Source: Lachnospiraceae bacterium AC2029 (GTDB lineage: Bacteria > Bacillota > Clostridia > Lachnospirales > Lachnospiraceae). Taken from it: a DNA stretch of 64,000 nt. Location: NCBI GenBank assembly GCA_000703065.1, contig JNLK01000001.1:1302001-1366000 (forward strand). The letters are read 5' to 3'. The position numbers were made by a program, and so were the translations under genes. Shown one piece after another: positions 1 to 64,000 of the stretch (positions are counted from its first letter, which is position 1; every line of letters begins with the position of its first letter). The notes beneath the pieces are model-generated. The model was not told the origin of the DNA, made no database searches, and worked only from the letters and a program-made list of their open reading frames with translations.

Positions 1-367
1 CCTGGAAGATATACTCGATCATATAATAATCCGCGTCATAGTCGATATACTCGGAACGTACATCCACATCCCGGATAACCCCATCATCTCCTGCCAGACG
101 TACACGGTAGGTGAAGCTGGACTTTGTCTCGGATGCAATGCTGACCGCATCGATAAATCCGTTCCTGTCCTCCGGATGGATATAATCCTTCGGAAGACGG
201 AACCCGCCCTTCAAACTTGCCAGATTCATCCCGAGCTGCTGTACATTTTCGGAAATGTATTCCAGCTTTGTCCGGGTCACCGGCTCATCCTTTGTGTATT
301 TCATTACAACCACGCAGCTTTTGGTCATTTCAAGTGCACGCACAAGATAATCCTTGATCCGATCCAA
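1..367 (-). CDS. PAS-domain protein, 3' end outside the window
   Basis: About 122 codons are visible and the frame is still open at the left edge. I place the start at a TTG (365-367) because a GGGGGTGAAGG ribosome site sits one base upstream; no ATG in frame is as well placed. The visible part contains IHPEDR followed about 20 residues later by FTYRVR, the pattern of a PAS fold-3 sensory domain. PAS domains bind small ligands or partner proteins, usually at the front of signalling proteins; the output domain lies beyond the window, so the function cannot be named. The gene follows the DivIVA-like gene on the same strand, behind a hairpin. The PAS call is fairly secure, the start less so. Confidence 0.6.
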   Translation of the reverse strand, partial: MDRIKDYLVRALEMTKSCVVVMKYTKDEPVTRTKLEYISENVQQLGMNLASLKGGFRLPKDYIHPEDRNGFIDAVSIASETKSSFTYRVRLAGDDGVIRDVDVRSEYIDYDADYYMIEYIFQ

Positions 368-387
368 GCCTTCACCCCCTTTAGACC

Positions 388-417
388 GAAAAGCAGGGAC
401 AGCAATCCCTGCTTTTC
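388..417 (-). terminator. Hairpin after the DivIVA-like gene
   Basis: A 12-bp perfect stem (GAAAAGCAGGGA with its complement) and a 6-base loop. On the minus strand the 3' arm ends in TTTTC. It could stop or attenuate transcription from the DivIVA-like gene into the PAS gene. Confidence 0.5.
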
Positions 418-452
418 GTCCTGTGTGATTCGTATGCCTTCCGGTCCGCCTA

Positions 453-1334
453 TCAGTTCAGATCGCCGAAGGCTCCGTCTGTCATTTCCTTTGTCTTCTT
501 TACGGAAGCAACCACCTGATCTACCGACTCCTGCAGCTGAGATACGAACTCGCTGATGCTCTCGCACTCGCGCTTCACCTGCGTACGTGTCATATGAACC
601 TCATCTCTGGTCTTCTGCTTCAGTTCCTCGCATGCAGCCTCTGTTTCAGACTTCATCTTCTCACAGTCGGCCTCTGTGGAGATGCGAAGATTCTCACAGT
701 CAGTTTCTGTCGTGTTGCGAAGATTCTCACAGTAGGTCTCGGTGTTGATCTTCTGATTAGCACAGTCATAACTGGTTGTGGATCTCTGACGTTCGCACTC
801 TTCCTCTGTGGAAGCCCTCAGCGCCCTGCAGCTATCAGCCGTCTGCTCGGACAGCCGTGCACAGTCAGCCTCAGTTGTGGACTTCAGTTCGTCACACTGG
901 CGGCGTGTCTCTTCCATCATCTTCTCAAGCTCTGCAGCTACCTCTGCACGCTTGGACTCACATTCATTTTCCGTATCACGTACCAGGCGGTCTGCACGCA
1001 TCTGCGCATCCAGCGCAACCTTGCTGACGGACTCGTACTTAGCCCTGTAGTCATCCTCATTCGCCTGATAATCGGCAAGCTTGGCACGGAGTGTATCCAG
1101 TTCCTCCTGAAGATCGGCATTCGCATCCTTCAGCTTATCCACGGTATCCTTGGACTCACTCATATTCACCTCACGCATCTTGCGGAGGCTGTCAACAGTC
1201 TCACCCAGCTTTACTGTTGTCTCCTTCAGCTGAGAGATCTGCTTCTCATAATCCTGCTGCATCTCTGTGATATAGGTCTCAACTGCCTTCTTATCATATC
1301 CGCCGAATGACACTGTTTTTAATTCAAAATCCAT
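453..1334 (-). CDS. DivIVA-like coiled-coil protein with Cys hendecad repeats
   Basis: 293 residues. The start at 1334 is chosen because the protein then begins MDFELKTVSFGGYDKKAVE, the N-terminal DivIVA motif that binds curved membranes or division-site partners. The rest is one long charged coiled coil. From about residue 120 it falls into 11-residue units of the type T-E-x-x-C-E-x-x-x-x-x (TETYC, TETDC, TEADC, TEAAC and so on), with Cys at the fifth position in about eleven of thirteen units. Proteins with this N-terminus organise cell poles, septa or wall growth; the role here is inferred from that family. The Cys ladder is unusual for a cytoplasmic coiled coil. Confidence 0.75.
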   Translation of the reverse strand: MDFELKTVSFGGYDKKAVETYITEMQQDYEKQISQLKETTVKLGETVDSLRKMREVNMSESKDTVDKLKDANADLQEELDTLRAKLADYQANEDDYRAKYESVSKVALDAQMRADRLVRDTENECESKRAEVAAELEKMMEETRRQCDELKSTTEADCARLSEQTADSCRALRASTEEECERQRSTTSYDCANQKINTETYCENLRNTTETDCENLRISTEADCEKMKSETEAACEELKQKTRDEVHMTRTQVKRECESISEFVSQLQESVDQVVASVKKTKEMTDGAFGDLN

Positions 1335-1410
1335 GGTAAATCCCCTTTCTCGCACTGATCTTGGATGGTATTTACATTTCTGTTCCAAACGGTAACCCTA
1401 TGCTCCAAAA

Positions 1411-1419
1411 ATTATATCA
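1411..1419 (-). promoter_or_regulatory. Extended -10 promoter of the DivIVA-like gene
   Basis: On the minus strand TGATATAAT, a consensus extended -10, lies about 75 bases before the DivIVA-like start. No good -35 was seen, as is usual for extended -10 promoters. Confidence 0.45.
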
Positions 1420-1486
1420 CATTCCCCCCTGATATGCACCCCATTTTTTCTGTTTATTCAAAAAAACCTCCAGCCGGAAAGCGACC

Positions 1487-1515
1487 TTGTGAAAGCAGTC
1501 CGAATATGATACAAT
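1487..1515 (+). promoter_or_regulatory. Sigma-A-type promoter of the lipoprotein gene
   Basis: TTGTGA, a 17-bp spacer, then TACAAT, about 55 bases upstream of the lipoprotein start. Confidence 0.55.
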
Positions 1516-1570
1516 GCCCTTTGAGAAACGGCCGGCCCTGTTCTGTCGGCCCGCAAAGAAAGGCTTTCAC

Positions 1571-2296
1571 ATGAAGAAGAAAATATGCGGCTTCCTTCTG
1601 TTGCTTTGCATGATGGTCGGACTTCTGACCGGCTGCGGCAACAAGGAAAGCCAGTTCCAAAGCTATATCCAGTCTCTCATCACGGCCAATTACCTCGGCA
1701 CCTCGGATGAGTACATCAAGACCACCGGCGTCAATCAGGCGGACGCAGAGGCTCTCTACCTTCAGAACGCCACCCGCCTGGCGAACAACCTGAACGCATA
1801 CTACGGCCTTGACATCACCAATGACACGGAAATGGGGCCCCGGCTGATCGAGGTATCCAAGCTGATCTACAGCAAGATCCGCTATGAGGTCTCACCCACC
1901 AAGATGGTCAACGGCATCTACTACGTGGACATCACCATCCATCCCATCAACATTCTGAATGATACCCATGACAAGGTGGTGGCATATGTCCATGAATTCA
2001 ACGAAAAGGTTGCCACCGGCGCATACAACAGCTACTCCAAGGAAGATTACCGGAGAGCCTTTGCTTCCGGCATTCTGGACATCCTTGAGGAAGGCGCAAA
2101 GAACCTGACCTACCAGGATCCCCAGACCGTCACGGTCCGGATCATCGAGGGCAAAACCTCCTTCTACATTTCCGATGACGACCTCCGTGCCATCGACGAG
2201 CTGGTGATCGCCACACTCTCGGAGGAGAACAAGAATCCGGAACCGGCAACCGAGGATGACGGTTCAACGGAAGAAACCACCCAGTCCTGGGGATAA
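1571..2296 (+). CDS. Putative lipoprotein of unknown function
   Basis: 241 residues. The start MKKKICGF at 1571 follows an AAGAAAGG ribosome site and gives a classic lipoprotein signal: positive N-terminus, hydrophobic core, lipobox LLTGC. After diacylation of that Cys the protein should sit on the outer face of the membrane. The mature part is soluble, mixed alpha/beta by appearance, and ends in an acidic, Thr/Glu-rich tail. I recognise no catalytic motif. It has its own promoter and terminator and converges with glmS, so it is monocistronic. The lipoprotein call is secure; the function is unknown. Confidence 0.7.
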   Translation: MKKKICGFLLLLCMMVGLLTGCGNKESQFQSYIQSLITANYLGTSDEYIKTTGVNQADAEALYLQNATRLANNLNAYYGLDITNDTEMGPRLIEVSKLIYSKIRYEVSPTKMVNGIYYVDITIHPINILNDTHDKVVAYVHEFNEKVATGAYNSYSKEDYRRAFASGILDILEEGAKNLTYQDPQTVTVRIIEGKTSFYISDDDLRAIDELVIATLSEENKNPEPATEDDGSTEETTQSWG

Positions 2297-2355
2297 TCGA
2301 CAGCTCAGGCCGTATCGATTCAACGCTCCGCGCTGCAGCGTCGGCCTGCCATATC

Positions 2356-2403
2356 AAAAAAGAGTGCGCTGACACATTTTCATGTGCCGGCGCACTCTTT
2401 TTT
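2356..2403. terminator. Bidirectional terminator between the lipoprotein gene and glmS
   Basis: AAAAAAGAGTGCGC is matched by GCGCACTCTTTTTT with further imperfect pairing inside. A T-run follows the stem on both strands, fitting two convergent genes. Confidence 0.85.
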
Positions 2404-2426
2404 CTTCATTCTATGTTGCCGTAGAT

Positions 2427-4244
2427 TTACTCAACGGTTACCGACTTGGCCAGGTTACGCGGCTTGTCCACATCCAGCCCTCTTGCATCCGAGGTGTAGT
2501 ACGCGATCAGCTGCAACACCGCTGCCGTGGAGAATACCGAGAAGGTAGGCTCCGCATCCGGGATCCGGATCTGGCGGTCACATACGGAATCATCCGGCTT
2601 CTCAGCATCCTGACTGATCAGGATCACATAGGCACCACGGCTCTTGACCTCCTTCATGTTGGAAATGGTCTTCGGATAGACCGACGGCTCCGTTGCGATG
2701 GCGATCACCGGTACATTTTCGGAGATCAGCGCAATGGTTCCGTGCTTCAACTCGCCGGCCGCATAAGCCTCCGCGTGGATGTAGGAGATCTCCTTCAGCT
2801 TGAGGGATGCCTCCAGGCTCATGGTATAGTCGATGCCGCGGCCGATGTAGAACACATCCTGCGCCAGCTTGATATGGTTAGCGATCCGCTTGATGTTATT
2901 CGCGTTCTCCAGTGTCTTTGAGATCAGTTCTCCCGCACCGGACAGCTTCGCGATAAACTCTTTAGTCTCCTCTTCGGAAAGGATTCCCTTTACAAAGCCC
3001 ATCCGCGCTGCCAGAAGATACATGGCAGAGATCTGTACCGTATACGCCTTGGTACTTGCCACGGCGATTTCCGGACCGGCATGGGTGTAAAGCACATAAT
3101 CACTTTCACGGGCAATGGTGGAGCCCTTTACATTTACGATGGAAATGGTCTTCGAGCCCCGGCTCTTCGCGATCTTCAGGGCTTCCAGCGTATCCGTGGT
3201 CTCTCCCGACTGGGACAGGATAACGGTCAGGGCCTCCTCATCGATGATGGGATCCTTGTAACGGAACTCGGATGCGATCTCCACCTGCACAGGGATCCTG
3301 AGACGACTCTCGATCACCTTCGCACCTACCATTCCCGCATGCATTGCGGTTCCGCAGGCAACCACAACCACTCTCTTCACCTTCTCCAGCACCTCATCCG
3401 GAATACCGTCCTCGGTGAAGTCCGGCATACCGTCGGATACTCGCGGCATGATGGTCCGCTCCAGTGCTTCCGGCTGCTCGTAGATCTCCTTCAGCATGAA
3501 ATGCGGATAACCGCCCTTCTGAGCGGAATTGATATCCCAGTCCACGGTCAGGATCTCCGGTGTCACCTTATTTCCCTTCATATCCTCCACGTGGATGGAA
3601 TCCTTCATCATGGTCAGGATATGATACTCCGGAACTACAAAATACTTCTTGGAGTAAGGGATCAGTGCCGTCAGATCCGAAGCGATGATGGTTCCCTCAT
3701 CAAAAACCGCCGCAACCAGCGGGCTTACATTTCTTACACAGTAGATCACATTCGGGCGGTCACTGAACATGATGCAGAGGGCAAATGTACCTGCCAGCAG
3801 CTTCACGGTCTTCCGGATCGCCACAATGGGATCGCCCTCATAGATCTTGTCCAGAAGTGCTGCAACAACCTCTGTATCGGTTTCGGATTTCAGTTTCTCG
3901 GAAAGCCCGTATTCCACGGTGAGTTCACGATAATTCTCAATGATCCCGTTATGGATCAGGGTTACGGATCCGCAGTTGTGCGGATGCGCATTTGCCTCCG
4001 TAACGCCGCCGTGGGTTGCCCAGCGTGTATGACCGATGCCGCAGGTTCCCGCGGTATCCATGTCCTTCGCCGCCTCGCGAAGATCTGCCACATGTCCGGT
4101 CTTCTTCTTTAAGAGAAGGCCCTTCTCCTGATCCAGGATCGCGATCCCGGCACTGTCATAGCCACGGTACTCCAGCTGCTCCAGGCCGCTGATCAGTATA
4201 TCCTTTGCGGGGAGTTCCCCTGTAAATCCTACAATACCACACAT
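2427..4244 (-). CDS. glmS: Glutamine-fructose-6-phosphate aminotransferase
   Basis: 605 residues. Makes glucosamine-6-phosphate from fructose-6-phosphate and glutamine, the first committed step to UDP-GlcNAc for peptidoglycan. The start at 4244 gives MCGIVGFTGE, which exposes the N-terminal nucleophile Cys of the class II glutaminase domain; AAAGGAG lies upstream. The glutaminase domain (about 1-240, with GHTRWATHG) is followed by two SIS sugar-isomerase domains (GCGTAMHAG, SQSGETTDT, STKAYTVQ) and the C-terminal AKSVTVE. Length is normal. Expression should be controlled by the glmS ribozyme upstream. MurA in this window uses the UDP-GlcNAc this pathway feeds. Confidence 0.97.
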   Translation of the reverse strand: MCGIVGFTGELPAKDILISGLEQLEYRGYDSAGIAILDQEKGLLLKKKTGHVADLREAAKDMDTAGTCGIGHTRWATHGGVTEANAHPHNCGSVTLIHNGIIENYRELTVEYGLSEKLKSETDTEVVAALLDKIYEGDPIVAIRKTVKLLAGTFALCIMFSDRPNVIYCVRNVSPLVAAVFDEGTIIASDLTALIPYSKKYFVVPEYHILTMMKDSIHVEDMKGNKVTPEILTVDWDINSAQKGGYPHFMLKEIYEQPEALERTIMPRVSDGMPDFTEDGIPDEVLEKVKRVVVVACGTAMHAGMVGAKVIESRLRIPVQVEIASEFRYKDPIIDEEALTVILSQSGETTDTLEALKIAKSRGSKTISIVNVKGSTIARESDYVLYTHAGPEIAVASTKAYTVQISAMYLLAARMGFVKGILSEEETKEFIAKLSGAGELISKTLENANNIKRIANHIKLAQDVFYIGRGIDYTMSLEASLKLKEISYIHAEAYAAGELKHGTIALISENVPVIAIATEPSVYPKTISNMKEVKSRGAYVILISQDAEKPDDSVCDRQIRIPDAEPTFSVFSTAAVLQLIAYYTSDARGLDVDKPRNLAKSVTVE

Positions 4245-4504
4245 AATTATATTCTCCTTTTCGATTATTCTGTAAATTCCTCGCCACAGGCAGAGGGGCA
4301 TGATATTTAGCCCTCGCGGCATTCACCGGCCGGACATGCTGACATATCCGCCCGGCTCATCGCCCACGGCAATACGCACAGGAATACCACCCGTCAGGAC
4401 ATGGTTCCGGCCTGCGGGATATGGTTCAGTCCAAATAAACAGACTACCCCCTTGGTATTCAATTCTACAAAAACAGGAGGCGCCATGCCTCTCATGATAC
4501 ATTG
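4245..4504 (-). other. Long glmS leader downstream of the ribozyme
   Basis: About 230 bases separate the end of the ribozyme from the glmS ribosome site. The stretch begins with a short GC hairpin (4477-4491) followed on the minus strand by TGTTTTTG, which could act as an attenuator. I found no known riboswitch motif or convincing small gene in the rest; the open frame here has no ribosome site. Confidence 0.35.
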
Positions 4505-4714
4505 CCCAACGCTTTGTCCCGACCGTCACCGGTCGGATTTGTCGCAGGGCTTACGAACTGTCGTCCGGAAGCGCATCCGCCGAATTGATAACCGAAAGCC
4601 TTTCGTTCACAGCATCACCGCCAGGGATCTGCCGTGAACCATCCTTCAGTCTTCGATAACGCTTCACCTCGTCAGGCTGCTGGTGCGATACACCGAATGC
4701 AGCCACATGGCGCT
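4505..4714 (-). ncRNA. glmS ribozyme (glucosamine-6-phosphate-activated)
   Basis: In the leader of glmS the minus strand shows the conserved blocks of this ribozyme in order: AGCGCC at 4714-4709, a GGCTGC/GCAGCC stem, TGACGAGG, TTATCGA, TTCGGCGGATGC, TTCGTAAG, then a hairpin bounded by ACAAATCCGACC and GGGACAAAGCG. The known family self-cleaves on binding glucosamine-6-phosphate, which destabilises glmS mRNA; by analogy cleavage is between A4714 and G4713. Compared with the Bacillus subtilis RNA as I remember it, there is an insertion of about 65 bases between TTATCGA and the GGCGGATG block, containing its own GTTCAC/GTGAAC stem. The right boundary is approximate. Confidence 0.88.
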
Positions 4715-4772
4715 AAGGTTTCTGAACCTTTCGAAATCTGTGCTCCTCCTCTGCAAACGCACAGACATGCAG

Positions 4773-4801
4773 ATTATAACATGCATTTCCCCAAAATGCA
4801 A
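4773..4801 (-). promoter_or_regulatory. Promoter of the glmS ribozyme transcript
   Basis: On the minus strand TTGCAT, a 17-bp spacer and a perfect TATAAT. Transcription should start near 4766, about 50 bases before the ribozyme cleavage site. Its -35 abuts the kinase terminator hairpin. Confidence 0.75.
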
Positions 4802-4827
4802 ACGGAGCAGTCCTGCACCTGCTCCGT
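4802..4827 (-). terminator. Hairpin after the Ser/Thr kinase gene
   Basis: A 9-bp stem (ACGGAGCAG and complement) with an 8-base loop, followed on the minus strand by TTGCATTTTG. The weak T-run doubles as the -35 of the glmS promoter. Confidence 0.55.
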
Positions 4828-4871
4828 CTGCATCAGATCTGTATTCTTTCCCTTATCCGTGCATCTCACGG

Positions 4872-6662
4872 TCACTCCTGTTCAAACAATTTACAGTTAC
4901 TCATGTTCAACTCGTCGCGAATCGTCTCTCCTGTGGATTTTTCGATCGCTGTCTTCAGGTCATCCCAGGAGATAAAGTAGGTCTGGCTCGTACGGATCTC
5001 CCCCGGTCCCAGTTCATCCTTCAGTTGGCAGGGGAACGTTACTCTGTACACATGCGCCTTCGGGATAAGACCCTTGGTTTTATCCACCGCCTCATCCAGA
5101 TATGTAACATTGATCACAACGGATCTGGTGGCACTGTCACCGTCATATTCCACATCTCCCCGGTTGACCAGTGACTGTCGCAGCTCAAGTCCCTCCTCCG
5201 TCACTTTAAACTCATCCTTCGGATAGCTTACACCGCCCTTTTTCCAGGCAAGGAAATAGTAGGCAAGTGCTCCGGCAACAGCCAGAACTTCCACCGCAAG
5301 AACACCCGCAAGGATAATCCGGCGGAGCGTCCGTTTCTTCGCCTTCGGCTGCTGAAGGATCTCGGTCTTGATCCGACGCAGATGTCCCTCCGCCTCGTCG
5401 ATCGTCGGGAAACGGTCTGCCGGGTTCTCTCTCTTGCAGATCTCACAGAGATGCTGCATTTCCTCTCTGTAATCTCCGAGTTCATCCGTATAGGTGATGC
5501 CACCCTGATCGTTATTTGATGCAAACAGGAACTGCAGGACGCTGCCCAGAGAGTAGATATCACTTCTCTTATCGATCAGTTCTCCCCTCATCTGCTCCGG
5601 AGATGAATAAAACCTGCTGTAAGCCGTTGCACTTGCGTCTCCCCCGTCATTCTGCGAGATACCGAAATCGATCAGGCAGACCCTGCCCGTACGCTCGATC
5701 ATTACATTTTCGGGTTTCAGATCCGCGTAGACCATGTTGCAGTCATTATGAATGTAACGGAGTACACGGCAGATCTGAATGGCGATCGCAAGCCGCTCAT
5801 CCACATCCGGCTTCGTCTCCTGCACATAACGGCTCAGTCCCACGCCGTCAATGTACTCCATGATGATATAGTAGGTCCCGTTCTGATTGAAGATATCGAA
5901 TATCTGCGGGATCTGACTGTTCTCCAGGGATACCAGGAACTGTTTTTCATTCTGGATCTGCTCTTCACGGTATGTATACGGCTTCAGCTCCTTGATGGCC
6001 ACATATCGGTTCAGACGCGTATGCAGTCCCAGGTAAACGCGGCTCATTCCTCCCTCGGCGATAAAATCCTGAACCAGGTACTCTCCGGAATATCCGACGG
6101 AATCCCCCGGCTTTATTCTCATTTTCTCAAACTCCGGAAGGATATCCTCCGCGCGAAGAAGTCCCAGGGCATTCAGCGTCTGTCCCAGGATCTGCATCGA
6201 AACCAGCACATTTTCATAGGATAGCGCCTGATCCGCCACGGTACCCACCATGGTATGGGTGCTGTGCGTTGTCATATTTCGGAGAACACGTACATCGTCC
6301 AGATTCTCCGGTATACGAAAATGCAGCATTCGCAGGATCTTTGCCTTTCCGAAGAAGGTACATGCCATGCCGTAATCGATCACATCCTCGTAGCCCTGAT
6401 ACCGGTAACCGAAGCGTTCTCTTCCGTTCCTTGTGCCCAGAGAGACTCTTTCCGTGTAGGTGAACCTGTTCCGGAAGTTGTAGATCGTATTTCCCATAAC
6501 GATCTCCGTCATGTTGAAGGCTTCCTTGATACAGGCGATATACGCATCGTAATCCGCGTACCGGCCGAGCTTTCCGTAATTGGCTATCCACTTCTTCGTT
6601 ACGTAGGTTCGGTCGCCGTACAGTTCCATTTTCAGTTGATTAAAATTGAATTCCTGTTCCAT
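4872..6662 (-). CDS. Membrane Ser/Thr protein kinase with HEPN-like N-terminal domain
   Basis: 596 residues. Residues 1-175 form an all-helical domain with RNMTTH (R128, H133), the Rx4H pattern of HEPN domains. A Hanks-type kinase follows (about 192-430): glycine loop IAEGGMSRVYLG, catalytic Lys in VAIKEL (K224), YADLKPENV in place of HRDLKPEN (D314 kept), DFG at 332-334, and SSPEQ in the activation segment. One membrane segment (about 448-473) leads to an outside C-terminal domain of about 120 residues, different from the PASTA repeats of PrkC. The gene lies 5 bases after a small membrane-protein gene. The non-RD catalytic loop may mean altered regulation. The kinase call is firm; the HEPN reading is tentative. 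Confidence 0.85.
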   Translation of the reverse strand: MEQEFNFNQLKMELYGDRTYVTKKWIANYGKLGRYADYDAYIACIKEAFNMTEIVMGNTIYNFRNRFTYTERVSLGTRNGRERFGYRYQGYEDVIDYGMACTFFGKAKILRMLHFRIPENLDDVRVLRNMTTHSTHTMVGTVADQALSYENVLVSMQILGQTLNALGLLRAEDILPEFEKMRIKPGDSVGYSGEYLVQDFIAEGGMSRVYLGLHTRLNRYVAIKELKPYTYREEQIQNEKQFLVSLENSQIPQIFDIFNQNGTYYIIMEYIDGVGLSRYVQETKPDVDERLAIAIQICRVLRYIHNDCNMVYADLKPENVMIERTGRVCLIDFGISQNDGGDASATAYSRFYSSPEQMRGELIDKRSDIYSLGSVLQFLFASNNDQGGITYTDELGDYREEMQHLCEICKRENPADRFPTIDEAEGHLRRIKTEILQQPKAKKRTLRRIILAGVLAVEVLAVAGALAYYFLAWKKGGVSYPKDEFKVTEEGLELRQSLVNRGDVEYDGDSATRSVVINVTYLDEAVDKTKGLIPKAHVYRVTFPCQLKDELGPGEIRTSQTYFISWDDLKTAIEKSTGETIRDELNMSNCKLFEQE

Positions 6663-6667
6663 AATTC

Positions 6668-6889
6668 CTATTCCGGTTCACCCTCCGACGACTCCTCCGA
6701 CGACTCCTCCGACAGCTTCTCCGATGACTCCTCCGACGATTCCACAACTTCCACACTGAAATTATGCTCCGAACCGTCCAGAACGACCCGTTCCTCCTTC
6801 CGGAACTTTATCATGACAATGATCAGAGATACAATGCAGAGAACCACTATCAAAATGATCAGTATGATACTGAGTTTATCCTTCTTCAT
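6668..6889 (-). CDS. Small single-pass membrane protein with Ser/Glu tail
   Basis: 73 residues from an ATG at 6889 with GGGAG six bases upstream; a TTG five codons earlier is the alternative. MKKDKLS is followed by a strongly hydrophobic helix (about 7-29), then a short charged stretch and a C-terminus of repeated S-S-E-E units (ESSEESSEKLSEESSEESSE). It is co-transcribed with the kinase gene 5 bases downstream, so the acidic Ser-rich tail could be a substrate or partner of that kinase; this is inference only. No family recognised. Confidence 0.65.
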   Translation of the reverse strand: MKKDKLSIILIILIVVLCIVSLIIVMIKFRKEERVVLDGSEHNFSVEVVESSEESSEKLSEESSEESSEGEPE

Positions 6890-6995
6890 CTCAAACTCCC
6901 GCAAAATGATTACACTGTTCGTGTTTCACGGGTCAATCGTGGGCTCTGACATCCTCGCGCAGGCGTGTCGCCGAACCTTATGACCCTATCGCCAT

Positions 6996-7004
6996 ATTAT
7001 ATCA
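6996..7004 (-). promoter_or_regulatory. Extended -10 promoter of the small membrane protein-kinase operon
   Basis: TGATATAAT on the minus strand about 107 bases before the small-protein start; no clear -35. Confidence 0.4.
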
Positions 7005-7056
7005 CTCAGAGTATCATTCTACCATAGGAACAAGTTCGAACATTCAGGGAACATTG

Positions 7057-7087
7057 AAAAAATGCCCCGGTCTCTGTTGACCGGGGC
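7057..7087 (-). terminator. Terminator of the zinc-ribbon/DUF4190 gene
   Basis: A 9-bp stem GCCCCGGTC/GACCGGGGC with a 6-base loop and a run of six T on the minus strand, just after the stop codon at 7095. Confidence 0.85.
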
Positions 7088-7094
7088 GTTCGTA

Positions 7095-7706
7095 TCAGAA
7101 TCCCTTGAAGAACTGCTTTGCACCGGATGCAACACCGGCTGCTGCTTTATATAATGCAAGTGCCTTTACGATAACTACGATCGCGATGATCAGGGCGATG
7201 CCACCCATGATGAGACCTGCAATGGCAAGACCCTTGCCGCTCTTCTGGTTCTTCTTGCAGGAAACAAGGCCTGCGATTCCGAAGCTGACTGCCAGCAGTG
7301 CATTGATCAGTCCGAGGACGATGATGAAGGATGTGAGCAGTGCCACAATCCCGAATACCAGAGAGGCTACTGCCAGTCCGGAGCTGGCGGACTTTCCGTA
7401 TGTCATTCCCTGAGGGATGGTCTCCTGAACATATTCCTGCGCTGTATAACTCTGGTCTGCATATGCCGGCTGTGCGTAAGCCTGTCCTGCGTATGCCGGC
7501 TGGACATATCCCTGACCTGCGTATGCCATCTGCATTGCTCCTGCTCCTGCGGTTGCAAGCTGCATCTGCGGGTAAGCCTGTCCGGTATACTCATAACCTA
7601 ACTCATAACTGCGGGACTGTGCGATTTCCGCATTTAATCTTGTTCCACAAGCCATACAAAAGTTTACTCCATCTACATTTTCCTTTCCACAATTCGGGCA
7701 CATCAT
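7095..7706 (-). CDS. Zinc-ribbon membrane protein with DUF4190-like C-terminus
   Basis: 203 residues. The start at 7706 (MMCPNCGKENV) has GGAGG eight bases upstream. An N-terminal zinc ribbon (CPNCG and CMACG) is followed by a Tyr/Gln/Ala-rich linker with GQAYxQPAYA-type repeats, then two long hydrophobic helices (about 110-140 and 155-185) separated by CKKNQKSGKGLAIAG, the layout of DUF4190 membrane proteins. The ribbon and linker should be cytoplasmic. Such proteins are common in Clostridia and of unknown role. Its upstream 52-bp block is identical to that of the gene starting at 12532, so the two are probably co-regulated. Confidence 0.7.
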   Translation of the reverse strand: MMCPNCGKENVDGVNFCMACGTRLNAEIAQSRSYELGYEYTGQAYPQMQLATAGAGAMQMAYAGQGYVQPAYAGQAYAQPAYADQSYTAQEYVQETIPQGMTYGKSASSGLAVASLVFGIVALLTSFIIVLGLINALLAVSFGIAGLVSCKKNQKSGKGLAIAGLIMGGIALIIAIVVIVKALALYKAAAGVASGAKQFFKGF

Positions 7707-7747
7707 AATCTTATCCTCCTTCACCTTTCTATGTTTTTGTGTTTGTG

Positions 7748-7799
7748 TTCCTTACAAGTATGTTATAGCATAGGTGTTCGGATACTTTTTTTGCACAAA
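7748..7799 (-). promoter_or_regulatory. Shared 52-bp upstream block, copy 1
   Basis: Identical over 52 bases to 12574-12625. On the minus strand it runs from TTTGTGCAAAAAAAG to CTTGTAAGGAA and holds TATGCTATAACATA, which contains a TATAAC -10-like hexamer inside a short palindrome (TATG/CATA). There is no good -35 hexamer 17 bases upstream, so it may need an activator or another sigma factor. It ends about 40 bases before the start codon of the zinc-ribbon/DUF4190 gene. Confidence 0.65.
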
Positions 7800-7833
7800 A
7801 TCTTCATAAGGTGTAAAGGATAGTCCGCCCGGC

Positions 7834-10800
7834 TTATTGCGTGCGGCAATAATAGATCGACCAGAATGTTACTCCGTCTTCCTCCTTCAGTTTCAGTTTG
7901 TATTCCAATATCTCATTACGTTCTTCCGAGCCTTCGCCCCATGAATCTTTAAAATGTGCCGCAACGGTGATGTAGTAATACTCTCCATCCGTTTTCGCTT
8001 CCCTGATTTCCCCGTTGTAGTCAGTGTAAACCGTAGCCGTACTGTTTCCTTCTGTCGAGCAGAAATAGTAATAGCCGTTATGTTCATAGGAATTATACAT
8101 TTCCTTACTGACGTCCCGGGCATCTTCCATTTCCTTCTGCATCACCTCAGCGGCAATATTCATCACCTTCGTCCCTACCCACAGGAGGCCCTCTGCGTTG
8201 ATTCCGATCCTACTTCCCGGTTTCCACATATTATCCCATGTAAAACGTTTCAAAGGATCACTGTTCTTATTGTTCGCTTCAACCTTTATTAAAGATGTGA
8301 CATCCGGATCCGAATGCCAGGCGATCCATTCCAGATTAATATTATCTGTCTGATCATTCTCATACTTCTTACCACCCCAGCCATCGAGAAATGCTTTCAG
8401 TTTATCCTGTTCCGGAATCTGATCCAAAGAAATCTCTTTTACCATGGCCGCAAGAACAACACCTTCCTCCGAGCTTTTCTCCCCGGCTACGATCTTCACC
8501 TGTATTTCTTTCGGTTCGTAATCATCTGCTTCTATCTGAATCTTCCATTCACCCTCCGTGAGAGACACGTTCGATTTTCCTGTTTCGTCAAATGTAACGT
8601 CCCGTTTCTCGGATCCCTGGGCTGCAGTTCCTCTGATCAGCGATACATCGCCGATTTTTGCAAGGAATTCCGGATCCAGCGAGAGTTCCAGAGTCCCTTC
8701 CTTCGGCACATTGTTCTCATTGATCTCCTTCTGCATCTCATCCTTAATTCCGGATGCATCACTGCTGTCACGCCTTGCTCTTGCTGCGGACACGGCCATG
8801 TAGAGATTCAGGTATCCCTTTCCGGTATCCTCTACCGTGTAGTAGTAATTATTCAGAACGATATCCTTTACTTCGGGCATGGAAAGTGTGGGCAGGATGC
8901 CCATCACAAGAGCGCATCCACCCGTAACAAAGGCGGTTGCCTCACTGGTTCCGCTCCGCTTCTCTGTCCGGTCTCCCGGGATGTCCGAAAGAACGTCAGG
9001 GCCGGGAGCATAGATATCGATCCGTTCTCCGTAGTTTGTGGTCTCCGTCTTTTTGTAGCCTTCCAACTTTCCGCCCTGATAATCACACTCCGCACCACCG
9101 ACCACAACGATCCTTTCCCTGATGGCAGTATCTGTGATCCCACAGAGGAATGCATCGTTGAACTGATCCGTCGAATCATCTCCGGCGGACTTGATCAGGA
9201 GGAAATCCCAGTTCTGCTCCAGGCAGGCCTTCAGGAAGTATTCCATATCTGCATTCATATCTTCCATGATACGGGTCCTGACTGCTTCATCCTCCACCAT
9301 GGGATCCAGCAGCATGCTGATATTCACAAGACGGATGGAATTCTCCTGCATCCTGGAAAGAGTATACTTATAAGCAAAGCTGGAGGTCAGGGAACGGGCT
9401 TCCTTATAGTCTCCGTTCTGATAAGAAGCATCACTTCCGGCGGCATAACCGTAAAGCTTCGCATTCTGTGCCACACCTGCGATACCGAAGTCATCTTCCA
9501 GATTTGCGCTGATGATTCCCGCAGTGTGGGTTCCGTGAGACAGGCGCTTCTCCTCTGCCTGCTCGGCTTCATCCATATTCCCTGCAGCATAACGGCCGGT
9601 ATACTGCGAATAATCATCCACAACCGACGAAGGATTCCCCTCGATCAGCGTCGTACCGGACACGGTTCCTTCTGTATTGCCTTCTGTAGTTCCTTCCTTA
9701 TCTCCTTCTGCATTCCCCTCAGGATCTGCCCCTCCCTGCTTCAGTGCGTTGAAACGGTCGTTCAGATCCTTATGGGTGGTATCTACAGTGGTGTCGATCA
9801 GACCCACATCCACCTGTGCATATTCTTTCTTTCCGGACTCATCCTCCAATCCCTCCCAGATCTTCGGAGCCCATACGGATTCCACCGCCCAGTTATTTCC
9901 GTCCGGCTGATAGATGTTCCACTCCGAGCCGGAGGGATCATCCGGGTTATTGTCATCCCGCCACGGATTGTCTTCGAAGAAGGTTCCCCCTGCAGTGCCG
10001 TGGGCATGGTGAAGGCGCACGGAAGCAACCAGGTCACTCTTCTCCCACTCTTCGATGATGTCATCCATCTCGCTTCTTCCGATCCCGGGATCAAATTCCA
10101 CCTGATATTCATTACTGATGGGGATCTCACCCACAATGACTGCTTTCTTTTCCTGGATCAGCTTGCTGATCTTCTTCTCCGTAGCATCCTTCTCCCCACG
10201 GATGATCAGCTGATTCCTGACATAAAGAGAATTATCGGCATCCATCTCCACGTCAGCACCGGTGAAGGTCTTATAGAACGCGGTACGTTTCTGCTTTCCC
10301 TGCATGGCACGGATCACAAAGAAGCTTCCGAGTCCCACACCCAGCAGAAGACCGCAGAGGATCGCAATCTTCAGTCCCAGATGCTTCGGGCGTTTCTTCA
10401 CCGCAAACTTCTTCTGTTCGTTCTTACTGCGATTTTTGTTCGCATCCGATTTGCCCTTCTTCTCATTCTCTGTAAGGTTTCCGGTATCACCAAGTGTCAC
10501 CCTGGCAGTAGGCATTTCACCTGTGGGGACACCACGTCCGGGAATGGAAGGATTCCCGGTCTGCGAATAATTTCCTGTACCTGCGGAGCCGGGGATGGAA
10601 GGATTCCCAGCCTGCGGATAATTCCCTGTACCTGCCGATCCGGTAGCATACTGTCCCACCGGATTATTTCCCTGTGTGTGTTTCGCCGCATCCTCCGGAC
10701 GTATCATTACCGTCGACATTTCGGATGGCGGTATCTGCTGCTGGGCAGCCGCATCCTCCGGGCGGATCATTACCGTTGGCATCTCCGACGGCGGTATCTG

Positions 10801-10956
10801 CTGCTGCGGAGCTGACGCATCCGGATACCACACAGGCGCCGCCTGCTGTGCATCAGATGCTTCGGATGCATTTTCAACAGGTGCCGGTGTTCCGCAAACC
10901 GGACAGACGCTCATATTTGATTCTAATTCATATCCACACGCTTCACAGTACTTCAT
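7834..10956 (-). CDS. Membrane-anchored subtilisin-like serine protease with zinc ribbon
   Basis: 1040 residues; GGGAG seven bases before the ATG. A zinc ribbon (C4, C7, C18, C21) is followed by a low-complexity linker containing a duplicated QQQIPPSEM-TVMIRPEDA segment, and a membrane helix (about 193-217). Outside is a peptidase S8 domain with Asp in VGLIDTTVDTTHKDL, His in LSHGTHTAGII and Ser in RSGTSEATAF; the triad is complete. Next comes a beta-rich repeat unit beginning GTLELSLDPEFLAKIGD, present also in the protein at 15155-16978, and a C-terminal domain ending FWSIYYC shared with the wall-binding protein at 45613-46773. It probably cleaves surface or secreted proteins; substrate unknown. 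Topology is inferred. Confidence 0.85.
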   Translation of the reverse strand: MKYCEACGYELESNMSVCPVCGTPAPVENASEASDAQQAAPVWYPDASAPQQQIPPSEMPTVMIRPEDAAAQQQIPPSEMSTVMIRPEDAAKHTQGNNPVGQYATGSAGTGNYPQAGNPSIPGSAGTGNYSQTGNPSIPGRGVPTGEMPTARVTLGDTGNLTENEKKGKSDANKNRSKNEQKKFAVKKRPKHLGLKIAILCGLLLGVGLGSFFVIRAMQGKQKRTAFYKTFTGADVEMDADNSLYVRNQLIIRGEKDATEKKISKLIQEKKAVIVGEIPISNEYQVEFDPGIGRSEMDDIIEEWEKSDLVASVRLHHAHGTAGGTFFEDNPWRDDNNPDDPSGSEWNIYQPDGNNWAVESVWAPKIWEGLEDESGKKEYAQVDVGLIDTTVDTTHKDLNDRFNALKQGGADPEGNAEGDKEGTTEGNTEGTVSGTTLIEGNPSSVVDDYSQYTGRYAAGNMDEAEQAEEKRLSHGTHTAGIISANLEDDFGIAGVAQNAKLYGYAAGSDASYQNGDYKEARSLTSSFAYKYTLSRMQENSIRLVNISMLLDPMVEDEAVRTRIMEDMNADMEYFLKACLEQNWDFLLIKSAGDDSTDQFNDAFLCGITDTAIRERIVVVGGAECDYQGGKLEGYKKTETTNYGERIDIYAPGPDVLSDIPGDRTEKRSGTSEATAFVTGGCALVMGILPTLSMPEVKDIVLNNYYYTVEDTGKGYLNLYMAVSAARARRDSSDASGIKDEMQKEINENNVPKEGTLELSLDPEFLAKIGDVSLIRGTAAQGSEKRDVTFDETGKSNVSLTEGEWKIQIEADDYEPKEIQVKIVAGEKSSEEGVVLAAMVKEISLDQIPEQDKLKAFLDGWGGKKYENDQTDNINLEWIAWHSDPDVTSLIKVEANNKNSDPLKRFTWDNMWKPGSRIGINAEGLLWVGTKVMNIAAEVMQKEMEDARDVSKEMYNSYEHNGYYYFCSTEGNSTATVYTDYNGEIREAKTDGEYYYITVAAHFKDSWGEGSEERNEILEYKLKLKEEDGVTFWSIYYCRTQ

Positions 10957-11051
10957 ATTACTTCTCCCATAACATCCACCATACTCTGTATTGAATCAAT
11001 CCTACATGTTGATCTTAGGAATTGCCGATGATTCTCCGGATGTCAAATTTG

Positions 11052-11080
11052 ATTATACCATCCCACATTCTGCCTGTGAA
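11052..11080 (-). promoter_or_regulatory. Promoter of the subtilase gene
   Basis: TTCACA, a 17-bp spacer and TATAAT on the minus strand, about 95 bases before the subtilase start. The -35 is weak. Confidence 0.5.
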
Positions 11081-11120
11081 CTAACACTTCAAGCCATCCT
11101 CCACATACAAAACCAGAAGT

Positions 11121-11148
11121 TCCCGGCAGCCTCTCTGTGCTGCCGGGA
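11121..11148 (-). terminator. Hairpin after the membrane-protein gene at 11174
   Basis: A 10-bp perfect stem TCCCGGCAGC/GCTGCCGGGA with an 8-base loop; the T content downstream is modest (AACTTCTGGTTTT). Confidence 0.6.
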
Positions 11149-11173
11149 TTCTTTCTGTATCTTCATGGGTTCA

Positions 11174-12532
11174 TCAAATCTTGAGACTATAGCCGATCTC
11201 ATTTCCTTCTTCATTCAGGATCACGAAATCCCAGTTGATCAGTCCGGCCTCAGAATCCATCCAGAAATCACCGAATATTCTGTCTCCGGACAGTGTGTAC
11301 TCATGTCCCTGAACAAACGGAACATCCGCTTCCTGATCCGCGTCCACCTTAATGCACTTTACTGTGACTGTCCAATGCTCGGTTCTGAAGAGCTGTCCCT
11401 CTCCTTCCGATGTGTACTCATTGCTGATGATCTCGAACTTTGCCGAATACTCTTTCTTATGATCGTCCTTATCCACATAGCACCCTTCTACGGTTCCATC
11501 AGAGAAGATTGTAAAACTGTTCCCGGATGCATCCTTAAACTGACTCGGATGATACTGTATTCCGATGGAAACCGTTCCATGATCACGAATCTGCTCCTCT
11601 GTGATATCAAATACATATAATTCTTCAGCGGTCAACCCCTCTTCATCTGTAAGGATCCATCTTCCGGCTTCTAATTCAAGAGTTGCCTCTCCATTTTCCT
11701 CAAAGGTTACTTCTACTCTGTTTTTCTTTGACAGGTTCACATCCCAGGCTCTCATCGGGCTATACATGAGATATCCAAAGGTTCTTTCTTCCTTCCATGT
11801 CGGATAAAGGTAAAATGTCTGGCCTTCCATTTCCTGTTTTGTGCATGTCATGCTGAGTGTCACAAGGCCGGATACCACACCATCTTCTGCCGATGTATCT
11901 GCTGTGTCCTCTGCCGGCTTCTTGCTCGTTGCAAGCTTCCCGGCATTCTCAGCTTCCGCTTCAGCCTTTGCAGCTTCTTCCTGCTTCTTTGCTTCTTCCT
12001 CGGCCTTTCTCGCCTCTTCTCTTTCCCTTGCTTCCTCTGTCCAATCAGAGATCTTATCACTATAGCAATCCGCCTTACCATTCGGGATCTGAACGCTTGC
12101 CTTCGTCTCAGCTTCATCGATCGTTTCCTCAACATAAGAGCTCGTGGTTTCTTCTGTTACTGCCGTCTCGCCCATTTCGGCTTCTGCCGCCAGCTTCTGA
12201 ATCCGCTCGCTCTCCGATTCCCGGTACGTCTCCCGCTCATAATCCGACTTACCTGCTTTTCCTGCCACTGCGGCGTCTTTCATATAACCTCGAAGAACAT
12301 CAACGTTAACTATAGATTCAACGGTTTCTGCTTCTACTACACTCTGATCATCCTTTTTTCCAAGGAAAATGATCCCGCCGACCACGAGTGCCCCAAGAAC
12401 AACCGCACTGCTTGCCCCAATGGCGATCTTTCCTGCTACTGTCGAAAAGAAGGAACGATTCTTCTCTTCTTTTTCGTCATCTTTATATTCTCTATCGATA
12501 AGATAATTTCTGTCCTGATAATTGTTGATCAT
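11174..12532 (-). CDS. Single-pass membrane protein with secreted beta-rich domain
   Basis: 452 residues from an ATG at 12532 with AAGGG seven bases upstream (a GTG five codons earlier is less likely). Short cytoplasmic N-terminus, one membrane helix (about 37-60), a long Glu/Ala/Lys-rich stalk, then a globular domain (about 225-452) with segments such as NGEATLELEAGRWIL and a C-terminal part resembling the end of the zinc-ribbon protein at 15155-16978 (an ITEEQI/VTEESI helix followed by an FxDGT strand pattern). No catalytic motif recognised. It shares an identical upstream block with the zinc-ribbon gene at 7095-7706. Likely a surface component of the same system; function unknown. Confidence 0.65.
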   Translation of the reverse strand: MINNYQDRNYLIDREYKDDEKEEKNRSFFSTVAGKIAIGASSAVVLGALVVGGIIFLGKKDDQSVVEAETVESIVNVDVLRGYMKDAAVAGKAGKSDYERETYRESESERIQKLAAEAEMGETAVTEETTSSYVEETIDEAETKASVQIPNGKADCYSDKISDWTEEAREREEARKAEEEAKKQEEAAKAEAEAENAGKLATSKKPAEDTADTSAEDGVVSGLVTLSMTCTKQEMEGQTFYLYPTWKEERTFGYLMYSPMRAWDVNLSKKNRVEVTFEENGEATLELEAGRWILTDEEGLTAEELYVFDITEEQIRDHGTVSIGIQYHPSQFKDASGNSFTIFSDGTVEGCYVDKDDHKKEYSAKFEIISNEYTSEGEGQLFRTEHWTVTVKCIKVDADQEADVPFVQGHEYTLSGDRIFGDFWMDSEAGLINWDFVILNEEGNEIGYSLKI

Positions 12533-12573
12533 AGTCGTACCCTTCACCTTTCTCTGTGCTTTGCCGTTTGTTT

Positions 12574-12625
12574 TTCCTTACAAGTATGTTATAGCATAGG
12601 TGTTCGGATACTTTTTTTGCACAAA
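12574..12625 (-). promoter_or_regulatory. Shared 52-bp upstream block, copy 2
   Basis: Identical to 7748-7799. The spacing to the start codon (about 41 bases) and a related leader containing CACCTTTCT (plus-strand reading) are also conserved, so the duplication covers the whole promoter and leader. It should give common regulation of the genes at 7706 and 12532. Confidence 0.65.
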
Positions 12626-12653
12626 TGGGGCCTCGTACAGGAACCCACATCAC

Positions 12654-12682
12654 AAAAAAACCTCCGGCTCTCAGGCCGGAAG
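12654..12682 (-). terminator. Terminator of the zinc-ribbon/WYL operon
   Basis: An 8-bp stem CTTCCGGC/GCCGGAGG with a 6-base loop and a T7 run on the minus strand. It closes the operon of the genes starting at 16978, 15127 and 13831. Confidence 0.9.
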
Positions 12683-12724
12683 TCCTTCATAATGAACAGC
12701 CTCCCATATCGGAAGTCTCTCGTT

Positions 12725-13831
12725 CTATATATACTTCTCGCGGACCAGTTTATAGGTCTCGATCATTTTGTCCCGGATCTCCTTCGGTTCAAGGACGACA
12801 ATGGAGCTTCCGTATCCGCGCAGCCAGCTGCGGAACCGGCTCTCTCCGATCAGATCATCTTCATAATAATAGCAGCCGTCTTCTCCTTTGGTCAGCTTTG
12901 CCGCACGTTCCCCCAGATCATGACGAACCTTTGCGACCACATTTGCCTCATCATAGATCCGAAGCCGTGTATGGAATTCCTGTCCGTCTTCCATGCCCCA
13001 CATTTTCTCAAAGTGCGGCAGCGTCGTAAGATCCGGATCAGGGAGACTGACCAGCGCCTCTTCAAGTTCCGTGATCCTTTCTACGCGAAGCACCCGATAC
13101 GCTGTGAGCCTCCGACCGGGATCCATGTTCTCCGGAACCGGGTCATCCTCTTCTTCACAGAACGCGATCAGGTAATAGACATCATCCGGCATGCTGTGCA
13201 CCAGCCTTACGGGCCGGACGGTAAACCACGCCTCCTCGCCACGCTGCGACCGATAGGTGATCTCCGCCGTCTGCTTCTTCTCCGTCATCCGTTCAAGCTC
13301 CTCGATCAGCTTCATCTCCCGCTCCGAATGATAAGGAGCTGTTCCCTTGAACAGAATGTGGGAGTCCGTCCGTTCTCCCAGCATGGTCCGGTTCAGATTC
13401 TTCAGAAAATCCGAAAGAGCAGCCAGTTCCCCTCTGGTAAGGGAAATACCGGCCGTCTTCTCCTTTCCGCTTTCATCCAGCCCGGCTCCCTCGGGACTTG
13501 GAATGAGAAAGGGGAGCTCATCATATTCTCCGGTCTTCAGACGACTGACCAGTGTTTCCTTGTTGAGTTCCTCACCGGATTTCTGCGGCTGCATCAGGCG
13601 GTCCAGAAGCTCCTCCTGATCCTCCTCCGCGATCGCCTCATCCAGCTGGATCACGTAGTCCGACTTCGTATTTTTCAGAAGCGATGCGATATCCGAGTAG
13701 ATCACCGACTTATCCAGCTGAAGTATCTCCTGCAGTTCCGTGATCGTCCGTCCGTATTCACTCATATTCAGCAGAGAAAATATAGTATTGATCCGATAGA
13801 ATTCATCATTCAAAAGAGTCGATCTGTCCAT
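12725..13831 (-). CDS. WYL-domain transcriptional regulator (second of pair)
   Basis: 368 residues. A winged-helix-like N-terminal region (about 1-60, TITELQEILQLDKSVIYSDI) is followed by a WYL-type ligand-sensing domain (about 175-275; EITYRSQRG, YYLIAFCEE, LTAYRVLRVERI) and a WCX-like C-terminal extension. WYL proteins usually bind DNA and sense nucleotides or other small ligands. The ATG lies three bases after the stop of the other WYL gene and its GAGGAG ribosome site is inside that gene's end, so translation is coupled. The two regulators are homologous over their whole length and may work as a heteromer. Target unknown; the neighbouring surface genes are candidates. Confidence 0.75.
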   Translation of the reverse strand: MDRSTLLNDEFYRINTIFSLLNMSEYGRTITELQEILQLDKSVIYSDIASLLKNTKSDYVIQLDEAIAEEDQEELLDRLMQPQKSGEELNKETLVSRLKTGEYDELPFLIPSPEGAGLDESGKEKTAGISLTRGELAALSDFLKNLNRTMLGERTDSHILFKGTAPYHSEREMKLIEELERMTEKKQTAEITYRSQRGEEAWFTVRPVRLVHSMPDDVYYLIAFCEEEDDPVPENMDPGRRLTAYRVLRVERITELEEALVSLPDPDLTTLPHFEKMWGMEDGQEFHTRLRIYDEANVVAKVRHDLGERAAKLTKGEDGCYYYEDDLIGESRFRSWLRGYGSSIVVLEPKEIRDKMIETYKLVREKYI

Positions 13832-13834
13832 GCG

Positions 13835-15127
13835 TTACTCCTCATGCTCCGGTGTTGATATTTCATTTTCCAAAACCCCATACCGTTCCAGCGCACGATT
13901 CGCTGTGAAAAGCATTTTCTCCTTCAGGGATTCCGGTTCAAGTACCCTGACGCTCCAACCGTACTGCCGCAGAAACCGCGCCAGTTCACCTATTCCGCGC
14001 ACCGTATCCGTGTAAATGTAATTCTCATCCTTCTTAACGAGCCGGGCCTGTGTCTCTCCTGTCTCCCGTCCCTCATTTCGTTCGCGGACATGACGCTCAA
14101 ACTTCCGGATCAGATTCGGGTTTCCGGCACTGATCTCCACTTCCACCTGTTCCGGCGGATCTGCATCAACCACCAGCATCTCGTGGAACATCTGCATATA
14201 GGCCTCCGATTGGAAGTCTTCGTTCTTCTCCTCGGTCTCACGAACCTCACGAATCTTACCCACATTCAGGATCCGGACGAACCCGTCTTCCTCTCCCTGC
14301 TGTGTCCCCAGGACATACAGGCGGTCCTTATCCGCGGTATAGATCAGAAGTCCTGTACGAAAACAGGGAAAATGCATCAGTTCCCCGTCACGAACCTCAT
14401 ATGTCAGATCCAGACATTTTCGGTCGTAGGGATAACGGTTGATCCTTTCAACGGCCTTCTGCGCCTCATCACCTCGTATCCTGTGAAGTCCGATGCCGGA
14501 ATACTTCCGGTCCTCCGTCAGCATGCCGCCTTCGTAAACTGCCCGCAGCTGTTCGGCGATCCCTTCCAGGGTTTTGGCGTGCGCTACATCCTGTCCGTAG
14601 AAAAGGATCAGATCGTTTAACTCTTCGATCTGTCGTTCCGTGAGCATCAGATATACCGGCGCTGTGAGACTGATGCCGTAACGACCATCCTCCTCCACCA
14701 GATATCCCTGTGCCTGAAGCAGTCGGAGCTTCCGTACAAGAGCCGACTTCAGACTGCCCGCATCCTCCGCGTCATAAGAGCAGACTCTTGCATAAAGCGG
14801 AAGGATCTCATCTATGGTCAGCGGTTTTTCGCTTAGCTGGATCGTGATCATCAGCATGACATCCAGAAGTGATTCCACCCTGGACTTCCGATAAAGCGCC
14901 TGCTCTTCCTGCTTTGTCTCTCCCGCCAGAAAGAAGCCCTTCTTCTGCAGTGTCTCAACCGCAAATCCGCTTTCCTGAAGTGCCTTGATATCATCATAGA
15001 TCGTTCTTCGACTGGCATCAAAACGTTCCATCAGAGCAGTCAGCGGAACCGGATGTTCCTGGTCGGAAGCACGCAGCAGCTCAAGGATCTCCTGTCTTCT
15101 CTTTTGAATCTGTTCCTTCTTTGTCAT
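13835..15127 (-). CDS. WYL-domain transcriptional regulator (first of pair)
   Basis: 430 residues; GGAGG upstream of the ATG. The N-terminus is a clear HTH of the DeoR/HTH_11 kind (RRQEILELLRASDQ, MERFDASRRTIYDDIKAL). A middle helical region precedes a WYL domain (LDLTYEVRDGELMHFPCFR, YVLGTQQGEEDGFVRILNV) and a C-terminal extension (YGWSVRVLEPESLKE). It stands between the zinc-ribbon membrane-protein gene (27 bases upstream) and its WYL partner (3 bases downstream), in one transcript. The family senses ligands and represses or activates transcription; which genes it controls cannot be read from the sequence. Confidence 0.8.
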   Translation of the reverse strand: MTKKEQIQKRRQEILELLRASDQEHPVPLTALMERFDASRRTIYDDIKALQESGFAVETLQKKGFFLAGETKQEEQALYRKSRVESLLDVMLMITIQLSEKPLTIDEILPLYARVCSYDAEDAGSLKSALVRKLRLLQAQGYLVEEDGRYGISLTAPVYLMLTERQIEELNDLILFYGQDVAHAKTLEGIAEQLRAVYEGGMLTEDRKYSGIGLHRIRGDEAQKAVERINRYPYDRKCLDLTYEVRDGELMHFPCFRTGLLIYTADKDRLYVLGTQQGEEDGFVRILNVGKIREVRETEEKNEDFQSEAYMQMFHEMLVVDADPPEQVEVEISAGNPNLIRKFERHVRERNEGRETGETQARLVKKDENYIYTDTVRGIGELARFLRQYGWSVRVLEPESLKEKMLFTANRALERYGVLENEISTPEHEE

Positions 15128-15154
15128 GTGTTTCCTCCGCTCCTGTCAGCGATA

Positions 15155-16978
15155 TTAATACTGTCCGGCCGCATAGCCTATAATTATCCTTCCGTCTTCT
15201 GACATAAGGTAGCCCTTCTCACCTCCACCGCCTACGAAGTATTCATCGGGATTCACCGGATGTCCATGACTTTCTGCAATGTCAAAATAATAGTTGTTCC
15301 CCTGCTGTAAACCGTAAGAATTGCTTCCCACACTTTCAAGTTTTACTGTGAAGATCAGATCTACACTATGGGATTCCCATTCGTCATCTTTTCTGTCTTC
15401 CTCTTCATTTTTGGTCACCTTAAAATCCGTGAACTTCCCATTAACGAGACTTGTTGAATCATTCGTCTCAACGGAAAAGGTCCCATCCGCAAAGACCACG
15501 AGTTTATTCCCTGAACCATCATCACTCCAACAGCAGCAGTCCATCGGGAAGGTCAGTTCTATCGCCGTCCGGTTTTTGATGGATTCTTCCGTTACTTCGA
15601 TCAGAAATTTTCTCTGCTTTTCATAAATTGTGGGTGATTCCGGGAGTCCGTCCATATATTCATAATCGTTGTCCTTTGCAGCTTTCACCTTTGCAAGTTC
15701 ATCCGCAGTTCCCACCACAAGAACCCATCTGCCGACAGGAAGCTCCAGCTTCAGACGTCCGTTCTCATCAAAGTTCTTCTCCGCTGATATGATCGTGTTG
15801 TAATCCTCCGGTTGGTACGCCTTCAGGGAATAGGAGGCATAGTCCGGATGATACTGCTTATAGAGATCTCCGAACTGCAGGATCGTGATCTCCTTCTGCT
15901 GCAAAGCCACGTCCTTGGAAGCCGTCTTCCCACGCTCCACAGACACTTCCTCTTCGTATGCATCAAAGTCCTCACATTCAACCCTGAGAGTCCATTTTCC
16001 GGGATCCAGGGAGAGATGAAGCTTTCCGTCCTTTTCAAAGGAATATTCCTCCTTGTCAACCCCGTTCGATGCTACACAGCAAACGGCAGTAACATCCGAA
16101 AGGCCCTTCATCATTTCGGCATCGAGTGCAAGATCAACGAATCCCACAGTAGCTTCCATGCTGATCTTCTCCGCGGTCTCCATTTTCCCGGCCGTGATCT
16201 TCTTCTCCATGGAAAATGTCTGATACCCGTCCGCCTCGATCGTCACCTTCCAGGTTCCTTCCGGGAGCTGAAGCTCAGCCTTTCCCTTCGCATCGAAGGA
16301 AAATGTCTTCTTCTCCTTATCCTTCTCTGCCGTACCCTGTATTTTCGAGCAGTCCCCGATCTGGTCCAGAAAAGCCTGATCCAGAACGATCGCCAGCGTT
16401 CCGTTCTGCTCCTTCGCGACTTCAGTTTCTCCTTTCTCTCCCGAGCCTTTATCCGTGGAATCACCGGAGGATGAAACACCGCCCTTTTCCGGATCCTTAT
16501 CCTTCATCAGTGCACGAATTCCGAATATTCCGCCGACTACCAGTCCGGCCAGGAGCACAACCAGGAGCACGATTTTCAGGGTACGATGATCCGGCTGCTG
16601 AGATTTATTACTGCCGGACCCACCGGTTCCTTTTTTCCACATGTTATTCATATCACGATGAGGATCATATGCCGGTGCGGGATTACGACCAGATGCAGGA
16701 TTCCCATTCGTACCGGGATTACTGCCATATACAGGATTCGCGTTCGGTCCGGGATTATTTCCGTATGCAGGATTCGCGTTCGGACTGGGATTACTGCCAT
16801 ATGCAGGATTTATATTCGGTCCGGGATTACTGCCATATGCAGGATTCGCGTTCGAACCGGGATTTCCGGCCGGTGCACCGCTCATCTGTTCATACGATGT
16901 AAATGTCGTATTTCCACAGGCCGAGCATACTTCCCAGTGATCCTCCATTATTTTGCCACAGGAATTACAGTACTTCAT
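15155..16978 (-). CDS. Zinc-ribbon membrane protein with tandem secreted beta domains
   Basis: 607 residues. The start at 16978 (MKYCNSCGKIMEDH) has GGAGG five bases upstream; the longer open frame has no ribosome site. A zinc ribbon (CNSCG/CSACG) leads to about seven Asn/Pro/Gly-rich repeats of the form NP-xYGSNPGPNA, a membrane helix (about 145-168), then at least two copies of a beta unit of about 85 residues (FLDQIGD...EGTWKVTIEADGY and MKGLSDV...PGKWTLRVECEDF). The first copy closely resembles the unit in the subtilase at 7834-10956. The C-terminal part resembles the end of the protein at 11174-12532. Probably a cell-surface protein; role unknown. First gene of an operon with two WYL regulators. 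Confidence 0.7.
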   Translation of the reverse strand: MKYCNSCGKIMEDHWEVCSACGNTTFTSYEQMSGAPAGNPGSNANPAYGSNPGPNINPAYGSNPSPNANPAYGNNPGPNANPVYGSNPGTNGNPASGRNPAPAYDPHRDMNNMWKKGTGGSGSNKSQQPDHRTLKIVLLVVLLAGLVVGGIFGIRALMKDKDPEKGGVSSSGDSTDKGSGEKGETEVAKEQNGTLAIVLDQAFLDQIGDCSKIQGTAEKDKEKKTFSFDAKGKAELQLPEGTWKVTIEADGYQTFSMEKKITAGKMETAEKISMEATVGFVDLALDAEMMKGLSDVTAVCCVASNGVDKEEYSFEKDGKLHLSLDPGKWTLRVECEDFDAYEEEVSVERGKTASKDVALQQKEITILQFGDLYKQYHPDYASYSLKAYQPEDYNTIISAEKNFDENGRLKLELPVGRWVLVVGTADELAKVKAAKDNDYEYMDGLPESPTIYEKQRKFLIEVTEESIKNRTAIELTFPMDCCCWSDDGSGNKLVVFADGTFSVETNDSTSLVNGKFTDFKVTKNEEEDRKDDEWESHSVDLIFTVKLESVGSNSYGLQQGNNYYFDIAESHGHPVNPDEYFVGGGGEKGYLMSEDGRIIIGYAAGQY

Positions 16979-17045
16979 ATCATCCTCCGTCCTATAGTAT
17001 ACCCTCCCCGGAGTGGGCGGGGTATTTGATCTTCGCGAAAGCAAA

Positions 17046-17141
17046 AATCCTTCGATTTGCTCGGGATGATATGCTGCAGCGCAACACACCATAACACGAC
17101 ATGCCGCATGGCATCCGTGCATTCGAGCGAATCGAAGGATT
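17046..17141. repeat. 18-bp inverted repeat between metG and the zinc-ribbon gene
   Basis: AATCCTTCGATTTGCTCG (17046-17063) is matched in inverse by 17124-17141 with one mismatch, across a 60-base centre that has its own small ATGCC/GGCAT palindrome. It lies just past the metG stop and may end metG transcription or be a small dispersed palindromic element. Confidence 0.5.
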
Positions 17142-17150
17142 CTCATTATA

Positions 17151-19136
17151 TCAGCTGATCATGGAACCCGCCGGTACATCCTGACGGTCCGTAGTAAGCA
17201 GCGAGAGCTTTCCCTCTGCATCCTCCGCACAGAGCAGCATACCCTGTGACTCGATCCCGGCCAGCTTTGCAGGCTTCAGGTTTGTGATGACAACGACCTT
17301 CTTACCCACCATATCCTCAGGACTGTAATAACTCTTGATTCCGGATACGATCTGAAGGACTCTTCCCTCGATCTGCACCTGTGAGCAGAGCAGTTTCTTG
17401 GACTTCGGAACCTCTTCGCAGGAAAGGATCTGTCCGACCTGAAGCTGCATCTTCTCGAACTCCTCAATGGTTATCTCTTCCTTAACCACTGCCTCTACTC
17501 TGTCGGGTTCGGACTTCTCCACCACCACCGGTTTCTCCGACTTCGGGATCTCCGGCTCCTTGGAGGGGAAACGGACCGCGATCTCATCCAGCATCTTCTC
17601 GGTGTCAATGCGGGCGAAGAGGATCTCCGGCTTATCGGTCACACGATTTCCGGACGGATACAGACCGAAGCTTCCGAGCTCGGTCACTCTCCGCTTCTCC
17701 GTGCAGAGCTGGGCAACGATCTTATCTGCCGTATCGGGCAGGAAGGAAGCCAACAGACTTGCACCGATGGTAATTCCCTCTACCAGGTTGTAGAGCACGG
17801 TATCCAGCCGGTCCTTCTTGGACTCGTCCTTGCCCAGAACCCAGGGCATGGTCTCATCGATATACTTGTTCAGACGACGGAAGATATTGAAGATCTCCGT
17901 CAATGCATCGGCACATTTCAGCTTCTCCATGCACTCATTTACATGGATCCGGAACGCACGAACGGAATCCTTCAGATCCGCGTCCACATCCTCAACCACA
18001 CCGGCGTTATTTACTACGCCGCCGGAGTACTTGTTCACCATGGAAATGGTACGGTTCACCAGGTTACCCAGCGTATTTGCCAGATCGGAGTTGATCCTCT
18101 CGATCAGCAGTTCCCAGGAAACCACGCCGTCATTCTCGAAGGGCATCTCATGAAGCACGAAATAACGTACCGCATCCACTCCGAAAAGATCCACCATGTC
18201 ATCGGCATAAAGCACATTTCCGCGGGACTTGCTCATCTTGCCGTCGGACTGGATCAGCCACGGATGCCCGAATACCTGCTTCGGAAGCGGAAGGTCCAGA
18301 GCCATCAGCATGATGGGCCAGTAAATGGTATGGAACCGGAGGATATCCTTACCGATCAGGTGCAGATCCGCCGGCCAGTATTTCTTGTACATTTCATCGC
18401 TGTTTCCGTCCACATCATAGCCCAGGCCGGTGATGTAGTTGGACAGCGCATCGATCCAGACATATACCACATGCTTGGGATCGAAATCCACGGGAATACC
18501 CCACTTGAAGGAGGTACGGGATACGCAGAGATCCTGCAGTCCCGGCTTCAGGAAGGTATTGACCATCTCGTTCTTACGGGATTCCGGCTGGATAAACTCC
18601 GGATGCTTCTCGATATACTCGATCAGACGCGGAGCGTATTTGCTCATCTTGAAGAAATATGCTTCTTCCTTTGCCGGATGTACATCGCGGCCGCAGTCGG
18701 GACATTTTCCGTCCTTCAGCTGGCCCGGAGTCCAGAAGGACTCACAGGGAGTACAGTACATGCCTTCGTACTCTCCCTTATAGATATCGCCCTGATCATA
18801 GAGCTTTCTAAAAATCTTCTGTACCTGCTTCTCATGATCCTCATCCGTGGTGCGGATAAACTTGTCATAGGAAGTGTTCATGAGGTCCCAGATCCTCTTG
18901 ATCTCACCGGCCTTCTCATCCACGAATTCCTTCGGGGTGGACAGGTTCTCGAATGCCTTGGTCTCGATCTTCTGACCATGCTCATCCGTTCCGGTCTGGA
19001 AACGAACGTCGTAGCCCACGAAGCGCTTATAACGCGCGATCGCATCAGCCAGTACGATCTCATAAGTGTTGCCGATGTGCGGCTTACCGGATGCATAAGC
19101 GATCGCGGTAGTGATGTAATACGGTTTCTTTGCCAT
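17151..19136 (-). CDS. metG: Methionyl-tRNA synthetase
   Basis: 661 residues. Charges initiator and elongator tRNA-Met with methionine. The start at 19136 (MAKKPYYITTAIAYASG) has AGGAGG seven bases upstream. Class I synthetase signatures are present: the HIGH-type site in SGKPHIGNTYE, a knuckle with CTPCESFW and CPDCG in the catalytic domain, and KMSKSRGN. An anticodon-binding domain follows, and the last 110 residues are an EMAP/Trbp111-like tRNA-binding domain (MQLQVGQILSCEEVPKSKK), normal for Clostridia and Bacilli enzymes. I looked for a T-box leader in the 165 bases upstream and saw none. Confidence 0.96.
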   Translation of the reverse strand: MAKKPYYITTAIAYASGKPHIGNTYEIVLADAIARYKRFVGYDVRFQTGTDEHGQKIETKAFENLSTPKEFVDEKAGEIKRIWDLMNTSYDKFIRTTDEDHEKQVQKIFRKLYDQGDIYKGEYEGMYCTPCESFWTPGQLKDGKCPDCGRDVHPAKEEAYFFKMSKYAPRLIEYIEKHPEFIQPESRKNEMVNTFLKPGLQDLCVSRTSFKWGIPVDFDPKHVVYVWIDALSNYITGLGYDVDGNSDEMYKKYWPADLHLIGKDILRFHTIYWPIMLMALDLPLPKQVFGHPWLIQSDGKMSKSRGNVLYADDMVDLFGVDAVRYFVLHEMPFENDGVVSWELLIERINSDLANTLGNLVNRTISMVNKYSGGVVNNAGVVEDVDADLKDSVRAFRIHVNECMEKLKCADALTEIFNIFRRLNKYIDETMPWVLGKDESKKDRLDTVLYNLVEGITIGASLLASFLPDTADKIVAQLCTEKRRVTELGSFGLYPSGNRVTDKPEILFARIDTEKMLDEIAVRFPSKEPEIPKSEKPVVVEKSEPDRVEAVVKEEITIEEFEKMQLQVGQILSCEEVPKSKKLLCSQVQIEGRVLQIVSGIKSYYSPEDMVGKKVVVITNLKPAKLAGIESQGMLLCAEDAEGKLSLLTTDRQDVPAGSMIS

Positions 19137-19216
19137 GGTGTTACCTCCTCTATTTCGGTGCATCGAATGAGACGCACTGATAATCGGTTCCAAATGTGGT
19201 TCCTAATGTTAAGAAT

Positions 19217-19244
19217 TGCCGGATTTTCAACCGAAAATCCGGCA
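19217..19244 (-). terminator. Hairpin between murA and metG
   Basis: An 11-bp perfect stem TGCCGGATTTT/AAAATCCGGCA with a 6-base loop, in the 165-base gap after murA. The T-run after it is short (AATTCTT). Confidence 0.65.
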
Positions 19245-19301
19245 CATTTCTTACTGCCATTGTATAAGATCCTTCGCCGTTATACAGTCCGGGATAAGAT
19301 G

Positions 19302-20606
19302 TCAGACTGCACGAAGCTTGAATTTCTGCAGGGATCGCTCGGAATCCACGACCTCCATCTGTCCGCCCAGCCGGCGAACCTTCTCGTCGAAGTCCTCATA
19401 TCCTCGCTTTACGTAGCGGATATCATCCACCACGCTGACACCCTCTGCAGCCAGTGCCGCGATGACCAGTGCAGCTCCTGCACGAAGGTCGGAAGCGGTA
19501 AGCGTAGCTCCGGTAAACTGCCGTACACCGGTGATGATCGCCGAATTGCCTTCCACGCGGACCTTTGCTCCCATGCGGGCAAGCTCATTTACATAGCGGA
19601 AACGGTTCTCGAAGATACTCTCCGTTACCACGCTGGTTCCCTCTGCCAGACACAGCACCGTTGCGATCTGCGCCTGCATGTCCGTCGGGAATCCAGGATA
19701 CGGAAGGGTCTTTACCTGTGTCGGACGGAGCGCTCCGTCTGCCATAACCCGTACCGAATCGTCATATTCTATTACACGCGCGCCCATTTCCACCAGCTTG
19801 GAGGAGATTGCCTCCAAATGCTTGGGAATGACATTCTTGATCAGGATGTTGCCGCGGGTTGCCACGGCCATCGCCATAAAGGTTCCCGCTTCGATCTGAT
19901 CCGGAATGATGGAGTACTCTGCGCCGTGCAGTCGGGATACACCTCTGACACGGATCACATCGGTACCGGCACCCTTGATATTTGCGCCCATCGTGTTCAG
20001 GAAGTTGGCCACGTCTACGATGTGGGGCTCCTTCGCTGCATTCTCGATCGTCGTCTTTCCCTCTGCCAGAACTGCAGCCAGCATGATATTGATGGTTGCT
20101 CCGACAGATACGGTATCCATATAAATGTGGGATCCCACCAGCTGCTCTGCCTCTGCCATCACCTTACCGCCGGATACGATATCCACGGTCGCACCGAGGG
20201 TCTCGAAGCCCTTGATATGAAGGTCGATGGGGCGGGAGCCGATGTCACAGCCTCCCGGAAGTGCTACATTTGCATACTTGTACTTTCCAAGCAGCGCTCC
20301 GATCAGATAATAGGATGCCCGGATCTTCCGGATATATTCGTCGTCGACGGACAGCCCGTGATCGCTTGCGATACCGCGTCCGCAGATGGATACGGTATGT
20401 CGGTCGATATAACGAACCGTAGCGCCGATATTTTCAATTGCTTTCAGTAAGGTTCGGGTATCGCTTACGAAAGGTACGTTTTCAATCACGCACTCTTCGT
20501 CTGTCATGATCGCTGCAGCCAGGATACCGAGTGCGGCATTCTTGGCTCCTGCAATGACCACTTCCCCTTCCAGCGGATTCCCTCCCCTGATTGCGTATTG
20601 TTCCAT
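19302..20606 (-). CDS. murA: UDP-N-acetylglucosamine 1-carboxyvinyltransferase
   Basis: 434 residues. Transfers enolpyruvate from PEP to UDP-GlcNAc, the first dedicated step of peptidoglycan precursor synthesis in the cytoplasm. The N-terminal GAKNAAL contains the substrate-binding Lys22, and ALPGGCDIGSRPIDLH holds the PEP- and fosfomycin-binding Cys (C120 here). RASYYLIGALLG and DLRAGAALVIA are further family blocks. Length is normal. It has its own promoter (20660-20688). A Clostridia genome often has two paralogues, so this could be MurA1 or MurA2. Confidence 0.93.
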   Translation of the reverse strand: MEQYAIRGGNPLEGEVVIAGAKNAALGILAAAIMTDEECVIENVPFVSDTRTLLKAIENIGATVRYIDRHTVSICGRGIASDHGLSVDDEYIRKIRASYYLIGALLGKYKYANVALPGGCDIGSRPIDLHIKGFETLGATVDIVSGGKVMAEAEQLVGSHIYMDTVSVGATINIMLAAVLAEGKTTIENAAKEPHIVDVANFLNTMGANIKGAGTDVIRVRGVSRLHGAEYSIIPDQIEAGTFMAMAVATRGNILIKNVIPKHLEAISSKLVEMGARVIEYDDSVRVMADGALRPTQVKTLPYPGFPTDMQAQIATVLCLAEGTSVVTESIFENRFRYVNELARMGAKVRVEGNSAIITGVRQFTGATLTASDLRAGAALVIAALAAEGVSVVDDIRYVKRGYEDFDEKVRRLGGQMEVVDSERSLQKFKLRAV

Positions 20607-20659
20607 GGTATCAATATTTCCTCTGTGGTTTGAGTTTATAGTACCCCATAATCTTAGTA

Positions 20660-20688
20660 ATTATACCAACTTATGTCCACTTTGTAAA
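20660..20688 (-). promoter_or_regulatory. Promoter of murA
   Basis: TTTACA, a 17-bp spacer and TATAAT on the minus strand, about 55 bases before the murA start. Confidence 0.75.
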
Positions 20689-20696
20689 CATTTTCT

Positions 20697-20849
20697 TTAC
20701 CTTGGGTCCTGATCAGGTTCCATGCGTTCATAATACAGCCTTTTATCCTCGTACATCCGCTCGTCTGCCCGCCTTAGCGCAGTCAGTATATCCGTTTTGT
20801 CATCAGCCAGGCAGTTTCCAAGTGCAAAGCTGACATTTTCAAAAAACAT
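20697..20849 (-). pseudogene. Remnant of a GGDEF-domain (diguanylate cyclase) gene
   Basis: An open frame of 50 codons from an ATG at 20849 encodes VSFALG near its start and LRRADERMYEDKRLYY near its end, which is the last part of a GGDEF domain (the SxG strand and the ADxxMYxxK helix). The active-site loop and everything before it are missing, and no ribosome site precedes it. It is best read as the decayed 3' end of a diguanylate cyclase gene left between murA and pyrI. Confidence 0.7.
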
Positions 20850-20900
20850 GACGGTATCTATTCACAGCTCTGCTCATCGCGATATCCGCCCAGCCGCGCG

Positions 20901-21314
20901 TCAAGCCTCATCGCAGTAAACGCAACGGTAAATCCTCTTCTCCGGGTCGGTCAGGCGGAAGATGTGGTCTACGCCCGGCTCAACGGCGGTGATGCACCGC
21001 GGGTTCTTGCATTTCTTGATATTGATCAGCTTTTGGGGCAACGCCACCTTCTTCTTCTCCACGGTCTCGCCGTCCTTTATGATGCTGACAGTGATATTGG
21101 GATCGATGTATCCGATCACGTCAAGATCTATATCGTAGCCTTCCTTGTCGACCTTAATGATGTCCTTCTTGCCCATTTTCTCGCTCTTGACCCGCTGGAT
21201 GATGGCCACGCTGCAGTCCAGCTTGTTGAGGCCCAGGTCATAGTAGATCTGCATTCCCTTTCCCTCGGAAATGTGATCCAGCACGATACCGTTCTGTATG
21301 CTGTCTATCTTCAT
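20901..21314 (-). CDS. pyrI: Aspartate carbamoyltransferase regulatory subunit
   Basis: 137 residues. Partner of PyrB in pyrimidine synthesis; in the known enzyme it binds nucleotide effectors and links catalytic trimers through a zinc domain. The N-terminal allosteric domain (MKIDSIQNGIVLDHI, IQRVKSEKMGKKD) and the C-terminal zinc site with four Cys (KCKNPRCIT and YRCVYCDE) are intact. It lies 32 bases after pyrB in the same transcript. Slightly shorter than the Escherichia coli protein. Confidence 0.95.
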   Translation of the reverse strand: MKIDSIQNGIVLDHISEGKGMQIYYDLGLNKLDCSVAIIQRVKSEKMGKKDIIKVDKEGYDIDLDVIGYIDPNITVSIIKDGETVEKKKVALPQKLINIKKCKNPRCITAVEPGVDHIFRLTDPEKRIYRCVYCDEA

Positions 21315-21346
21315 GTTATTATCCTCTCTTTCAGGTTCCTTCGGTC

Positions 21347-22258
21347 TTACAGTCCCAGGAGATGCAGGATCAGAGACTCGCGGACATATTTGCCGTAAAG
21401 CACTTGCTTGAAGTAGAGCGCTCTCGGGTCCTTGTCCACCGAGGTTGCGATCTCATTTACACGCGGAAGCGGATGCAGGATGATCATATCATCCTTTGCC
21501 AGCTCCATCTTCTGGGTATCCAGGATGTAGGTGTCCTTCAAACGAACGTAGTCCGCCTCGTTGAAGAAGCGCTCGCGCTGTACGCGGGTCATATAGAGGA
21601 TGTCCAGCTTCGGCATGGATTCCTCCAGGGAGGTTACCTCCTCATACTCCAGGCCGGCAGGCTCGATCACCTCGGAAATGATGTAGTCCGGAACCCTCAG
21701 TTCCTCCGGAGAGATCAGGATAAACCGGATCCCCTTGTATCTGGACAGTGCCTTGATCAGGGAGTGTACCGTCCGTCCGAACTTCAGGTCTCCGCAGAGA
21801 CCGATGGTGAAATTATCCAGACGTCCCTTCTCGCTGAGGATCGTCAGCAGATCCGTCAGGGTCTGTGTCGGATGGTTGTGACCGCCGTCACCCGCATTGA
21901 TGATGGGAACCGGAGAGTACATGCTGGCCAGCATGGGTGCGCCTTCATTCATATGCCGCATGGCGATGATGTCTGCGAAGCAGCCCACGACCCGGACCGT
22001 ATCCTCCACGCTCTCCCCCTTAGAAACCGAGGAAGAGGAAGCCTCCGAGAATCCGAGAACCTGTCCTCCCAGTTCCATCATGGCTGCCTCGAAGGACAGT
22101 CTGGTTCTGGTGCTGGGCTCATAGAAGAGCGTTGCGATCTTCTTTCCTTTACATTTCTCGCGGTAATTCTCCGGGTGCGCCATAATGTCCTGTCCGCGGC
22201 GCAGAATATCTTCAAGCTCCTGCTCCGAAAGATCCATGGGATCGATCAAATGCTTCAT
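21347..22258 (-). CDS. pyrB: Aspartate carbamoyltransferase catalytic subunit
   Basis: 303 residues. Makes N-carbamoyl-aspartate from carbamoyl phosphate and aspartate, the second step of UMP synthesis. Carbamoyl-phosphate site [13 protein letters not shown], the SSVSKGES loop, [12 protein letters not shown], and HPLPRVNEI for the aspartate side are all present. GGAGG lies upstream of the start. It follows the atypical carbamoyltransferase gene on the same strand, separated by a strong hairpin (22374-22404), and is followed by pyrI. No pyrimidine attenuator of the PyrR type was recognised. Confidence 0.96.
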
Positions 22259-22373
22259 CTCTTATTCCTCCTGTTGTTCTGTCATGTCCTGCAGGGGATC
22301 GACGGTAAGGAATGGTTCCGGTCGATCCGAAGCCTCTCCTCTCTGTCTCCCCCGGGGACAGATTCCGTCAGAC

Positions 22374-22404
22374 GGGGACGGTTCCAAAAACAGGAACCGT
22401 CCCC
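22374..22404. repeat. GGGGACGGTTCC palindromic element / hairpin
   Basis: A perfect 12-bp stem GGGGACGGTTCC/GGAACCGTCCCC with a 7-base loop between the carbamoyltransferase gene and pyrB. The same core (GGGACGGTTCTG) recurs in the array at 43625-43790, so it belongs to a dispersed palindromic repeat family and probably acts as a terminator here. Confidence 0.7.
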
Positions 22405-22411
22405 GCATAGA

Positions 22412-23344
22412 TTACGAATTCAATAAAGTATACATAACCGCCTTCTCAGCATGACGACGGTTCTCAGCCTGGTCCAGAATATGAACCATATGTTTCTTCT
22501 CGATTTCTTCGGAAATCTCAAAACCGACATGCATCGGCATGTCATGGAGCACGATGGCCTTGCTGTCACCGATAAAATCGGAATTAAGCTGGTACGGCAT
22601 CATCTTCTTCATCAGCTCGGCCTTCCGGTCCTGATATGCAGGATCGTTGAAGAATTCCATATCCAGCCATGTATCGGTATAAAGGACATCCATATCCTCC
22701 ACGTAACGTTTGATCTCATCGATCGGAAGGGACGGATCCAGCTCCACGTAATGTCCGGTGGCCGCTGCTTCTGCGTAGAATTCAGGACCGCACACCGTAT
22801 CGTTAACGAGAGGTGTGAGACCGAACAGGGTTCCCTGTCCCATTTTCGCAAAGAATTCAACCAGTGAATTGAACACGTTGTTCTTGGCGCCGATGTACAT
22901 GAGGCGAATGTCCAGTGTTCCGAACTTCTCGATCACGGTCAGCATATCCGCCAGGATCTGACAGGGATGATAGGAATTGTCACAGCCGTTGATGAAAGGA
23001 ACCGTAACATTCTCTCCGAAGAGCTCAACCGTTTCATTCTTAACCAGACGTGCCATGATGATGTCCACGTTCCGGCATACATACTTGATCTCAGAAATGG
23101 GCTCGCCCAGAACGAAATTCGAATCACGCCAAAGCTGATTGAAATAGGAACCGCCCATCTCGGTGATGCCTGTCGTAAAGGACAGGAAGGTCCGGGTGGA
23201 GGTCTTCTCGAACAGTGTATAAAGCTTCTTTCCTTCCAGCGCGTGTGCATACCTGGCGGGATCCTTCTTCATGTCCATGGCAAGGTCCAGGATCGCCTGC
23301 AGCTCATCGGCTGTGAAGTTTTTGAAATTGAGCATATTTTTCAT
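22412..23344 (-). CDS. Aspartate/ornithine carbamoyltransferase family protein with atypical substrate motifs
   Basis: 310 residues from MKNMLNFKN (ATG at 23344, AAGGGG nine bases upstream). The carbamoyl-phosphate half is typical: EKTSTRTFLSF, then SYHPCQILADML. The second-substrate half is not. Where ornithine enzymes have HCLP it reads VLHDMPMHVGFEI, and where they have the D-x-x-x-SMG loop it reads YTDTWLDMEFFNDP. It therefore belongs to the family but may use an amino substrate other than ornithine. Own promoter at 23383-23411; next gene downstream is pyrB. An argF label would be the default annotation, and I would treat it with caution. Confidence 0.75.
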   Translation of the reverse strand: MKNMLNFKNFTADELQAILDLAMDMKKDPARYAHALEGKKLYTLFEKTSTRTFLSFTTGITEMGGSYFNQLWRDSNFVLGEPISEIKYVCRNVDIIMARLVKNETVELFGENVTVPFINGCDNSYHPCQILADMLTVIEKFGTLDIRLMYIGAKNNVFNSLVEFFAKMGQGTLFGLTPLVNDTVCGPEFYAEAAATGHYVELDPSLPIDEIKRYVEDMDVLYTDTWLDMEFFNDPAYQDRKAELMKKMMPYQLNSDFIGDSKAIVLHDMPMHVGFEISEEIEKKHMVHILDQAENRRHAEKAVMYTLLNS

Positions 23345-23382
23345 AGTACTTTTCCCCTTGACACGTAATGTCTCACTAAGAA

Positions 23383-23411
23383 ATTGTACCATGTATGGAC
23401 TTAACTTTCAA
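23383..23411 (-). promoter_or_regulatory. Promoter of the carbamoyltransferase gene
   Basis: TTGAAA, a 17-bp spacer, TACAAT on the minus strand, about 40 bases before the start codon. Confidence 0.65.
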
Positions 23412-23441
23412 CATCTGAAAAGGCGTAGCCTCCTCTCTCTC

Positions 23442-23485
23442 AACGAGCCGCAGAATAGCACAAATGGGGCATTCTGCGGCTCGTT
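23442..23485. terminator. 15-bp perfect hairpin after the wall-binding operon
   Basis: AACGAGCCGCAGAAT is matched exactly by ATTCTGCGGCTCGTT across a 14-base loop. It lies 40 bases beyond the last gene of the agrD operon. There is no T-run on the minus strand, so termination may depend on the stem or on Rho. Confidence 0.55.
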
Positions 23486-23525
23486 ATAATTTGAGATCAA
23501 ATACATGATTCCCAAGGTTTTATGA

Positions 23526-24461
23526 TTACTGCACCAAATATCCTTCCGCATTAAAGGTGTACAGAACTCCGTTGATCTTCATCTTTTGATTCTTTGCATA
23601 CCAGCCGGATGTATCTCCAAACCACCAGCCGTTTTTGCTATGCGTCCAACTCCCCTTCGGCTTATACTTCCAGGAACCATCAGCACTTACCCAATATCCG
23701 CCACACCATTCATTTGAGGCAAGCGTACCGTTTTTTCTCAGGTAGTACCACGTATCGTCCACCTTCGTCCAGCCACAGCACATTTTTCCCAACTTGCTCT
23801 TGTTTTCACTCAGGTAGTACCAGCTCTTCTTCCCATTATCAGCTAAATACTTCCACCCGGTCTGCATAATACCGTCCTTATTCAGATAGTACCAATTACG
23901 TCCATCCTTCATCCATCCTCTGGCCAGTTTTCCATTCTTTTTAATGAAGTAAGACTTTGTAAAAGAATAAGTCCATCCCCGAATTAAGGTTCCGTCTGGA
24001 TACTTGTCGACGATGGTTACATCAAATTCATCCACTACAGCTCCGTCCAAAGACGCTCTGACCCGCATATTCCCGGCCATTTCGTATGGAGTTGCAAAAA
24101 AAGCATTGCCATTTTTATCCACATGATGAGCTTTCACTATAGATCCATTCGGCAAAACAGCATCCCAGGAAGCATTCCTGATCACTTTTTCGTCAGCCTG
24201 AAGGCTGTCCGATTTATGATAGGCGGGTTTGCCCTTTCCCCCATCTCTTTCAGCAAGCGCCACAATGAACTCACAGCCCCAGCCGACTCTAAGAATTCCC
24301 TGATCTCGAAAATCACCGATGTCAAAAGCCGGTGAATATACAACCATAGATGCAAAGATTCTGTATTGCTTTTCTTCTTGAAGTTGACTTGCTGAAGAAG
24401 GAGTCTCCATCATGAACAGGAAAATACATGCACACAATACGCTTATCACTCGCTTTGCCAT
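23526..24461 (-). CDS. Secreted protein with cell-wall-binding repeats
   Basis: 311 residues with a signal peptide (VISVLCACIFLFMM, cleavage near SSASQ). Residues 25-150 form a unique domain containing WDAVLPNGSIVKAH and MRVRASLDGAVVDEF. The C-terminal half is made of about seven choline/glucan-binding-type repeats (GRNWYYLNKDGIMQTGW, DTWYYLRKNG and similar) that tether proteins to wall polysaccharide. The start is 10 bases after the caspase-like peptidase gene with GAGGGGTG upstream, so it is the third gene of the agrD operon. It could be a target or helper of that peptidase. More AT-rich than housekeeping neighbours. Confidence 0.8.
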   Translation of the reverse strand: MAKRVISVLCACIFLFMMETPSSASQLQEEKQYRIFASMVVYSPAFDIGDFRDQGILRVGWGCEFIVALAERDGGKGKPAYHKSDSLQADEKVIRNASWDAVLPNGSIVKAHHVDKNGNAFFATPYEMAGNMRVRASLDGAVVDEFDVTIVDKYPDGTLIRGWTYSFTKSYFIKKNGKLARGWMKDGRNWYYLNKDGIMQTGWKYLADNGKKSWYYLSENKSKLGKMCCGWTKVDDTWYYLRKNGTLASNEWCGGYWVSADGSWKYKPKGSWTHSKNGWWFGDTSGWYAKNQKMKINGVLYTFNAEGYLVQ

Positions 24462-24471
24462 AGTCCACCCC

Positions 24472-25872
24472 TCATTCTAATTTTGCAAAAATGGTAAAGA
24501 GACTATTCTGTGGATATACAACAACATGCTGACCACTAACGTGATTGTAGGAATACGTGTACAGCTCATTCAATGAAACAATCGAGTTTTGGTCAGTATC
24601 TGCGTACATCTGCACATATGAATTAGTGTTTATATCCCAACCTCCACCAAGCATCCAATATTTATTTGCAAGTCCGACATTTGAAATCGAACCCGGTGGT
24701 GTATAACCTGCGCTTAGTTCCGTTTTGGAAGAAGAACAAAGAACCAAATACTTATCATTCACAAGTTCACCAGAACGGTTTTCTCCAGTAAATGAAGATA
24801 AAAAGTTAGTTTCAAAGCAATCGTTTTCACCCCTGTTAATAATCGTGCCGGCATAACAAGTATTTAAAAAGAGAACAACTTTCCCTTCAATCTGATCCAG
24901 TCTATTACGAAGCATCTGCCCATTAACTGACGGGTTTTGACAAAAGAGTAATTCACCTGTTGATAAGCCATGACAAGTGATACTCAAATATGTCACATCA
25001 CTTTCTTCTGTATTCTGGCTTATGTTATCAATCATATCACAAAAAGCCGAGTAGGTAATAGTTGATCTCGTCTCGATCTGCTCAAACTGTCCCCCTTCAC
25101 AAAATGACATATCCGATAAACAGTTCTCCCATCCCATCAACTCTATATCACTTGGAAGGTAGGCGTTCGATATTATTATTGCTCTTCGTGTTGTTTCCTT
25201 GTATTGCCCGTTCGATTTAAAATAGTATGTATACCCCTGAATATTACACCACCCAGTTTGCATTATCCCATTTGAATTAAAGAAATACCAATGATTCTCG
25301 TAGGAAAGCCAACCAATCTTCATTTTTCCATTTGAATTGAAATAGTACCAATTACTAATTCCATTGTCCGATAGATACTGCCATCCGACCAACATTATAC
25401 CATTTGCGTTAAAATAATACCAGTCCTGGGCCCCGCTGACCGTAATCTTTTTCCAGCCGATTACCATCTGGCCATAGTTGGATGCGCTTGCTTTGGGTTC
25501 AAAATAATACCAATGGTTCTGATACTCTAACCACCCTGTATGCATATAACCTGTTGAAGAGTCAAAGTAATACCACTTTCCTCCAATCTTTTTCCAACCA
25601 ATCACATAACTGCCATTCTCATAATATCTCCATTTTCCGTTGCTTTCCTGATGCCATCCACTGATTCTAACCCCATCATCCTCTGAATCATTACCATTCA
25701 GAAGCGACCCTGTTCCTTCATAGAACCCTTCTTTCATCTCCACTTCGTCTGATTGCACATCCGATTCCTCTGTATCGTCATCCACGATTTCTGCCGCATA
25801 AGTGTCCATCGTAGTTATTCCACAAAGAGTGATTGCCGCTGCAACTAACGCAACATGAATTCTTTTCATCAT
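24472..25872 (-). CDS. Secreted caspase-like cysteine peptidase with cell-wall-binding repeats
   Basis: 466 residues. Signal peptide (about 1-28, HVALVAAAITLCGITT), acidic linker, then about seven GW/WYYF wall-binding repeats (about 70-225). Residues 228-466 match clan CD (caspase/C14-like) peptidases: strand RRAIIISNAY, YLSITCHG with the catalytic His301, KVVLFLNTCYAG with the nucleophile Cys339, and the later YLVLCSSSKTELS strand. Near the end DTDQNSIVSLNEL looks like an EF-hand calcium loop. Clan CD enzymes cut after Asp, Arg, Lys or Asn; the specificity here is unknown. The ATG overlaps the agrD stop by 4 bases (ATGA), with AGGGAGG inside agrD, so the two are translationally coupled. Confidence 0.8.
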   Translation of the reverse strand: MMKRIHVALVAAAITLCGITTMDTYAAEIVDDDTEESDVQSDEVEMKEGFYEGTGSLLNGNDSEDDGVRISGWHQESNGKWRYYENGSYVIGWKKIGGKWYYFDSSTGYMHTGWLEYQNHWYYFEPKASASNYGQMVIGWKKITVSGAQDWYYFNANGIMLVGWQYLSDNGISNWYYFNSNGKMKIGWLSYENHWYFFNSNGIMQTGWCNIQGYTYYFKSNGQYKETTRRAIIISNAYLPSDIELMGWENCLSDMSFCEGGQFEQIETRSTITYSAFCDMIDNISQNTEESDVTYLSITCHGLSTGELLFCQNPSVNGQMLRNRLDQIEGKVVLFLNTCYAGTIINRGENDCFETNFLSSFTGENRSGELVNDKYLVLCSSSKTELSAGYTPPGSISNVGLANKYWMLGGGWDINTNSYVQMYADTDQNSIVSLNELYTYSYNHVSGQHVVVYPQNSLFTIFAKLE

Positions 25873-26057
25873 TTTACCTCCCTCGACCTTATTCTCATTC
25901 TCTTTCTTTTGTTTTTTAATAAAGAGTTCAGATTTTCAGGCTCCTTCGGCTGATACCAACTTGCTCTACATCCCGGAGCAAGTATTGCTGCCATATTCAG
26001 AGCAAACACACATAATACACTTCCTATAGAGAATAACTTCAATTTGAGTCGATCCAT
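25869..26057 (-). CDS. agrD: AgrD-type cyclic-lactone autoinducer precursor
   Basis: 62 residues. The N-terminus is an amphipathic or hydrophobic helix (LKLKLFSIGSVLCVFALNM) that would hold it at the membrane. It is followed by APGCRASW-YQPKEPENL: the ring Cys, four residues, then the Pro/Glu recognition tail cut by AgrB. By analogy with other AgrD peptides the signal would end CRASW with a thiolactone between Cys and Trp. The tail then continues with an unusually basic stretch (KNKRKRMRIRSREVK). ATG at 26057 with GGGGTG upstream; a GTG three codons earlier is possible. It is divergent from agrB and overlaps the peptidase gene. Confidence 0.88.
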   Translation of the reverse strand: MDRLKLKLFSIGSVLCVFALNMAAILAPGCRASWYQPKEPENLNSLLKNKRKRMRIRSREVK

Positions 26058-26132
26058 ATCAATCACCCCTGCCTTATTTTATATTATGCTTGTACCATAT
26101 CACACTTTGCGCCTCAAAAACCAAAATCTGTG

Positions 26133-26198
26133 ATGAGCGTTAAAGATTAACGGATAAGTGTCCCTCACAACGCTCATTCACATTATTTTAACGTTCAT
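26133..26198. promoter_or_regulatory. Back-to-back LytTR (AgrA-type) direct-repeat operators
   Basis: Plus strand: AACGCTCAT (26169-26177) and AACGTTCAT (26190-26198), start-to-start 21 bases, that is 9-bp repeats with a 12-bp spacer. Minus strand: AACGCTCAT (26141-26133) with a weaker GACACTTAT (26162-26154), again 21 bases apart. This is the known geometry of AgrA/LytTR sites, one pair facing each promoter. Three of the boxes extend to AACGYTCATCACAG-like sequence. Confidence 0.75.
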
Positions 26199-26204
26199 CA
26201 CAGG

Positions 26205-26237
26205 TTGAATAATAATCGGGCATAAATAGTGTATACT
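26205..26237 (+). promoter_or_regulatory. Weak, activator-type promoter of agrBAC
   Basis: TTGAAT and TATACT separated by 21 bases, too far for good basal activity; the LytTR repeats end 6 bases upstream of the -35. Over-long spacers are a known trait of AgrA-activated promoters. Confidence 0.5.
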
Positions 26238-26282
26238 AGAAATAATGATTCTTCATAATAATAAATCTTAGGAGTAACGTGA

Positions 26283-26876
26283 ATGATTATATCAAATGTA
26301 TGTAGTCACCATATAACGGAAAGCCTTTGCAGAAACGGACTCATCGACCCACAAGACAAGGATTCATATCAATACTGTCTTGATCTCACTTTTGACTTCA
26401 TCATATTTCACAGCAGTTTGCTTCTTATCGGTGCTGCCATCGGGCAGTTTTTTCCAACCTGTTGTTATATACTGACCCTAACGCCCTTAAAGATCATAGC
26501 GGGAGGAGCACATGCAAAAACGCCTCTGATATGCAGCATCATTTCATATGCCTTGTACTTTTGCGTCATCTTTCTTTCGCTGAAGATCTCTATCCCATCA
26601 ATTGTTTCCTTTGGATTGACTCTTTTAATCGCTCCCGGAATATTCCTTCTGACTCCTGTGAATCACCCAAACAAAACATTTGATTTACAAAAGCGCAAGA
26701 GTATGCGACGTGCTTTGTTGATTTATCAGATTATCAGCACTATAATTATTCTGATTCTGTTTATATATGGGCAGGAGCACTACTTATACATTATTCTTCT
26801 GTGTAACCTTATAACCCATATCAATCAGATCATCGGATGCATCCTATACCAAGAGGTGAAACCATATGAAACTTAA
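26283..26876 (+). CDS. agrB: AgrB-type autoinducer-processing membrane endopeptidase
   Basis: 197 residues, mostly hydrophobic with about six membrane segments. AgrB proteins cut the AgrD tail and form the thiolactone. The motif AGGAHAKTPLIC gives His77 and Cys84, the same two residues, at the same numbers, as the catalytic pair of the Staphylococcus aureus enzyme. AGGAG lies upstream of the ATG. The last 11 bases overlap the response-regulator gene. AgrD, its substrate, is encoded on the opposite strand 225 bases away. Confidence 0.9.
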   Translation: MIISNVCSHHITESLCRNGLIDPQDKDSYQYCLDLTFDFIIFHSSLLLIGAAIGQFFPTCCYILTLTPLKIIAGGAHAKTPLICSIISYALYFCVIFLSLKISIPSIVSFGLTLLIAPGIFLLTPVNHPNKTFDLQKRKSMRRALLIYQIISTIIILILFIYGQEHYLYIILLCNLITHINQIIGCILYQEVKPYET

Positions 26877-27600
26877 TGTAGCCATATGTGATGATGACAT
26901 TCATTTTATCCGCGAACTCAGGAATCTGCTAACAACGCTTTCATTTGACATGAATATAGAACTTCAAATAGAAGCATTTTCCGAAGGGAAAGAACTTCTC
27001 TCCACCATTACAGCTTCAGAACGCTTCCCGTATCAGATTCTGTTCATGGATATTGAAATGCCCGAAGAAAACGGAATCGACCTTGCAAAAGTATTATATA
27101 GGCAAATCCCATCAGATTCCTTTCTGGTTTTTATAAGCAGTTATCCTGAATACATGCAGGACAGTTTTTCTGTTCATCCTTTCTCTTATCTCACCAAACC
27201 GATACATATTCAGGATATAAAAAAGGTTTTGGTTGATATCCAGGACCGTTACAATGCAGATCATATTCAGTTGATACTCACGGAGAAGGATGGCTATGAA
27301 GCCATTGTTTTTACAAAAGACGTCATATATATCCAGGTAAAAAACTCCCGCCAGAGAATTACCATGGTTCACACATTGGATAACGAATACATTTATCACG
27401 GATCACTGACCGAACTGGAACAAAAGTTTCCAGACACTATGTTCCGATTGGATCGTAAAACGCTCATCAATCTGTCCTACATCCACTATCTTGATGGCAA
27501 TCAGGTTATTATGACTACGGGAACAGTTCTTTCAATCAGCATCCGAAACAAACGACAGTTACTGCATTTATTGCAAAGAACCCCCTCAAACGCCCGATAA
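26866..27600 (+). CDS. agrA: AgrA-type LytTR response regulator
   Basis: 244 residues. Receiver domain (1-125) with acidic pocket ICDDD, phospho-acceptor Asp62 in LFMDIEMPEENG, FISS and the Lys of YLTKPI. The LytTR DNA-binding domain (about 140-240) contains DVIYIQVKNSR, YHGSLTELEQKFPDTMFRLDRKTLINLSYI. It should bind the direct repeats between agrD and agrB when phosphorylated by the adjacent kinase. GAGGTG lies upstream of the ATG, which is inside the end of agrB, so translation is coupled. Confidence 0.9.
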   Translation: MKLNVAICDDDIHFIRELRNLLTTLSFDMNIELQIEAFSEGKELLSTITASERFPYQILFMDIEMPEENGIDLAKVLYRQIPSDSFLVFISSYPEYMQDSFSVHPFSYLTKPIHIQDIKKVLVDIQDRYNADHIQLILTEKDGYEAIVFTKDVIYIQVKNSRQRITMVHTLDNEYIYHGSLTELEQKFPDTMFRLDRKTLINLSYIHYLDGNQVIMTTGTVLSISIRNKRQLLHLLQRTPSNAR

Positions 27601-27612
27601 AGGAGACATGTA

Positions 27613-28962
27613 ATGGAACTGTTTTTAAATGTTTTTTCATCTCTATTGGATGCATTTATTTTAACCGTTTATCTAATTAATGCACTTGGCAGATTTAAGC
27701 GAGACCGTATAATATGGTATTTACTCTCTCTGACGCTCATCGAAGTGATTCTGTACCTAAATCAACTATGGTCTTCATCTAACCCCGATTCCAGAGTTGT
27801 TTGGGTAGCTGTTGTTATTATCAGTACTCTCACAACCTTCATTGCAACGCTGTTTTTCGAATCGAAGATGCTGACACGTATATTGGCATCAATTATATTC
27901 CAGTTACTATACATCGCGTCTGAAAGCCTGTTCACCTTCCTGATTCTTAGGTTTCAGCCTGACTTATATTATGTCGAAGAAACCAATATGCTCTATGCTA
28001 CTATGTCGTTTGGTTCCGTCATTACCATGCTTTTTCTTATTCTGCTTCTTAGTCTTATTCTAAAGAAAAACCGCATTCGGTACCCTATGCAGTTTCATAT
28101 ACAGTTACTGTGTATCCCTCTTATCACAGTTATAATTCTGTCCCTTCTTCAGGTACATAGTTTCTACGAAACCAAGCACATCAATACATATATTCTTCTT
28201 GTTCTGCTTCTCACCATTATGAATGTGATCAACTACATTCAAATTGAATGGTCCGCCAGATTCTTGAATGACAGACAACAGTTACAAGATATGCAACTTC
28301 TAAACAATTATCAGAGACAAAAATATGAACAGTTAAGTGAGTCATACAGGTCAGGGAGACGTTTCCTGCATGACACAAAGAATCATTTTTTTGTTCTCCA
28401 AAAATATCTGCACAACAAACAATACGACCAACTGGAAGCTTATATCACACATGCCTTCGGAGATCTTGAAAACCTGTACGCAAAGTACAATACCGGCAAT
28501 CTGGTGATTGATTCCTTCATGACCAGTTTTGATCAAATGGCGGAACGAAAGAATATTCGATTCGAAGTTGAGCTGAATATCGACAAGAATCGCATCCCAA
28601 TGGAGGATTATGATTTATGTATTGTTCTGGGGAACATTTTGGACAACGCTCTCCATGCATGTGAATATGCAACTAAGAAAGACAGATTCATTCACATCGT
28701 ATTGGAAACAACGAAAAAAGACCTCTTTGTGATAGAAACCGAAAATACCATGAGCAGTCCTGTCGATAAATCCCCAAAAAGTAATGACCTTGAACATGGT
28801 TATGGACTAAAGAACATAAATCGAACAATAGAGAAGTATCATGGGATTATGGGATATGAAGCTAAAGAATCATTCCATATGCTTATTCGGGTGCCAATTA
28901 CAAACCCCGAGCAACGACTGTTTTCCACCGACCACTCCCCAAAAGCCCAGAACCCCACATGA
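27613..28962 (+). CDS. agrC: AgrC-type sensor histidine kinase (GHKL)
   Basis: 449 residues. About six membrane helices fill residues 1-220, the usual autoinducer-binding part. A dimerisation region with the H-box RRFLHDTKNHFFVLQ follows, then a GHKL ATPase with the N-box CIVLGNILDNALHAC and the G-box HGYGLKNINRTIEKYHG. It would sense the cyclic peptide and phosphorylate the LytTR regulator. AGGAG lies seven bases before the ATG and 12 bases separate it from agrA. A strong hairpin ends the operon. Confidence 0.9.
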   Translation: MELFLNVFSSLLDAFILTVYLINALGRFKRDRIIWYLLSLTLIEVILYLNQLWSSSNPDSRVVWVAVVIISTLTTFIATLFFESKMLTRILASIIFQLLYIASESLFTFLILRFQPDLYYVEETNMLYATMSFGSVITMLFLILLLSLILKKNRIRYPMQFHIQLLCIPLITVIILSLLQVHSFYETKHINTYILLVLLLTIMNVINYIQIEWSARFLNDRQQLQDMQLLNNYQRQKYEQLSESYRSGRRFLHDTKNHFFVLQKYLHNKQYDQLEAYITHAFGDLENLYAKYNTGNLVIDSFMTSFDQMAERKNIRFEVELNIDKNRIPMEDYDLCIVLGNILDNALHACEYATKKDRFIHIVLETTKKDLFVIETENTMSSPVDKSPKSNDLEHGYGLKNINRTIEKYHGIMGYEAKESFHMLIRVPITNPEQRLFSTDHSPKAQNPT

Positions 28963-28967
28963 AGTAA

Positions 28968-29000
28968 GAAGGAGAGGAATTTGAATCATTCCTCTCCTTC
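28968..29000 (+). terminator. Terminator of agrBAC
   Basis: A 13-bp perfect stem GAAGGAGAGGAAT/ATTCCTCTCCTTC with a 7-base loop, six bases after the agrC stop, followed by TCATATTAT. Confidence 0.75.
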
Positions 29001-29069
29001 TCATATTATACGCACCGTTTGACACACGGCGCTTTAAATTGCGCAATAGATTAGACACATTATAGTTGT

Positions 29070-30815
29070 TTAGTACCCCACCTCTGCGTTGTAAACGGAG
29101 CCGTCCACCGCATTGATCTCCAGGAAGCTGCCTTCGGCGACCACATTTCCGTCCTTGCCATAACAGGTGCCTCTGAAGCTCCAGACGGGAACCAGCAGCG
29201 CCCGGCTGAATTCCTTCTGATCCGTCACACGGGTATAGGTCAGGCAGATATCATCAATCTTAAATGTATAGCCTCCCTCTCCTGTCTGCTCTGCCTCTTC
29301 CTTCGTCACATTCAGGATGGAGTCAAAGGACGTGCTGTGATTCAGGGACTCCAGCTGGCTCTCCTCATAGATCTTTCGGATCTGATCAAAGTCCAGCAGC
29401 TTGCCGTTCTCAACCACCGTCTCCTGTACCTTCAGCGGATCATTGACGGAAAGACCGATGATGCCGTTGTCATTTACATAGACCTCAACCACCTCGCCGA
29501 ACCACACTCGCTTCGGTCCCTTGTAGGTGTATTTCTCGCCGTAATCATCCAGGATATTTCCGTTGACGGAGCGCTGGAAGACGATGTGCCAGGCCTTTCC
29601 CAGAAGGAACTCATATCCGTATTTCCCTTCCGCATCCTTTCCGTTATTCAGATGTTCCGGATCGGTGAAGTAATCCTCAGTCACCACCGTCGATGCGTAT
29701 TCACCGTCGAGTCCGATCTTTTTCAGCAGCTCCTCAGCCTGACGGATCGCATCCTCCTTCGATACTGCGTTGGTCTCCTTGTCACTGATCCTGGTGGTAC
29801 ATCCCTTAAAATCCGGATCCGGTGTATTGCCTTCTCCCTGCCACTCGGTTTCCCCGTTTTCTCCCTTTACCTCTGTCATTTTCACCGGCATTCCGACCGC
29901 GGGAGTCGGATTCTTCTCTTCGTTATATACATAGTCCTCACCCTTCTCCACCGGCCAGCTTACGATATTCAGTCCCGGCATGACAAAACCGGAACGGACA
30001 TTGTAATCCTTGCTTTTAAAGAATTTCAGGGAATTGCCATATCTCTCGGAATTCGTCACCGTCAGGTTCCCGTAGGTTCCATCCTTCGCATCTGTCACCC
30101 CGTAGAAGAGTTCACCCTCCGGCATAAGCTGCATATAATAATCTGCGTAGCTTTCCAGATCACCCTTCTTCCCTGCATCCTCCTTCACCTTTACCAGCTT
30201 CGTATCCACCGGATATTTGGTAATCTCCGAGTAAGGAACCTTTCCGCCAAGCTTCCATGCCGGATCCGGCTTTTCCCCATTCGCCAGAGCCTGTTCCTCG
30301 TAATCATCATACAGCCTGGTCCCGTCATAAAGCTGCACATCACCCAACAGGGCATCCTTGGTCTTCTTCAGCAGTTCATCGTCAATAGTCCCCCGTGTTA
30401 CGGAAAGAATGGGATAGGCATCACACTCCGACACCCGCACCGGCGCATCCACCTCTACCTTCATGAGGCCGTTTTCGCTTTCCAGCTTCGTCTCGAAATG
30501 ATCGATCTCCTTCATCGCGGAGGCCTTACCGTCCTCAGCCTTTGCATCGTCGGTGGTATAATCCGCCTGCTTCGTCTCCTCCGTGCTTCCGTCTGCCTTT
30601 CCGGAATATGCCCCATTTTCCGCCTGGTCCACCAGATTCCTCACTGTCTTTCTGGTATCTATGGGTGCCCGTTCCGTAGCAGGCTCTTCCGTATTCCCCG
30701 CATCCTTTCCGCATCCTGAAAGAGAGACCGTCATCAGCGACAGGCACAGCATGGAAATGACACACGCCCTGCTCCTACCTCTATATTCTTTTCCGTTTCG
30801 ATTCCTTCGATTCAT
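29070..30815 (-). CDS. Large secreted lipoprotein
   Basis: 581 residues. A long charged N-terminus (NRRNRNGKEYRGRSR) precedes a lipoprotein signal with lipobox SLSGC, so the protein should be tethered outside the membrane. An acidic Ser/Thr/Glu linker (about 40-100) is followed by a large mixed domain with many Tyr, Asp and Lys residues. It resembles Clostridia lipoproteins of the DUF6034 type as I remember them, but I could not verify this. No catalytic motif seen. GGAGG is well placed before the ATG. Converges with agrC. Confidence 0.65.
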   Translation of the reverse strand: MNRRNRNGKEYRGRSRACVISMLCLSLMTVSLSGCGKDAGNTEEPATERAPIDTRKTVRNLVDQAENGAYSGKADGSTEETKQADYTTDDAKAEDGKASAMKEIDHFETKLESENGLMKVEVDAPVRVSECDAYPILSVTRGTIDDELLKKTKDALLGDVQLYDGTRLYDDYEEQALANGEKPDPAWKLGGKVPYSEITKYPVDTKLVKVKEDAGKKGDLESYADYYMQLMPEGELFYGVTDAKDGTYGNLTVTNSERYGNSLKFFKSKDYNVRSGFVMPGLNIVSWPVEKGEDYVYNEEKNPTPAVGMPVKMTEVKGENGETEWQGEGNTPDPDFKGCTTRISDKETNAVSKEDAIRQAEELLKKIGLDGEYASTVVTEDYFTDPEHLNNGKDAEGKYGYEFLLGKAWHIVFQRSVNGNILDDYGEKYTYKGPKRVWFGEVVEVYVNDNGIIGLSVNDPLKVQETVVENGKLLDFDQIRKIYEESQLESLNHSTSFDSILNVTKEEAEQTGEGGYTFKIDDICLTYTRVTDQKEFSRALLVPVWSFRGTCYGKDGNVVAEGSFLEINAVDGSVYNAEVGY

Positions 30816-30941
30816 GCCTCTACCTCCGTATCCCCTTTCATCGCCATGTCTTTGGCATCCTATGAACAGAGCATACCTCGAAGCCTGTGAGCAAGTATTC
30901 CTGTTTTTGTAAACAAGATGTAAATCATACCTTCTCTACAC

Positions 30942-31694
30942 CTATGAATATCCATAGATATCCCTGAGTCTCACAACTGCCTGTTCCTTTGTAAATCCTA
31001 ACCCTATCTGCTCAAGACGTATCTCTTCGTCTCCTATCCTGTCTATGTATCTCTGTACAGCTTCCATACACAGACCCCTTAACTTCACTTTGGCATTGTC
31101 AGGAACAATCTGAAGGAGTCTGAACACATCCAACTTGTGTTTTTTTAGATCTTTCTCATTGACATGCTCACCATTTTCCTTTTTGTCCAGCAGATTTATC
31201 CATGCATACATTTTAAATGGAATAAGGTATGACGCTTCGACAGTGCTTATCCCATCAACGGTTATTTTTCCTTCCTGTAATAAATCATAGAAATCATCAT
31301 TCATTACAATGGCTGACAGACTGGACAACTCATCATTGATATGAATAGGGATTATGGTACTTTCTGCGTTTAGATGGTAGTCCGGAATCCTTGAAAATAA
31401 TTCAATCTGGGTCGGATACCCTGGGTTAGGCTCGGTAAAACGATAAAAATGCAATTCAGGATCTTTCTTCCATCCACATTTGTATCCGCCTTCCTTAATA
31501 AAATCCCAGAAAACTCTCCCAAATCCCGGTAGATTGTCTTCCATCAGGATGATCATATCAATATCCTTTGTAGCACGGAAATTAAGCTCCGCATTTCTCA
31601 TCAATACTTCACACGCAAATCCCCCTATCACAACATAATTGTTCTCATATCCGGAGAAATGTTCCCTAAATAAATCCCAACCGGTTACTGCCAT
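30942..31694 (-). CDS. Nucleotidyltransferase-like toxin (AbiEii-type)
   Basis: 250 residues. The N-terminus has the nucleotidyltransferase pattern VIGGFACEVLM and, about 25 residues on, RATKDIDMIIL, the G-G/S then D-x-D metal site of MNT/AbiEii enzymes. Family members in type IV toxin-antitoxin and abortive-infection systems add nucleotides to tRNA or other targets. The start overlaps the end of the winged-helix gene by 10 bases, so they form a two-gene unit under one promoter. Base composition is AT-richer than metK and the kinase genes nearby, suggesting acquisition. A plain nucleotidyltransferase role is the alternative. Confidence 0.7.
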   Translation of the reverse strand: MAVTGWDLFREHFSGYENNYVVIGGFACEVLMRNAELNFRATKDIDMIILMEDNLPGFGRVFWDFIKEGGYKCGWKKDPELHFYRFTEPNPGYPTQIELFSRIPDYHLNAESTIIPIHINDELSSLSAIVMNDDFYDLLQEGKITVDGISTVEASYLIPFKMYAWINLLDKKENGEHVNEKDLKKHKLDVFRLLQIVPDNAKVKLRGLCMEAVQRYIDRIGDEEIRLEQIGLGFTKEQAVVRLRDIYGYS

Positions 31695-32647
31695 CCTGCC
31701 GCCTCCATAATTGTCTGAAGTTCACCATCTATTCTTTCATCGTTTATACCTTCAAGCGATAATGCCAATGAAATAAGATCGACCGTTTTACCGTCACACT
31801 CAAAACGCGGGTCATACTTCCAGATTTCAAGTTTTACATAGTCTTTGCCCTCAATCCATTTTTCATCATCAATAAGCTTCATTTCATTAAGTCGAATATC
31901 CTTTTCGTAACACGCCCTGATTGGAGTAGGCGGTGGGGACAGCATTGAGCGTTCACTCAAAGCCGACTCTCCTGCTAACGGAAATCTCTCACATGCATCT
32001 GCATTCAGACAACAGGCCGTCCTCTTTATAGGATTGATCATCCACCCTCTGGCTCTTTGGTAACAGTCCTTCGCACTACCCGCAATCATGATATATACAT
32101 TCTTTCCATCTTTTCTCTCCGTTATCAGTCCTTTTGCAAATAGCGCACCTGCCACTTTTGAAATAGCCGCACGAGTGACATTCAGGCTGTCAGCCAGATC
32201 CGATTTTGAACATTCCTTTTTGTTATACAGCAGCCATAATAATAACTGCTGTTCCAACGGCGACATTCGCTTTGACTCAGCATCGATTATTTTTAAATAT
32301 CTATCCTGCAAAACCATTCCCAGAAACGGAAGATATATTTGGCCCGGGGGTGCTATAAACGGAACCCCGGACTTGATAAGCGCTTCCCTTTTTCTTCCGG
32401 TCATATCCGGAATATAATATGCGACAGGTTTTCCAAAAGCGGTACAATACTGCGTAATCTGATGTTTTAGTTTTCTGATATCTGTATTTTCAGTTTCCTC
32501 CATTGCTACTGCACAAAAAGAAGTGTCCATAACCTGAACATCATATAAATCCCTCCCGGTTGTTAAGTAAAACGGAAGTCCGAGTTTTCCCTCTTTTTTA
32601 CAGATAGTCACAGGAACATGTAACAATTTCTCTATCATTTCTTTCAT
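31685..32647 (-). CDS. Winged-helix antitoxin/repressor-like partner
   Basis: 320 residues from an ATG at 32647 with AGAGG upstream. The middle contains a MarR-like winged helix (SPLEQQLLLWLLYNKKE, KSDLADSLNVTRAAISKVAG, GLITERKDGKNVYIM). Flanking regions are not recognised; the N-terminal third resembles the fold that precedes the HTH in AbiEi-like proteins only loosely. It sits directly upstream of the nucleotidyltransferase gene, the usual order for an antitoxin that also represses the operon. The promoter overlaps TTAAC/GTTAA repeats that could be its operator. Confidence 0.6.
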   Translation of the reverse strand: MKEMIEKLLHVPVTICKKEGKLGLPFYLTTGRDLYDVQVMDTSFCAVAMEETENTDIRKLKHQITQYCTAFGKPVAYYIPDMTGRKREALIKSGVPFIAPPGQIYLPFLGMVLQDRYLKIIDAESKRMSPLEQQLLLWLLYNKKECSKSDLADSLNVTRAAISKVAGALFAKGLITERKDGKNVYIMIAGSAKDCYQRARGWMINPIKRTACCLNADACERFPLAGESALSERSMLSPPPTPIRACYEKDIRLNEMKLIDDEKWIEGKDYVKLEIWKYDPRFECDGKTVDLISLALSLEGINDERIDGELQTIMEAAGWQ

Positions 32648-32670
32648 ATAATCAACCTCTAATATCACAT

Positions 32671-32734
32671 TTAACGTGAAGTGTTAACTGTTGTCTTGTT
32701 TGTTAACTATATCGCATAATAAGTTCTAAATCAA
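32671..32734 (-). promoter_or_regulatory. Promoter and possible operator of the toxin-antitoxin pair
   Basis: TTGATT (32734-32729), a 17-bp spacer, TATAGT (32711-32706) on the minus strand. The -10 is covered by GTTAAC, and a TTAACGTGAAGTGTTAA inverted repeat lies at 32671-32687, so a repressor binding TTAAC boxes would block transcription. Confidence 0.6.
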
Positions 32735-32762
32735 GTCATTTTTCCAGATATACATAGTACGG

Positions 32763-34124
32763 TTATGGCACGAAAACCTCCACCGTCGTCCCTTCTCCAA
32801 CCCGGCTTTGGATCTTCATCCCGGCGCCCAGCTTCTCAAGGATCAGCTTCGTGATGGAAAGTCCCAGGCCGGCGCCTCCTTCCTTCCGGGATCTGGACTT
32901 GTCCACCATATAGAAGGGCTCGGTGATGGTTTCCAGCTCCTCCTCCGGGATCCCGATCCCTTCGTCCCGGACAGAAAGTACGCCCTCCTTCCAGGTCAGC
33001 CAGACCCGTCCGCCCTCGCGGCTTGCCTTGACTGCATTATCCACCAGGTTGATCAGGACATCACGGATCAGATCTTCGTCACTCGAGATCACGCCGCCTT
33101 CTCCGGGTTCGGTCACAAGCTGTACCCCGTGCTCTCTGCATTTTACGGACATGGTTTCCTCCACGCTGTGGAAGAGCTCGGTCACGTCCACATCCTTCTT
33201 CTCCACCGCATCGCCCTCGGAAAGGCTGAGAAGCTGCATCATTTTATTGGACAGCCGCCCCAGGCGGTTGGTCTCGGTGTAAATGTAGTACAGCGCCTCG
33301 CTCTGCTGTTCCTCCGTCAGCTTCGTGGTGAGCAGGGTCTCCGCGTATCCGGCGATGGCGGTCATGGGGGTCTTCAGCTCGTGGGACAGGTTCCCCATCA
33401 TCAGGGTCTTTCGCTCCTCGGATTCCTGCAGGGATCTCTGATTCTGCTCCACTGCCTCAGCCATTTCATTAAAATGTGTCGCCAGGCTTCCCAGCTCGTC
33501 CTTCGTCTCCACGGTTACACGACGGGTGTAATCCCCCTCTGCCATGTCATTGGTGGCCTCCGTCAGTGCCTCCAAGGGATGCAGTACCTTTCGCACGGCA
33601 AATGCGGTGATCAGGATCGCAGCCGCCAGCACACCCAGGGCGATCAGTGCATAATTCCGGATCATGGACCGGATCCGGATATGCACATCTGTAATGTCAT
33701 AGAGACGGAACAGCTGATAATCTCCGATCATCCGCTTATTCACGATATACCGTCCGTCCTCGTAGGGCAGCTCGTCACGGCTCCCCTCTCCCGGCTTCTC
33801 CGCCTCATCCGAGTAAGCCACCCGGTTCAGCTCCTCCAGGCGGAAGACCGTGATATTATAAACCTCCTCTGCCTTATCGTAGATCACATTTCTCCAGTTA
33901 TTCTGGTTCTTATAGATCAGCGCCAGGGATGCATCGGTCATGTCGTCGCCCTCCATGCGCCTTTCAAATGCGGCGTAGAATTCCACCGCATTTACATCCG
34001 CTTCGCTGTAGGCGTTCCGAAGCAGGCTGCTTCGCATGAGGACCATAAGAAACACACCTCCCGTGATCAGACTCACGGCAGCGACAAGACTCACGATTAA
34101 GATGAGCTTCTTCTTGAGACGCAT
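32763..34124 (-). CDS. Sensor histidine kinase (OmpR partner, first system)
   Basis: 453 residues. Two membrane segments (about 7-29 and 155-175) enclose an outside sensor domain, then HAMP (about 178-230, ATNDMAEGDYTRRV), a HisKA domain with NLSHELKTPMTAIAGYAE, and an HATPase with DVLINLVDNAVKAS, DEGIGIPEEEL and GGAGLGLSITK. It follows its response regulator by 84 bases. The signal it detects is unknown. All catalytic boxes are intact. Confidence 0.92.
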   Translation of the reverse strand: MRLKKKLILIVSLVAAVSLITGGVFLMVLMRSSLLRNAYSEADVNAVEFYAAFERRMEGDDMTDASLALIYKNQNNWRNVIYDKAEEVYNITVFRLEELNRVAYSDEAEKPGEGSRDELPYEDGRYIVNKRMIGDYQLFRLYDITDVHIRIRSMIRNYALIALGVLAAAILITAFAVRKVLHPLEALTEATNDMAEGDYTRRVTVETKDELGSLATHFNEMAEAVEQNQRSLQESEERKTLMMGNLSHELKTPMTAIAGYAETLLTTKLTEEQQSEALYYIYTETNRLGRLSNKMMQLLSLSEGDAVEKKDVDVTELFHSVEETMSVKCREHGVQLVTEPGEGGVISSDEDLIRDVLINLVDNAVKASREGGRVWLTWKEGVLSVRDEGIGIPEEELETITEPFYMVDKSRSRKEGGAGLGLSITKLILEKLGAGMKIQSRVGEGTTVEVFVP

Positions 34125-34208
34125 ACTGTTACCTCTATGCGGGGGTCAGGCCCCTGCAAATTTGCACATTCGTGACAGGGGATTGCCCCTTCACAGATCC
34201 TTACACAA

Positions 34209-34865
34209 CTATACTTCCAACCTGTACCCGAATTTCGGGATCGTCTTTATGGCATCCTCCAGCCCCAGCTTCTTCCGGAGCTGCGCGATATGAACGTCCA
34301 CGGTCCGGGTCTCTCCCATGAAGTCCGTGCCCCATACCAGGGCCAGCAGCTTCTCCCGGGAAACCGCCTTATTTCTGTTCCGGATCAGAACCTCCAGAAG
34401 CTTAAACTCCATGGCCTTCAGGTGCAGCTCCTCTCCGTCCCGCTTCACCTGCATGGCTTCGAAATCCACCTCCAGCCCGCAGATGGTCTCTGTCTTCTTC
34501 AGGGCTCCGGTCCTGTCCAGCACCTTCTCGATCCGAACCATCAGCTCCAGCACCTCAAAGGGCTTTACGATATAATCCTCCGCTCCGCCACGAAGGCCCG
34601 TCACCTTGGACACCACGTCGTCCTTCGCCGTGAGGAAGATGACCGGGATCCCCTTCGACTTTACGACCTCAAAGAGCTGGAAGCCGTCCATTCCGGGAAG
34701 CATCACATCCAAAAGCGCCAGGCTGTACGATGCATCCGCCTCCAGAGCATCCGCCGCTTCCTGCCCGTCATGAAAGACCGTCGTGGAGTATCCGGAGCAT
34801 TCCAGATTCACCGCGATCATCCGCGCGATGGCTTCTTCATCCTCAACTACCAGAATACGTAACAT
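34209..34865 (-). CDS. OmpR-family response regulator (first system)
   Basis: 218 residues. Receiver with VVEDEEA, phospho-acceptor Asp in LALLDVMLPGMDGFQLF, FLTAKDD and VKPFEVLELM; C-terminal winged helix with LHLKAMEFKLLEVLIRNRNK and TRTVDVHIAQLRKKLG. AGGAGG lies six bases before the ATG. It precedes its histidine kinase in one operon and follows metK after a terminator. Target genes are not evident. Confidence 0.93.
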   Translation of the reverse strand: MLRILVVEDEEAIARMIAVNLECSGYSTTVFHDGQEAADALEADASYSLALLDVMLPGMDGFQLFEVVKSKGIPVIFLTAKDDVVSKVTGLRGGAEDYIVKPFEVLELMVRIEKVLDRTGALKKTETICGLEVDFEAMQVKRDGEELHLKAMEFKLLEVLIRNRNKAVSREKLLALVWGTDFMGETRTVDVHIAQLRKKLGLEDAIKTIPKFGYRLEV

Positions 34866-34903
34866 ATGATACCTCCTGCATGTGACAAAGGCTTCCCCTT
34901 TGT

Positions 34904-34958
34904 AAAAAAAGAGACAGCATCCTGTTCCATGTCTTGTTCATGCCAGTGATACTGTCTC
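34904..34958 (-). terminator. Terminator of metK
   Basis: GAGACAGTATC pairs with GATGCTGTCTC (one mismatch or wobble) and is followed on the minus strand by a T7 run. Confidence 0.8.
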
Positions 34959-35034
34959 CTTCTGTTACGTCTGTCCCCCGTGCTGATCGGCCGCTCTGTC
35001 AGCTGCGCCGCATTTCCACAGGGCACGTCTATCA

Positions 35035-36228
35035 TTACTCGTTCAGATAACTCTTCAGTTTCTCCACCATATCGGTCTTCTCCCACGGAACATCGATATC
35101 CGTCCGGCCAAAGTGGCCGTATGCCGCCGTCTGCTTGTAGATCGGGCGTCTCAGATCCAGCATCTTGATGATGCCTGCCGGACGCAGATCAAAGTTCTCG
35201 CGGACGATCTCCGTCAGACGCTGATCCGAAAGCTTACCTGTTCCGAAGGTGTCTACCATAACGGAGGTGGGCTGAGCCACGCCGATGGCGTAGGACAGCT
35301 GGATCTCGCATTTCTCTGCCAGTCCCGCTGCCACGATATTCTTCGCAACGTAACGGGCTGCATAGCAGGCGGAACGATCCACCTTGGTAGGATCCTTTCC
35401 GGAAAATGCGCCGCCGCCGTGACGTGCATATCCGCCGTAGGTATCCACGATGATCTTCCGTCCGGTCAGACCGGAATCTCCCTGAGGTCCGCCGATCACG
35501 AAACGACCGGTGGGGTTGATGAAGTACTTTGTGTTCTCATCCAGCATTTCCGCAGGAAGGATGGGGTCGAAGACATATTTGCGGATGTCCTCATGGATCT
35601 GCTCCTGGGACACGTCCTCGCTGTGCTGCGTGGAAAGCACCACTGCATCGATACGGAAGGGATGACCTTCCTCATCATACTCTACCGTCACCTGGGTCTT
35701 TCCATCCGGACGAAGGTACGGAAGAGTTCCGTCCTTACGAACCTTCGTCAGCTGCAGCGCCAGCTTATGCGCCATGGAAATGGGATACGGCATCAGCTCC
35801 GGCGTCTCCGTGGTAGCATAGCCGAACATGAGTCCCTGATCTCCGGCACCGATGGCCTCCAGTTCCTCATCCGACATCTGATTCTCTTTTGCTTCCAGGG
35901 CCTTGTCAACACCCATGGCGATATCTGCCGACTGCTCGTCGATGGCTACAATGATACCGCAGGTATCACAGTCAAAGCCGTATTTTGCACGGTCATATCC
36001 GATCTCACGGATCGTCTCACGGGCGATCTTCTGAATGTCCACATATGCCTGGGTCGTGATCTCGCCCATGACCATTACCAGTCCGGTGGTTGCACAGGTT
36101 TCGCATGCCACGCGGCTGTTCACATCCTGACGGATCAGTTCATCCAGAATGGCATCCGAGATCTGGTCGCAGATCTTATCCGGATGTCCTTCTGTTACCG
36201 ATTCCGATGTAAAAAATCTTCTTTCCAT
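35035..36228 (-). CDS. metK: S-adenosylmethionine synthase
   Basis: 397 residues. Makes S-adenosylmethionine from methionine and [23 protein letters not shown] (His and Asp of the ATP site), [44 protein letters not shown] and the P-loop-like [16 protein letters not shown] are all present. Length is normal. The 92 bases between the ATP-grasp gene and metK hold no SAM riboswitch that I could see, so control may be through a shared transcript with the upstream gene. Confidence 0.97.
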
Positions 36229-36320
36229 CCTGTCTTTCTATCCTTTCTATCCTCTTTACCCTCTTTCAGGTATTTTTCCTGCCGTGGAATCCCGGCCCTG
36301 GATCCCGTCATCATTTTCCT

Positions 36321-37340
36321 TTATTTGTATCCCTTGATCATCTTCCGGAAATACGGATACAATCCCCGCTTATTCGGGGTCCATTCCGGCAGCTGCCAGA
36401 AATCGTATCCCGAATAATTGTTGCCTTCTACCAGGATCGGTCCGTCCTCCGTTACCGCTACGTCCCAGCCAACATATCCGACCTCGGGAACCACATGGGC
36501 AGCCTTCAGGCAGAGACGGATGGCCTCACGCACATAGGGCAGCTGATAACCGATCAGCTTCACTCCCGTATAGGGATGGGTGTCGTAATTGATCAGCGGA
36601 GAGGTGTGAGCCACGCCGCACATTTTCCCTGTCTTCGGATCGATGGGGCATCCAAGTCCGCCGTTCTCCAGATTGTCCACGAACTTTCCGCCATTTCCCA
36701 TCTTGGCAACGCCGTACACATAGTGTGCCTTTCCGTCCACCAGAAGGGTCACGATACGATAGGTATTGATGGAGTGGGGATAGAGGGTATTCAGATCGTG
36801 ATGCTGCTTGATCTCCTCCTCCAGCACACCGAAGTCCTTCTCCGGCTGGCGGATGTAGTCGAACATGGCATCCACGGAGGCAAAATCCGCCTTCTTCAGC
36901 TTCTCGATCCCCTTGCCGCTCTCGCTGGTGGAGGGCTTGGCAAAGATCACGTCCTTATTCTTCATGAACTCAGCGAAATTCTCGCGCGTCATTTCCTCCA
37001 CGCAGAGGAAGTCCCGGTGCAGGAAATCCTTGTAGAGCTTGTTGAAGACGTCCTTTCGGTTGAAGATATAGGACTTGGACTCATCATTTACCATCTCCAG
37101 CATACGCTTGTTTCTGAGACGGGTGATGTAGGTATCTCTCTGTCTTCCGTTCATGTCATAGAAGGCAAAGATCAGATAATCATGCACGCCGGCGCCGTAA
37201 CGTACGAAGCACCACAGCATGTCCAGCACTGTTTTTACACGGTTCTGACCACATTTCTCATGGGTACGATTTACAACATCCTTGAACCGCTTAAAGCTTC
37301 CGCCCTTCAGGACGCGGAACAGATAACCGAATTTCTTCAT
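36321..37340 (-). CDS. Sugar-transfer-associated ATP-grasp protein
   Basis: 339 residues. Contains ATP-grasp features: VIFAKPSTSESGKGIEKL (ATP-binding loop), SINTYRIVTLL, and the metal-binding end VGWDVAVTEDGPILVEGNNYSG. The match is to the ATPgrasp_ST family, usually found in capsule and polysaccharide gene clusters, where an acyl group is probably ligated to a sugar or carrier. Here it stands alone next to metK. The substrate is unknown. Confidence 0.8.
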   Translation of the reverse strand: MKKFGYLFRVLKGGSFKRFKDVVNRTHEKCGQNRVKTVLDMLWCFVRYGAGVHDYLIFAFYDMNGRQRDTYITRLRNKRMLEMVNDESKSYIFNRKDVFNKLYKDFLHRDFLCVEEMTRENFAEFMKNKDVIFAKPSTSESGKGIEKLKKADFASVDAMFDYIRQPEKDFGVLEEEIKQHHDLNTLYPHSINTYRIVTLLVDGKAHYVYGVAKMGNGGKFVDNLENGGLGCPIDPKTGKMCGVAHTSPLINYDTHPYTGVKLIGYQLPYVREAIRLCLKAAHVVPEVGYVGWDVAVTEDGPILVEGNNYSGYDFWQLPEWTPNKRGLYPYFRKMIKGYK

Positions 37341-37433
37341 GTCAGATCCTCCAAAAATCTTGCAGACTCAACATTAGATTTTAACATAGAAATCCCGCAA
37401 ACTCAACCGGATAACTGAAGAAAGGCTCCGTCC

Positions 37434-37462
37434 TTGCAAGTTCCTCTCATTTGGATTATGAT
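37434..37462 (+). promoter_or_regulatory. Promoter of the HIT-family gene
   Basis: TTGCAA, a 17-bp spacer, TATGAT, 35 bases upstream of the start codon. Confidence 0.65.
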
Positions 37463-37496
37463 AGATTCAGATTTTATGAATCGGAGGATATGAACC

Positions 37497-37913
37497 ATGA
37501 CGAAAGATGATTGCATTTTCTGCAAACTGGCGAACGGCGTCTTCCCCACAAATATGATCTATGAGGATGACGACTTCGCAGTGATCCTGGATGCGGCACC
37601 CGCAGCAAAGGGACACGCGCTGATCATCCCGAAGCAGCACGCCGATAATCTCTACGAGCTTTCCGAGGAGACCGCAGCCAAGGTAATGCCGGTTGCGAAG
37701 AAGATCGCCGTAGCCATGAAGGAGACCTTCCACTGCGACGGCGTAAATGTTCTGCAGAACAACGAACTGGCAGCAGGTCAGACCGTATTCCATTTCCATA
37801 CCCACGTCATCCCGCGGTTCAAGGGCGACAAGCTGGGTCTTGCATGGAAGCAGGGTAAGCCGACCGACGAGGAACAGGTTGAAACCTGCAAGCTGCTGAA
37901 AGCTGCTCTGTAA
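37497..37913 (+). CDS. HIT-family nucleotide hydrolase
   Basis: 138 residues. Small HINT-type protein with the N-terminal zinc/Cys motif DCIFCKLANG, GHALIIPKQHADNL, and the histidine triad HFHTHVIPRFKGD near the end. Such proteins hydrolyse AMP-lysine, adenosine phosphoramidates or similar. It is one of the few plus-strand genes, with its own promoter and terminator. Physiological substrate unknown. Confidence 0.92.
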   Translation: MTKDDCIFCKLANGVFPTNMIYEDDDFAVILDAAPAAKGHALIIPKQHADNLYELSEETAAKVMPVAKKIAVAMKETFHCDGVNVLQNNELAAGQTVFHFHTHVIPRFKGDKLGLAWKQGKPTDEEQVETCKLLKAAL

Positions 37914-37970
37914 ACGAAGCCTTGGGCAGAAACGCCCTCGTCAGATACGGGTTCCGTCAGGCGACCAAAT

Positions 37971-38015
37971 AAAAGTATCCCACACTCATCCGAATCGAGT
38001 GCGGGATACTTTTTT
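37971..38015 (+). terminator. Terminator of the HIT-family gene
   Basis: AAAAGTATCCC...GGGATACTTTTTT, a long stem with one internal mismatch and a T-run on the plus strand; the A-run on the other side lets it serve the minus strand too. Confidence 0.85.
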
Positions 38016-38077
38016 GTCCGATACACAAACGCCATTTGAATGGTCTTCCCTTTTCAGAGATGATCTGATCCGGCGAG

Positions 38078-38338
38078 CTACTTAGATTTCTTTATCCAGC
38101 AGTGCCATGCCGGTGCCTTCGGGAGTGGCTCACCCTTCAGCATTGCCTTGATCGCACGAAAATGTACTCCGATCAGAAATCCCACGCCGATCAGGAAGAG
38201 CGGCTTTATGATGCGGCACGCACATCCGCACTTTTTGCATTCTTCCTTCTTTTCACAGCTCGCTTCACAGCTTACTTCGGCAAGAGCGTTCTCATCCTGA
38301 TCTGCCATGCAACAGCAACTCTTCATTTCCTTACCCAT
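38078..38338 (-). CDS. Small Cys-rich membrane protein
   Basis: 86 residues. The first 42 residues hold eleven Cys, including SCCCMADQ, SCEASCEKK and CKKCGCACR, followed by a hydrophobic helix (about 44-62) and a Lys-rich end with one more Cys. The Cys cluster could bind metal or be oxidised to disulfides. It lies 39 bases after trxB in the same direction, so it is likely the last gene of the OhrR-trxA-trxB unit and may be a thioredoxin client. No family recognised. Confidence 0.6.
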   Translation of the reverse strand: MGKEMKSCCCMADQDENALAEVSCEASCEKKEECKKCGCACRIIKPLFLIGVGFLIGVHFRAIKAMLKGEPLPKAPAWHCWIKKSK

Positions 38339-38377
38339 TTGATATCCTCCTTGTGATATATGTTCTTCCTTTGATCA

Positions 38378-39307
38378 TCATCCGATATAACTGCAGGCCG
38401 CCAGTGCCGCCACCGCTCCGTCCGAAGCGGCCGTGGTCAGCTGCCGCACCGCCTTCGTCCGGCAGTCGCCTGCCGTAAAAACGCCCGGCGTTCCGGTGGT
38501 GCAGTCTTCTCCCGCCGAGATATAACCCAGCGGATCCAGCGCTACCACATTTTCAAAGTCATGATTCTCCGGCTCCTGTCCGATGGCGATGAAGAGTCCC
38601 TCCACCGGGATCGATCTGGTCTCACCGGTTATCTTGTCCGTTACCTCCACTGCGGAAAGCTTCGGTTCACCTACCAGTCTGGTAACGGTCGCATTCAGCA
38701 CAAGCTCCACATTTTCCTTCGCACGGAGTGCCTCCAAAGTCTTCGGTTCTCCCCGGAAGCCTTCTCTTCTGTGGATCACGTAGACCTTACTGCAGTAGTT
38801 GGAAAGGAACATGGCATCCTCAAGCGCCGTATTTCCGCCACCGTTGACTGCCACGGTCTTGCCCTTGAAGAAGGCTCCGTCACAGGTCGCGCAGTAGGAA
38901 ATGCCGCGGCCGGTCAGCTCCTGCTCCCGGTCGATCCCCAGCTTCCGGTTCTTCGCTCCGGTGGCAAGGATCACTGCATAGCCTTCATAGGTCGCTCCGC
39001 TTTCGGTAACCACCCGCTTTACGGTGGGCTGTCCTTCTTCCGGCTCCCCGGTCACCTCTTCGATACTCACGGCCCGGTCGAATACCACCTCCGCTCCGAG
39101 GGATACCGCCTGCTCGTAGAGTGCCGTGGCGAACTCAAAGCCCGAGATCTTCTGAATGCCGGGATAGTTTTCCACCTCCGGCGTATTCACGATCTGACCG
39201 CCGTAGGTCATGGCCTCCAGGACCACAGCCTTCTTTCCGGCTCTTTGTACATAAATGGCTGCCGAAAGTCCTGCCGGGCCGGCGCCGATAATGATTACAT
39301 CTGTCAT
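38378..39307 (-). CDS. trxB: Thioredoxin-disulfide reductase
   Basis: 309 residues. FAD flavoenzyme passing electrons from NADPH to thioredoxin. FAD site IIGAGPAGLSAAIYV, redox pair YCATCDGAFF, NADPH-binding GGGNTALEDA, HRREGFR, and FTAGDCRTKAVRQLTTAASDG at the end. Length is normal. trxA lies 157 bases upstream across a tandem 50-bp repeat. Confidence 0.96.
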   Translation of the reverse strand: MTDVIIIGAGPAGLSAAIYVQRAGKKAVVLEAMTYGGQIVNTPEVENYPGIQKISGFEFATALYEQAVSLGAEVVFDRAVSIEEVTGEPEEGQPTVKRVVTESGATYEGYAVILATGAKNRKLGIDREQELTGRGISYCATCDGAFFKGKTVAVNGGGNTALEDAMFLSNYCSKVYVIHRREGFRGEPKTLEALRAKENVELVLNATVTRLVGEPKLSAVEVTDKITGETRSIPVEGLFIAIGQEPENHDFENVVALDPLGYISAGEDCTTGTPGVFTAGDCRTKAVRQLTTAASDGAVAALAACSYIG

Positions 39308-39330
39308 ATGAAACCTCTTTCTGTTACACA

Positions 39331-39430
39331 GTCAGCGAAGTACATTTACCGTTCGCAGTCGCGGTCGATCCGGTCACGCGGTCAGCGAAGTACATTTACC
39401 GTTCGCAGTTGCGGTCGATCCGGTTAAGCG
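39331..39430. repeat. Tandem 50-bp duplication between trxA and trxB
   Basis: Two adjacent 50-bp units, 39331-39380 and 39381-39430, both beginning GTCAGCGAAGTACATTTACC and differing at only a few positions (CGGTCACGCG against CGGTTAAGCG at the ends). The two near-identical units suggest a recent slippage duplication in the leader of trxB. Confidence 0.85.
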
Positions 39431-39464
39431 CCCTGCATTGTTTCACCGCCCCCGGATCGCAGGG

Positions 39465-39773
39465 TCACTGCAGGAACTGCTTCAGCGCCGGCTTGGGCTG
39501 GAAGCCCACGGAACGCTTCACTTCAGCACCGTTCTCGAAAAGGACCAGGCAGGGGATGGAGCTGATACCGTATTTCACTGCCAGACGTTCTGCGGCGTCC
39601 ACATCCACGCCTACAAACTTTACGCCCTCAACCTCCTCGGACAGCTGATCCACAACCGGGGAGAGCATCCGGCAGGGGCCGCACCAGCTTGCCCAGAAAT
39701 CCACCAGAACCTTTCCTTCCGCCTTCTCTACTTCAACCTCAAACTGATCTTCCTTGATCTGTAATACTCCCAT
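39465..39773 (-). CDS. trxA: Thioredoxin
   Basis: 102 residues. Active site DFWASWCGPCRML, cis-proline region GISSIPCLVLF (with an extra Cys after the proline). AAAGGAG lies upstream of the ATG. It stands between the OhrR-like regulator (27 bases upstream) and trxB, forming a thiol-redox operon. Normal length. Confidence 0.95.
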   Translation of the reverse strand: MGVLQIKEDQFEVEVEKAEGKVLVDFWASWCGPCRMLSPVVDQLSEEVEGVKFVGVDVDAAERLAVKYGISSIPCLVLFENGAEVKRSVGFQPKPALKQFLQ

Positions 39774-39800
39774 GATAATTCTCCTTTCTTTCTGCCGGCC

Positions 39801-40235
39801 CTATGCCCCCATATTTCCGAGCACCAGATACAACAGACGATACAACTCCTTCGCATCCTTCGACGAGAGGTTGACGCACTGTCCCATCCGCGGCGGAACC
39901 GTTGCCGCCTGCTCCTTCAGAGCCTCGCCTTCCTCCGTGATGGATACCACCAGATTTCTCTCATCCTCTTCCGACCGGTGACGGGTCAGATATCCCTTCT
40001 GCTCCAGCTTCTTCAGCACCGGTGTCAGGGTACCGGAATCGAGATAGAGACACTCACCCAGCTCCTTCACATTTGTGTGCTTCTTCTCCCACATCACCAT
40101 CATGGTAATGTACTGGGTATAGGTCAGATCCAGTTCGTCCAGGAAGGGCTTATACCTCCTGACGATCTCCTTCGAACATGCATACAGTGGAAAACACAAC
40201 TGATTTTCAAGCTTTAAACAGTCATAGGATTTCAT
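39801..40235 (-). CDS. OhrR-like MarR-family redox regulator
   Basis: 144 residues from an ATG at 40235 with GGAGG five bases upstream. It follows Bacillus subtilis OhrR closely: KLENQLCFPLYACSKEI keeps the peroxide-sensing Cys (C14 here), with the Tyr of RRYKPFLDELDLTYTQY, the winged helix YLDSGTLTPVLKKLEQKG and RSEEDER. It has extra Cys residues (C6, C20). OhrR family members leave DNA when the Cys is oxidised by organic hydroperoxide. Here the first downstream genes are trxA and trxB instead of ohrA. A strong promoter with an inverted repeat next to the -10 suggests autoregulation. Confidence 0.85.
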   Translation of the reverse strand: MKSYDCLKLENQLCFPLYACSKEIVRRYKPFLDELDLTYTQYITMMVMWEKKHTNVKELGECLYLDSGTLTPVLKKLEQKGYLTRHRSEEDERNLVVSITEEGEALKEQAATVPPRMGQCVNLSSKDAKELYRLLYLVLGNMGA

Positions 40236-40298
40236 ATCCGCCTCCGTTATGATCATGAACTCCCGTAAATCGTTCGTTCTTCATTTGGGATTGTATCA

Positions 40299-40345
40299 TT
40301 TAATTGCTCACAATTTAATTATACATAACCCCAAGAAAATGTCAA
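40299..40345 (-). promoter_or_regulatory. Promoter and operator of the OhrR-like/trx operon
   Basis: On the minus strand TTGACA (40345-40340), a 16-bp spacer and TATAAT (40323-40318), followed at once by the near-palindrome TTAAATTGTGAGCAATTAAA (40318-40299). That AT-rich inverted repeat resembles MarR/OhrR operators and would overlap the start of transcription. Confidence 0.75.
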
Positions 40346-40368
40346 GCCCTAAATGCACACGAGACCCA

Positions 40369-40430
40369 ATAAAAACAGGCACGGAGCCCGGCCCCGGATG
40401 GAACGGGTCCGCACACCATGCCTGCCTCAT
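40369..40430 (-). terminator. Terminator of the secreted-protein gene at 40462
   Basis: A long imperfect stem closed by CAGGCA/TGCCTG pairing, followed on the minus strand by TTTTTATT. Confidence 0.6.
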
Positions 40431-40461
40431 GAAAAAATATAAAGGGAGGGGTAAGCTAAAT

Positions 40462-41343
40462 TTAACCTAAAGCGTCTGCCGGGAACTTATTTGTGTAGAT
40501 CAGGATTCCCGTAGCAGGGTCAAAGGTCACTGTCGAATCATTCAGTCCGTCATTCCAGGTGTACTCGGTATCGGACTTCTTCGTCCAGAGGTCTTTCAAT
40601 TCCTCGACAAGCTGGTCAAAATCGGACTGCGAGATCTTTGCCACATAGGTGATGAAGGTGTTGTTTCCTTCCATGTTATCCACAACGTTGAAACCGGAAT
40701 TGAAGTAATAATCACCATATCCGAACCCGACGCCCAGAAGCTCTCCTTCTCTCTTCAGGTCACTGATATAGTATCCCTGATCCAGATATTCCTGAGCCAG
40801 TCTTGCCAGATTTTCATCCTCATAACGGACCGCGCTGGCATCATACAGCTGCCGTCCCAGTTCGTCCGTCCAGCCTTCAACAACCGGGAGCGTATCCTGA
40901 AACCTGCTGACAAAGGATCCATTTACACCGTTCGCCGGAATGACCTCTGCCTCCGCAAGATCGACCACAGGCTCACCGACCTTCACTTCGCCTTCTTCCG
41001 CCTCGGCATAGGCAATTTCTCCTTCTGCCGGAAGGATCTCTGCCTCATTTTCCGTAATCTCCGTTCCGTACTCCGGCACTTCTTCCTGTTCCGGGGTCTT
41101 CGGTTCCTGCAAAGCCTCATCAGCCCCGGTCACTGCCGTGGAGGTTTCGCCCAGAACTTCTGTGGCATCCGCCTCCGTGATCCCTTCTACATCCTCCGGC
41201 GCTGTTACCTGCTCCGCGGGCGCTGTCGCTACAGCCTCCGTTCCGCTTTCATCCAGCTCCGATGCTTTTACATAGCCGAATACCGGCGCACCCGCCAGCA
41301 TGGCACAAATGGTTGTGATACCTATTCCCGCTTTCATGTTCAT
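40462..41343 (-). CDS. Secreted acidic protein, probable target of the adjacent two-component system
   Basis: 293 residues. Three near ATG codons occur; the one at 41343 is 8 bases from AGGAGG. A signal peptide (AGIGITTICAMLAGAPVFGYVKA) leads to about 130 residues very rich in Glu, Ala, Thr and Pro, probably a disordered wall-spanning stretch. The last 130 residues are a compact domain (FQDTLPVVEGWTDELGRQLY, YYISDLKREGELLGVGFGYGDYY). No anchor motif seen and no family recognised. Its promoter carries the same TGTAAC repeats as the promoter of the two-component system immediately upstream. Confidence 0.65.
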   Translation of the reverse strand: MNMKAGIGITTICAMLAGAPVFGYVKASELDESGTEAVATAPAEQVTAPEDVEGITEADATEVLGETSTAVTGADEALQEPKTPEQEEVPEYGTEITENEAEILPAEGEIAYAEAEEGEVKVGEPVVDLAEAEVIPANGVNGSFVSRFQDTLPVVEGWTDELGRQLYDASAVRYEDENLARLAQEYLDQGYYISDLKREGELLGVGFGYGDYYFNSGFNVVDNMEGNNTFITYVAKISQSDFDQLVEELKDLWTKKSDTEYTWNDGLNDSTVTFDPATGILIYTNKFPADALG

Positions 41344-41401
41344 TTCCATTTCCTCCTGTTTTGCTTTTGTTGTGTCAACATCTCATATGTTAATCCGGAA
41401 A

Positions 41402-41418
41402 TGTAACATAGATGTAAC
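41402..41418. promoter_or_regulatory. TGTAAC-N5-TGTAAC operator of the secreted-protein gene
   Basis: Direct repeats TGTAAC at 41402 and 41413, 11 bases apart, the geometry of OmpR-family regulator sites. On the gene's strand it reads GTTACA-N5-GTTACA, about 60 bases before the start codon. A near copy is at 43599-43615. Confidence 0.55.
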
Positions 41419-41455
41419 TTAAAATCGCTCTGAATGTAAATTATGCGGCGATATC

Positions 41456-42877
41456 TCAAAGATCGGACTCCGGATCCGGTTTCTCTCCGGGATCATCCGT
41501 CGTGAATTCCTGTAAAATGATACGCACGGTGGTACCGACGTCCTGCGCGCTTTCCATTTCCAGCCGTCCGCCATGCACCTGCACGATCCGGTCGCAGAGG
41601 GAAAGCCCCAGCCCTGCACCGTGCTCCTTCCTGCTGCGGGATTTGTCCACCATATAGAAGGCTTCCTTCACCCGCTCCAGTTCCTCCGGGGCGATGCCCC
41701 TGCCATGATCCGTTACGGTGATCACGTATCCATCCTCTGTTTCTCCCGTCACCTCCACCCGGTCCGTGCCGGATTTCAGTGCATTGTCGATCAGGTTCAT
41801 GACCGCGGTTTTGAAGAGGTCATATTCCACCCTGAGGTATCCGGGTTCAAACCCGTAGGTGATCTCCACCTGCTTCTCCCGCGCCTTTGCGTCCATGGTG
41901 ATCTCGATGTCCTTTGCCATTTCCTCCGTATCGATCTCCTCCATCACCAGGTCTCCCTGCTCCAGGGAGGACAGCTGCAGGAGCTTGAAGGCCAGGGATT
42001 CCAGGCGCATGCCCTCATTCATGATGATCTCCGCCGCATCCCGCACCTCGGACTCCGGAAGCTTCCCCTGATGGATCAGGTCCGCATAGCCGATGATACT
42101 GGTCATGGGCGTCTTCATTTCATGGGAAAATGCGGCAATGAAGTCTTCCTTCTGCTTCACGGAAAGCTCCAGCTGATCTACCTTCTCCTCGATGGTCTCC
42201 GCCATCTGATTGTAGGATTCCGAAAGAACCCCCAGCTCGTCATTTGCCGTGCACTCGATCCTTCGTGAGTAATCACCCTCGGACATGGCCCTGCTGGCCT
42301 CACTGAGAGAAGCCAGCGGCTTTGTGATCCGGGTCGAGAACCAGAGTGCAAAGCCGGTTCCCACGATCAGAAGCACCAGGTAGATCAGAAAATAGTTCCG
42401 CCGGAGCGCATTGTTCTCCGTGATCACATAGGAGATGTCATTTGCAGCGATACAGGTGTAGGTTTTGCCGCGCTGCTCCAGCTGGGAATAGTAGACAATA
42501 TAGGTCCGGTCGTCCTCGTGCTGCGTATAGTAACGGACCGCTCCCTCCGATGCTTCCTCCGTCTTTGCTTCAAAGGAAAGGCTGTTGTACATCACCTCTC
42601 CGTCCTCACGGATCACACACACATCGAAGGTATTTCCGCCCTTCGCCGCCCTGACCGCCCGCTCGACCATTTCCTTACCGGGAACGCCGCTTCGGGACGC
42701 TATGATGAAGTTCGTCCGGAAGGCGGACAGGAACATATTATAACCGGTCATCCCGTGATCCACCTCGTGGGACACGGCCTTCCTGTAGGAGACCCGTACC
42801 ACGAAGAAGCCGGAGATCAGCAGGGATGCGATCAGCACCGCCATGATTCCGATGTAGAGTTTCGTAAATATTTTCAT
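41456..42877 (-). CDS. Sensor histidine kinase (second system)
   Basis: 473 residues. Membrane helices at about 7-28 and 165-187 flank an outside sensor domain; HAMP follows (SRAMSEGDYSRRIE), then HisKA with AFSHEMKTPMTSIIGYAD and HATPase with AVMNLIDNALKS, DHGRGIAPEEL and HGAGLGLSLCD. The start is two bases after the response-regulator stop. The likely target set includes the secreted protein next to it, through the TGTAAC repeats. Confidence 0.92.
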   Translation of the reverse strand: MKIFTKLYIGIMAVLIASLLISGFFVVRVSYRKAVSHEVDHGMTGYNMFLSAFRTNFIIASRSGVPGKEMVERAVRAAKGGNTFDVCVIREDGEVMYNSLSFEAKTEEASEGAVRYYTQHEDDRTYIVYYSQLEQRGKTYTCIAANDISYVITENNALRRNYFLIYLVLLIVGTGFALWFSTRITKPLASLSEASRAMSEGDYSRRIECTANDELGVLSESYNQMAETIEEKVDQLELSVKQKEDFIAAFSHEMKTPMTSIIGYADLIHQGKLPESEVRDAAEIIMNEGMRLESLAFKLLQLSSLEQGDLVMEEIDTEEMAKDIEITMDAKAREKQVEITYGFEPGYLRVEYDLFKTAVMNLIDNALKSGTDRVEVTGETEDGYVITVTDHGRGIAPEELERVKEAFYMVDKSRSRKEHGAGLGLSLCDRIVQVHGGRLEMESAQDVGTTVRIILQEFTTDDPGEKPDPESDL

Positions 42878-42879
42878 GC

Positions 42880-43542
42880 TTATACTCCGGGAATATCCAT
42901 CCTGTAGCCTATCCGAAATACCGTCTGGATCACGTCCTCATAGCCCAGCTTCTGACGAAGCCGCTTGATGTGGTTGTCGAGTGTCCGGGTCTCCCCGTAA
43001 TACTCCTCCTTCCACACATTTTCATAAAGCTGCTCCCGCTTCAGAACGATATTCTTATTCCTGATGAAGAGCTCCAGGAGCTCGTATTCCTTCATGGTCA
43101 GCTGCACCGGCTCTCCGTCCCGCTTCACGGTGCGGGCCGAAAGGTTCACCTCCACCCCGTTGTAGGAGAAGGTATCCTCCACATCCGTGGTCCTGCGGAT
43201 CACCGCCTCCACCCGGGCCAGCAGCTCTCCCACCTGAAACGGCTTGCTGAGGTAGTCGTCCGCGCCCATCCGGAGCCCCCTGATCTTGTCACTCACCTGG
43301 TTCATGGCGGAAATGATGATCACCGGCGTCTTCGTGGGCCGGATGTACTCCAGCAGCTCGTAACCGCTCACCACGGGAAGCATCAGGTCCAGGAGGACCA
43401 GATCCCATTTCTGCGAATCAAAAGCATCCTCCCCCTTCTCCCCGTCCGAAGCGATGGTACAGTTATAACCCGAGCTGACCAGCGTTTTGCTGATCAGGCC
43501 CGCTATGGCATCGTCATCTTCTATGATCAGAATATCCAGCAT
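42880..43542 (-). CDS. OmpR-family response regulator (second system)
   Basis: 220 residues from an ATG at 43542 (MLDILIIEDDDA) preceded by AAAGGGG. Receiver with phospho-Asp in LVLLDLMLPVVSGYELL and LSKPFQVGELL; C-terminal winged helix with VQLTMKEYELLELFIRNKN and TRTLDNHIKRLRQKLG. First gene of the operon; its promoter region holds a TGTATC-N5-TGTAAC pair, suggesting autoregulation. Confidence 0.93.
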   Translation of the reverse strand: MLDILIIEDDDAIAGLISKTLVSSGYNCTIASDGEKGEDAFDSQKWDLVLLDLMLPVVSGYELLEYIRPTKTPVIIISAMNQVSDKIRGLRMGADDYLSKPFQVGELLARVEAVIRRTTDVEDTFSYNGVEVNLSARTVKRDGEPVQLTMKEYELLELFIRNKNIVLKREQLYENVWKEEYYGETRTLDNHIKRLRQKLGYEDVIQTVFRIGYRMDIPGV

Positions 43543-43598
43543 ACTTCCCCTTTCCATGCCGTATCAATAATCCTATGGGTAACAGTATAATATACAAA

Positions 43599-43615
43599 TG
43601 TATCATAGTTGTAAC
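43599..43615. promoter_or_regulatory. TGTATC-N5-TGTAAC operator of the second two-component system
   Basis: Repeats at 43599 and 43610, 11 bases apart. About 20 of 24 bases around them match the site at 41402-41418. TATACT-type -10 sequence follows on the minus strand. Confidence 0.55.
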
Positions 43616-43624
43616 ATAACCGGA

Positions 43625-43790
43625 CCTGTCCCTGTCAAACCGGGGACAGGTCTGATCGACCAGGGACGGTTCTGATCAAACCAGAACCGTCCCCGATTTG
43701 CGGGGACAGGTCAGTTACAAGGTCGGTTCCGTCAAACCGGGGACAGGTCTGATCAGCCAGGGACGGTTCTGATCGAATCAGAACCGTCCC
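43625..43790. repeat. GGGACGGTTC/GGGGACAGG palindrome array
   Basis: Two 44-base direct copies (43634-43677 and 43731-43774, 42 of 44 identical, period 97). Each contains GGGGACAGG and GGGACGGTTCTG arms that fold with downstream complements (stems at 43663-43693 and 43760-43790). The core matches the hairpin at 22374-22404. The array lies just downstream of the gene at 43803 on the minus strand and looks like a REP/BIME-type element. Confidence 0.75.
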
Positions 43791-43802
43791 TGTATTGCAC
43801 GT

Positions 43803-44756
43803 TTACTTCAGATATTCCGCCAGCTTGTCCTCATGACCGGCGTTATGGATGATCCGGCCTGCGGAGCAGGATCTGAGGAATCGAACCGCCTTGGAGCGAT
43901 GCACCGCCATCCGGTAAAGTGGTTTCTCCGCCAGCTGCTCCTCCGGCAGGAAAATGATCTCGCGATGGCTTCCCACTGCTTCCATGGCTTCCTCCAGCCG
44001 GAAGGTGAAGAGCTTCCGGTCCCTGAATCGATACAGATAGGTTGCCGCCTTCTCTCCCGTGAAGAGTTCTACCGCACAGCGCCCTTCGCTAAAGGCAGAG
44101 AGCCAGTATGTCTCTTCCTCCTTCGTCCGGAACAGTCCCCGCTCCGTGTAGGGCGCCTGAAGTGCAACGGCGTCGAGCATTTTCTTTCGTTTCGCCATGG
44201 TCTTCTTCGCCTGGGCCTGACAGCGTTCCGCAAATGGATTCGTATCATAACCCATCTTTCCCACAGTATATTCTTCGCCGGTACGCATCCGGAGGGTGAT
44301 AAGATATCCGTTTTGCAGGATCTCCGAGGTATAGCAGAGTGGAATCCGCACTGCATGGCTGCTTTCAGGCAGCACGCAGACAGAGTCCTCATAGAGCCGG
44401 ATCATTCCCCGTCCGGTCTCCGGCTTCTCCGAGCCATCCACAGGGAGGGAATATTCACCCTCACATTTCATCAGGAGTTCCTCCTCGATGAAGAGCGATT
44501 CCATGGTCCTCTTCCCGAAGCAGTCGATCAGCTCTTCCCAGAACCCGTCGAAAGAAAAGCCCAGCATGGAAATGATGACATTGCTGCCATCCATCCTTGT
44601 CAGGACGACTCTGTGGTTCACTGGGCGAAGGTATGCCACATCCGCATAGTCCAGGAAATCCTTTCCCAGCCGCAGCCCCTCTTTTTCAATAAAAATGGTC
44701 TGGTCATCCGACCGTAAACCGGTGGATGACCATTCTACACACGCATTATATCTCAT
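43803..44756 (-). CDS. Hypothetical protein, overlaps zinc-ribbon gene
   Basis: 317 residues. The ATG at 44756 overlaps the stop of the zinc-ribbon gene as ATGA, so that start is chosen over the longer frame. The sequence is soluble, without signal peptide. Its first half shows two similar beta-rich stretches (IFIEKEGLRLG...VVLTRMDGSNVIISMLG and GMIRLYEDSVCVL...YLITLRMRTGEEYTVGKMG) that look like tandem PH-like barrels. I recognise no enzyme motif. The coupling to a zinc-ribbon protein suggests they act together. Confidence 0.6.
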   Translation of the reverse strand: MRYNACVEWSSTGLRSDDQTIFIEKEGLRLGKDFLDYADVAYLRPVNHRVVLTRMDGSNVIISMLGFSFDGFWEELIDCFGKRTMESLFIEEELLMKCEGEYSLPVDGSEKPETGRGMIRLYEDSVCVLPESSHAVRIPLCYTSEILQNGYLITLRMRTGEEYTVGKMGYDTNPFAERCQAQAKKTMAKRKKMLDAVALQAPYTERGLFRTKEEETYWLSAFSEGRCAVELFTGEKAATYLYRFRDRKLFTFRLEEAMEAVGSHREIIFLPEEQLAEKPLYRMAVHRSKAVRFLRSCSAGRIIHNAGHEDKLAEYLK

Positions 44757-45499
44757 AGTTTTGTACCACACTGACCGCAGAACTTTGTACCGGGCTGATT
44801 CTCGAATCCACATCCCGGACATACAGCAGACTTATTCATCGGCGAACCGCATTCACCGCAGAACTTGAGTCCCAGAGCGATCTGGGCTCCGCAGTTCGGA
44901 CAGCGCTGTGTACCCAGAGGCGCACCGCACTCATTACAGAACTTGCCAGTTCCCGCCGGCTTTCCGCAATTCGGACATACGGTCGTCCGGGTCTCAAGCT
45001 TGCCCTGCCATACCGTAGCAGTTTCTGCCGCCTCATCGATGTTGCGGCGCATGGCTGCATTTCTTGCCTTTGCCACATAGCTGGACTCTCTCGGTGCACA
45101 TTCCGTACAGAGTCCTTCTTCCTCGTTCCAGCAATCGTCACAGACCCATTTGTTGCATGCCGGGCATTTCTTAAACATCGGCCGCACCTCTTCCTGTGCC
45201 GCATCAAAAGCCTCTTCCTGCTCCTTGCGCCACTGGGGAGACTGATTCTCATAACGATCTCCAAGATAATTGCTGCCACGCTCCAGGGCATTTCCGATAT
45301 CTCCGCCCACACCGCGCATCAGACCGCCGAACGCACTGGACAGACCACCGAAGCGCTCGGCCTTCTTCTTTTTCTTGTATGTAGTGGATTCAACGAAGGT
45401 ACTCTTGAATCCATTTCCGCAGCAGTCACAGAAGAATTCAAACTGGAATCCCGCTTCCGTGGACAACTCATTATAGTTTCTGGTAAATGAATGTAACAT
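44753..45499 (-). CDS. Multi-zinc-ribbon protein
   Basis: 248 residues; ATG at 45499 with GGAGGGGTG upstream. It has an N-terminal FCDCCGNGF site, a Lys-rich Gly segment (KKKKKAERFGGLSSAFGGLMRG), a middle RING-like cluster (CPACNKWVCDDCWNEEEGLCTEC), and four C-terminal ribbons (CPNCGKPAGTGKFCNECG, CPNCGAQ...FCGECG, CPGCGFE...FCGQCG). The many paired Cys should bind five or more zinc ions. Probably a scaffold or nucleic-acid or protein adaptor. Overlaps the next gene by 4 bases. Confidence 0.75.
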   Translation of the reverse strand: MLHSFTRNYNELSTEAGFQFEFFCDCCGNGFKSTFVESTTYKKKKKAERFGGLSSAFGGLMRGVGGDIGNALERGSNYLGDRYENQSPQWRKEQEEAFDAAQEEVRPMFKKCPACNKWVCDDCWNEEEGLCTECAPRESSYVAKARNAAMRRNIDEAAETATVWQGKLETRTTVCPNCGKPAGTGKFCNECGAPLGTQRCPNCGAQIALGLKFCGECGSPMNKSAVCPGCGFENQPGTKFCGQCGTKL

Positions 45500-45612
45500 A
45501 AACACCCCTCCTGTTCCTGTAACACAAGGCCCTTCCCCAAGGGCCGCCCCTACAACAGATTATACTATGACACACACGCGGGTGACAAGGGCATTCTGTG
45601 TATACCCCTGCT

Positions 45613-46773
45613 TTAATTCAGTTTCTTTCCGGAGAAAATGCTCCAATAGTAGGTTCCGTTTTCATACTTGCGGGCTACCACTGCGGAATACTTATTTCTG
45701 GACTGCTCCACACCATTGATGGAATACACTATGGAATACGTGCAGTAATAGTACGGACCGTCCGTAGTCACCTTCAGATCCTCAATATTCTCTATACCCG
45801 GACCTCCGATGCCCGGTTCTTTGAAGTAATAATAAGAGCCATAACGATAGAACAGATACGATTCCGTATCCTTTTCCAGCAGCTTCATATTCTTTGCCGG
45901 AACATTGAGAATGGAGCTTGCATACCACTTCATCTTGTCTGCCGGAACCCGGAAACAAAGCCACGGAAACTTATTCAGCGGATCCGTGCTCGCGCCGGAA
46001 TACTTCACACATCCCACCGGATACAATGCCGATGCATATTCCATCGTGAAGAAAATGGAGTTCCACCCCGTAATCTCCCCGGGATTATGTACACGGCAAT
46101 CTCCCAGAAGCCACTCCAGCTGATTTCTGTTTTTCAGGCTTGATACAGCGACCGATTTCTTCTTTCCTTTGACCGGATTCTTTACGTAAGCACCGTTACC
46201 CCCCACATAATAGTTTCCGATCCACTGGCTCACAGCCAGATACCCATTCGGATAGAAATAGTATTCCTTTCCGTCTATGGTATACCACGCATTCTTTGCG
46301 TACCAGCCGGAGGAATAGCCAAACCACCATCTTGTTCCGCTCGGTTTCCACGAAGCTTTTTTTGATTCTGCACTTCCGTCCTTCCTCAGCCAGTAGCCGT
46401 CGACGAACTCTTCGGAGGCCATGCGTCCGTCCGCCCTAAAGTAATACCATTTCCCGGAAATCTGCTTCCAGCCGGTTGCCATATATCCGGAGCCGTCCAG
46501 ATAATACCATTTTCCCTTATCCTGTATCCATTTATTCTTATAATAGGTCCCGTCCTTCTTAAAATATCTCCATTTTCCGTTCACCTTCTGCCATCCGGTC
46601 CCGCGGACTACGTCCGTTGAGGCATCCACAGAAAGTGAATTCAGCGATTGAGAAACGGTATACGAATCACCTGCCCCCTCCGCGCGTACCTCCGTGACCG
46701 AAACACTTCCAACGCAGAATAAGAGTGCAGCTCCTGCCAGTCCCATCCTGACTTTTCTCATGATCCCCTTCAT
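45613..46773 (-). CDS. Secreted cell-wall-binding-repeat protein
   Basis: 386 residues. Signal peptide (RMGLAGAALLFCVGSVSV, cleavage near VRAEG), then about seven wall-binding repeats (NGKWRYFKKDG, KGKWYYLDGSGYMATGW, WWFGYSSGWYAKN and so on) to about residue 205. The last 170 residues are a unique domain with STDPLNKFPW, YGSYYYF, TTDGPYYYCTYSI and GTYYWSIFSG. That domain resembles the C-terminal end of the subtilase at 7834-10956. Role unknown; anchored to wall polysaccharide by the repeats. Confidence 0.8.
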   Translation of the reverse strand: MKGIMRKVRMGLAGAALLFCVGSVSVTEVRAEGAGDSYTVSQSLNSLSVDASTDVVRGTGWQKVNGKWRYFKKDGTYYKNKWIQDKGKWYYLDGSGYMATGWKQISGKWYYFRADGRMASEEFVDGYWLRKDGSAESKKASWKPSGTRWWFGYSSGWYAKNAWYTIDGKEYYFYPNGYLAVSQWIGNYYVGGNGAYVKNPVKGKKKSVAVSSLKNRNQLEWLLGDCRVHNPGEITGWNSIFFTMEYASALYPVGCVKYSGASTDPLNKFPWLCFRVPADKMKWYASSILNVPAKNMKLLEKDTESYLFYRYGSYYYFKEPGIGGPGIENIEDLKVTTDGPYYYCTYSIVYSINGVEQSRNKYSAVVARKYENGTYYWSIFSGKKLN

Positions 46774-46816
46774 TCTGATCCCTCTCCTTCCTTTCCGGTC
46801 CGCCCCGGATATGCAG

Positions 46817-47527
46817 CTACGCGAACCTCGCCGTCAGCTTCGGTTTCCCTTCCGGATCGTTCAGCACCACGACCGTTGCATCCCCTTCCCGTCCCACATA
46901 CGGAAAGAGTATGTCCCCCAGCACGGACTGCTGACGGACCTCACAGCGAAAGTCCTTAAAATGAGCTGATCCCTCCGGCAGCACCGAGCACGCCAGCGCC
47001 ACATACTGCGCGTTATTTACATGATGATTCGTATCGATATGGAACTCGGACACGATGATGGGCGGTACCGCCGTCAACGTCTCCGGAACCGTGATCCTGC
47101 CCTTCTCAAACTCCTTATCCAGCGGCTCCTGCGGAGCATAGACCTGAATCTCCTTCTCCGGGATCTGCCGTTCCGGCTTACCGGTCTTCGTATTCACATA
47201 AGCCCACTCCGAGTAGGCGTAAATCAGCAGCTCTCCCGTCTCAGAATTCTCGATGGTGAAGTTCCGCATTCCCAGAAAATGCCGGAATCCGCTTGCCCAG
47301 GTTGTGATCTTCACATGCTCGCAGTAAGCCGGCCGCCGCAGGATCTTCACCTGCCAGCTGATCAGCATCCATGCGGTGTTCCGCTCCTTCAGCCAGTCGA
47401 TCCCGACGCCTCCGTCCTCCGCTTCATAGGTGCAGCAGTCCTGCATGAAATTGATGATGGATACCAGCGAAAGATTGCGGTTTTCATCCAGTTCGCTGTA
47501 ACGTATCCGTTCGTTAAATGAGTACAT
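46817..47527 (-). CDS. Acyl-ACP thioesterase
   Basis: 236 residues from MYSFNERIRYSE (AGAGG upstream). Double hot-dog fold of the bacterial FatA/FatB-like family: ISWQVKILRRPAYCEHVKITTWA in the first half and FHIDTNHHVNNAQYVALA, with the catalytic Asn/His region, in the second. It releases free fatty acids from acyl carrier protein. It is encoded 38 bases after an acyl carrier protein gene, which suggests a dedicated pair. Confidence 0.88.
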   Translation of the reverse strand: MYSFNERIRYSELDENRNLSLVSIINFMQDCCTYEAEDGGVGIDWLKERNTAWMLISWQVKILRRPAYCEHVKITTWASGFRHFLGMRNFTIENSETGELLIYAYSEWAYVNTKTGKPERQIPEKEIQVYAPQEPLDKEFEKGRITVPETLTAVPPIIVSEFHIDTNHHVNNAQYVALACSVLPEGSAHFKDFRCEVRQQSVLGDILFPYVGREGDATVVVLNDPEGKPKLTARFA

Positions 47528-47565
47528 TTTGTCGATCCTCTCTTCTGTCAGCAAGATGACAGGCT

Positions 47566-47802
47566 TCAGTCTTCAACGCCCAGCTCCTTCAGGATGCGTA
47601 TCACATCCGAAACCACCTCCACATCATTCAGTCGGTCGGCGGGCATTTCCACATTGAACTCTTCCTCCAGTGCCATGACCAGATCATAGAGATCCAGCGA
47701 ATCCACGGCCAGATCCTCCTTGAACAGAGTGTCCGGCGTAATATCCTGAGGTGAAACCCCTAGGCGGTCGGTCATGATGGATACCAGTTTTTCGTAAATC
47801 AT
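47566..47802 (-). CDS. acpP: Acyl carrier protein
   Basis: 78 residues from MIYEKLVSIM at 47802 with GGAGG eight bases upstream. The phosphopantetheine site is the Ser of EDLAVDSLDLYDLVMALEE; the protein is acidic and of normal length. It is separate from any fab cluster in this window and paired with the thioesterase gene, so it may be a specialised rather than the main carrier. Confidence 0.9.
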   Translation of the reverse strand: MIYEKLVSIMTDRLGVSPQDITPDTLFKEDLAVDSLDLYDLVMALEEEFNVEMPADRLNDVEVVSDVIRILKELGVED

Positions 47803-47955
47803 TTCATCATCCTCCGATACATGCATCTGCTCCGCAGATGTACGTTTCTCGCTTTGCTCGTATCGTGTATCCCTCACTATGTTCGGGATCACGGGACCCG
47901 TCCTCTTCGCAGACGTCCACGATAATTGTACCAAAAACCACCCTCAAATGAAAGA

Positions 47956-47993
47956 GGCTGTCACACTAAAGCTTGATGCTCAGTGCGACAGCC
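47956..47993. terminator. Hairpin between glgP and the acyl carrier protein gene
   Basis: GGCTGTC pairs with GACAGCC with partial pairing further in; no strong T-run. Part of the 323-base gap between acpP and glgP, which otherwise holds no gene that I can see. Confidence 0.4.
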
Positions 47994-48027
47994 CAAATAC
48001 CATAAACCCTGGTCATATTTAGTCAAA

Positions 48028-48053
48028 ATGCCCCGCTGCGGACAGCGGGGCAT
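48028..48053 (-). terminator. Terminator of glgP
   Basis: An 11-bp perfect stem ATGCCCCGCTG/CAGCGGGGCAT with a 4-base loop, followed by TTTGAC on the minus strand. Confidence 0.7.
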
Positions 48054-48125
48054 GAATTTGATTCTTTCTATTATGTCCGTCCCGAAGAGGCGGAGCATTT
48101 GACCTTCGCGGCAGTCAGCGCTGAA

Positions 48126-50606
<2,481 letters not shown>

Positions 50607-50779
50607 GCTCTCTTCCTCCTTTTTATCGGAACTGTTTCGGATCCTCTGAAAATCATATTTCTCCAAAGGATCCGGCGACATTTCTGCCGTATCTATTTAC
50701 ACTCCGCATCTCGATCTGCGCCATGGACGTCGGAGTTGTAAACTCTTCAGTGTCATTTCCGGCCATCGGCCGAAGGATC

Positions 50780-53700
50780 TTATCGTGCGACACCCAGCAG
50801 CACGTGCTCCTTGTTGATGTCCCACTCCTTGGCGAATGCGCCCTCTGCAGGAGCATCGTAAACGATCTCATTTGCAAGAACCGAGCCCTTCAGCTGCTCC
50901 TCGTTCTTATGAACGATCTCTGCCAGCTTCTCATTTCCGGAAATGTACAGGCTGATCCGGTCGGTCACCTCAAAGTCCGCTTCCTTCCGCATGGTCTGTA
51001 CCTTGGAGATCACCTCGCGGACGAAGCCTTCCTCGATCAGCTCCGGAGTCATGCGAACATCCAGGACTACGGTAACGGCATTGTCACCCTCGCTGACGAA
51101 ATCTGCGCTCTGCGCGGTCTCGATCAGCAGATCTTCCTCTGCCAGCTCCACCGGCTCTCCGTTTACCTCAAAACGGATCACGCCGTTTGCCTTCAGCTCG
51201 TCCATCAGCTTTGTGCCGTCCGTGTCGGTGAGGTATCCGCGGATACCTCCCAGCAGCTTGCCGTACTTGGGTCCCACGGTCTTCAGCTGCGGCTTGAAGC
51301 TGTAGGATGTGAATCCGGATACATCGTCACGGAACTCAACCGTCTTTACATTCAGCTCATCCTTGATGATGTCTGTATAGAATCCGTCCAGTGCCTCAGC
51401 TGCCTTCACATACATGGCTGCGATGGGCTGACGGTTCTTCACATTTGCGGTATTTCTTGCGGCGCGGCCGAAGACTACGGTCTTCAGGACCTCATCCATC
51501 TTCTGCTCCAGCTCTGTATCGATCAGTTCCTCCTGAACCTCCGGGAAATCACAGAGGTGGATACTGATCGGCGCATCACTGTCGATGTTCCGTACCAGAT
51601 TCTGGTAAATGTTCTCGGTAATGAACGGAACCATGGGTGCGGCTGCCTGGCTGACGGTCACGAGTGCGGTGTAGAGAGTCATGTAGGCATTGATCTTGTC
51701 CTGCGGCATACCCTTTACCCAGTAACGCTCACGGCAGCGGCGTACATACCAGTTACTCATATCATCCACGAATTCCGCCAGGGCCTTTGCAGCCTCGGGA
51801 ATCCGGTAATTACCCAGGTTCTCGTCGAAGGTCTTCACTGCGGAATTCAGCTTCGACAGCAGCCAGCGGTCCATAACGGACAGGCTCTCGATATCCAGCT
51901 CGTAATCCAGCGGATTGAACTGGTCGATCTCCGCATAGAGTACGTAAAACGCGTAGGTGTTCCACAGGGTACCCATAAACTTGCTCTGACCCTCGGTCAC
52001 TGCCTTCTCGTGGAAACGATTGGGCAGCCAGGGTGCGGAGTTGGTATAGAAATACCAGCGGATCGCATCTGCGCCGTACTTCTCCAGCGCTTCCATGGGG
52101 TCTACGGCATTTCCCTTGGACTTGGACATCTTCTGGCCGTCCTTATCCTGGACATGGCCCAGCACGATGACATTCTTGTACGGAGCCTTATCAAAGAGCA
52201 GCGTGGAAATGGCCATCAGACTGTAGAACCAGCCACGGGTCTGATCCACGGCCTCACTGATGAAGTCAGCCGGGAAGTTGTCATTGAAGATCTCTTCATT
52301 CTCAAACGGATAATGCCACTGTGCGAAGGGCATCGCACCACTGTCGAACCAGCAGTCGATCACCTCGGGAACGCGGTGCATTTTCTTACCGCAGTCCGGA
52401 CAGGTAAGCAGTACGCCGTCCACATACGGACGATGCAGCTCAATATCCTCCGGAACGGCGCTGCCGTCCTCCATGGAGCCCTTCTCACGAAGCTCTGCAA
52501 TGCTGCCCACGGACTCGCGCTTTCCGCAGTCCGGGCACTCCCAGATATTCAGCGGAGTTCCCCAGTAACGGTCACGGGAAAGTCCCCAGTCCTGAACGTT
52601 CTTCAGCCACTCGCCGAAACGTCCCTTACCGATACCCTCGGGGATCCAGTTTACGGTGTCGTTATTTGCAACCATGCGCTCGCTGACCTCGGTCATCTTG
52701 ATGAACCAGGACTCACGGGCATAGTAAATGAGCGGTGTATCGCATCTCCAGCAGAAGGGATAATCATGCTCGAACTTCGGTGCGGAGAAGAGCAGGCTCC
52801 GGGAATCCAGATCCACCAGCACCTTCGGGTCCGCATCCTTTACGAAGAGGCCTGCAAAGGGAGTCTCCTCGGACATGGTTCCGTCTGCCTCTACGAACTG
52901 AACGAAGGGAAGGTCATACTTGCGTCCCACACGTCCGTCGTCCTCACCGAAGGCCGGTGCGATATGTACGATACCGGTACCGTCGGTCATGGTTACGTAG
53001 TCATCTGCTACGATGTAATGTGCTTTCTTATGCTGCTTTTCAGCCTTCTCGGCGGTTGCTTCCCAGAGTGCCTCGTATTCTCTGCCCTCAAGGTCGATTC
53101 CCTTGTAGCTCTCCAGAACCTCGTAGGCCTTGCCGTTGGAGAGAGCTGCGTACTTCGCATTTCCTTCCTTGTCCTTCTCCTCAAGGAGTGCACCGAGAAC
53201 GGTGTCCAGAAGAGCCTCTGCCATGATGTAGGTATAGCCGTCGCAGGCGCGTACCTTCACATAGGTCTCGGAGGGATTCACGCAGAGTGCCAGGTTGGAG
53301 GGAAGTGTCCAGGGGGTGGTGGTCCATGCCAGGAAATAATACTGCTCCTCACCCTCGGCAACCTTCGCCTTGAAACGAACGATGGCGGAACGCTCCTTTA
53401 CGCTCTTGTAGCCCTGAGCCACCTCGTGAGAGGACAGCGGGGTACCGCAGCGCGGGCAGTAAGGTACGACCTTGAAGCCCTTATAGAGAAGACCCATATC
53501 CCAGATCTTCTTCAGAGCCCACCATTCGGACTCGATATAATCATTGTGATAGGTAACGTACGGATCATCCATGTCGGCCCAGAAGCCTACCTTGCCGGAG
53601 AACTGCTCCCACATGCTCTTGTACTGCCATACGGATTCCTTACATTTTTTGATGAAGGGCTCGATACCGTAAGCCTCGATCTGCTCCTTGCCGTCGATAC

Positions 53701-54001
53701 CGATCTCCTTCTCCACCTCCAGCTCCACCGGAAGTCCGTGGGTATCCCATCCTGCCTTACGGATGATCTTGTGACCCTTCATGGTCTGATACCGCGGGAT
53801 CATATCCTTGATGACACGGGTCAGCACATGGCCGATGTGCGGCTTTCCGTTTGCGGTCGGAGGCCCGTCATAGAATGTATATGTGGGAAGATCCTTCTTC
53901 TCCTCGATACTCTTTTCAAATACCTGATTCTCGTTCCAGAAACGAAGTACCTTCTCTTCGTTCTCAACGAAAGCAAGCTTATTCGAAACCTTGTCGTACA
54001 T
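50780..54001 (-). CDS. ileS: Isoleucyl-tRNA synthetase
   Basis: 1073 residues. Class I synthetase with YDGPPTANGKPHIGHVLTR, CP1 editing domain (GWDTHGLPVE before it, TDGTGIVHIAPAFGEDD within it), KMSKSKGNAVDPME, anticodon-binding region and a long C-terminal domain. The length and lack of C-terminal zinc Cys put it in the eukaryote-like (IleS2) group often linked to mupirocin resistance, by family knowledge. Its promoter gives a leader of about 130 bases without visible T-box elements. Confidence 0.95.
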   Translation of the reverse strand: MYDKVSNKLAFVENEEKVLRFWNENQVFEKSIEEKKDLPTYTFYDGPPTANGKPHIGHVLTRVIKDMIPRYQTMKGHKIIRKAGWDTHGLPVELEVEKEIGIDGKEQIEAYGIEPFIKKCKESVWQYKSMWEQFSGKVGFWADMDDPYVTYHNDYIESEWWALKKIWDMGLLYKGFKVVPYCPRCGTPLSSHEVAQGYKSVKERSAIVRFKAKVAEGEEQYYFLAWTTTPWTLPSNLALCVNPSETYVKVRACDGYTYIMAEALLDTVLGALLEEKDKEGNAKYAALSNGKAYEVLESYKGIDLEGREYEALWEATAEKAEKQHKKAHYIVADDYVTMTDGTGIVHIAPAFGEDDGRVGRKYDLPFVQFVEADGTMSEETPFAGLFVKDADPKVLVDLDSRSLLFSAPKFEHDYPFCWRCDTPLIYYARESWFIKMTEVSERMVANNDTVNWIPEGIGKGRFGEWLKNVQDWGLSRDRYWGTPLNIWECPDCGKRESVGSIAELREKGSMEDGSAVPEDIELHRPYVDGVLLTCPDCGKKMHRVPEVIDCWFDSGAMPFAQWHYPFENEEIFNDNFPADFISEAVDQTRGWFYSLMAISTLLFDKAPYKNVIVLGHVQDKDGQKMSKSKGNAVDPMEALEKYGADAIRWYFYTNSAPWLPNRFHEKAVTEGQSKFMGTLWNTYAFYVLYAEIDQFNPLDYELDIESLSVMDRWLLSKLNSAVKTFDENLGNYRIPEAAKALAEFVDDMSNWYVRRCRERYWVKGMPQDKINAYMTLYTALVTVSQAAAPMVPFITENIYQNLVRNIDSDAPISIHLCDFPEVQEELIDTELEQKMDEVLKTVVFGRAARNTANVKNRQPIAAMYVKAAEALDGFYTDIIKDELNVKTVEFRDDVSGFTSYSFKPQLKTVGPKYGKLLGGIRGYLTDTDGTKLMDELKANGVIRFEVNGEPVELAEEDLLIETAQSADFVSEGDNAVTVVLDVRMTPELIEEGFVREVISKVQTMRKEADFEVTDRISLYISGNEKLAEIVHKNEEQLKGSVLANEIVYDAPAEGAFAKEWDINKEHVLLGVAR

Positions 54002-54138
54002 AATCCGTCTGATCCTTTCTACGGAGCTGTCCGGCGACTCCCGGCAGATCCTTTGTTATTCCGTTCCGTATCTCCACTTCAAACCGGTTTTCAAATGTTC
54101 TCCGGAGGCCGAAAATGCCTGTGGATACACACTTCACA

Positions 54139-54168
54139 AGTATAACACTATCCTTTCGGACGTGTCAA
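54139..54168 (-). promoter_or_regulatory. Promoter of ileS
   Basis: Perfect TTGACA, an 18-bp spacer and TATACT on the minus strand. The rest of the 396-base gap between ileS and the DUF1858 gene holds only the two divergent promoters and untranslated leaders. Confidence 0.75.
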
Positions 54169-54326
54169 ACCTCGGAAGATAGAAAAATCCACGAAATATC
54201 ATGGGATTTTGGTGAATTCTACCGATGAAGACAGGCCTGTGAACAAAGCCCGGACGCGAAGTTCCCATATTCCGGATTTATGCCCTGTTTCACCGGCATT
54301 TCCGGCCCTTTCGCTCCCCTCCGCCC

Positions 54327-54355
54327 TTGACAAACCACGAAAAAAAGAGTTTAAT
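54327..54355 (+). promoter_or_regulatory. Promoter of the DUF1858 gene
   Basis: Perfect TTGACA, a 17-bp spacer and TTTAAT, about 42 bases before the start codon. Confidence 0.7.
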
Positions 54356-54397
54356 CATCTTGTCCGGCTATATCGGACATGAAATATGGAGGCAGAC

Positions 54398-54817
54398 ATG
54401 GAAAGCAAATTCGTATCATGGGATGAAGTACATAACGGGACAAATGCGAAGGATCCCGCTGCCGTTTCCGCAGAGGATTCAACGGCAAATGAGGCAGCTG
54501 CCGCAGGAGTTTCCTCCGATCCGGCTGTTGCAGAGGATCCCGCAGAGAAATACAAGGACCTTCCGGTGGATGAGGACGGGATCCGTCAGTTCATCACCAA
54601 GGACATGCTGATCGGTGATGTGATCGAGATCTATCCTTCCGCAGCGAAGGCACTTCTCTCCGTCGGCATGCACTGCGTGACCTGCGGCGTGGCTCTCTAT
54701 GAGAGCGTTGAGGAAGCAAGCTACGTACACGGACTGGATCCGGACGATGTGATCAAGGTGGTCAACGACATGCTGACTACGGAGCTGATCGAGCATCCGG
54801 GAGAATCCGCGATCTGA
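54398..54817 (+). CDS. DUF1858-domain protein
   Basis: 139 residues; start at 54398 with GGAGG five bases upstream. The first 60 residues are Ala/Glu/Asp-rich and probably disordered. Residues 65-130 form the DUF1858 domain: FITKDMLIGDVIEIYPSAA, then VGMHCVTCGVALYESVEEA with a C-x-x-C pair. The domain occurs alone or with hybrid-cluster and redox proteins and may bind an iron-sulfur or metal centre. Own promoter and terminator. Function unknown. Confidence 0.8.
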   Translation: MESKFVSWDEVHNGTNAKDPAAVSAEDSTANEAAAAGVSSDPAVAEDPAEKYKDLPVDEDGIRQFITKDMLIGDVIEIYPSAAKALLSVGMHCVTCGVALYESVEEASYVHGLDPDDVIKVVNDMLTTELIEHPGESAI

Positions 54818-54841
54818 CCGCAGCAACCGAATACAGAACAA

Positions 54842-54880
54842 AAAGAAACAGCGTCACGTATGATGTGGCGCTGTTTCTTT
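54842..54880. terminator. Terminator of the DUF1858 gene
   Basis: A 12-bp perfect stem AAAGAAACAGCG/CGCTGTTTCTTT with further GTCAC/GTGGC-like pairing inside; T-rich on both sides. Confidence 0.85.
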
Positions 54881-54967
54881 CTGTTCCGATCAGTTTCTCA
54901 TTCATGTTATTGTCCCGATGCGTTCCGACCACCCCCGGAGATGTGATGTACTTCGGCGCATGTGACT

Positions 54968-55261
54968 TCAGGCGGTCATGGCCCACAGATTCCTGACATG
55001 GTCATAATAAAGCCGCACGACCCGGATACGTCCAAGCACCAGGATACGGCACTCGAAAACCTGCATGCGATCCGTCACGTAGATCCCGTCCCGTGTGGTA
55101 TATGCCCCGCGCCCGGACAGGTCCTTGTAGCCCTTGATCGTATACGCATGCAGTTCTCCCTCCTCGTCGCACACCCGGATCCGGAGCGGGATCACCTCCC
55201 CGTCCCTGCTGTGCTGACAGATCACATCTACTCTTTTGTCCTGTAATTTGTCCTCTTCCAT
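54968..55261 (-). CDS. Small protein with SOS-type promoter
   Basis: 97 residues, no signal or membrane segment, likely beta-rich (EVIPLRIRVCDEEGELHAY, YVTDRMQVFECRILVLGR, VRLYYDHVRNLW). GAGG lies upstream of the ATG. Its promoter contains a LexA/DinR-like palindrome, so it may be damage-induced. Similar small proteins stand near Y-family polymerase genes in Lachnospiraceae as I remember them, but no polymerase gene is next to it here. Function unknown. Confidence 0.6.
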   Translation of the reverse strand: MEEDKLQDKRVDVICQHSRDGEVIPLRIRVCDEEGELHAYTIKGYKDLSGRGAYTTRDGIYVTDRMQVFECRILVLGRIRVVRLYYDHVRNLWAMTA

Positions 55262-55281
55262 ATGCTCGTCCTCGTAAGAGT

Positions 55282-55310
55282 ATTATAGAACACATGTTCG
55301 AGTTTGTAAA
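55282..55310 (-). promoter_or_regulatory. Promoter with LexA/DinR-like box
   Basis: TTTACA, a 17-bp spacer, TATAAT on the minus strand. Between them is CGAACATGTGTTC (55300-55288), close to the Gram-positive SOS box CGAAC-N4-GTTCG; a repressor here would block RNA polymerase. Confidence 0.7.
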
Positions 55311-55321
55311 GTGGGTTTCTG

Positions 55322-56083
55322 TTATAAACTGATCTTCTTATCCAGCAGATATCCGGTTCCAAAGCTGCATCCGGTGATAACGACCGCAGAGAAAATGAAG
55401 GACGGTATCTGACGCACGAAGGCGCTCACGAATTCATTTCTGACATTGTTCTTTATCTCCGGAAGCGAATGATCGATCACGATATATACGATCAGGATCA
55501 GGAATACGAAAAGAATTCCCAGCCATTTCTGACTGTTGCCGGACCTGGATACCAGTGCCGCGATGGCAGACCCCAGATAGGCGATGGAATACATGGTAAG
55601 AACGCTGAACGCGCCTCCGATCACAAGAACCGCACAGCCCGCCCACAGTTCATCGGATGTGATCCCATAGTAACGGGCCAGTATCTGTGCGAGGCTTGCT
55701 TTCCAGCTTCCCGTGGTCGAAGACAGAATCTTCAGATCCAGACTGGCCAGCATGAGCAGAAGTATCCCTGTGGCAAGAAGCTCCAGAAGACCCAGAAGCA
55801 TTTTTGAGAAAACGATCTTATAGGGGGAGACCGGCGCGAGGAATACCATGTAACCGCTCTTCTCCCGAAGATCTCTGCTGAAGCTGATCAGTCCCAGAAG
55901 CCAGATCGTAAAGTAAATGACACTCGAACCAAAGACCAGCAGAACCATTCCCATACCCATCAAATTGCTGCTTCTGGACATATTCCCCAGAAGGAAGATC
56001 ACCTCGGAACCACCGAGGATTCCTCCCAAAACGAGCAGTGTGACCCGATTTCGTAAGAATTCATATTTCATCATTTTCAGCAT
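55322..56083 (-). CDS. ABC transporter permease
   Basis: 253 residues, six membrane helices by appearance (for example LVLGGILGGSEVIFLLG, VLLVFGSSVIYFTIWLLG, IVYIVIDHSLP near the end). ABC-2-like architecture with KSGYMVFLAPVSPYKIVFSKML after the second helix, a typical segment of such permeases. It starts 18 bases after the ATPase gene, so the two form an exporter. Cargo unknown. Confidence 0.8.
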   Translation of the reverse strand: MLKMMKYEFLRNRVTLLVLGGILGGSEVIFLLGNMSRSSNLMGMGMVLLVFGSSVIYFTIWLLGLISFSRDLREKSGYMVFLAPVSPYKIVFSKMLLGLLELLATGILLLMLASLDLKILSSTTGSWKASLAQILARYYGITSDELWAGCAVLVIGGAFSVLTMYSIAYLGSAIAALVSRSGNSQKWLGILFVFLILIVYIVIDHSLPEIKNNVRNEFVSAFVRQIPSFIFSAVVITGCSFGTGYLLDKKISL

Positions 56084-56101
56084 ATGCGCATCTCCTCCGC
56101 C

Positions 56102-57376
56102 CTATGCCAGGGGATTATCAAAATCGGAGGGATCCTCCGAAAGTGTAGACTGGAAACGGGTTGAAGGGGCATACCCGCTCTCGATGGGGAGCGGTCCCAG
56201 CGCCCCATTTGGAAGCTGTCCCGGCTGCCCCTGTGACGCACCCGGCGCTGCATACTGGCTCGGCTGACCCTGTGGCATACCCTGTGCTCCGTACCGGTCC
56301 GGCTGACCCTGCGACACGTCCTGTGCGCCGTACTGACCCTGCGGGCCGTACTGGCCCGGTGCTGCATACCGGCCCGGCTGACCCTGTGGCATACCCTGTG
56401 CTCCGTACTGGCCCGGCTGCCTCTGCGACACGTCCTGTGCGCCATACTGGCCCGTTGCCGCATACTGGCCCGGCTGACCCTGTGACGTGCCCTGCGGGCC
56501 ATATCCCTGTGGCGGAACATAACCCTGCGGTCCGTAACCCGGCATGCCCTGCGGTCCGTAACCCGGCATGCCCTGCGGTCCATAGCCCTGCATGCCCTGC
56601 GGCCCATAGCCCGGCATTCCCTGCGGTCCATAACCCTGCATGCCCTGTGCGCCGTAAGGCATCTGTCCCGGCATTCCGAAGAGGACAGCCGCTCCGAAGA
56701 TCTCTCTGTACATATCCGTCATGGACTTTCCGTACTGCTCGCGGAAGGATGCCACCGGCCCATGCACGACCATCTGACCCTCCCGAAGGAAGATCACATA
56801 ATCGGCGATCCGCTCCAGATCCTCGATCAGATGGCTGGAGATCATAACGATGGAATTCCTGTCGATCCCCTGCATGATCCCGGCAGTCACTTCCTCTCTC
56901 GCCAGCATGTCGATCCCGTTCAGCGGTTCGTCCAGCATAAGCAAACGAGGATTTCTGGAGACATTCAGGGCCACCTTGAACTTGGCCATCATACCCGTGG
57001 AATATGCACGAACCTTCATGGACGGATCCAATCCCATCTGCTGCATGGTCCACCGAAACTTCTCCATATTGAAATCCTCGAAGAAATCCTGATAATATTT
57101 CGCCGCCTGTATGGCGGTCATATAAGAATAAAAATAAGGCTCGGTGGGCATGTAGGCGATCTGCCGCTTATCATTGAAGCTAAGCTGATGATCATCCACA
57201 TAAACCTTACCGGCCGACGGCTTCACCAGTCCCGCAAGGATCTTCATCCAAGTGGACTTTCCGCTTCCGTTCGGTCCGAGAAGCGCGTAAATGTGTCCGG
57301 GCTGAAGCGTAAAATTTAACCCGCTGAGAGCGTATTTACCACCATAGTGTTTACTCAGATCCTGACAAACGATCAT
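56102..57376 (-). CDS. ABC transporter ATPase with long GYGPQG-repeat tail
   Basis: 424 residues; start MIVCQDLSKHYGG at 57376 with GGAGG seven bases upstream. The ABC domain (1-230) has Walker A LLGPNGSGKSTWMK, a divergent signature AYSTGMMAKFKVAL, Walker B RLLMLDEPLNGID and the switch His in ISSHLIED. From about residue 240 to 400 it is a low-complexity tail of GYGPQGMPGYGPQGMQ and GQPGQYGAQGMPQ-type repeats, ending in a short charged piece. The tail is highly unusual for an ATPase and looks disordered. The gene begins 22 bases after atpC, so it may be co-transcribed with the ATP synthase. Confidence 0.85.
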   Translation of the reverse strand: MIVCQDLSKHYGGKYALSGLNFTLQPGHIYALLGPNGSGKSTWMKILAGLVKPSAGKVYVDDHQLSFNDKRQIAYMPTEPYFYSYMTAIQAAKYYQDFFEDFNMEKFRWTMQQMGLDPSMKVRAYSTGMMAKFKVALNVSRNPRLLMLDEPLNGIDMLAREEVTAGIMQGIDRNSIVMISSHLIEDLERIADYVIFLREGQMVVHGPVASFREQYGKSMTDMYREIFGAAVLFGMPGQMPYGAQGMQGYGPQGMPGYGPQGMQGYGPQGMPGYGPQGMPGYGPQGYVPPQGYGPQGTSQGQPGQYAATGQYGAQDVSQRQPGQYGAQGMPQGQPGRYAAPGQYGPQGQYGAQDVSQGQPDRYGAQGMPQGQPSQYAAPGASQGQPGQLPNGALGPLPIESGYAPSTRFQSTLSEDPSDFDNPLA

Positions 57377-57398
57377 ATTCTGTCCTCCGTTCCGCAGG

Positions 57399-57818
57399 TC
57401 AGTCATTTACGGAATTTGAAAGTTTCAGGCGGATCATCGCCCGCCGGAGTGTTGCCTCTGCCTGATAATATTCCTGCATACTCCTCTTCTGGAGCATGAT
57501 CTCCTTTGCTTCCTCAGCCCTGGCGCGGGCACGCTCGGCGTCGATCTCCTCCGGACGCTCCGCCGTATTCACCAGGATCAGAACATCTCCGTCCTCGATC
57601 CGGACCATTCCCTCGGACACCGATGCAATCCGCATTTCCGTTTCTCCCGGCAGCCGGTACTTCAGAAGTCCGGGCACGATGGCAATGACCAGATTTCTGT
57701 GTCTGGCCTGGATGCCGTACTCCCCGTCAGAGGTGGGCACGATAAGAGACTCAAGATCCCCCTCGAAGAAGGGACTGTCCGCCTCGTATATTCTTGTTGT
57801 AAATACGGTATGTGCCAT
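57399..57818 (-). CDS. atpC: F1 ATP synthase epsilon subunit
   Basis: 139 residues. N-terminal beta barrel (FTTRIYEADSPFFEGDLESLIVPTSDGEYGIQARH) and C-terminal helical hairpin (RARARAEEAKEIMLQKRSM) typical of epsilon, which couples the rotor and can inhibit ATP hydrolysis. GGTGGAG before the ATG. Last gene of the atp set; the ABC ATPase gene follows after 22 bases. Confidence 0.92.
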   Translation of the reverse strand: MAHTVFTTRIYEADSPFFEGDLESLIVPTSDGEYGIQARHRNLVIAIVPGLLKYRLPGETEMRIASVSEGMVRIEDGDVLILVNTAERPEEIDAERARARAEEAKEIMLQKRSMQEYYQAEATLRRAMIRLKLSNSVND

Positions 57819-57961
57819 ATCGTTTCTCCACCTGAAATCCCGTTTACAGTCTCACTCCCCGGAACAGACACCGCCACCCGAATGCACCGATCCTTCTGCT
57901 GCCTGCCGTCTCAGCACTCAGGACCGACATTCCGGTCCGATCACTCCGTCCTTCTGCCGAT

Positions 57962-59371
<1,410 letters not shown>

Positions 59372-59402
59372 TTAACGCAGGATTCTTCCCTTCCTTACGC
59401 GT

Positions 59403-60518
59403 CTATTCGTTATCCTTCCCGTCCTTGTCCTTCCGGAGGTTCACGTCAGTCTCTTCCTGTCCGGGCTTCTTCCCGCGGTTCACGTCGGTCTCTTCCTGCC
59501 CGCGTTCCTTCTTGCTTTTCCCGCCGGCTTCTTCCTGCCTCCGCGCCTCCTCGGTCCCTGCGCGTTTCTCTGCCTTCTGACGTGCTTCAGCTTCGGCCGC
59601 AGCCTTCCTCTCTGCCTTCTGACGGGCCTTCTCTCTCTTCTTCCGCTGTGCCTTGGCACCGCCCGCCACCTCGGTGATCTCCTGGGTGATGGCCTCCTGC
59701 CGCACACGGTTATATTCCGTGGAAAGCGTGTCCAGAAGCTCGTCTGCATTGTCATTTGCGGCCTTCATGGCCACCATGCGGGCATTCTGCTCACTGCAGA
59801 AGCTTTCCACCAGAGCACCGTAGATAAATCCCGCCACGTAGCTGGGCACGATATTCTCAAAGGCCGCTGTTACATTTGGCACAAACTCGTATTCCTTCCG
59901 GATCTCTCCGGAATGGATCTCCATCTTTCCAAACTGTCCCCGTTCAAAGGGAAGCAGCTGCACCTTACGCACGATTGCCTCTCCGCCACGATCCTGCTGG
60001 CTGAAAATGATACGGATCTCGTTCACCTTTCGCTTGTTGTACAGATCAAGCAGCACATTGCTGATCTCTCTTGCCCGGCGGAAGGTAGGATTCTGTGCCG
60101 TATACAGGAAGGATCTGTCAATGTGGATATGCCGGCGCATGAAATACTGCCGCCCGTACTCTCCAACCACAAAAAGCGTAGTCTTCCTGTGCTTCCGGAT
60201 CTCCGCCTCGGCCTGCTTCAGAACATTGCTGTTATACGCACCCGCAAGTCCCTTGTCCGCCGTGATCACAAGATAGGCGTAGGCCTCGGCCTGCTTCCGT
60301 CCGGTCTCCGGATAGAAGTAATGACTGTTCACGTCACTCCGCCGCTGGAAGATCCGTCTCATTTCAGATTCCTGCAGACGGAAATACGGCAGCGTCCTGT
60401 CCAGATCCGCCCTTGCCTTTGTCAGCTTCGTGGAAGCGATCAGGTACATGGCGTTGGTGATCTTCTGTGTGTTTCGAACGCTCTCTATTCGGTTTTTAAT
60501 CTCTTTCGTATTGGACAT
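59403..60518 (-). CDS. atpG: F1 ATP synthase gamma subunit with charged C-terminal extension
   Basis: 371 residues from MSNTKEIKNRIESV; the stop of atpA is two bases upstream. Core family blocks: NTQKITNAMYLIASTKL near the start, VITADKGLAGAYNSNVL, and AAFENIVPSYVAG...ESFCSEQNARMVAMKAANDNADELL near the end, then EAITQEITEVAGGA where normal gamma stops (about 285-290). About 80 extra residues follow, rich in Lys, Arg, Glu and Ala, with a repeated GQEETDVN. The extension would project from the bottom of the rotor C-terminal helix. No separate ribosome site is obvious, so translation is probably coupled to atpA. Confidence 0.93.
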   Translation of the reverse strand: MSNTKEIKNRIESVRNTQKITNAMYLIASTKLTKARADLDRTLPYFRLQESEMRRIFQRRSDVNSHYFYPETGRKQAEAYAYLVITADKGLAGAYNSNVLKQAEAEIRKHRKTTLFVVGEYGRQYFMRRHIHIDRSFLYTAQNPTFRRAREISNVLLDLYNKRKVNEIRIIFSQQDRGGEAIVRKVQLLPFERGQFGKMEIHSGEIRKEYEFVPNVTAAFENIVPSYVAGFIYGALVESFCSEQNARMVAMKAANDNADELLDTLSTEYNRVRQEAITQEITEVAGGAKAQRKKREKARQKAERKAAAEAEARQKAEKRAGTEEARRQEEAGGKSKKERGQEETDVNRGKKPGQEETDVNLRKDKDGKDNE

Positions 60519-60519
60519 A

Positions 60520-62271
60520 TCACTTATAATTTGCCGCAAATTCTTTCGAAATGCGGATGATATCTTCCCTGATGTCGTCCGACAGGTTACCGGAAGCCTC
60601 GATCTCGTCGCAGATCGCTTCTTCCTCCGTACGGAAATGTTCCAACAGCTTCGTACGGAATTCCGGCAGCTCATCCACGGGGATGTCCACCATGGTGCGC
60701 GCAGTAGCCGCTACAAGTATGATCACCTGCTCATACTGGTGGAAGGGCCGGTTCTGAGGCTGACGGAGCAGCCGCATAAGCCCCTGTCCATACTGGAGCT
60801 GACGTTTCGTGGTCTCATCCAGATCACTGGAGAACTGGGTGAAGACCTCCATCTCGCGGTACTGTGCCAGATCCAGGCGGATACTGCCCGCAGCCTTCTT
60901 CATGGCGCGGGTCTGTGCCGCCCCGCCGACACGGGAAACCGAAAGACCTACATTTACGGCAGGACGCTGACCTGCGAAGAAGAGACTGCTCTCCAGGAAG
61001 ATCTGTCCGTCCGTAATGGAAATGATGTTCGTCGGAATATATGCGGATACGTCGCCCGCCTGTGTCTCCACGATGGGGAGTGCGGTCATGGAACCGCCGC
61101 CCTTCTTTGCGGACAGGTGTGCCGAACGCTCCAGCAGCCGGGAATGCAGATAGAAGACATCTCCCGGATACGCCTCACGTCCCGGTGAACGATCCAGAAG
61201 GAGCGACAGGGCACGATAGGCCACAGCATGCTTGGACAGATCATCATAGACGATCAGAACGTCTTTACCCCGCTGCATAAAGTATTCTCCCAGCGCGGTT
61301 CCCGCATAAGGAGCGATATACTGTAAGGATGTGGGATCACTGGCAGTGGCCGCAACCACAACGGTACGATCCATGGCTCCATGCTTTCGGAGGGTACCCA
61401 CCAGATGCGCCACACTGCTGGCCTTCTGCCCGATAGCCACATAGATACAGATAACCCCATTTCCCTTCTGGTTCAGAATGGTATCCAGAGCGATCGTGGT
61501 CTTTCCGGTCTGACGGTCACCGATGATCAGCTCACGCTGTCCCCGTCCGATGGGGAACATGGAATCTATGGAGAGGATTCCCGTATTCATAGGCTCGGAT
61601 ACCGGCTGACGATCGATGATTCCCGGAGCCGGGCTCTCGATCTCACGGTAGTCATGCGCAGGGATCTCGCCAAGGCCGTCGATAGGGGCCCCCAGTGCAT
61701 CCACAACGCGTCCCAGATATTCCTTACTGACGGGGATTCCGGCAGTCTTCTTCGTCCGGCGGACGATGCTGCCCTCGCTGATCTCTTCGTCATCTCCGAA
61801 GAGCACGATACCGATCTCTCCGTGCCGAAGCTCCTGCACCATGCCTCGAACTCCGGACTCAAAAAGGACGATCTCACCGTACACCACCGACTCCAGGCCC
61901 GTGGCGATCACGATACCGTCGCCCACACTTTGAACGCGCCCCTCTTCCATGGGGATTGCTTCCAGCGTCCAGCTGTCGAGGGAGGATTTGATAAGAGAGA
62001 TCAGATTCTTTGTCTGGTTCTTCCGTCCCAGCTTCATGCGGTTGATCTCATCGACCTTGTCCCGCAGCTGCTGCAGACGTCCTTCCGGAGTCCAGTTGTA
62101 AACCTCGCCCTCAAAATGCAGGCGGAAGCCGGACTTCAGGCTCTCATCCTTGATCCACACCAGCTCGACCGGCTGGTCATATTTCTTTGTCAGGAAACTC
62201 TCAAACCGTTTCCGCTGTTCCTCATTCGGAGCCTCTGCGGAATACAGCTGTGCCTTCTTAGGATTCTCCAT
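60520..62271 (-). CDS. atpA: ATP synthase alpha subunit fused to a delta C-terminal domain
   Basis: 583 residues, about 80 more than usual. Start [11 protein letters not shown] at 62271, GGAG eight bases upstream. Residues 1-75 match the C-terminal domain of the delta (OSCP) subunit: [34 protein letters not shown] and [14 protein letters not shown] stand for the usual kkyg-vel-vDpsLiGG and viDgSvrgrLqqL pattern. From about residue 88 it is standard alpha: [27 protein letters not shown]-loop [13 protein letters not shown], and the C-terminal FAANYK. No separate atpH lies in the operon, and the start overlaps the end of atpF by 14 bases, where atpH normally stands. Confidence 0.93.
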
Positions 62272-62761
62272 TCGGAACACTCCTTTCCGCAGCATCTAAA
62301 AAGGCGTCGTAGGTCGTGGAGACGTCCTCCGAAAGGAGGATCTTCTCCGCCGCATCGTTCACCATTTCCGTGATCTCCTTCCGGGCACCGTCTACGATCA
62401 TTGCCCGTGCAGCCCTGGCCTCGTCTCTTGCATCTGAAAGAATCTTCTCGGCAGCGTCCTCCGCTTCCTTCTCGCGGGTACGGCGCATCTGCTCAATCTC
62501 CTCGGCAGCCGCCTTCTTCTTTCCTGCGATCTCCTTTTCTGCCTCAGCCAGCTTCGTCTCATATTCCGCCTTGGATTCCTGCGCACGGCTCAAAAGGTCG
62601 TCCGCATTATCCTGCATGTCTCTGTAATATTTCTCTCTCTTCTCCATGAAGTTCTTCACCGGCTTGTACAGCAGGAAATAAAGACCTGCAAAAAGAATGG
62701 TGAAGTTGAAGAGGTGCAGCAGGATCTGCTGCCAGTCTATGTTAAGTGGAATTCCGCTCAT
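62258..62761 (-). CDS. atpF: F0 ATP synthase b subunit
   Basis: 167 residues from [18 protein letters not shown] five bases upstream. One N-terminal membrane helix ([16 protein letters not shown]), then the [17 protein letters not shown] start of a long Glu/Lys/Ala-rich helix that forms the outer stalk. The last 20 residues ([18 protein letters not shown]) run past the usual end. The gene overlaps the delta-alpha fusion by 14 bases. Confidence 0.94.
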
Positions 62762-62835
62762 GTTCTCCTCCTGTTTTGAAGGGATATGCGACAGGCCATT
62801 CGCCATGCCGCCCTCTCATTCCCGATGAGCTGACC

Positions 62836-62960
62836 GGATCACTCCGCTTCGCTCCCGTGATCCTTCCAACATGAGGGTTCCCGCGCTTCGCGCTTCACCC
62901 TCATGTTGTCTTGGGCGATAAGCTCACCCGGTGTGTTCTGCAAGCAGAACACCGTGTGAG
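62836..62960. other. Cluster of three hairpins between atpE and atpF
   Basis: GGATCAC/GTGATCC (62836-62863), CAACATGAGGGT/ACCCTCATGTTG with an inner CGCG stem (62867-62908), and CTCAC...GTGAG with TGTTCTG/CAGAACA inside (62923-62960). The 216-base gap carries no gene. Such stems could stop part of the transcription or protect the atpE message. Confidence 0.6.
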
Positions 62961-62977
62961 TTTCCGCCCTCAGCTCA

Positions 62978-63442
62978 TTACATAACAAAAATGATTAGAA
63001 TAGCTACGATCAACGCGTAGATGATCGCTGTCTCTATGAAGACAAGTCCGAGCATAAGGGTGGTTCGAATGCTTCCCTCAGCTTCCGGCTGACGGGAGAT
63101 TCCTTCTGCCGACTTTGCGATGGCAAGACCCATTCCGATAGCTCCGGCCGCAGCTGCAAGTCCGACTGCAATGGCTGCCGCAAGGGCCTTGGAGCCCGTA
63201 GAACCCGCCTCTTCGGCTTCCTCAACGGCAACAGCCGCCTCCGCCTGGGTCTGCCCGTCTGCACCCACGGTATTCGTCTCCGCATCCGAAAGTGTGTTAC
63301 CCGCAACGGTCTGCACTGTCTGGGTCTGGGACTTGGTCTCCTTTGCCTGAACGGCCTTTGCTCCGATCAGGATGGTCAGCAGCAATGCCAGGATCACGCC
63401 TGCCAGGATCAGCGGTAATTTCTTGGAAATGTGAAGTTTCAT
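62978..63442 (-). CDS. atpE: F0 ATP synthase c subunit with signal-peptide-like extension
   Basis: 154 residues against about 80 in the family. Start MKLHISKKLP at 63442, GGAGG seven bases upstream. Residues 1-33 are a basic start plus hydrophobic helix ending AKAVQAKE, like a cleavable signal, then about 45 polar Gln/Thr/Glu/Ala-rich residues. The last 75 residues are the c hairpin: GLAAAAGAIGMGLAIAKSAEG, the loop RQPEAEGS, and the ion-binding Glu in GLVFIETAIIYALIV. The Gln of sodium-type rings is Met here, while Glu-Thr and Tyr are kept, so ion choice is open. Cleavage of the extension is inferred. Confidence 0.9.
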   Translation of the reverse strand: MKLHISKKLPLILAGVILALLLTILIGAKAVQAKETKSQTQTVQTVAGNTLSDAETNTVGADGQTQAEAAVAVEEAEEAGSTGSKALAAAIAVGLAAAAGAIGMGLAIAKSAEGISRQPEAEGSIRTTLMLGLVFIETAIIYALIVAILIIFVM

Positions 63443-63513
63443 CTTTCTTCCTCCATATATTTTTCTGTCTCTTATCGTTCCCGGATCGCCGGTCACGAAA
63501 TCATCTTCTCGTG

Positions 63514-63999
63514 TCACTCGCTTACCTCTCCGTAGAAGACGGAGGTCAGCATCGTAAGGACGTAGGTCTGGATCAACGCATGCAGCAGAGTGAACAGGAC
63601 TCCTACCACGACCGGAAGCACGAAGCTGAGTGAAATGAAGTAGTACACCAGCTCAGTGACCAGGGCTCCGGACAGCAGCGCTCCGAATAGTCGGAAGCTC
63701 ATGGAAATGGGAAGCGAGAAATCCTTAAGGGTTTTTCCGACACCCTTCATTCCGTTTCCTGCGATTCCTCCGGACAGGATCACCAGATAGGAAAGACATC
63801 CCATCATGATCGCTCCGTTGATATCCGCCAGCGGTGCAGGCAGTGACACGGAGTTTCCTTCCGTCGTAACCGCCGGGATCCCGAACAGCTCGAAGCAGGT
63901 TCCAACGAAAATGTACGACCCCGCCACGAAGAGGTAGGCTCCCAGAAATTTATTTCTGTGAGGGCTGTTGGTCTTTGCCAGACGGTCAAAGAATCCGAC
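63514..63999 (-). CDS. atpB: F0 ATP synthase a subunit, 5' end outside the window
   Basis: The last 161 residues; the frame is open to the right edge. Membrane segments include GAYLFVAGSYIFVG, GCLSYLVILSGGIAG and LSFVLPVVVGVLFTLLHALIQTYVLTML. The key Arg of the half-channel is in SFRLFGALLSGALV, and the last helix keeps the HALIQTYVLTML pattern. It heads the operon order a-c-b-(delta)alpha-gamma-beta-epsilon. Confidence 0.93.
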   Translation of the reverse strand, partial: VGFFDRLAKTNSPHRNKFLGAYLFVAGSYIFVGTCFELFGIPAVTTEGNSVSLPAPLADINGAIMMGCLSYLVILSGGIAGNGMKGVGKTLKDFSLPISMSFRLFGALLSGALVTELVYYFISLSFVLPVVVGVLFTLLHALIQTYVLTMLTSVFYGEVSE

Positions 64000-64000
64000 C

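What the first reader, a model, noticed from the sequence alone, without database searches (positions are those of the whole stretch)
23526..26057. Autoinducer precursor AgrD translationally coupled to a wall-bound caspase-like peptidase
agrD, a secreted peptidase with catalytic His301/Cys339 of clan CD plus cell-wall-binding repeats, and a second wall-binding protein form one operon on the strand opposite agrBAC. The agrD stop and the peptidase start overlap as ATGA, and the peptidase ribosome site lies in the agrD coding sequence. Co-production suggests that the peptidase is either the main output of quorum sensing or part of peptide maturation or degradation outside the cell, for example trimming the AgrD leader or very basic tail. 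I do not know of a described agr system with an attached caspase-like enzyme.
Basis: partly seen in the sequence, partly recalled or inferred. Interest (0 to 1): 0.85.

Follow-up and report, generated by a model that had tools for sequence, protein, structure and literature searches.

The report
Quorum-signal operon with caspase-like wall enzyme
A bacterium related to Eubacterium from animal stomachs encodes its quorum-sensing peptide in the same operon as a caspase-like enzyme carrying cell-wall-binding repeats, behind a promoter that looks controlled by the same quorum sensor, so the enzyme is probably the system's built-in output rather than a helper that makes the signal.

Summary
agrD, a secreted protein with wall-binding repeats and a His301/Cys339 domain, and a second wall-repeat protein form a tight minus-strand operon opposite agrB-agrA-agrC. 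The domain is below every Pfam peptidase cut-off; clan CD is suggested by invariant His/Cys (4 of 4 sequences, window included), distant relatives that pass the Pfam caspase cut-off, and a low-confidence model whose best PDB matches are paracaspase and metacaspase. Of four homologous loci in 61 same-genus genomes, three have this arrangement. The intergenic region holds two divergent promoters of one design (9-base boxes 12 apart, 32 bases, TATNNT), seen at four loci and hardly elsewhere in 61 genomes; AgrA is the obvious activator. Best reading: an agr variant co-expressing signal and surface effector, functionally like Fsr with GelE. Maturation is unlikely: 17 of 19 AgrB-bearing genus genomes, two of them with divergent agrD, have no peptidase match, one peptidase sits in a genome without an AgrB match, and the ATGA overlap and long basic AgrD tail are window-only. 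Activity, substrate and regulation are untested. New variant of a known kind.

The parts
25869..26057 (-). agrD, pro-peptide of the cyclic signal; predicted ring C-R-A-S-W(-Y) before QPKEPENL
   Evidence: TIGR04223 21.7 bits, cut-off 19; C-[RK]-x-x-W shared with five other complete divergent AgrDs. Ring boundaries are inferred.
24472..25872 (-). secreted caspase-like peptidase with choline-binding repeats (signal peptide by eye, repeats about residues 70-225, catalytic domain 227-466)
   Evidence: Repeats pass PF19127/PF01473 (extent); His and Cys invariant in 4 of 4 sequences, window included; model and Foldseek; distant relatives pass PF00656
24970..24972 (-). codon of His301 (CHG)
   Evidence: 4 of 4 sequences
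24856..24858 (-). codon of Cys339 (TCYAG)
   Evidence: 4 of 4 sequences
23526..24461 (-). second secreted wall-repeat protein with an N-terminal domain of unknown function
   Evidence: PF19127 38.8 bits; 45-59% identical homologues at the three other peptidase loci; low-confidence model matched choline-repeat proteins in the rows shown
23441..23486 (-). strong hairpin after the operon, possible terminator
   Evidence: fold z-score -5.86; not listed by the terminator scan
26132..26161 (-). AgrA-type box pair ACACTTATC-N12-ACGCTCATC for the agrD operon
26094..26099 (-). -10 TATGGT, 32 nt after the boxes
26170..26199 (+). AgrA-type box pair ACGCTCATT-N12-ACGTTCATC for agrBAC
26232..26237 (+). -10 TATACT, 32 nt after the boxes
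26283..26876 (+). agrB, signal-processing membrane peptidase
   Evidence: PF04647 105.5 bits, cut-off 23
26866..27600 (+). agrA, response regulator with LytTR domain
   Evidence: PF00072 and PF04397 above cut-off
27613..28962 (+). agrC, GHKL sensor kinase
   Evidence: PF14501 68.3 bits, cut-off 22

Best explanation
This is an agr quorum-sensing variant in which the pro-peptide gene sits in its own divergent operon together with surface effectors. AgrB would process AgrD to a cyclic peptide, AgrC would sense it and phosphorylate AgrA, and AgrA would bind two mirrored box pairs, switching on agrBAC to the right and agrD-peptidase-wall protein to the left. Signal and a wall-held caspase-fold cysteine peptidase therefore rise together, and the peptidase is the dedicated local output, acting on proteins at or near the cell surface. 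Shown by sequence: gene content, order, repeats, conserved His/Cys, shared promoter design. Inferred: AgrA binding, proteolysis, wall attachment, substrate.
For: Full agr set. Three of four peptidase loci, in 3 of 61 genus genomes, have agrD-peptidase-wall protein opposite agrB, with peptidase domains 49-53% identical to the window's. Promoter design in both directions at four divergent loci, 8 of 8 with TATNNT at exactly 32 nt. Scan of 61 genomes with up to one mismatch: 10 hits, the 8 perfect ones all in these intergenic regions, reversed control 0; the other two lie just after a regulator/kinase gene pair that looks LytTR-type by eye. In the own genome 10 box-pair sites match with up to 2 mismatches, and only these two without any. 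Clan CD support: the 24 best Foldseek rows are MALT1, metacaspases, caspases and GSU0716; four profile relatives pass PF00656. Agr-adjacent genes are known effectors: CA_C0082, not required for signal production (PMC10301443, passages); [quoted passage not shown]).
Against: No expression or enzyme data. The model is weak (pLDDT 57.7; TM to query 0.28-0.39 in the 24 best rows; from row 25 other folds appear; only 7 matches reach E 0.001), and the domain is below all Pfam cut-offs. Only four homologous loci are known here, two of them in one MAG. G322b lacks this box sequence and its agrD is readable only in two frames; G322a has a short agrB with transposase-like ORFs behind it. G312 keeps the peptidase with no AgrB match and no design hit. 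The pattern was built from the same loci, window included, and a pattern from the relatives alone is not significant without the spacing (12 of 100 shuffles of the window gave two or more matches).
Confidence: 0.66

Rival explanations
1. The peptidase matures the signal: it trims the AgrD leader or tail outside the cell.
For: Same operon as agrD, overlapping stop and start in the window; an extracellular location would fit leader removal.
Against: 17 of 19 AgrB-bearing genus genomes have no peptidase match, among them G310 and G317, which have the divergent agrD; most of the 17 are other agr classes. The long basic tail is window-only. In S. aureus AgrB cleaves the C-terminal tail (PMC10885120, passage).
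Confidence: 0.07
2. The peptidase destroys the signal: it opens the ring after the conserved basic residue (C-[RK]-x-x-W), giving delayed negative feedback or removal of rival peptides.
For: Arg or Lys follows the ring Cys in all six complete divergent AgrDs and in the readable part of a seventh. Basic specificity is common in metacaspases and clostripain (recalled).
Against: The residue is also conserved in G310 and G317, which have no peptidase match, and in G151. Specificity cannot be predicted from a weak model.
Confidence: 0.11
3. The protein is a wall-bound binding protein whose caspase domain is not a working enzyme.
For: Below all Pfam peptidase cut-offs; the second protein of the operon has no recognised enzyme domain.
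Against: His-Gly and Cys-Tyr-[AS]-Gly are invariant in 4 of 4 sequences.
Confidence: 0.08
4. Chance neighbours: in a genome rich in choline-binding repeats, a wall protein landed beside agr.
For: 162 matching stretches for the window protein in the own genome; the gene after agrD differs between loci.
Against: The same three-gene operon recurs at three loci in two genomes. In the own genome the window domain and the CHAT-like domain each match one place, both beside agr; Pfam C14 and CHAT models gave nothing above cut-off, with three other sub-threshold places of 11-14 bits.
Confidence: 0.05

Closest known systems
Fsr system of Enterococcus faecalis with GelE/SprE
   Same: agr-type peptide-lactone system that is the main activator of a secreted protease gene (PMC7028047, passages). 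17 of 49 wound isolates kept gelE but lacked fsrA and had truncated fsrBDC (PMC12994788, passage), which resembles G312 here.
   Different: gelE and sprE are separate transcription units from the propeptide gene and encode metallo- and serine proteases (partly recalled); here the caspase-like wall-repeat protein shares the operon with agrD.
CA_C0082 next to agr in Clostridium acetobutylicum
   Same: agr-adjacent gene controlled by Agr, not needed to make the signal, acts as effector (PMC10301443, passages).
   Different: LanM-like protein 88 bp downstream of agrA.
Staphylococcus agr P2/P3 divergent promoters
   Same: AgrA binds two direct repeats upstream of the P2 and P3 promoters (PMC4227749, passages).
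   Different: There the two units are agrBDCA and RNAIII (PMC8748961, passage); here the second unit carries agrD and protein effectors.
Bacterial Peptidase_C14 (caspase/metacaspase) proteins
   Same: His and Cys at the ends of neighbouring strands in the model; distant relatives pass PF00656. Cell-wall binding was assigned to 14 of 671 surveyed prokaryotic metacaspases (PMC3501461, passages).
   Different: The window domain itself fails the PF00656 cut-off; the words quorum and choline do not occur in that survey's main text.

Membership tests
agr quorum-sensing system | AgrB, AgrD, AgrC and AgrA homologues together | tested here: met
   PF04647 105.5 bits, TIGR04223 21.7, PF14501 68.3, PF04397 51.4, all above cut-off
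agr quorum-sensing system | paired direct repeats upstream of divergent promoters | tested here: met
   9-N12-9-N32-TATNNT on both strands; binding by AgrA not tested
agr quorum-sensing system | agrD next to agrB in one agrBDCA operon | tested here: not met
   agrD is divergent and the plus-strand order is B-A-C; divergent agrD also at three G322 loci, G317, G310 and G151
agr quorum-sensing system | production of a cyclic (thio)lactone peptide | not testable with these tools
   needs mass spectrometry
Clan CD / Peptidase_C14 | match to a curated family model | tested here: not met
   no PF00656 hit; PF01650 (C13) E 0.0043-0.054 in the four sequences, below cut-off
Clan CD / Peptidase_C14 | conserved His-Gly and Cys | tested here: met
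   4 of 4 sequences, window included
Clan CD / Peptidase_C14 | caspase-type fold | tested here: inconclusive
   24 best Foldseek rows are caspase-fold proteins (E 1.4e-4 to 5.8e-3), but pLDDT 57.7 and TM to query 0.28-0.39
Clan CD / Peptidase_C14 | cysteine-dependent proteolysis | not testable with these tools
   needs purified protein
Choline-binding repeat proteins | Choline_bind repeats | tested here: met
   PF19127 94.7 and 38.8 bits, cut-off 27
Choline-binding repeat proteins | attachment to the cell wall | not testable with these tools
   needs fractionation
Fsr/GelE-type arrangement | protease encoded beside, and controlled by, the LytTR regulator | tested here: inconclusive
   adjacency and boxes present; control by AgrA not shown

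The most novel reading that the evidence does not exclude
A self-timed signal operon: quorum sensing makes its peptide and a wall-held caspase-fold protease from one transcript, and the protease then opens the peptide ring after the conserved Arg/Lys, ending the signal around the producing cell. In this genome, wall-repeat proteins with clan-CD-like domains would have been recruited to agr twice (the second carries a CHAT-like domain).
Probability: 0.1. Interest if true: 0.85.

Novelty: new variant of a known kind. Interest (0 to 1): 0.56.

Why it matters
To my knowledge the functions of bacterial caspase-like proteins outside the cell are mostly unknown, and agr systems of gut and rumen anaerobes are little studied. 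Here the signal, the sensor, the promoter design and a candidate single output sit in one small locus, so what quorum sensing is for in such a bacterium becomes testable with a few deletions. In the own genome no other perfect match to the box pair was found.

Tried and rejected
Direct family assignment of the peptidase domain failed (Pfam, NCBIfam, PDB sequences); only a profile, distant relatives and a fold comparison linked it to clan CD. The four best distant C14-like proteins (G454, G027, G238, G244) are not beside agr in the stretches read; G092 and G034 were weaker hits and not informative. A model of the second wall protein matched choline-repeat proteins in the rows shown, so its N-terminal domain stays unknown. 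A direct repeat upstream of the CHAT-like gene at the second agr locus was not found upstream of that locus's agrD, so I do not count it. The terminator scan did not list the hairpin after the operon. Considered and rejected: a conserved role for the ATGA overlap and the long basic AgrD tail, both window-only.

Rows dropped before counts: of 31 AgrB rows in the genus, G337:C6 (below cut-off) was not fetched and G348:C298 was fetched but not inspected. AgrD genes were found by a loose regular expression, so 'no agrD seen' is not absence. Part's output was cut; one search reprinted nine of those loci.

Full report
OBSERVATION. The minus-strand genes are agrD (25869-26057), a 466-aa secreted protein (24472-25872) and a 311-aa secreted protein (23526-24461); agrB, agrA and agrC follow on the plus strand from 26283. 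AgrB, AgrC, AgrA and the wall repeats pass Pfam cut-offs, and AgrD passes TIGR04223. His301 and Cys339 are as stated. The first two genes overlap in ATGATG with a ribosome site inside agrD; genes two and three are 10 nt apart. A strong hairpin follows the third gene, although the terminator scan did not list it.

WHAT THE ENZYME DOMAIN IS. The domain alone gives only a sub-threshold C13 match (E 0.054). Four things bear on clan CD. First, the four sequences (window, two of G322, one of G312 cut by a contig end) share His-Gly and Cys-Tyr-[AS]-Gly without exception. Second, an AlphaFold2 model from these four puts His near the end of one strand and Cys near the end of a later one, and the 24 best Foldseek rows are MALT1, metacaspases, caspases and GSU0716, with other folds from row 25 on; the model is weak overall (pLDDT 57.7, best 10-residue block 89; TM to query 0.28-0.39 in those rows). 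Third, the profile finds matches in 7 of 397 family genomes including the own one, and the four best other proteins pass the PF00656 caspase cut-off (39-72 bits, cut-off 21.4). Fourth, against a simple C14 label, no PF00656 match in the own genome is above cut-off and the window domain is not among the two weak ones. None of the four distant proteins lies beside agr in the stretches read, so the agr link belongs to this small subgroup.

IS THE LINK REAL. In the genus, 3 of 61 genomes hold the peptidase: the window genome, G322 (two loci) and G312 (split over two contig ends). In G322 both loci have peptidase and second wall protein opposite agrB, with agrD between, though one agrD is readable only in two frames. 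G312 has no AgrB match; its peptidase follows a UvrD-like gene that is 87% identical over 715 residues to the one beyond agrC in G317. This suggests that agr was lost there and the effector kept, but both are draft genomes. AgrB occurs in 19 of 61 genus genomes; 17 of these 19 have no peptidase match. Of 28 AgrB-bearing loci examined in the genus, six have a divergent agrD (window, G322 three times, G317, G310), plus one (G151) of 20 read from other genera; in another of those 20 (G087) an agrD-like ORF lies on the opposite strand but downstream of agrB. What follows the divergent agrD differs: peptidase in three, a choline-repeat protein in G310, an ORF that looks like an insertion sequence by eye in G322d, tandem related small proteins in G317, the one tested having no Pfam match, a 170-aa protein in G151. 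The effector slot is variable. The contigs of G322d, G317 and G151 end close by; G310 and G317 have no peptidase match anywhere.

REGULATION. The 216-nt intergenic region has two mirrored box pairs, ACRYTYATY-N12-ACGYTCATC, one per direction. A like pair is found in both directions at G322a, G322d and G317, and in 8 of 8 cases TATNNT starts exactly 32 nt after the second box; TATNNT occurs at 36 of 1862 positions of these four regions, both strands, the eight sites included. The spacing was noticed on these same sequences, so that frequency is a description rather than a blind test. A pattern made from the relatives alone, with up to three mismatches, finds exactly the two window sites in 64 kb (1 and 2 mismatches), but 12 of 100 shuffles gave two or more matches, so the box pair alone is not significant. 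With the spacing included, a scan of all 61 genomes with up to one mismatch gave 10 hits: eight perfect, all in divergent agrB/agrD regions, and two with one mismatch (G342, G351), each just after a regulator/kinase gene pair that looks LytTR-type by eye and before an ABC-transporter gene in G351, or a shortened equivalent in G342; the reversed control gave none. The pattern includes the window's own variants. G322b and G310 lack the box sequence, and their AgrA C-termini lack the segment S[IV]R[NC][KR][KR] that the other four share, which fits co-change of regulator and site.

MECHANISM. Best reading (0.66): AgrA activates both directions, so signal and wall-held peptidase are produced together and the peptidase is the local output. 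Shown: gene content, synteny, conserved catalytic pair, promoter design. Inferred: AgrA binding, proteolysis, wall attachment, substrate. Maturation is unlikely because the peptidase is missing from two genomes with the divergent arrangement (G310, G317), the long basic tail is absent from the other five complete AgrDs and the overlap is window-only (gaps 113 and 15 nt in G322a and G322b). Signal destruction remains open (0.11): the residue after the ring Cys is Arg or Lys in all seven divergent AgrDs seen, though also where there is no peptidase match.

COMPARISON. Functionally closest is Fsr with GelE/SprE (PMC7028047, PMC12994788, passages) and, as an agr-adjacent effector, CA_C0082 (PMC10301443, passages). 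AgrA repeats at two divergent promoters are known from Staphylococcus (PMC4227749, PMC8748961, passages). I saw no paper describing an agr locus with a caspase-like enzyme or agrD in a divergent effector operon; the searches were made, seen as capped listings of an open-access library, plus passages of seven papers.

SECOND AGR LOCUS. The same genome has another agrB with co-directional agrD-agrB-agrC-agrA and, divergent beyond a small regulator, a 600-aa choline-repeat protein that aligns to residues 3-210 of the window peptidase at 52% identity but whose C-terminal domain is CHAT-like (E 0.003, 17.5 bits, below cut-off 24). That domain was found in 1 of 61 genus genomes. So both agr loci of this genome sit beside wall-repeat proteins with a GHG or CHG motif followed by a Cys motif; whether this is selection or local copying is open.

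Noticed in passing
L011:5648-9925 (own genome 1615647-1619924): Second agr locus with a divergent choline-repeat protein carrying a CHAT-like domain, whose N-terminal part resembles the window peptidase, plus a further choline-repeat protein and a small regulator; its agrD scores 17.3 bits, under the TIGR04223 cut-off of 19.
   Followed up: partly
L011:8322-8530: Direct repeat ACGCTTGAA-N12-ACGCTTGTG upstream of the CHAT-like gene, with TATTCT at a similar distance; not found upstream of that locus's agrD.
   Followed up: partly
L018:8233-11690: In G322a the agrB frame is short and two transposase-like ORFs lie between agrB and agrA, so the peptidase operon is there beside a probably broken agr.
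   Followed up: no
L020 and L021 (contig ends of G312): Peptidase and second wall protein without any AgrB match in the genome, next to the UvrD-like gene that flanks agr in G317: looks like agr loss with the effector kept.
   Followed up: partly
L160, L161: The same promoter design with one mismatch just after a regulator/kinase gene pair (LytTR-type by eye) in two genomes without an AgrB match, before an ABC-transporter gene in one of them.
   Followed up: partly
L146 (G087): An agrD-like ORF on the strand opposite agrB but downstream of it, a further agr arrangement.
   Followed up: no
own genome G000:C1: 162 stretches match the window protein, nearly all in its choline-binding repeats: a large wall-repeat repertoire.
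   Followed up: no
L018:7760-7900: Strong hairpin (z -6.14) between agrD and the peptidase gene in G322a, without a T-run; could be attenuation, processing or a small mobile repeat.
   Followed up: no
L065:9566-10489: Tandem related small proteins follow agrD in G317 (the one tested has no Pfam match), possibly an alternative effector.
   Followed up: no
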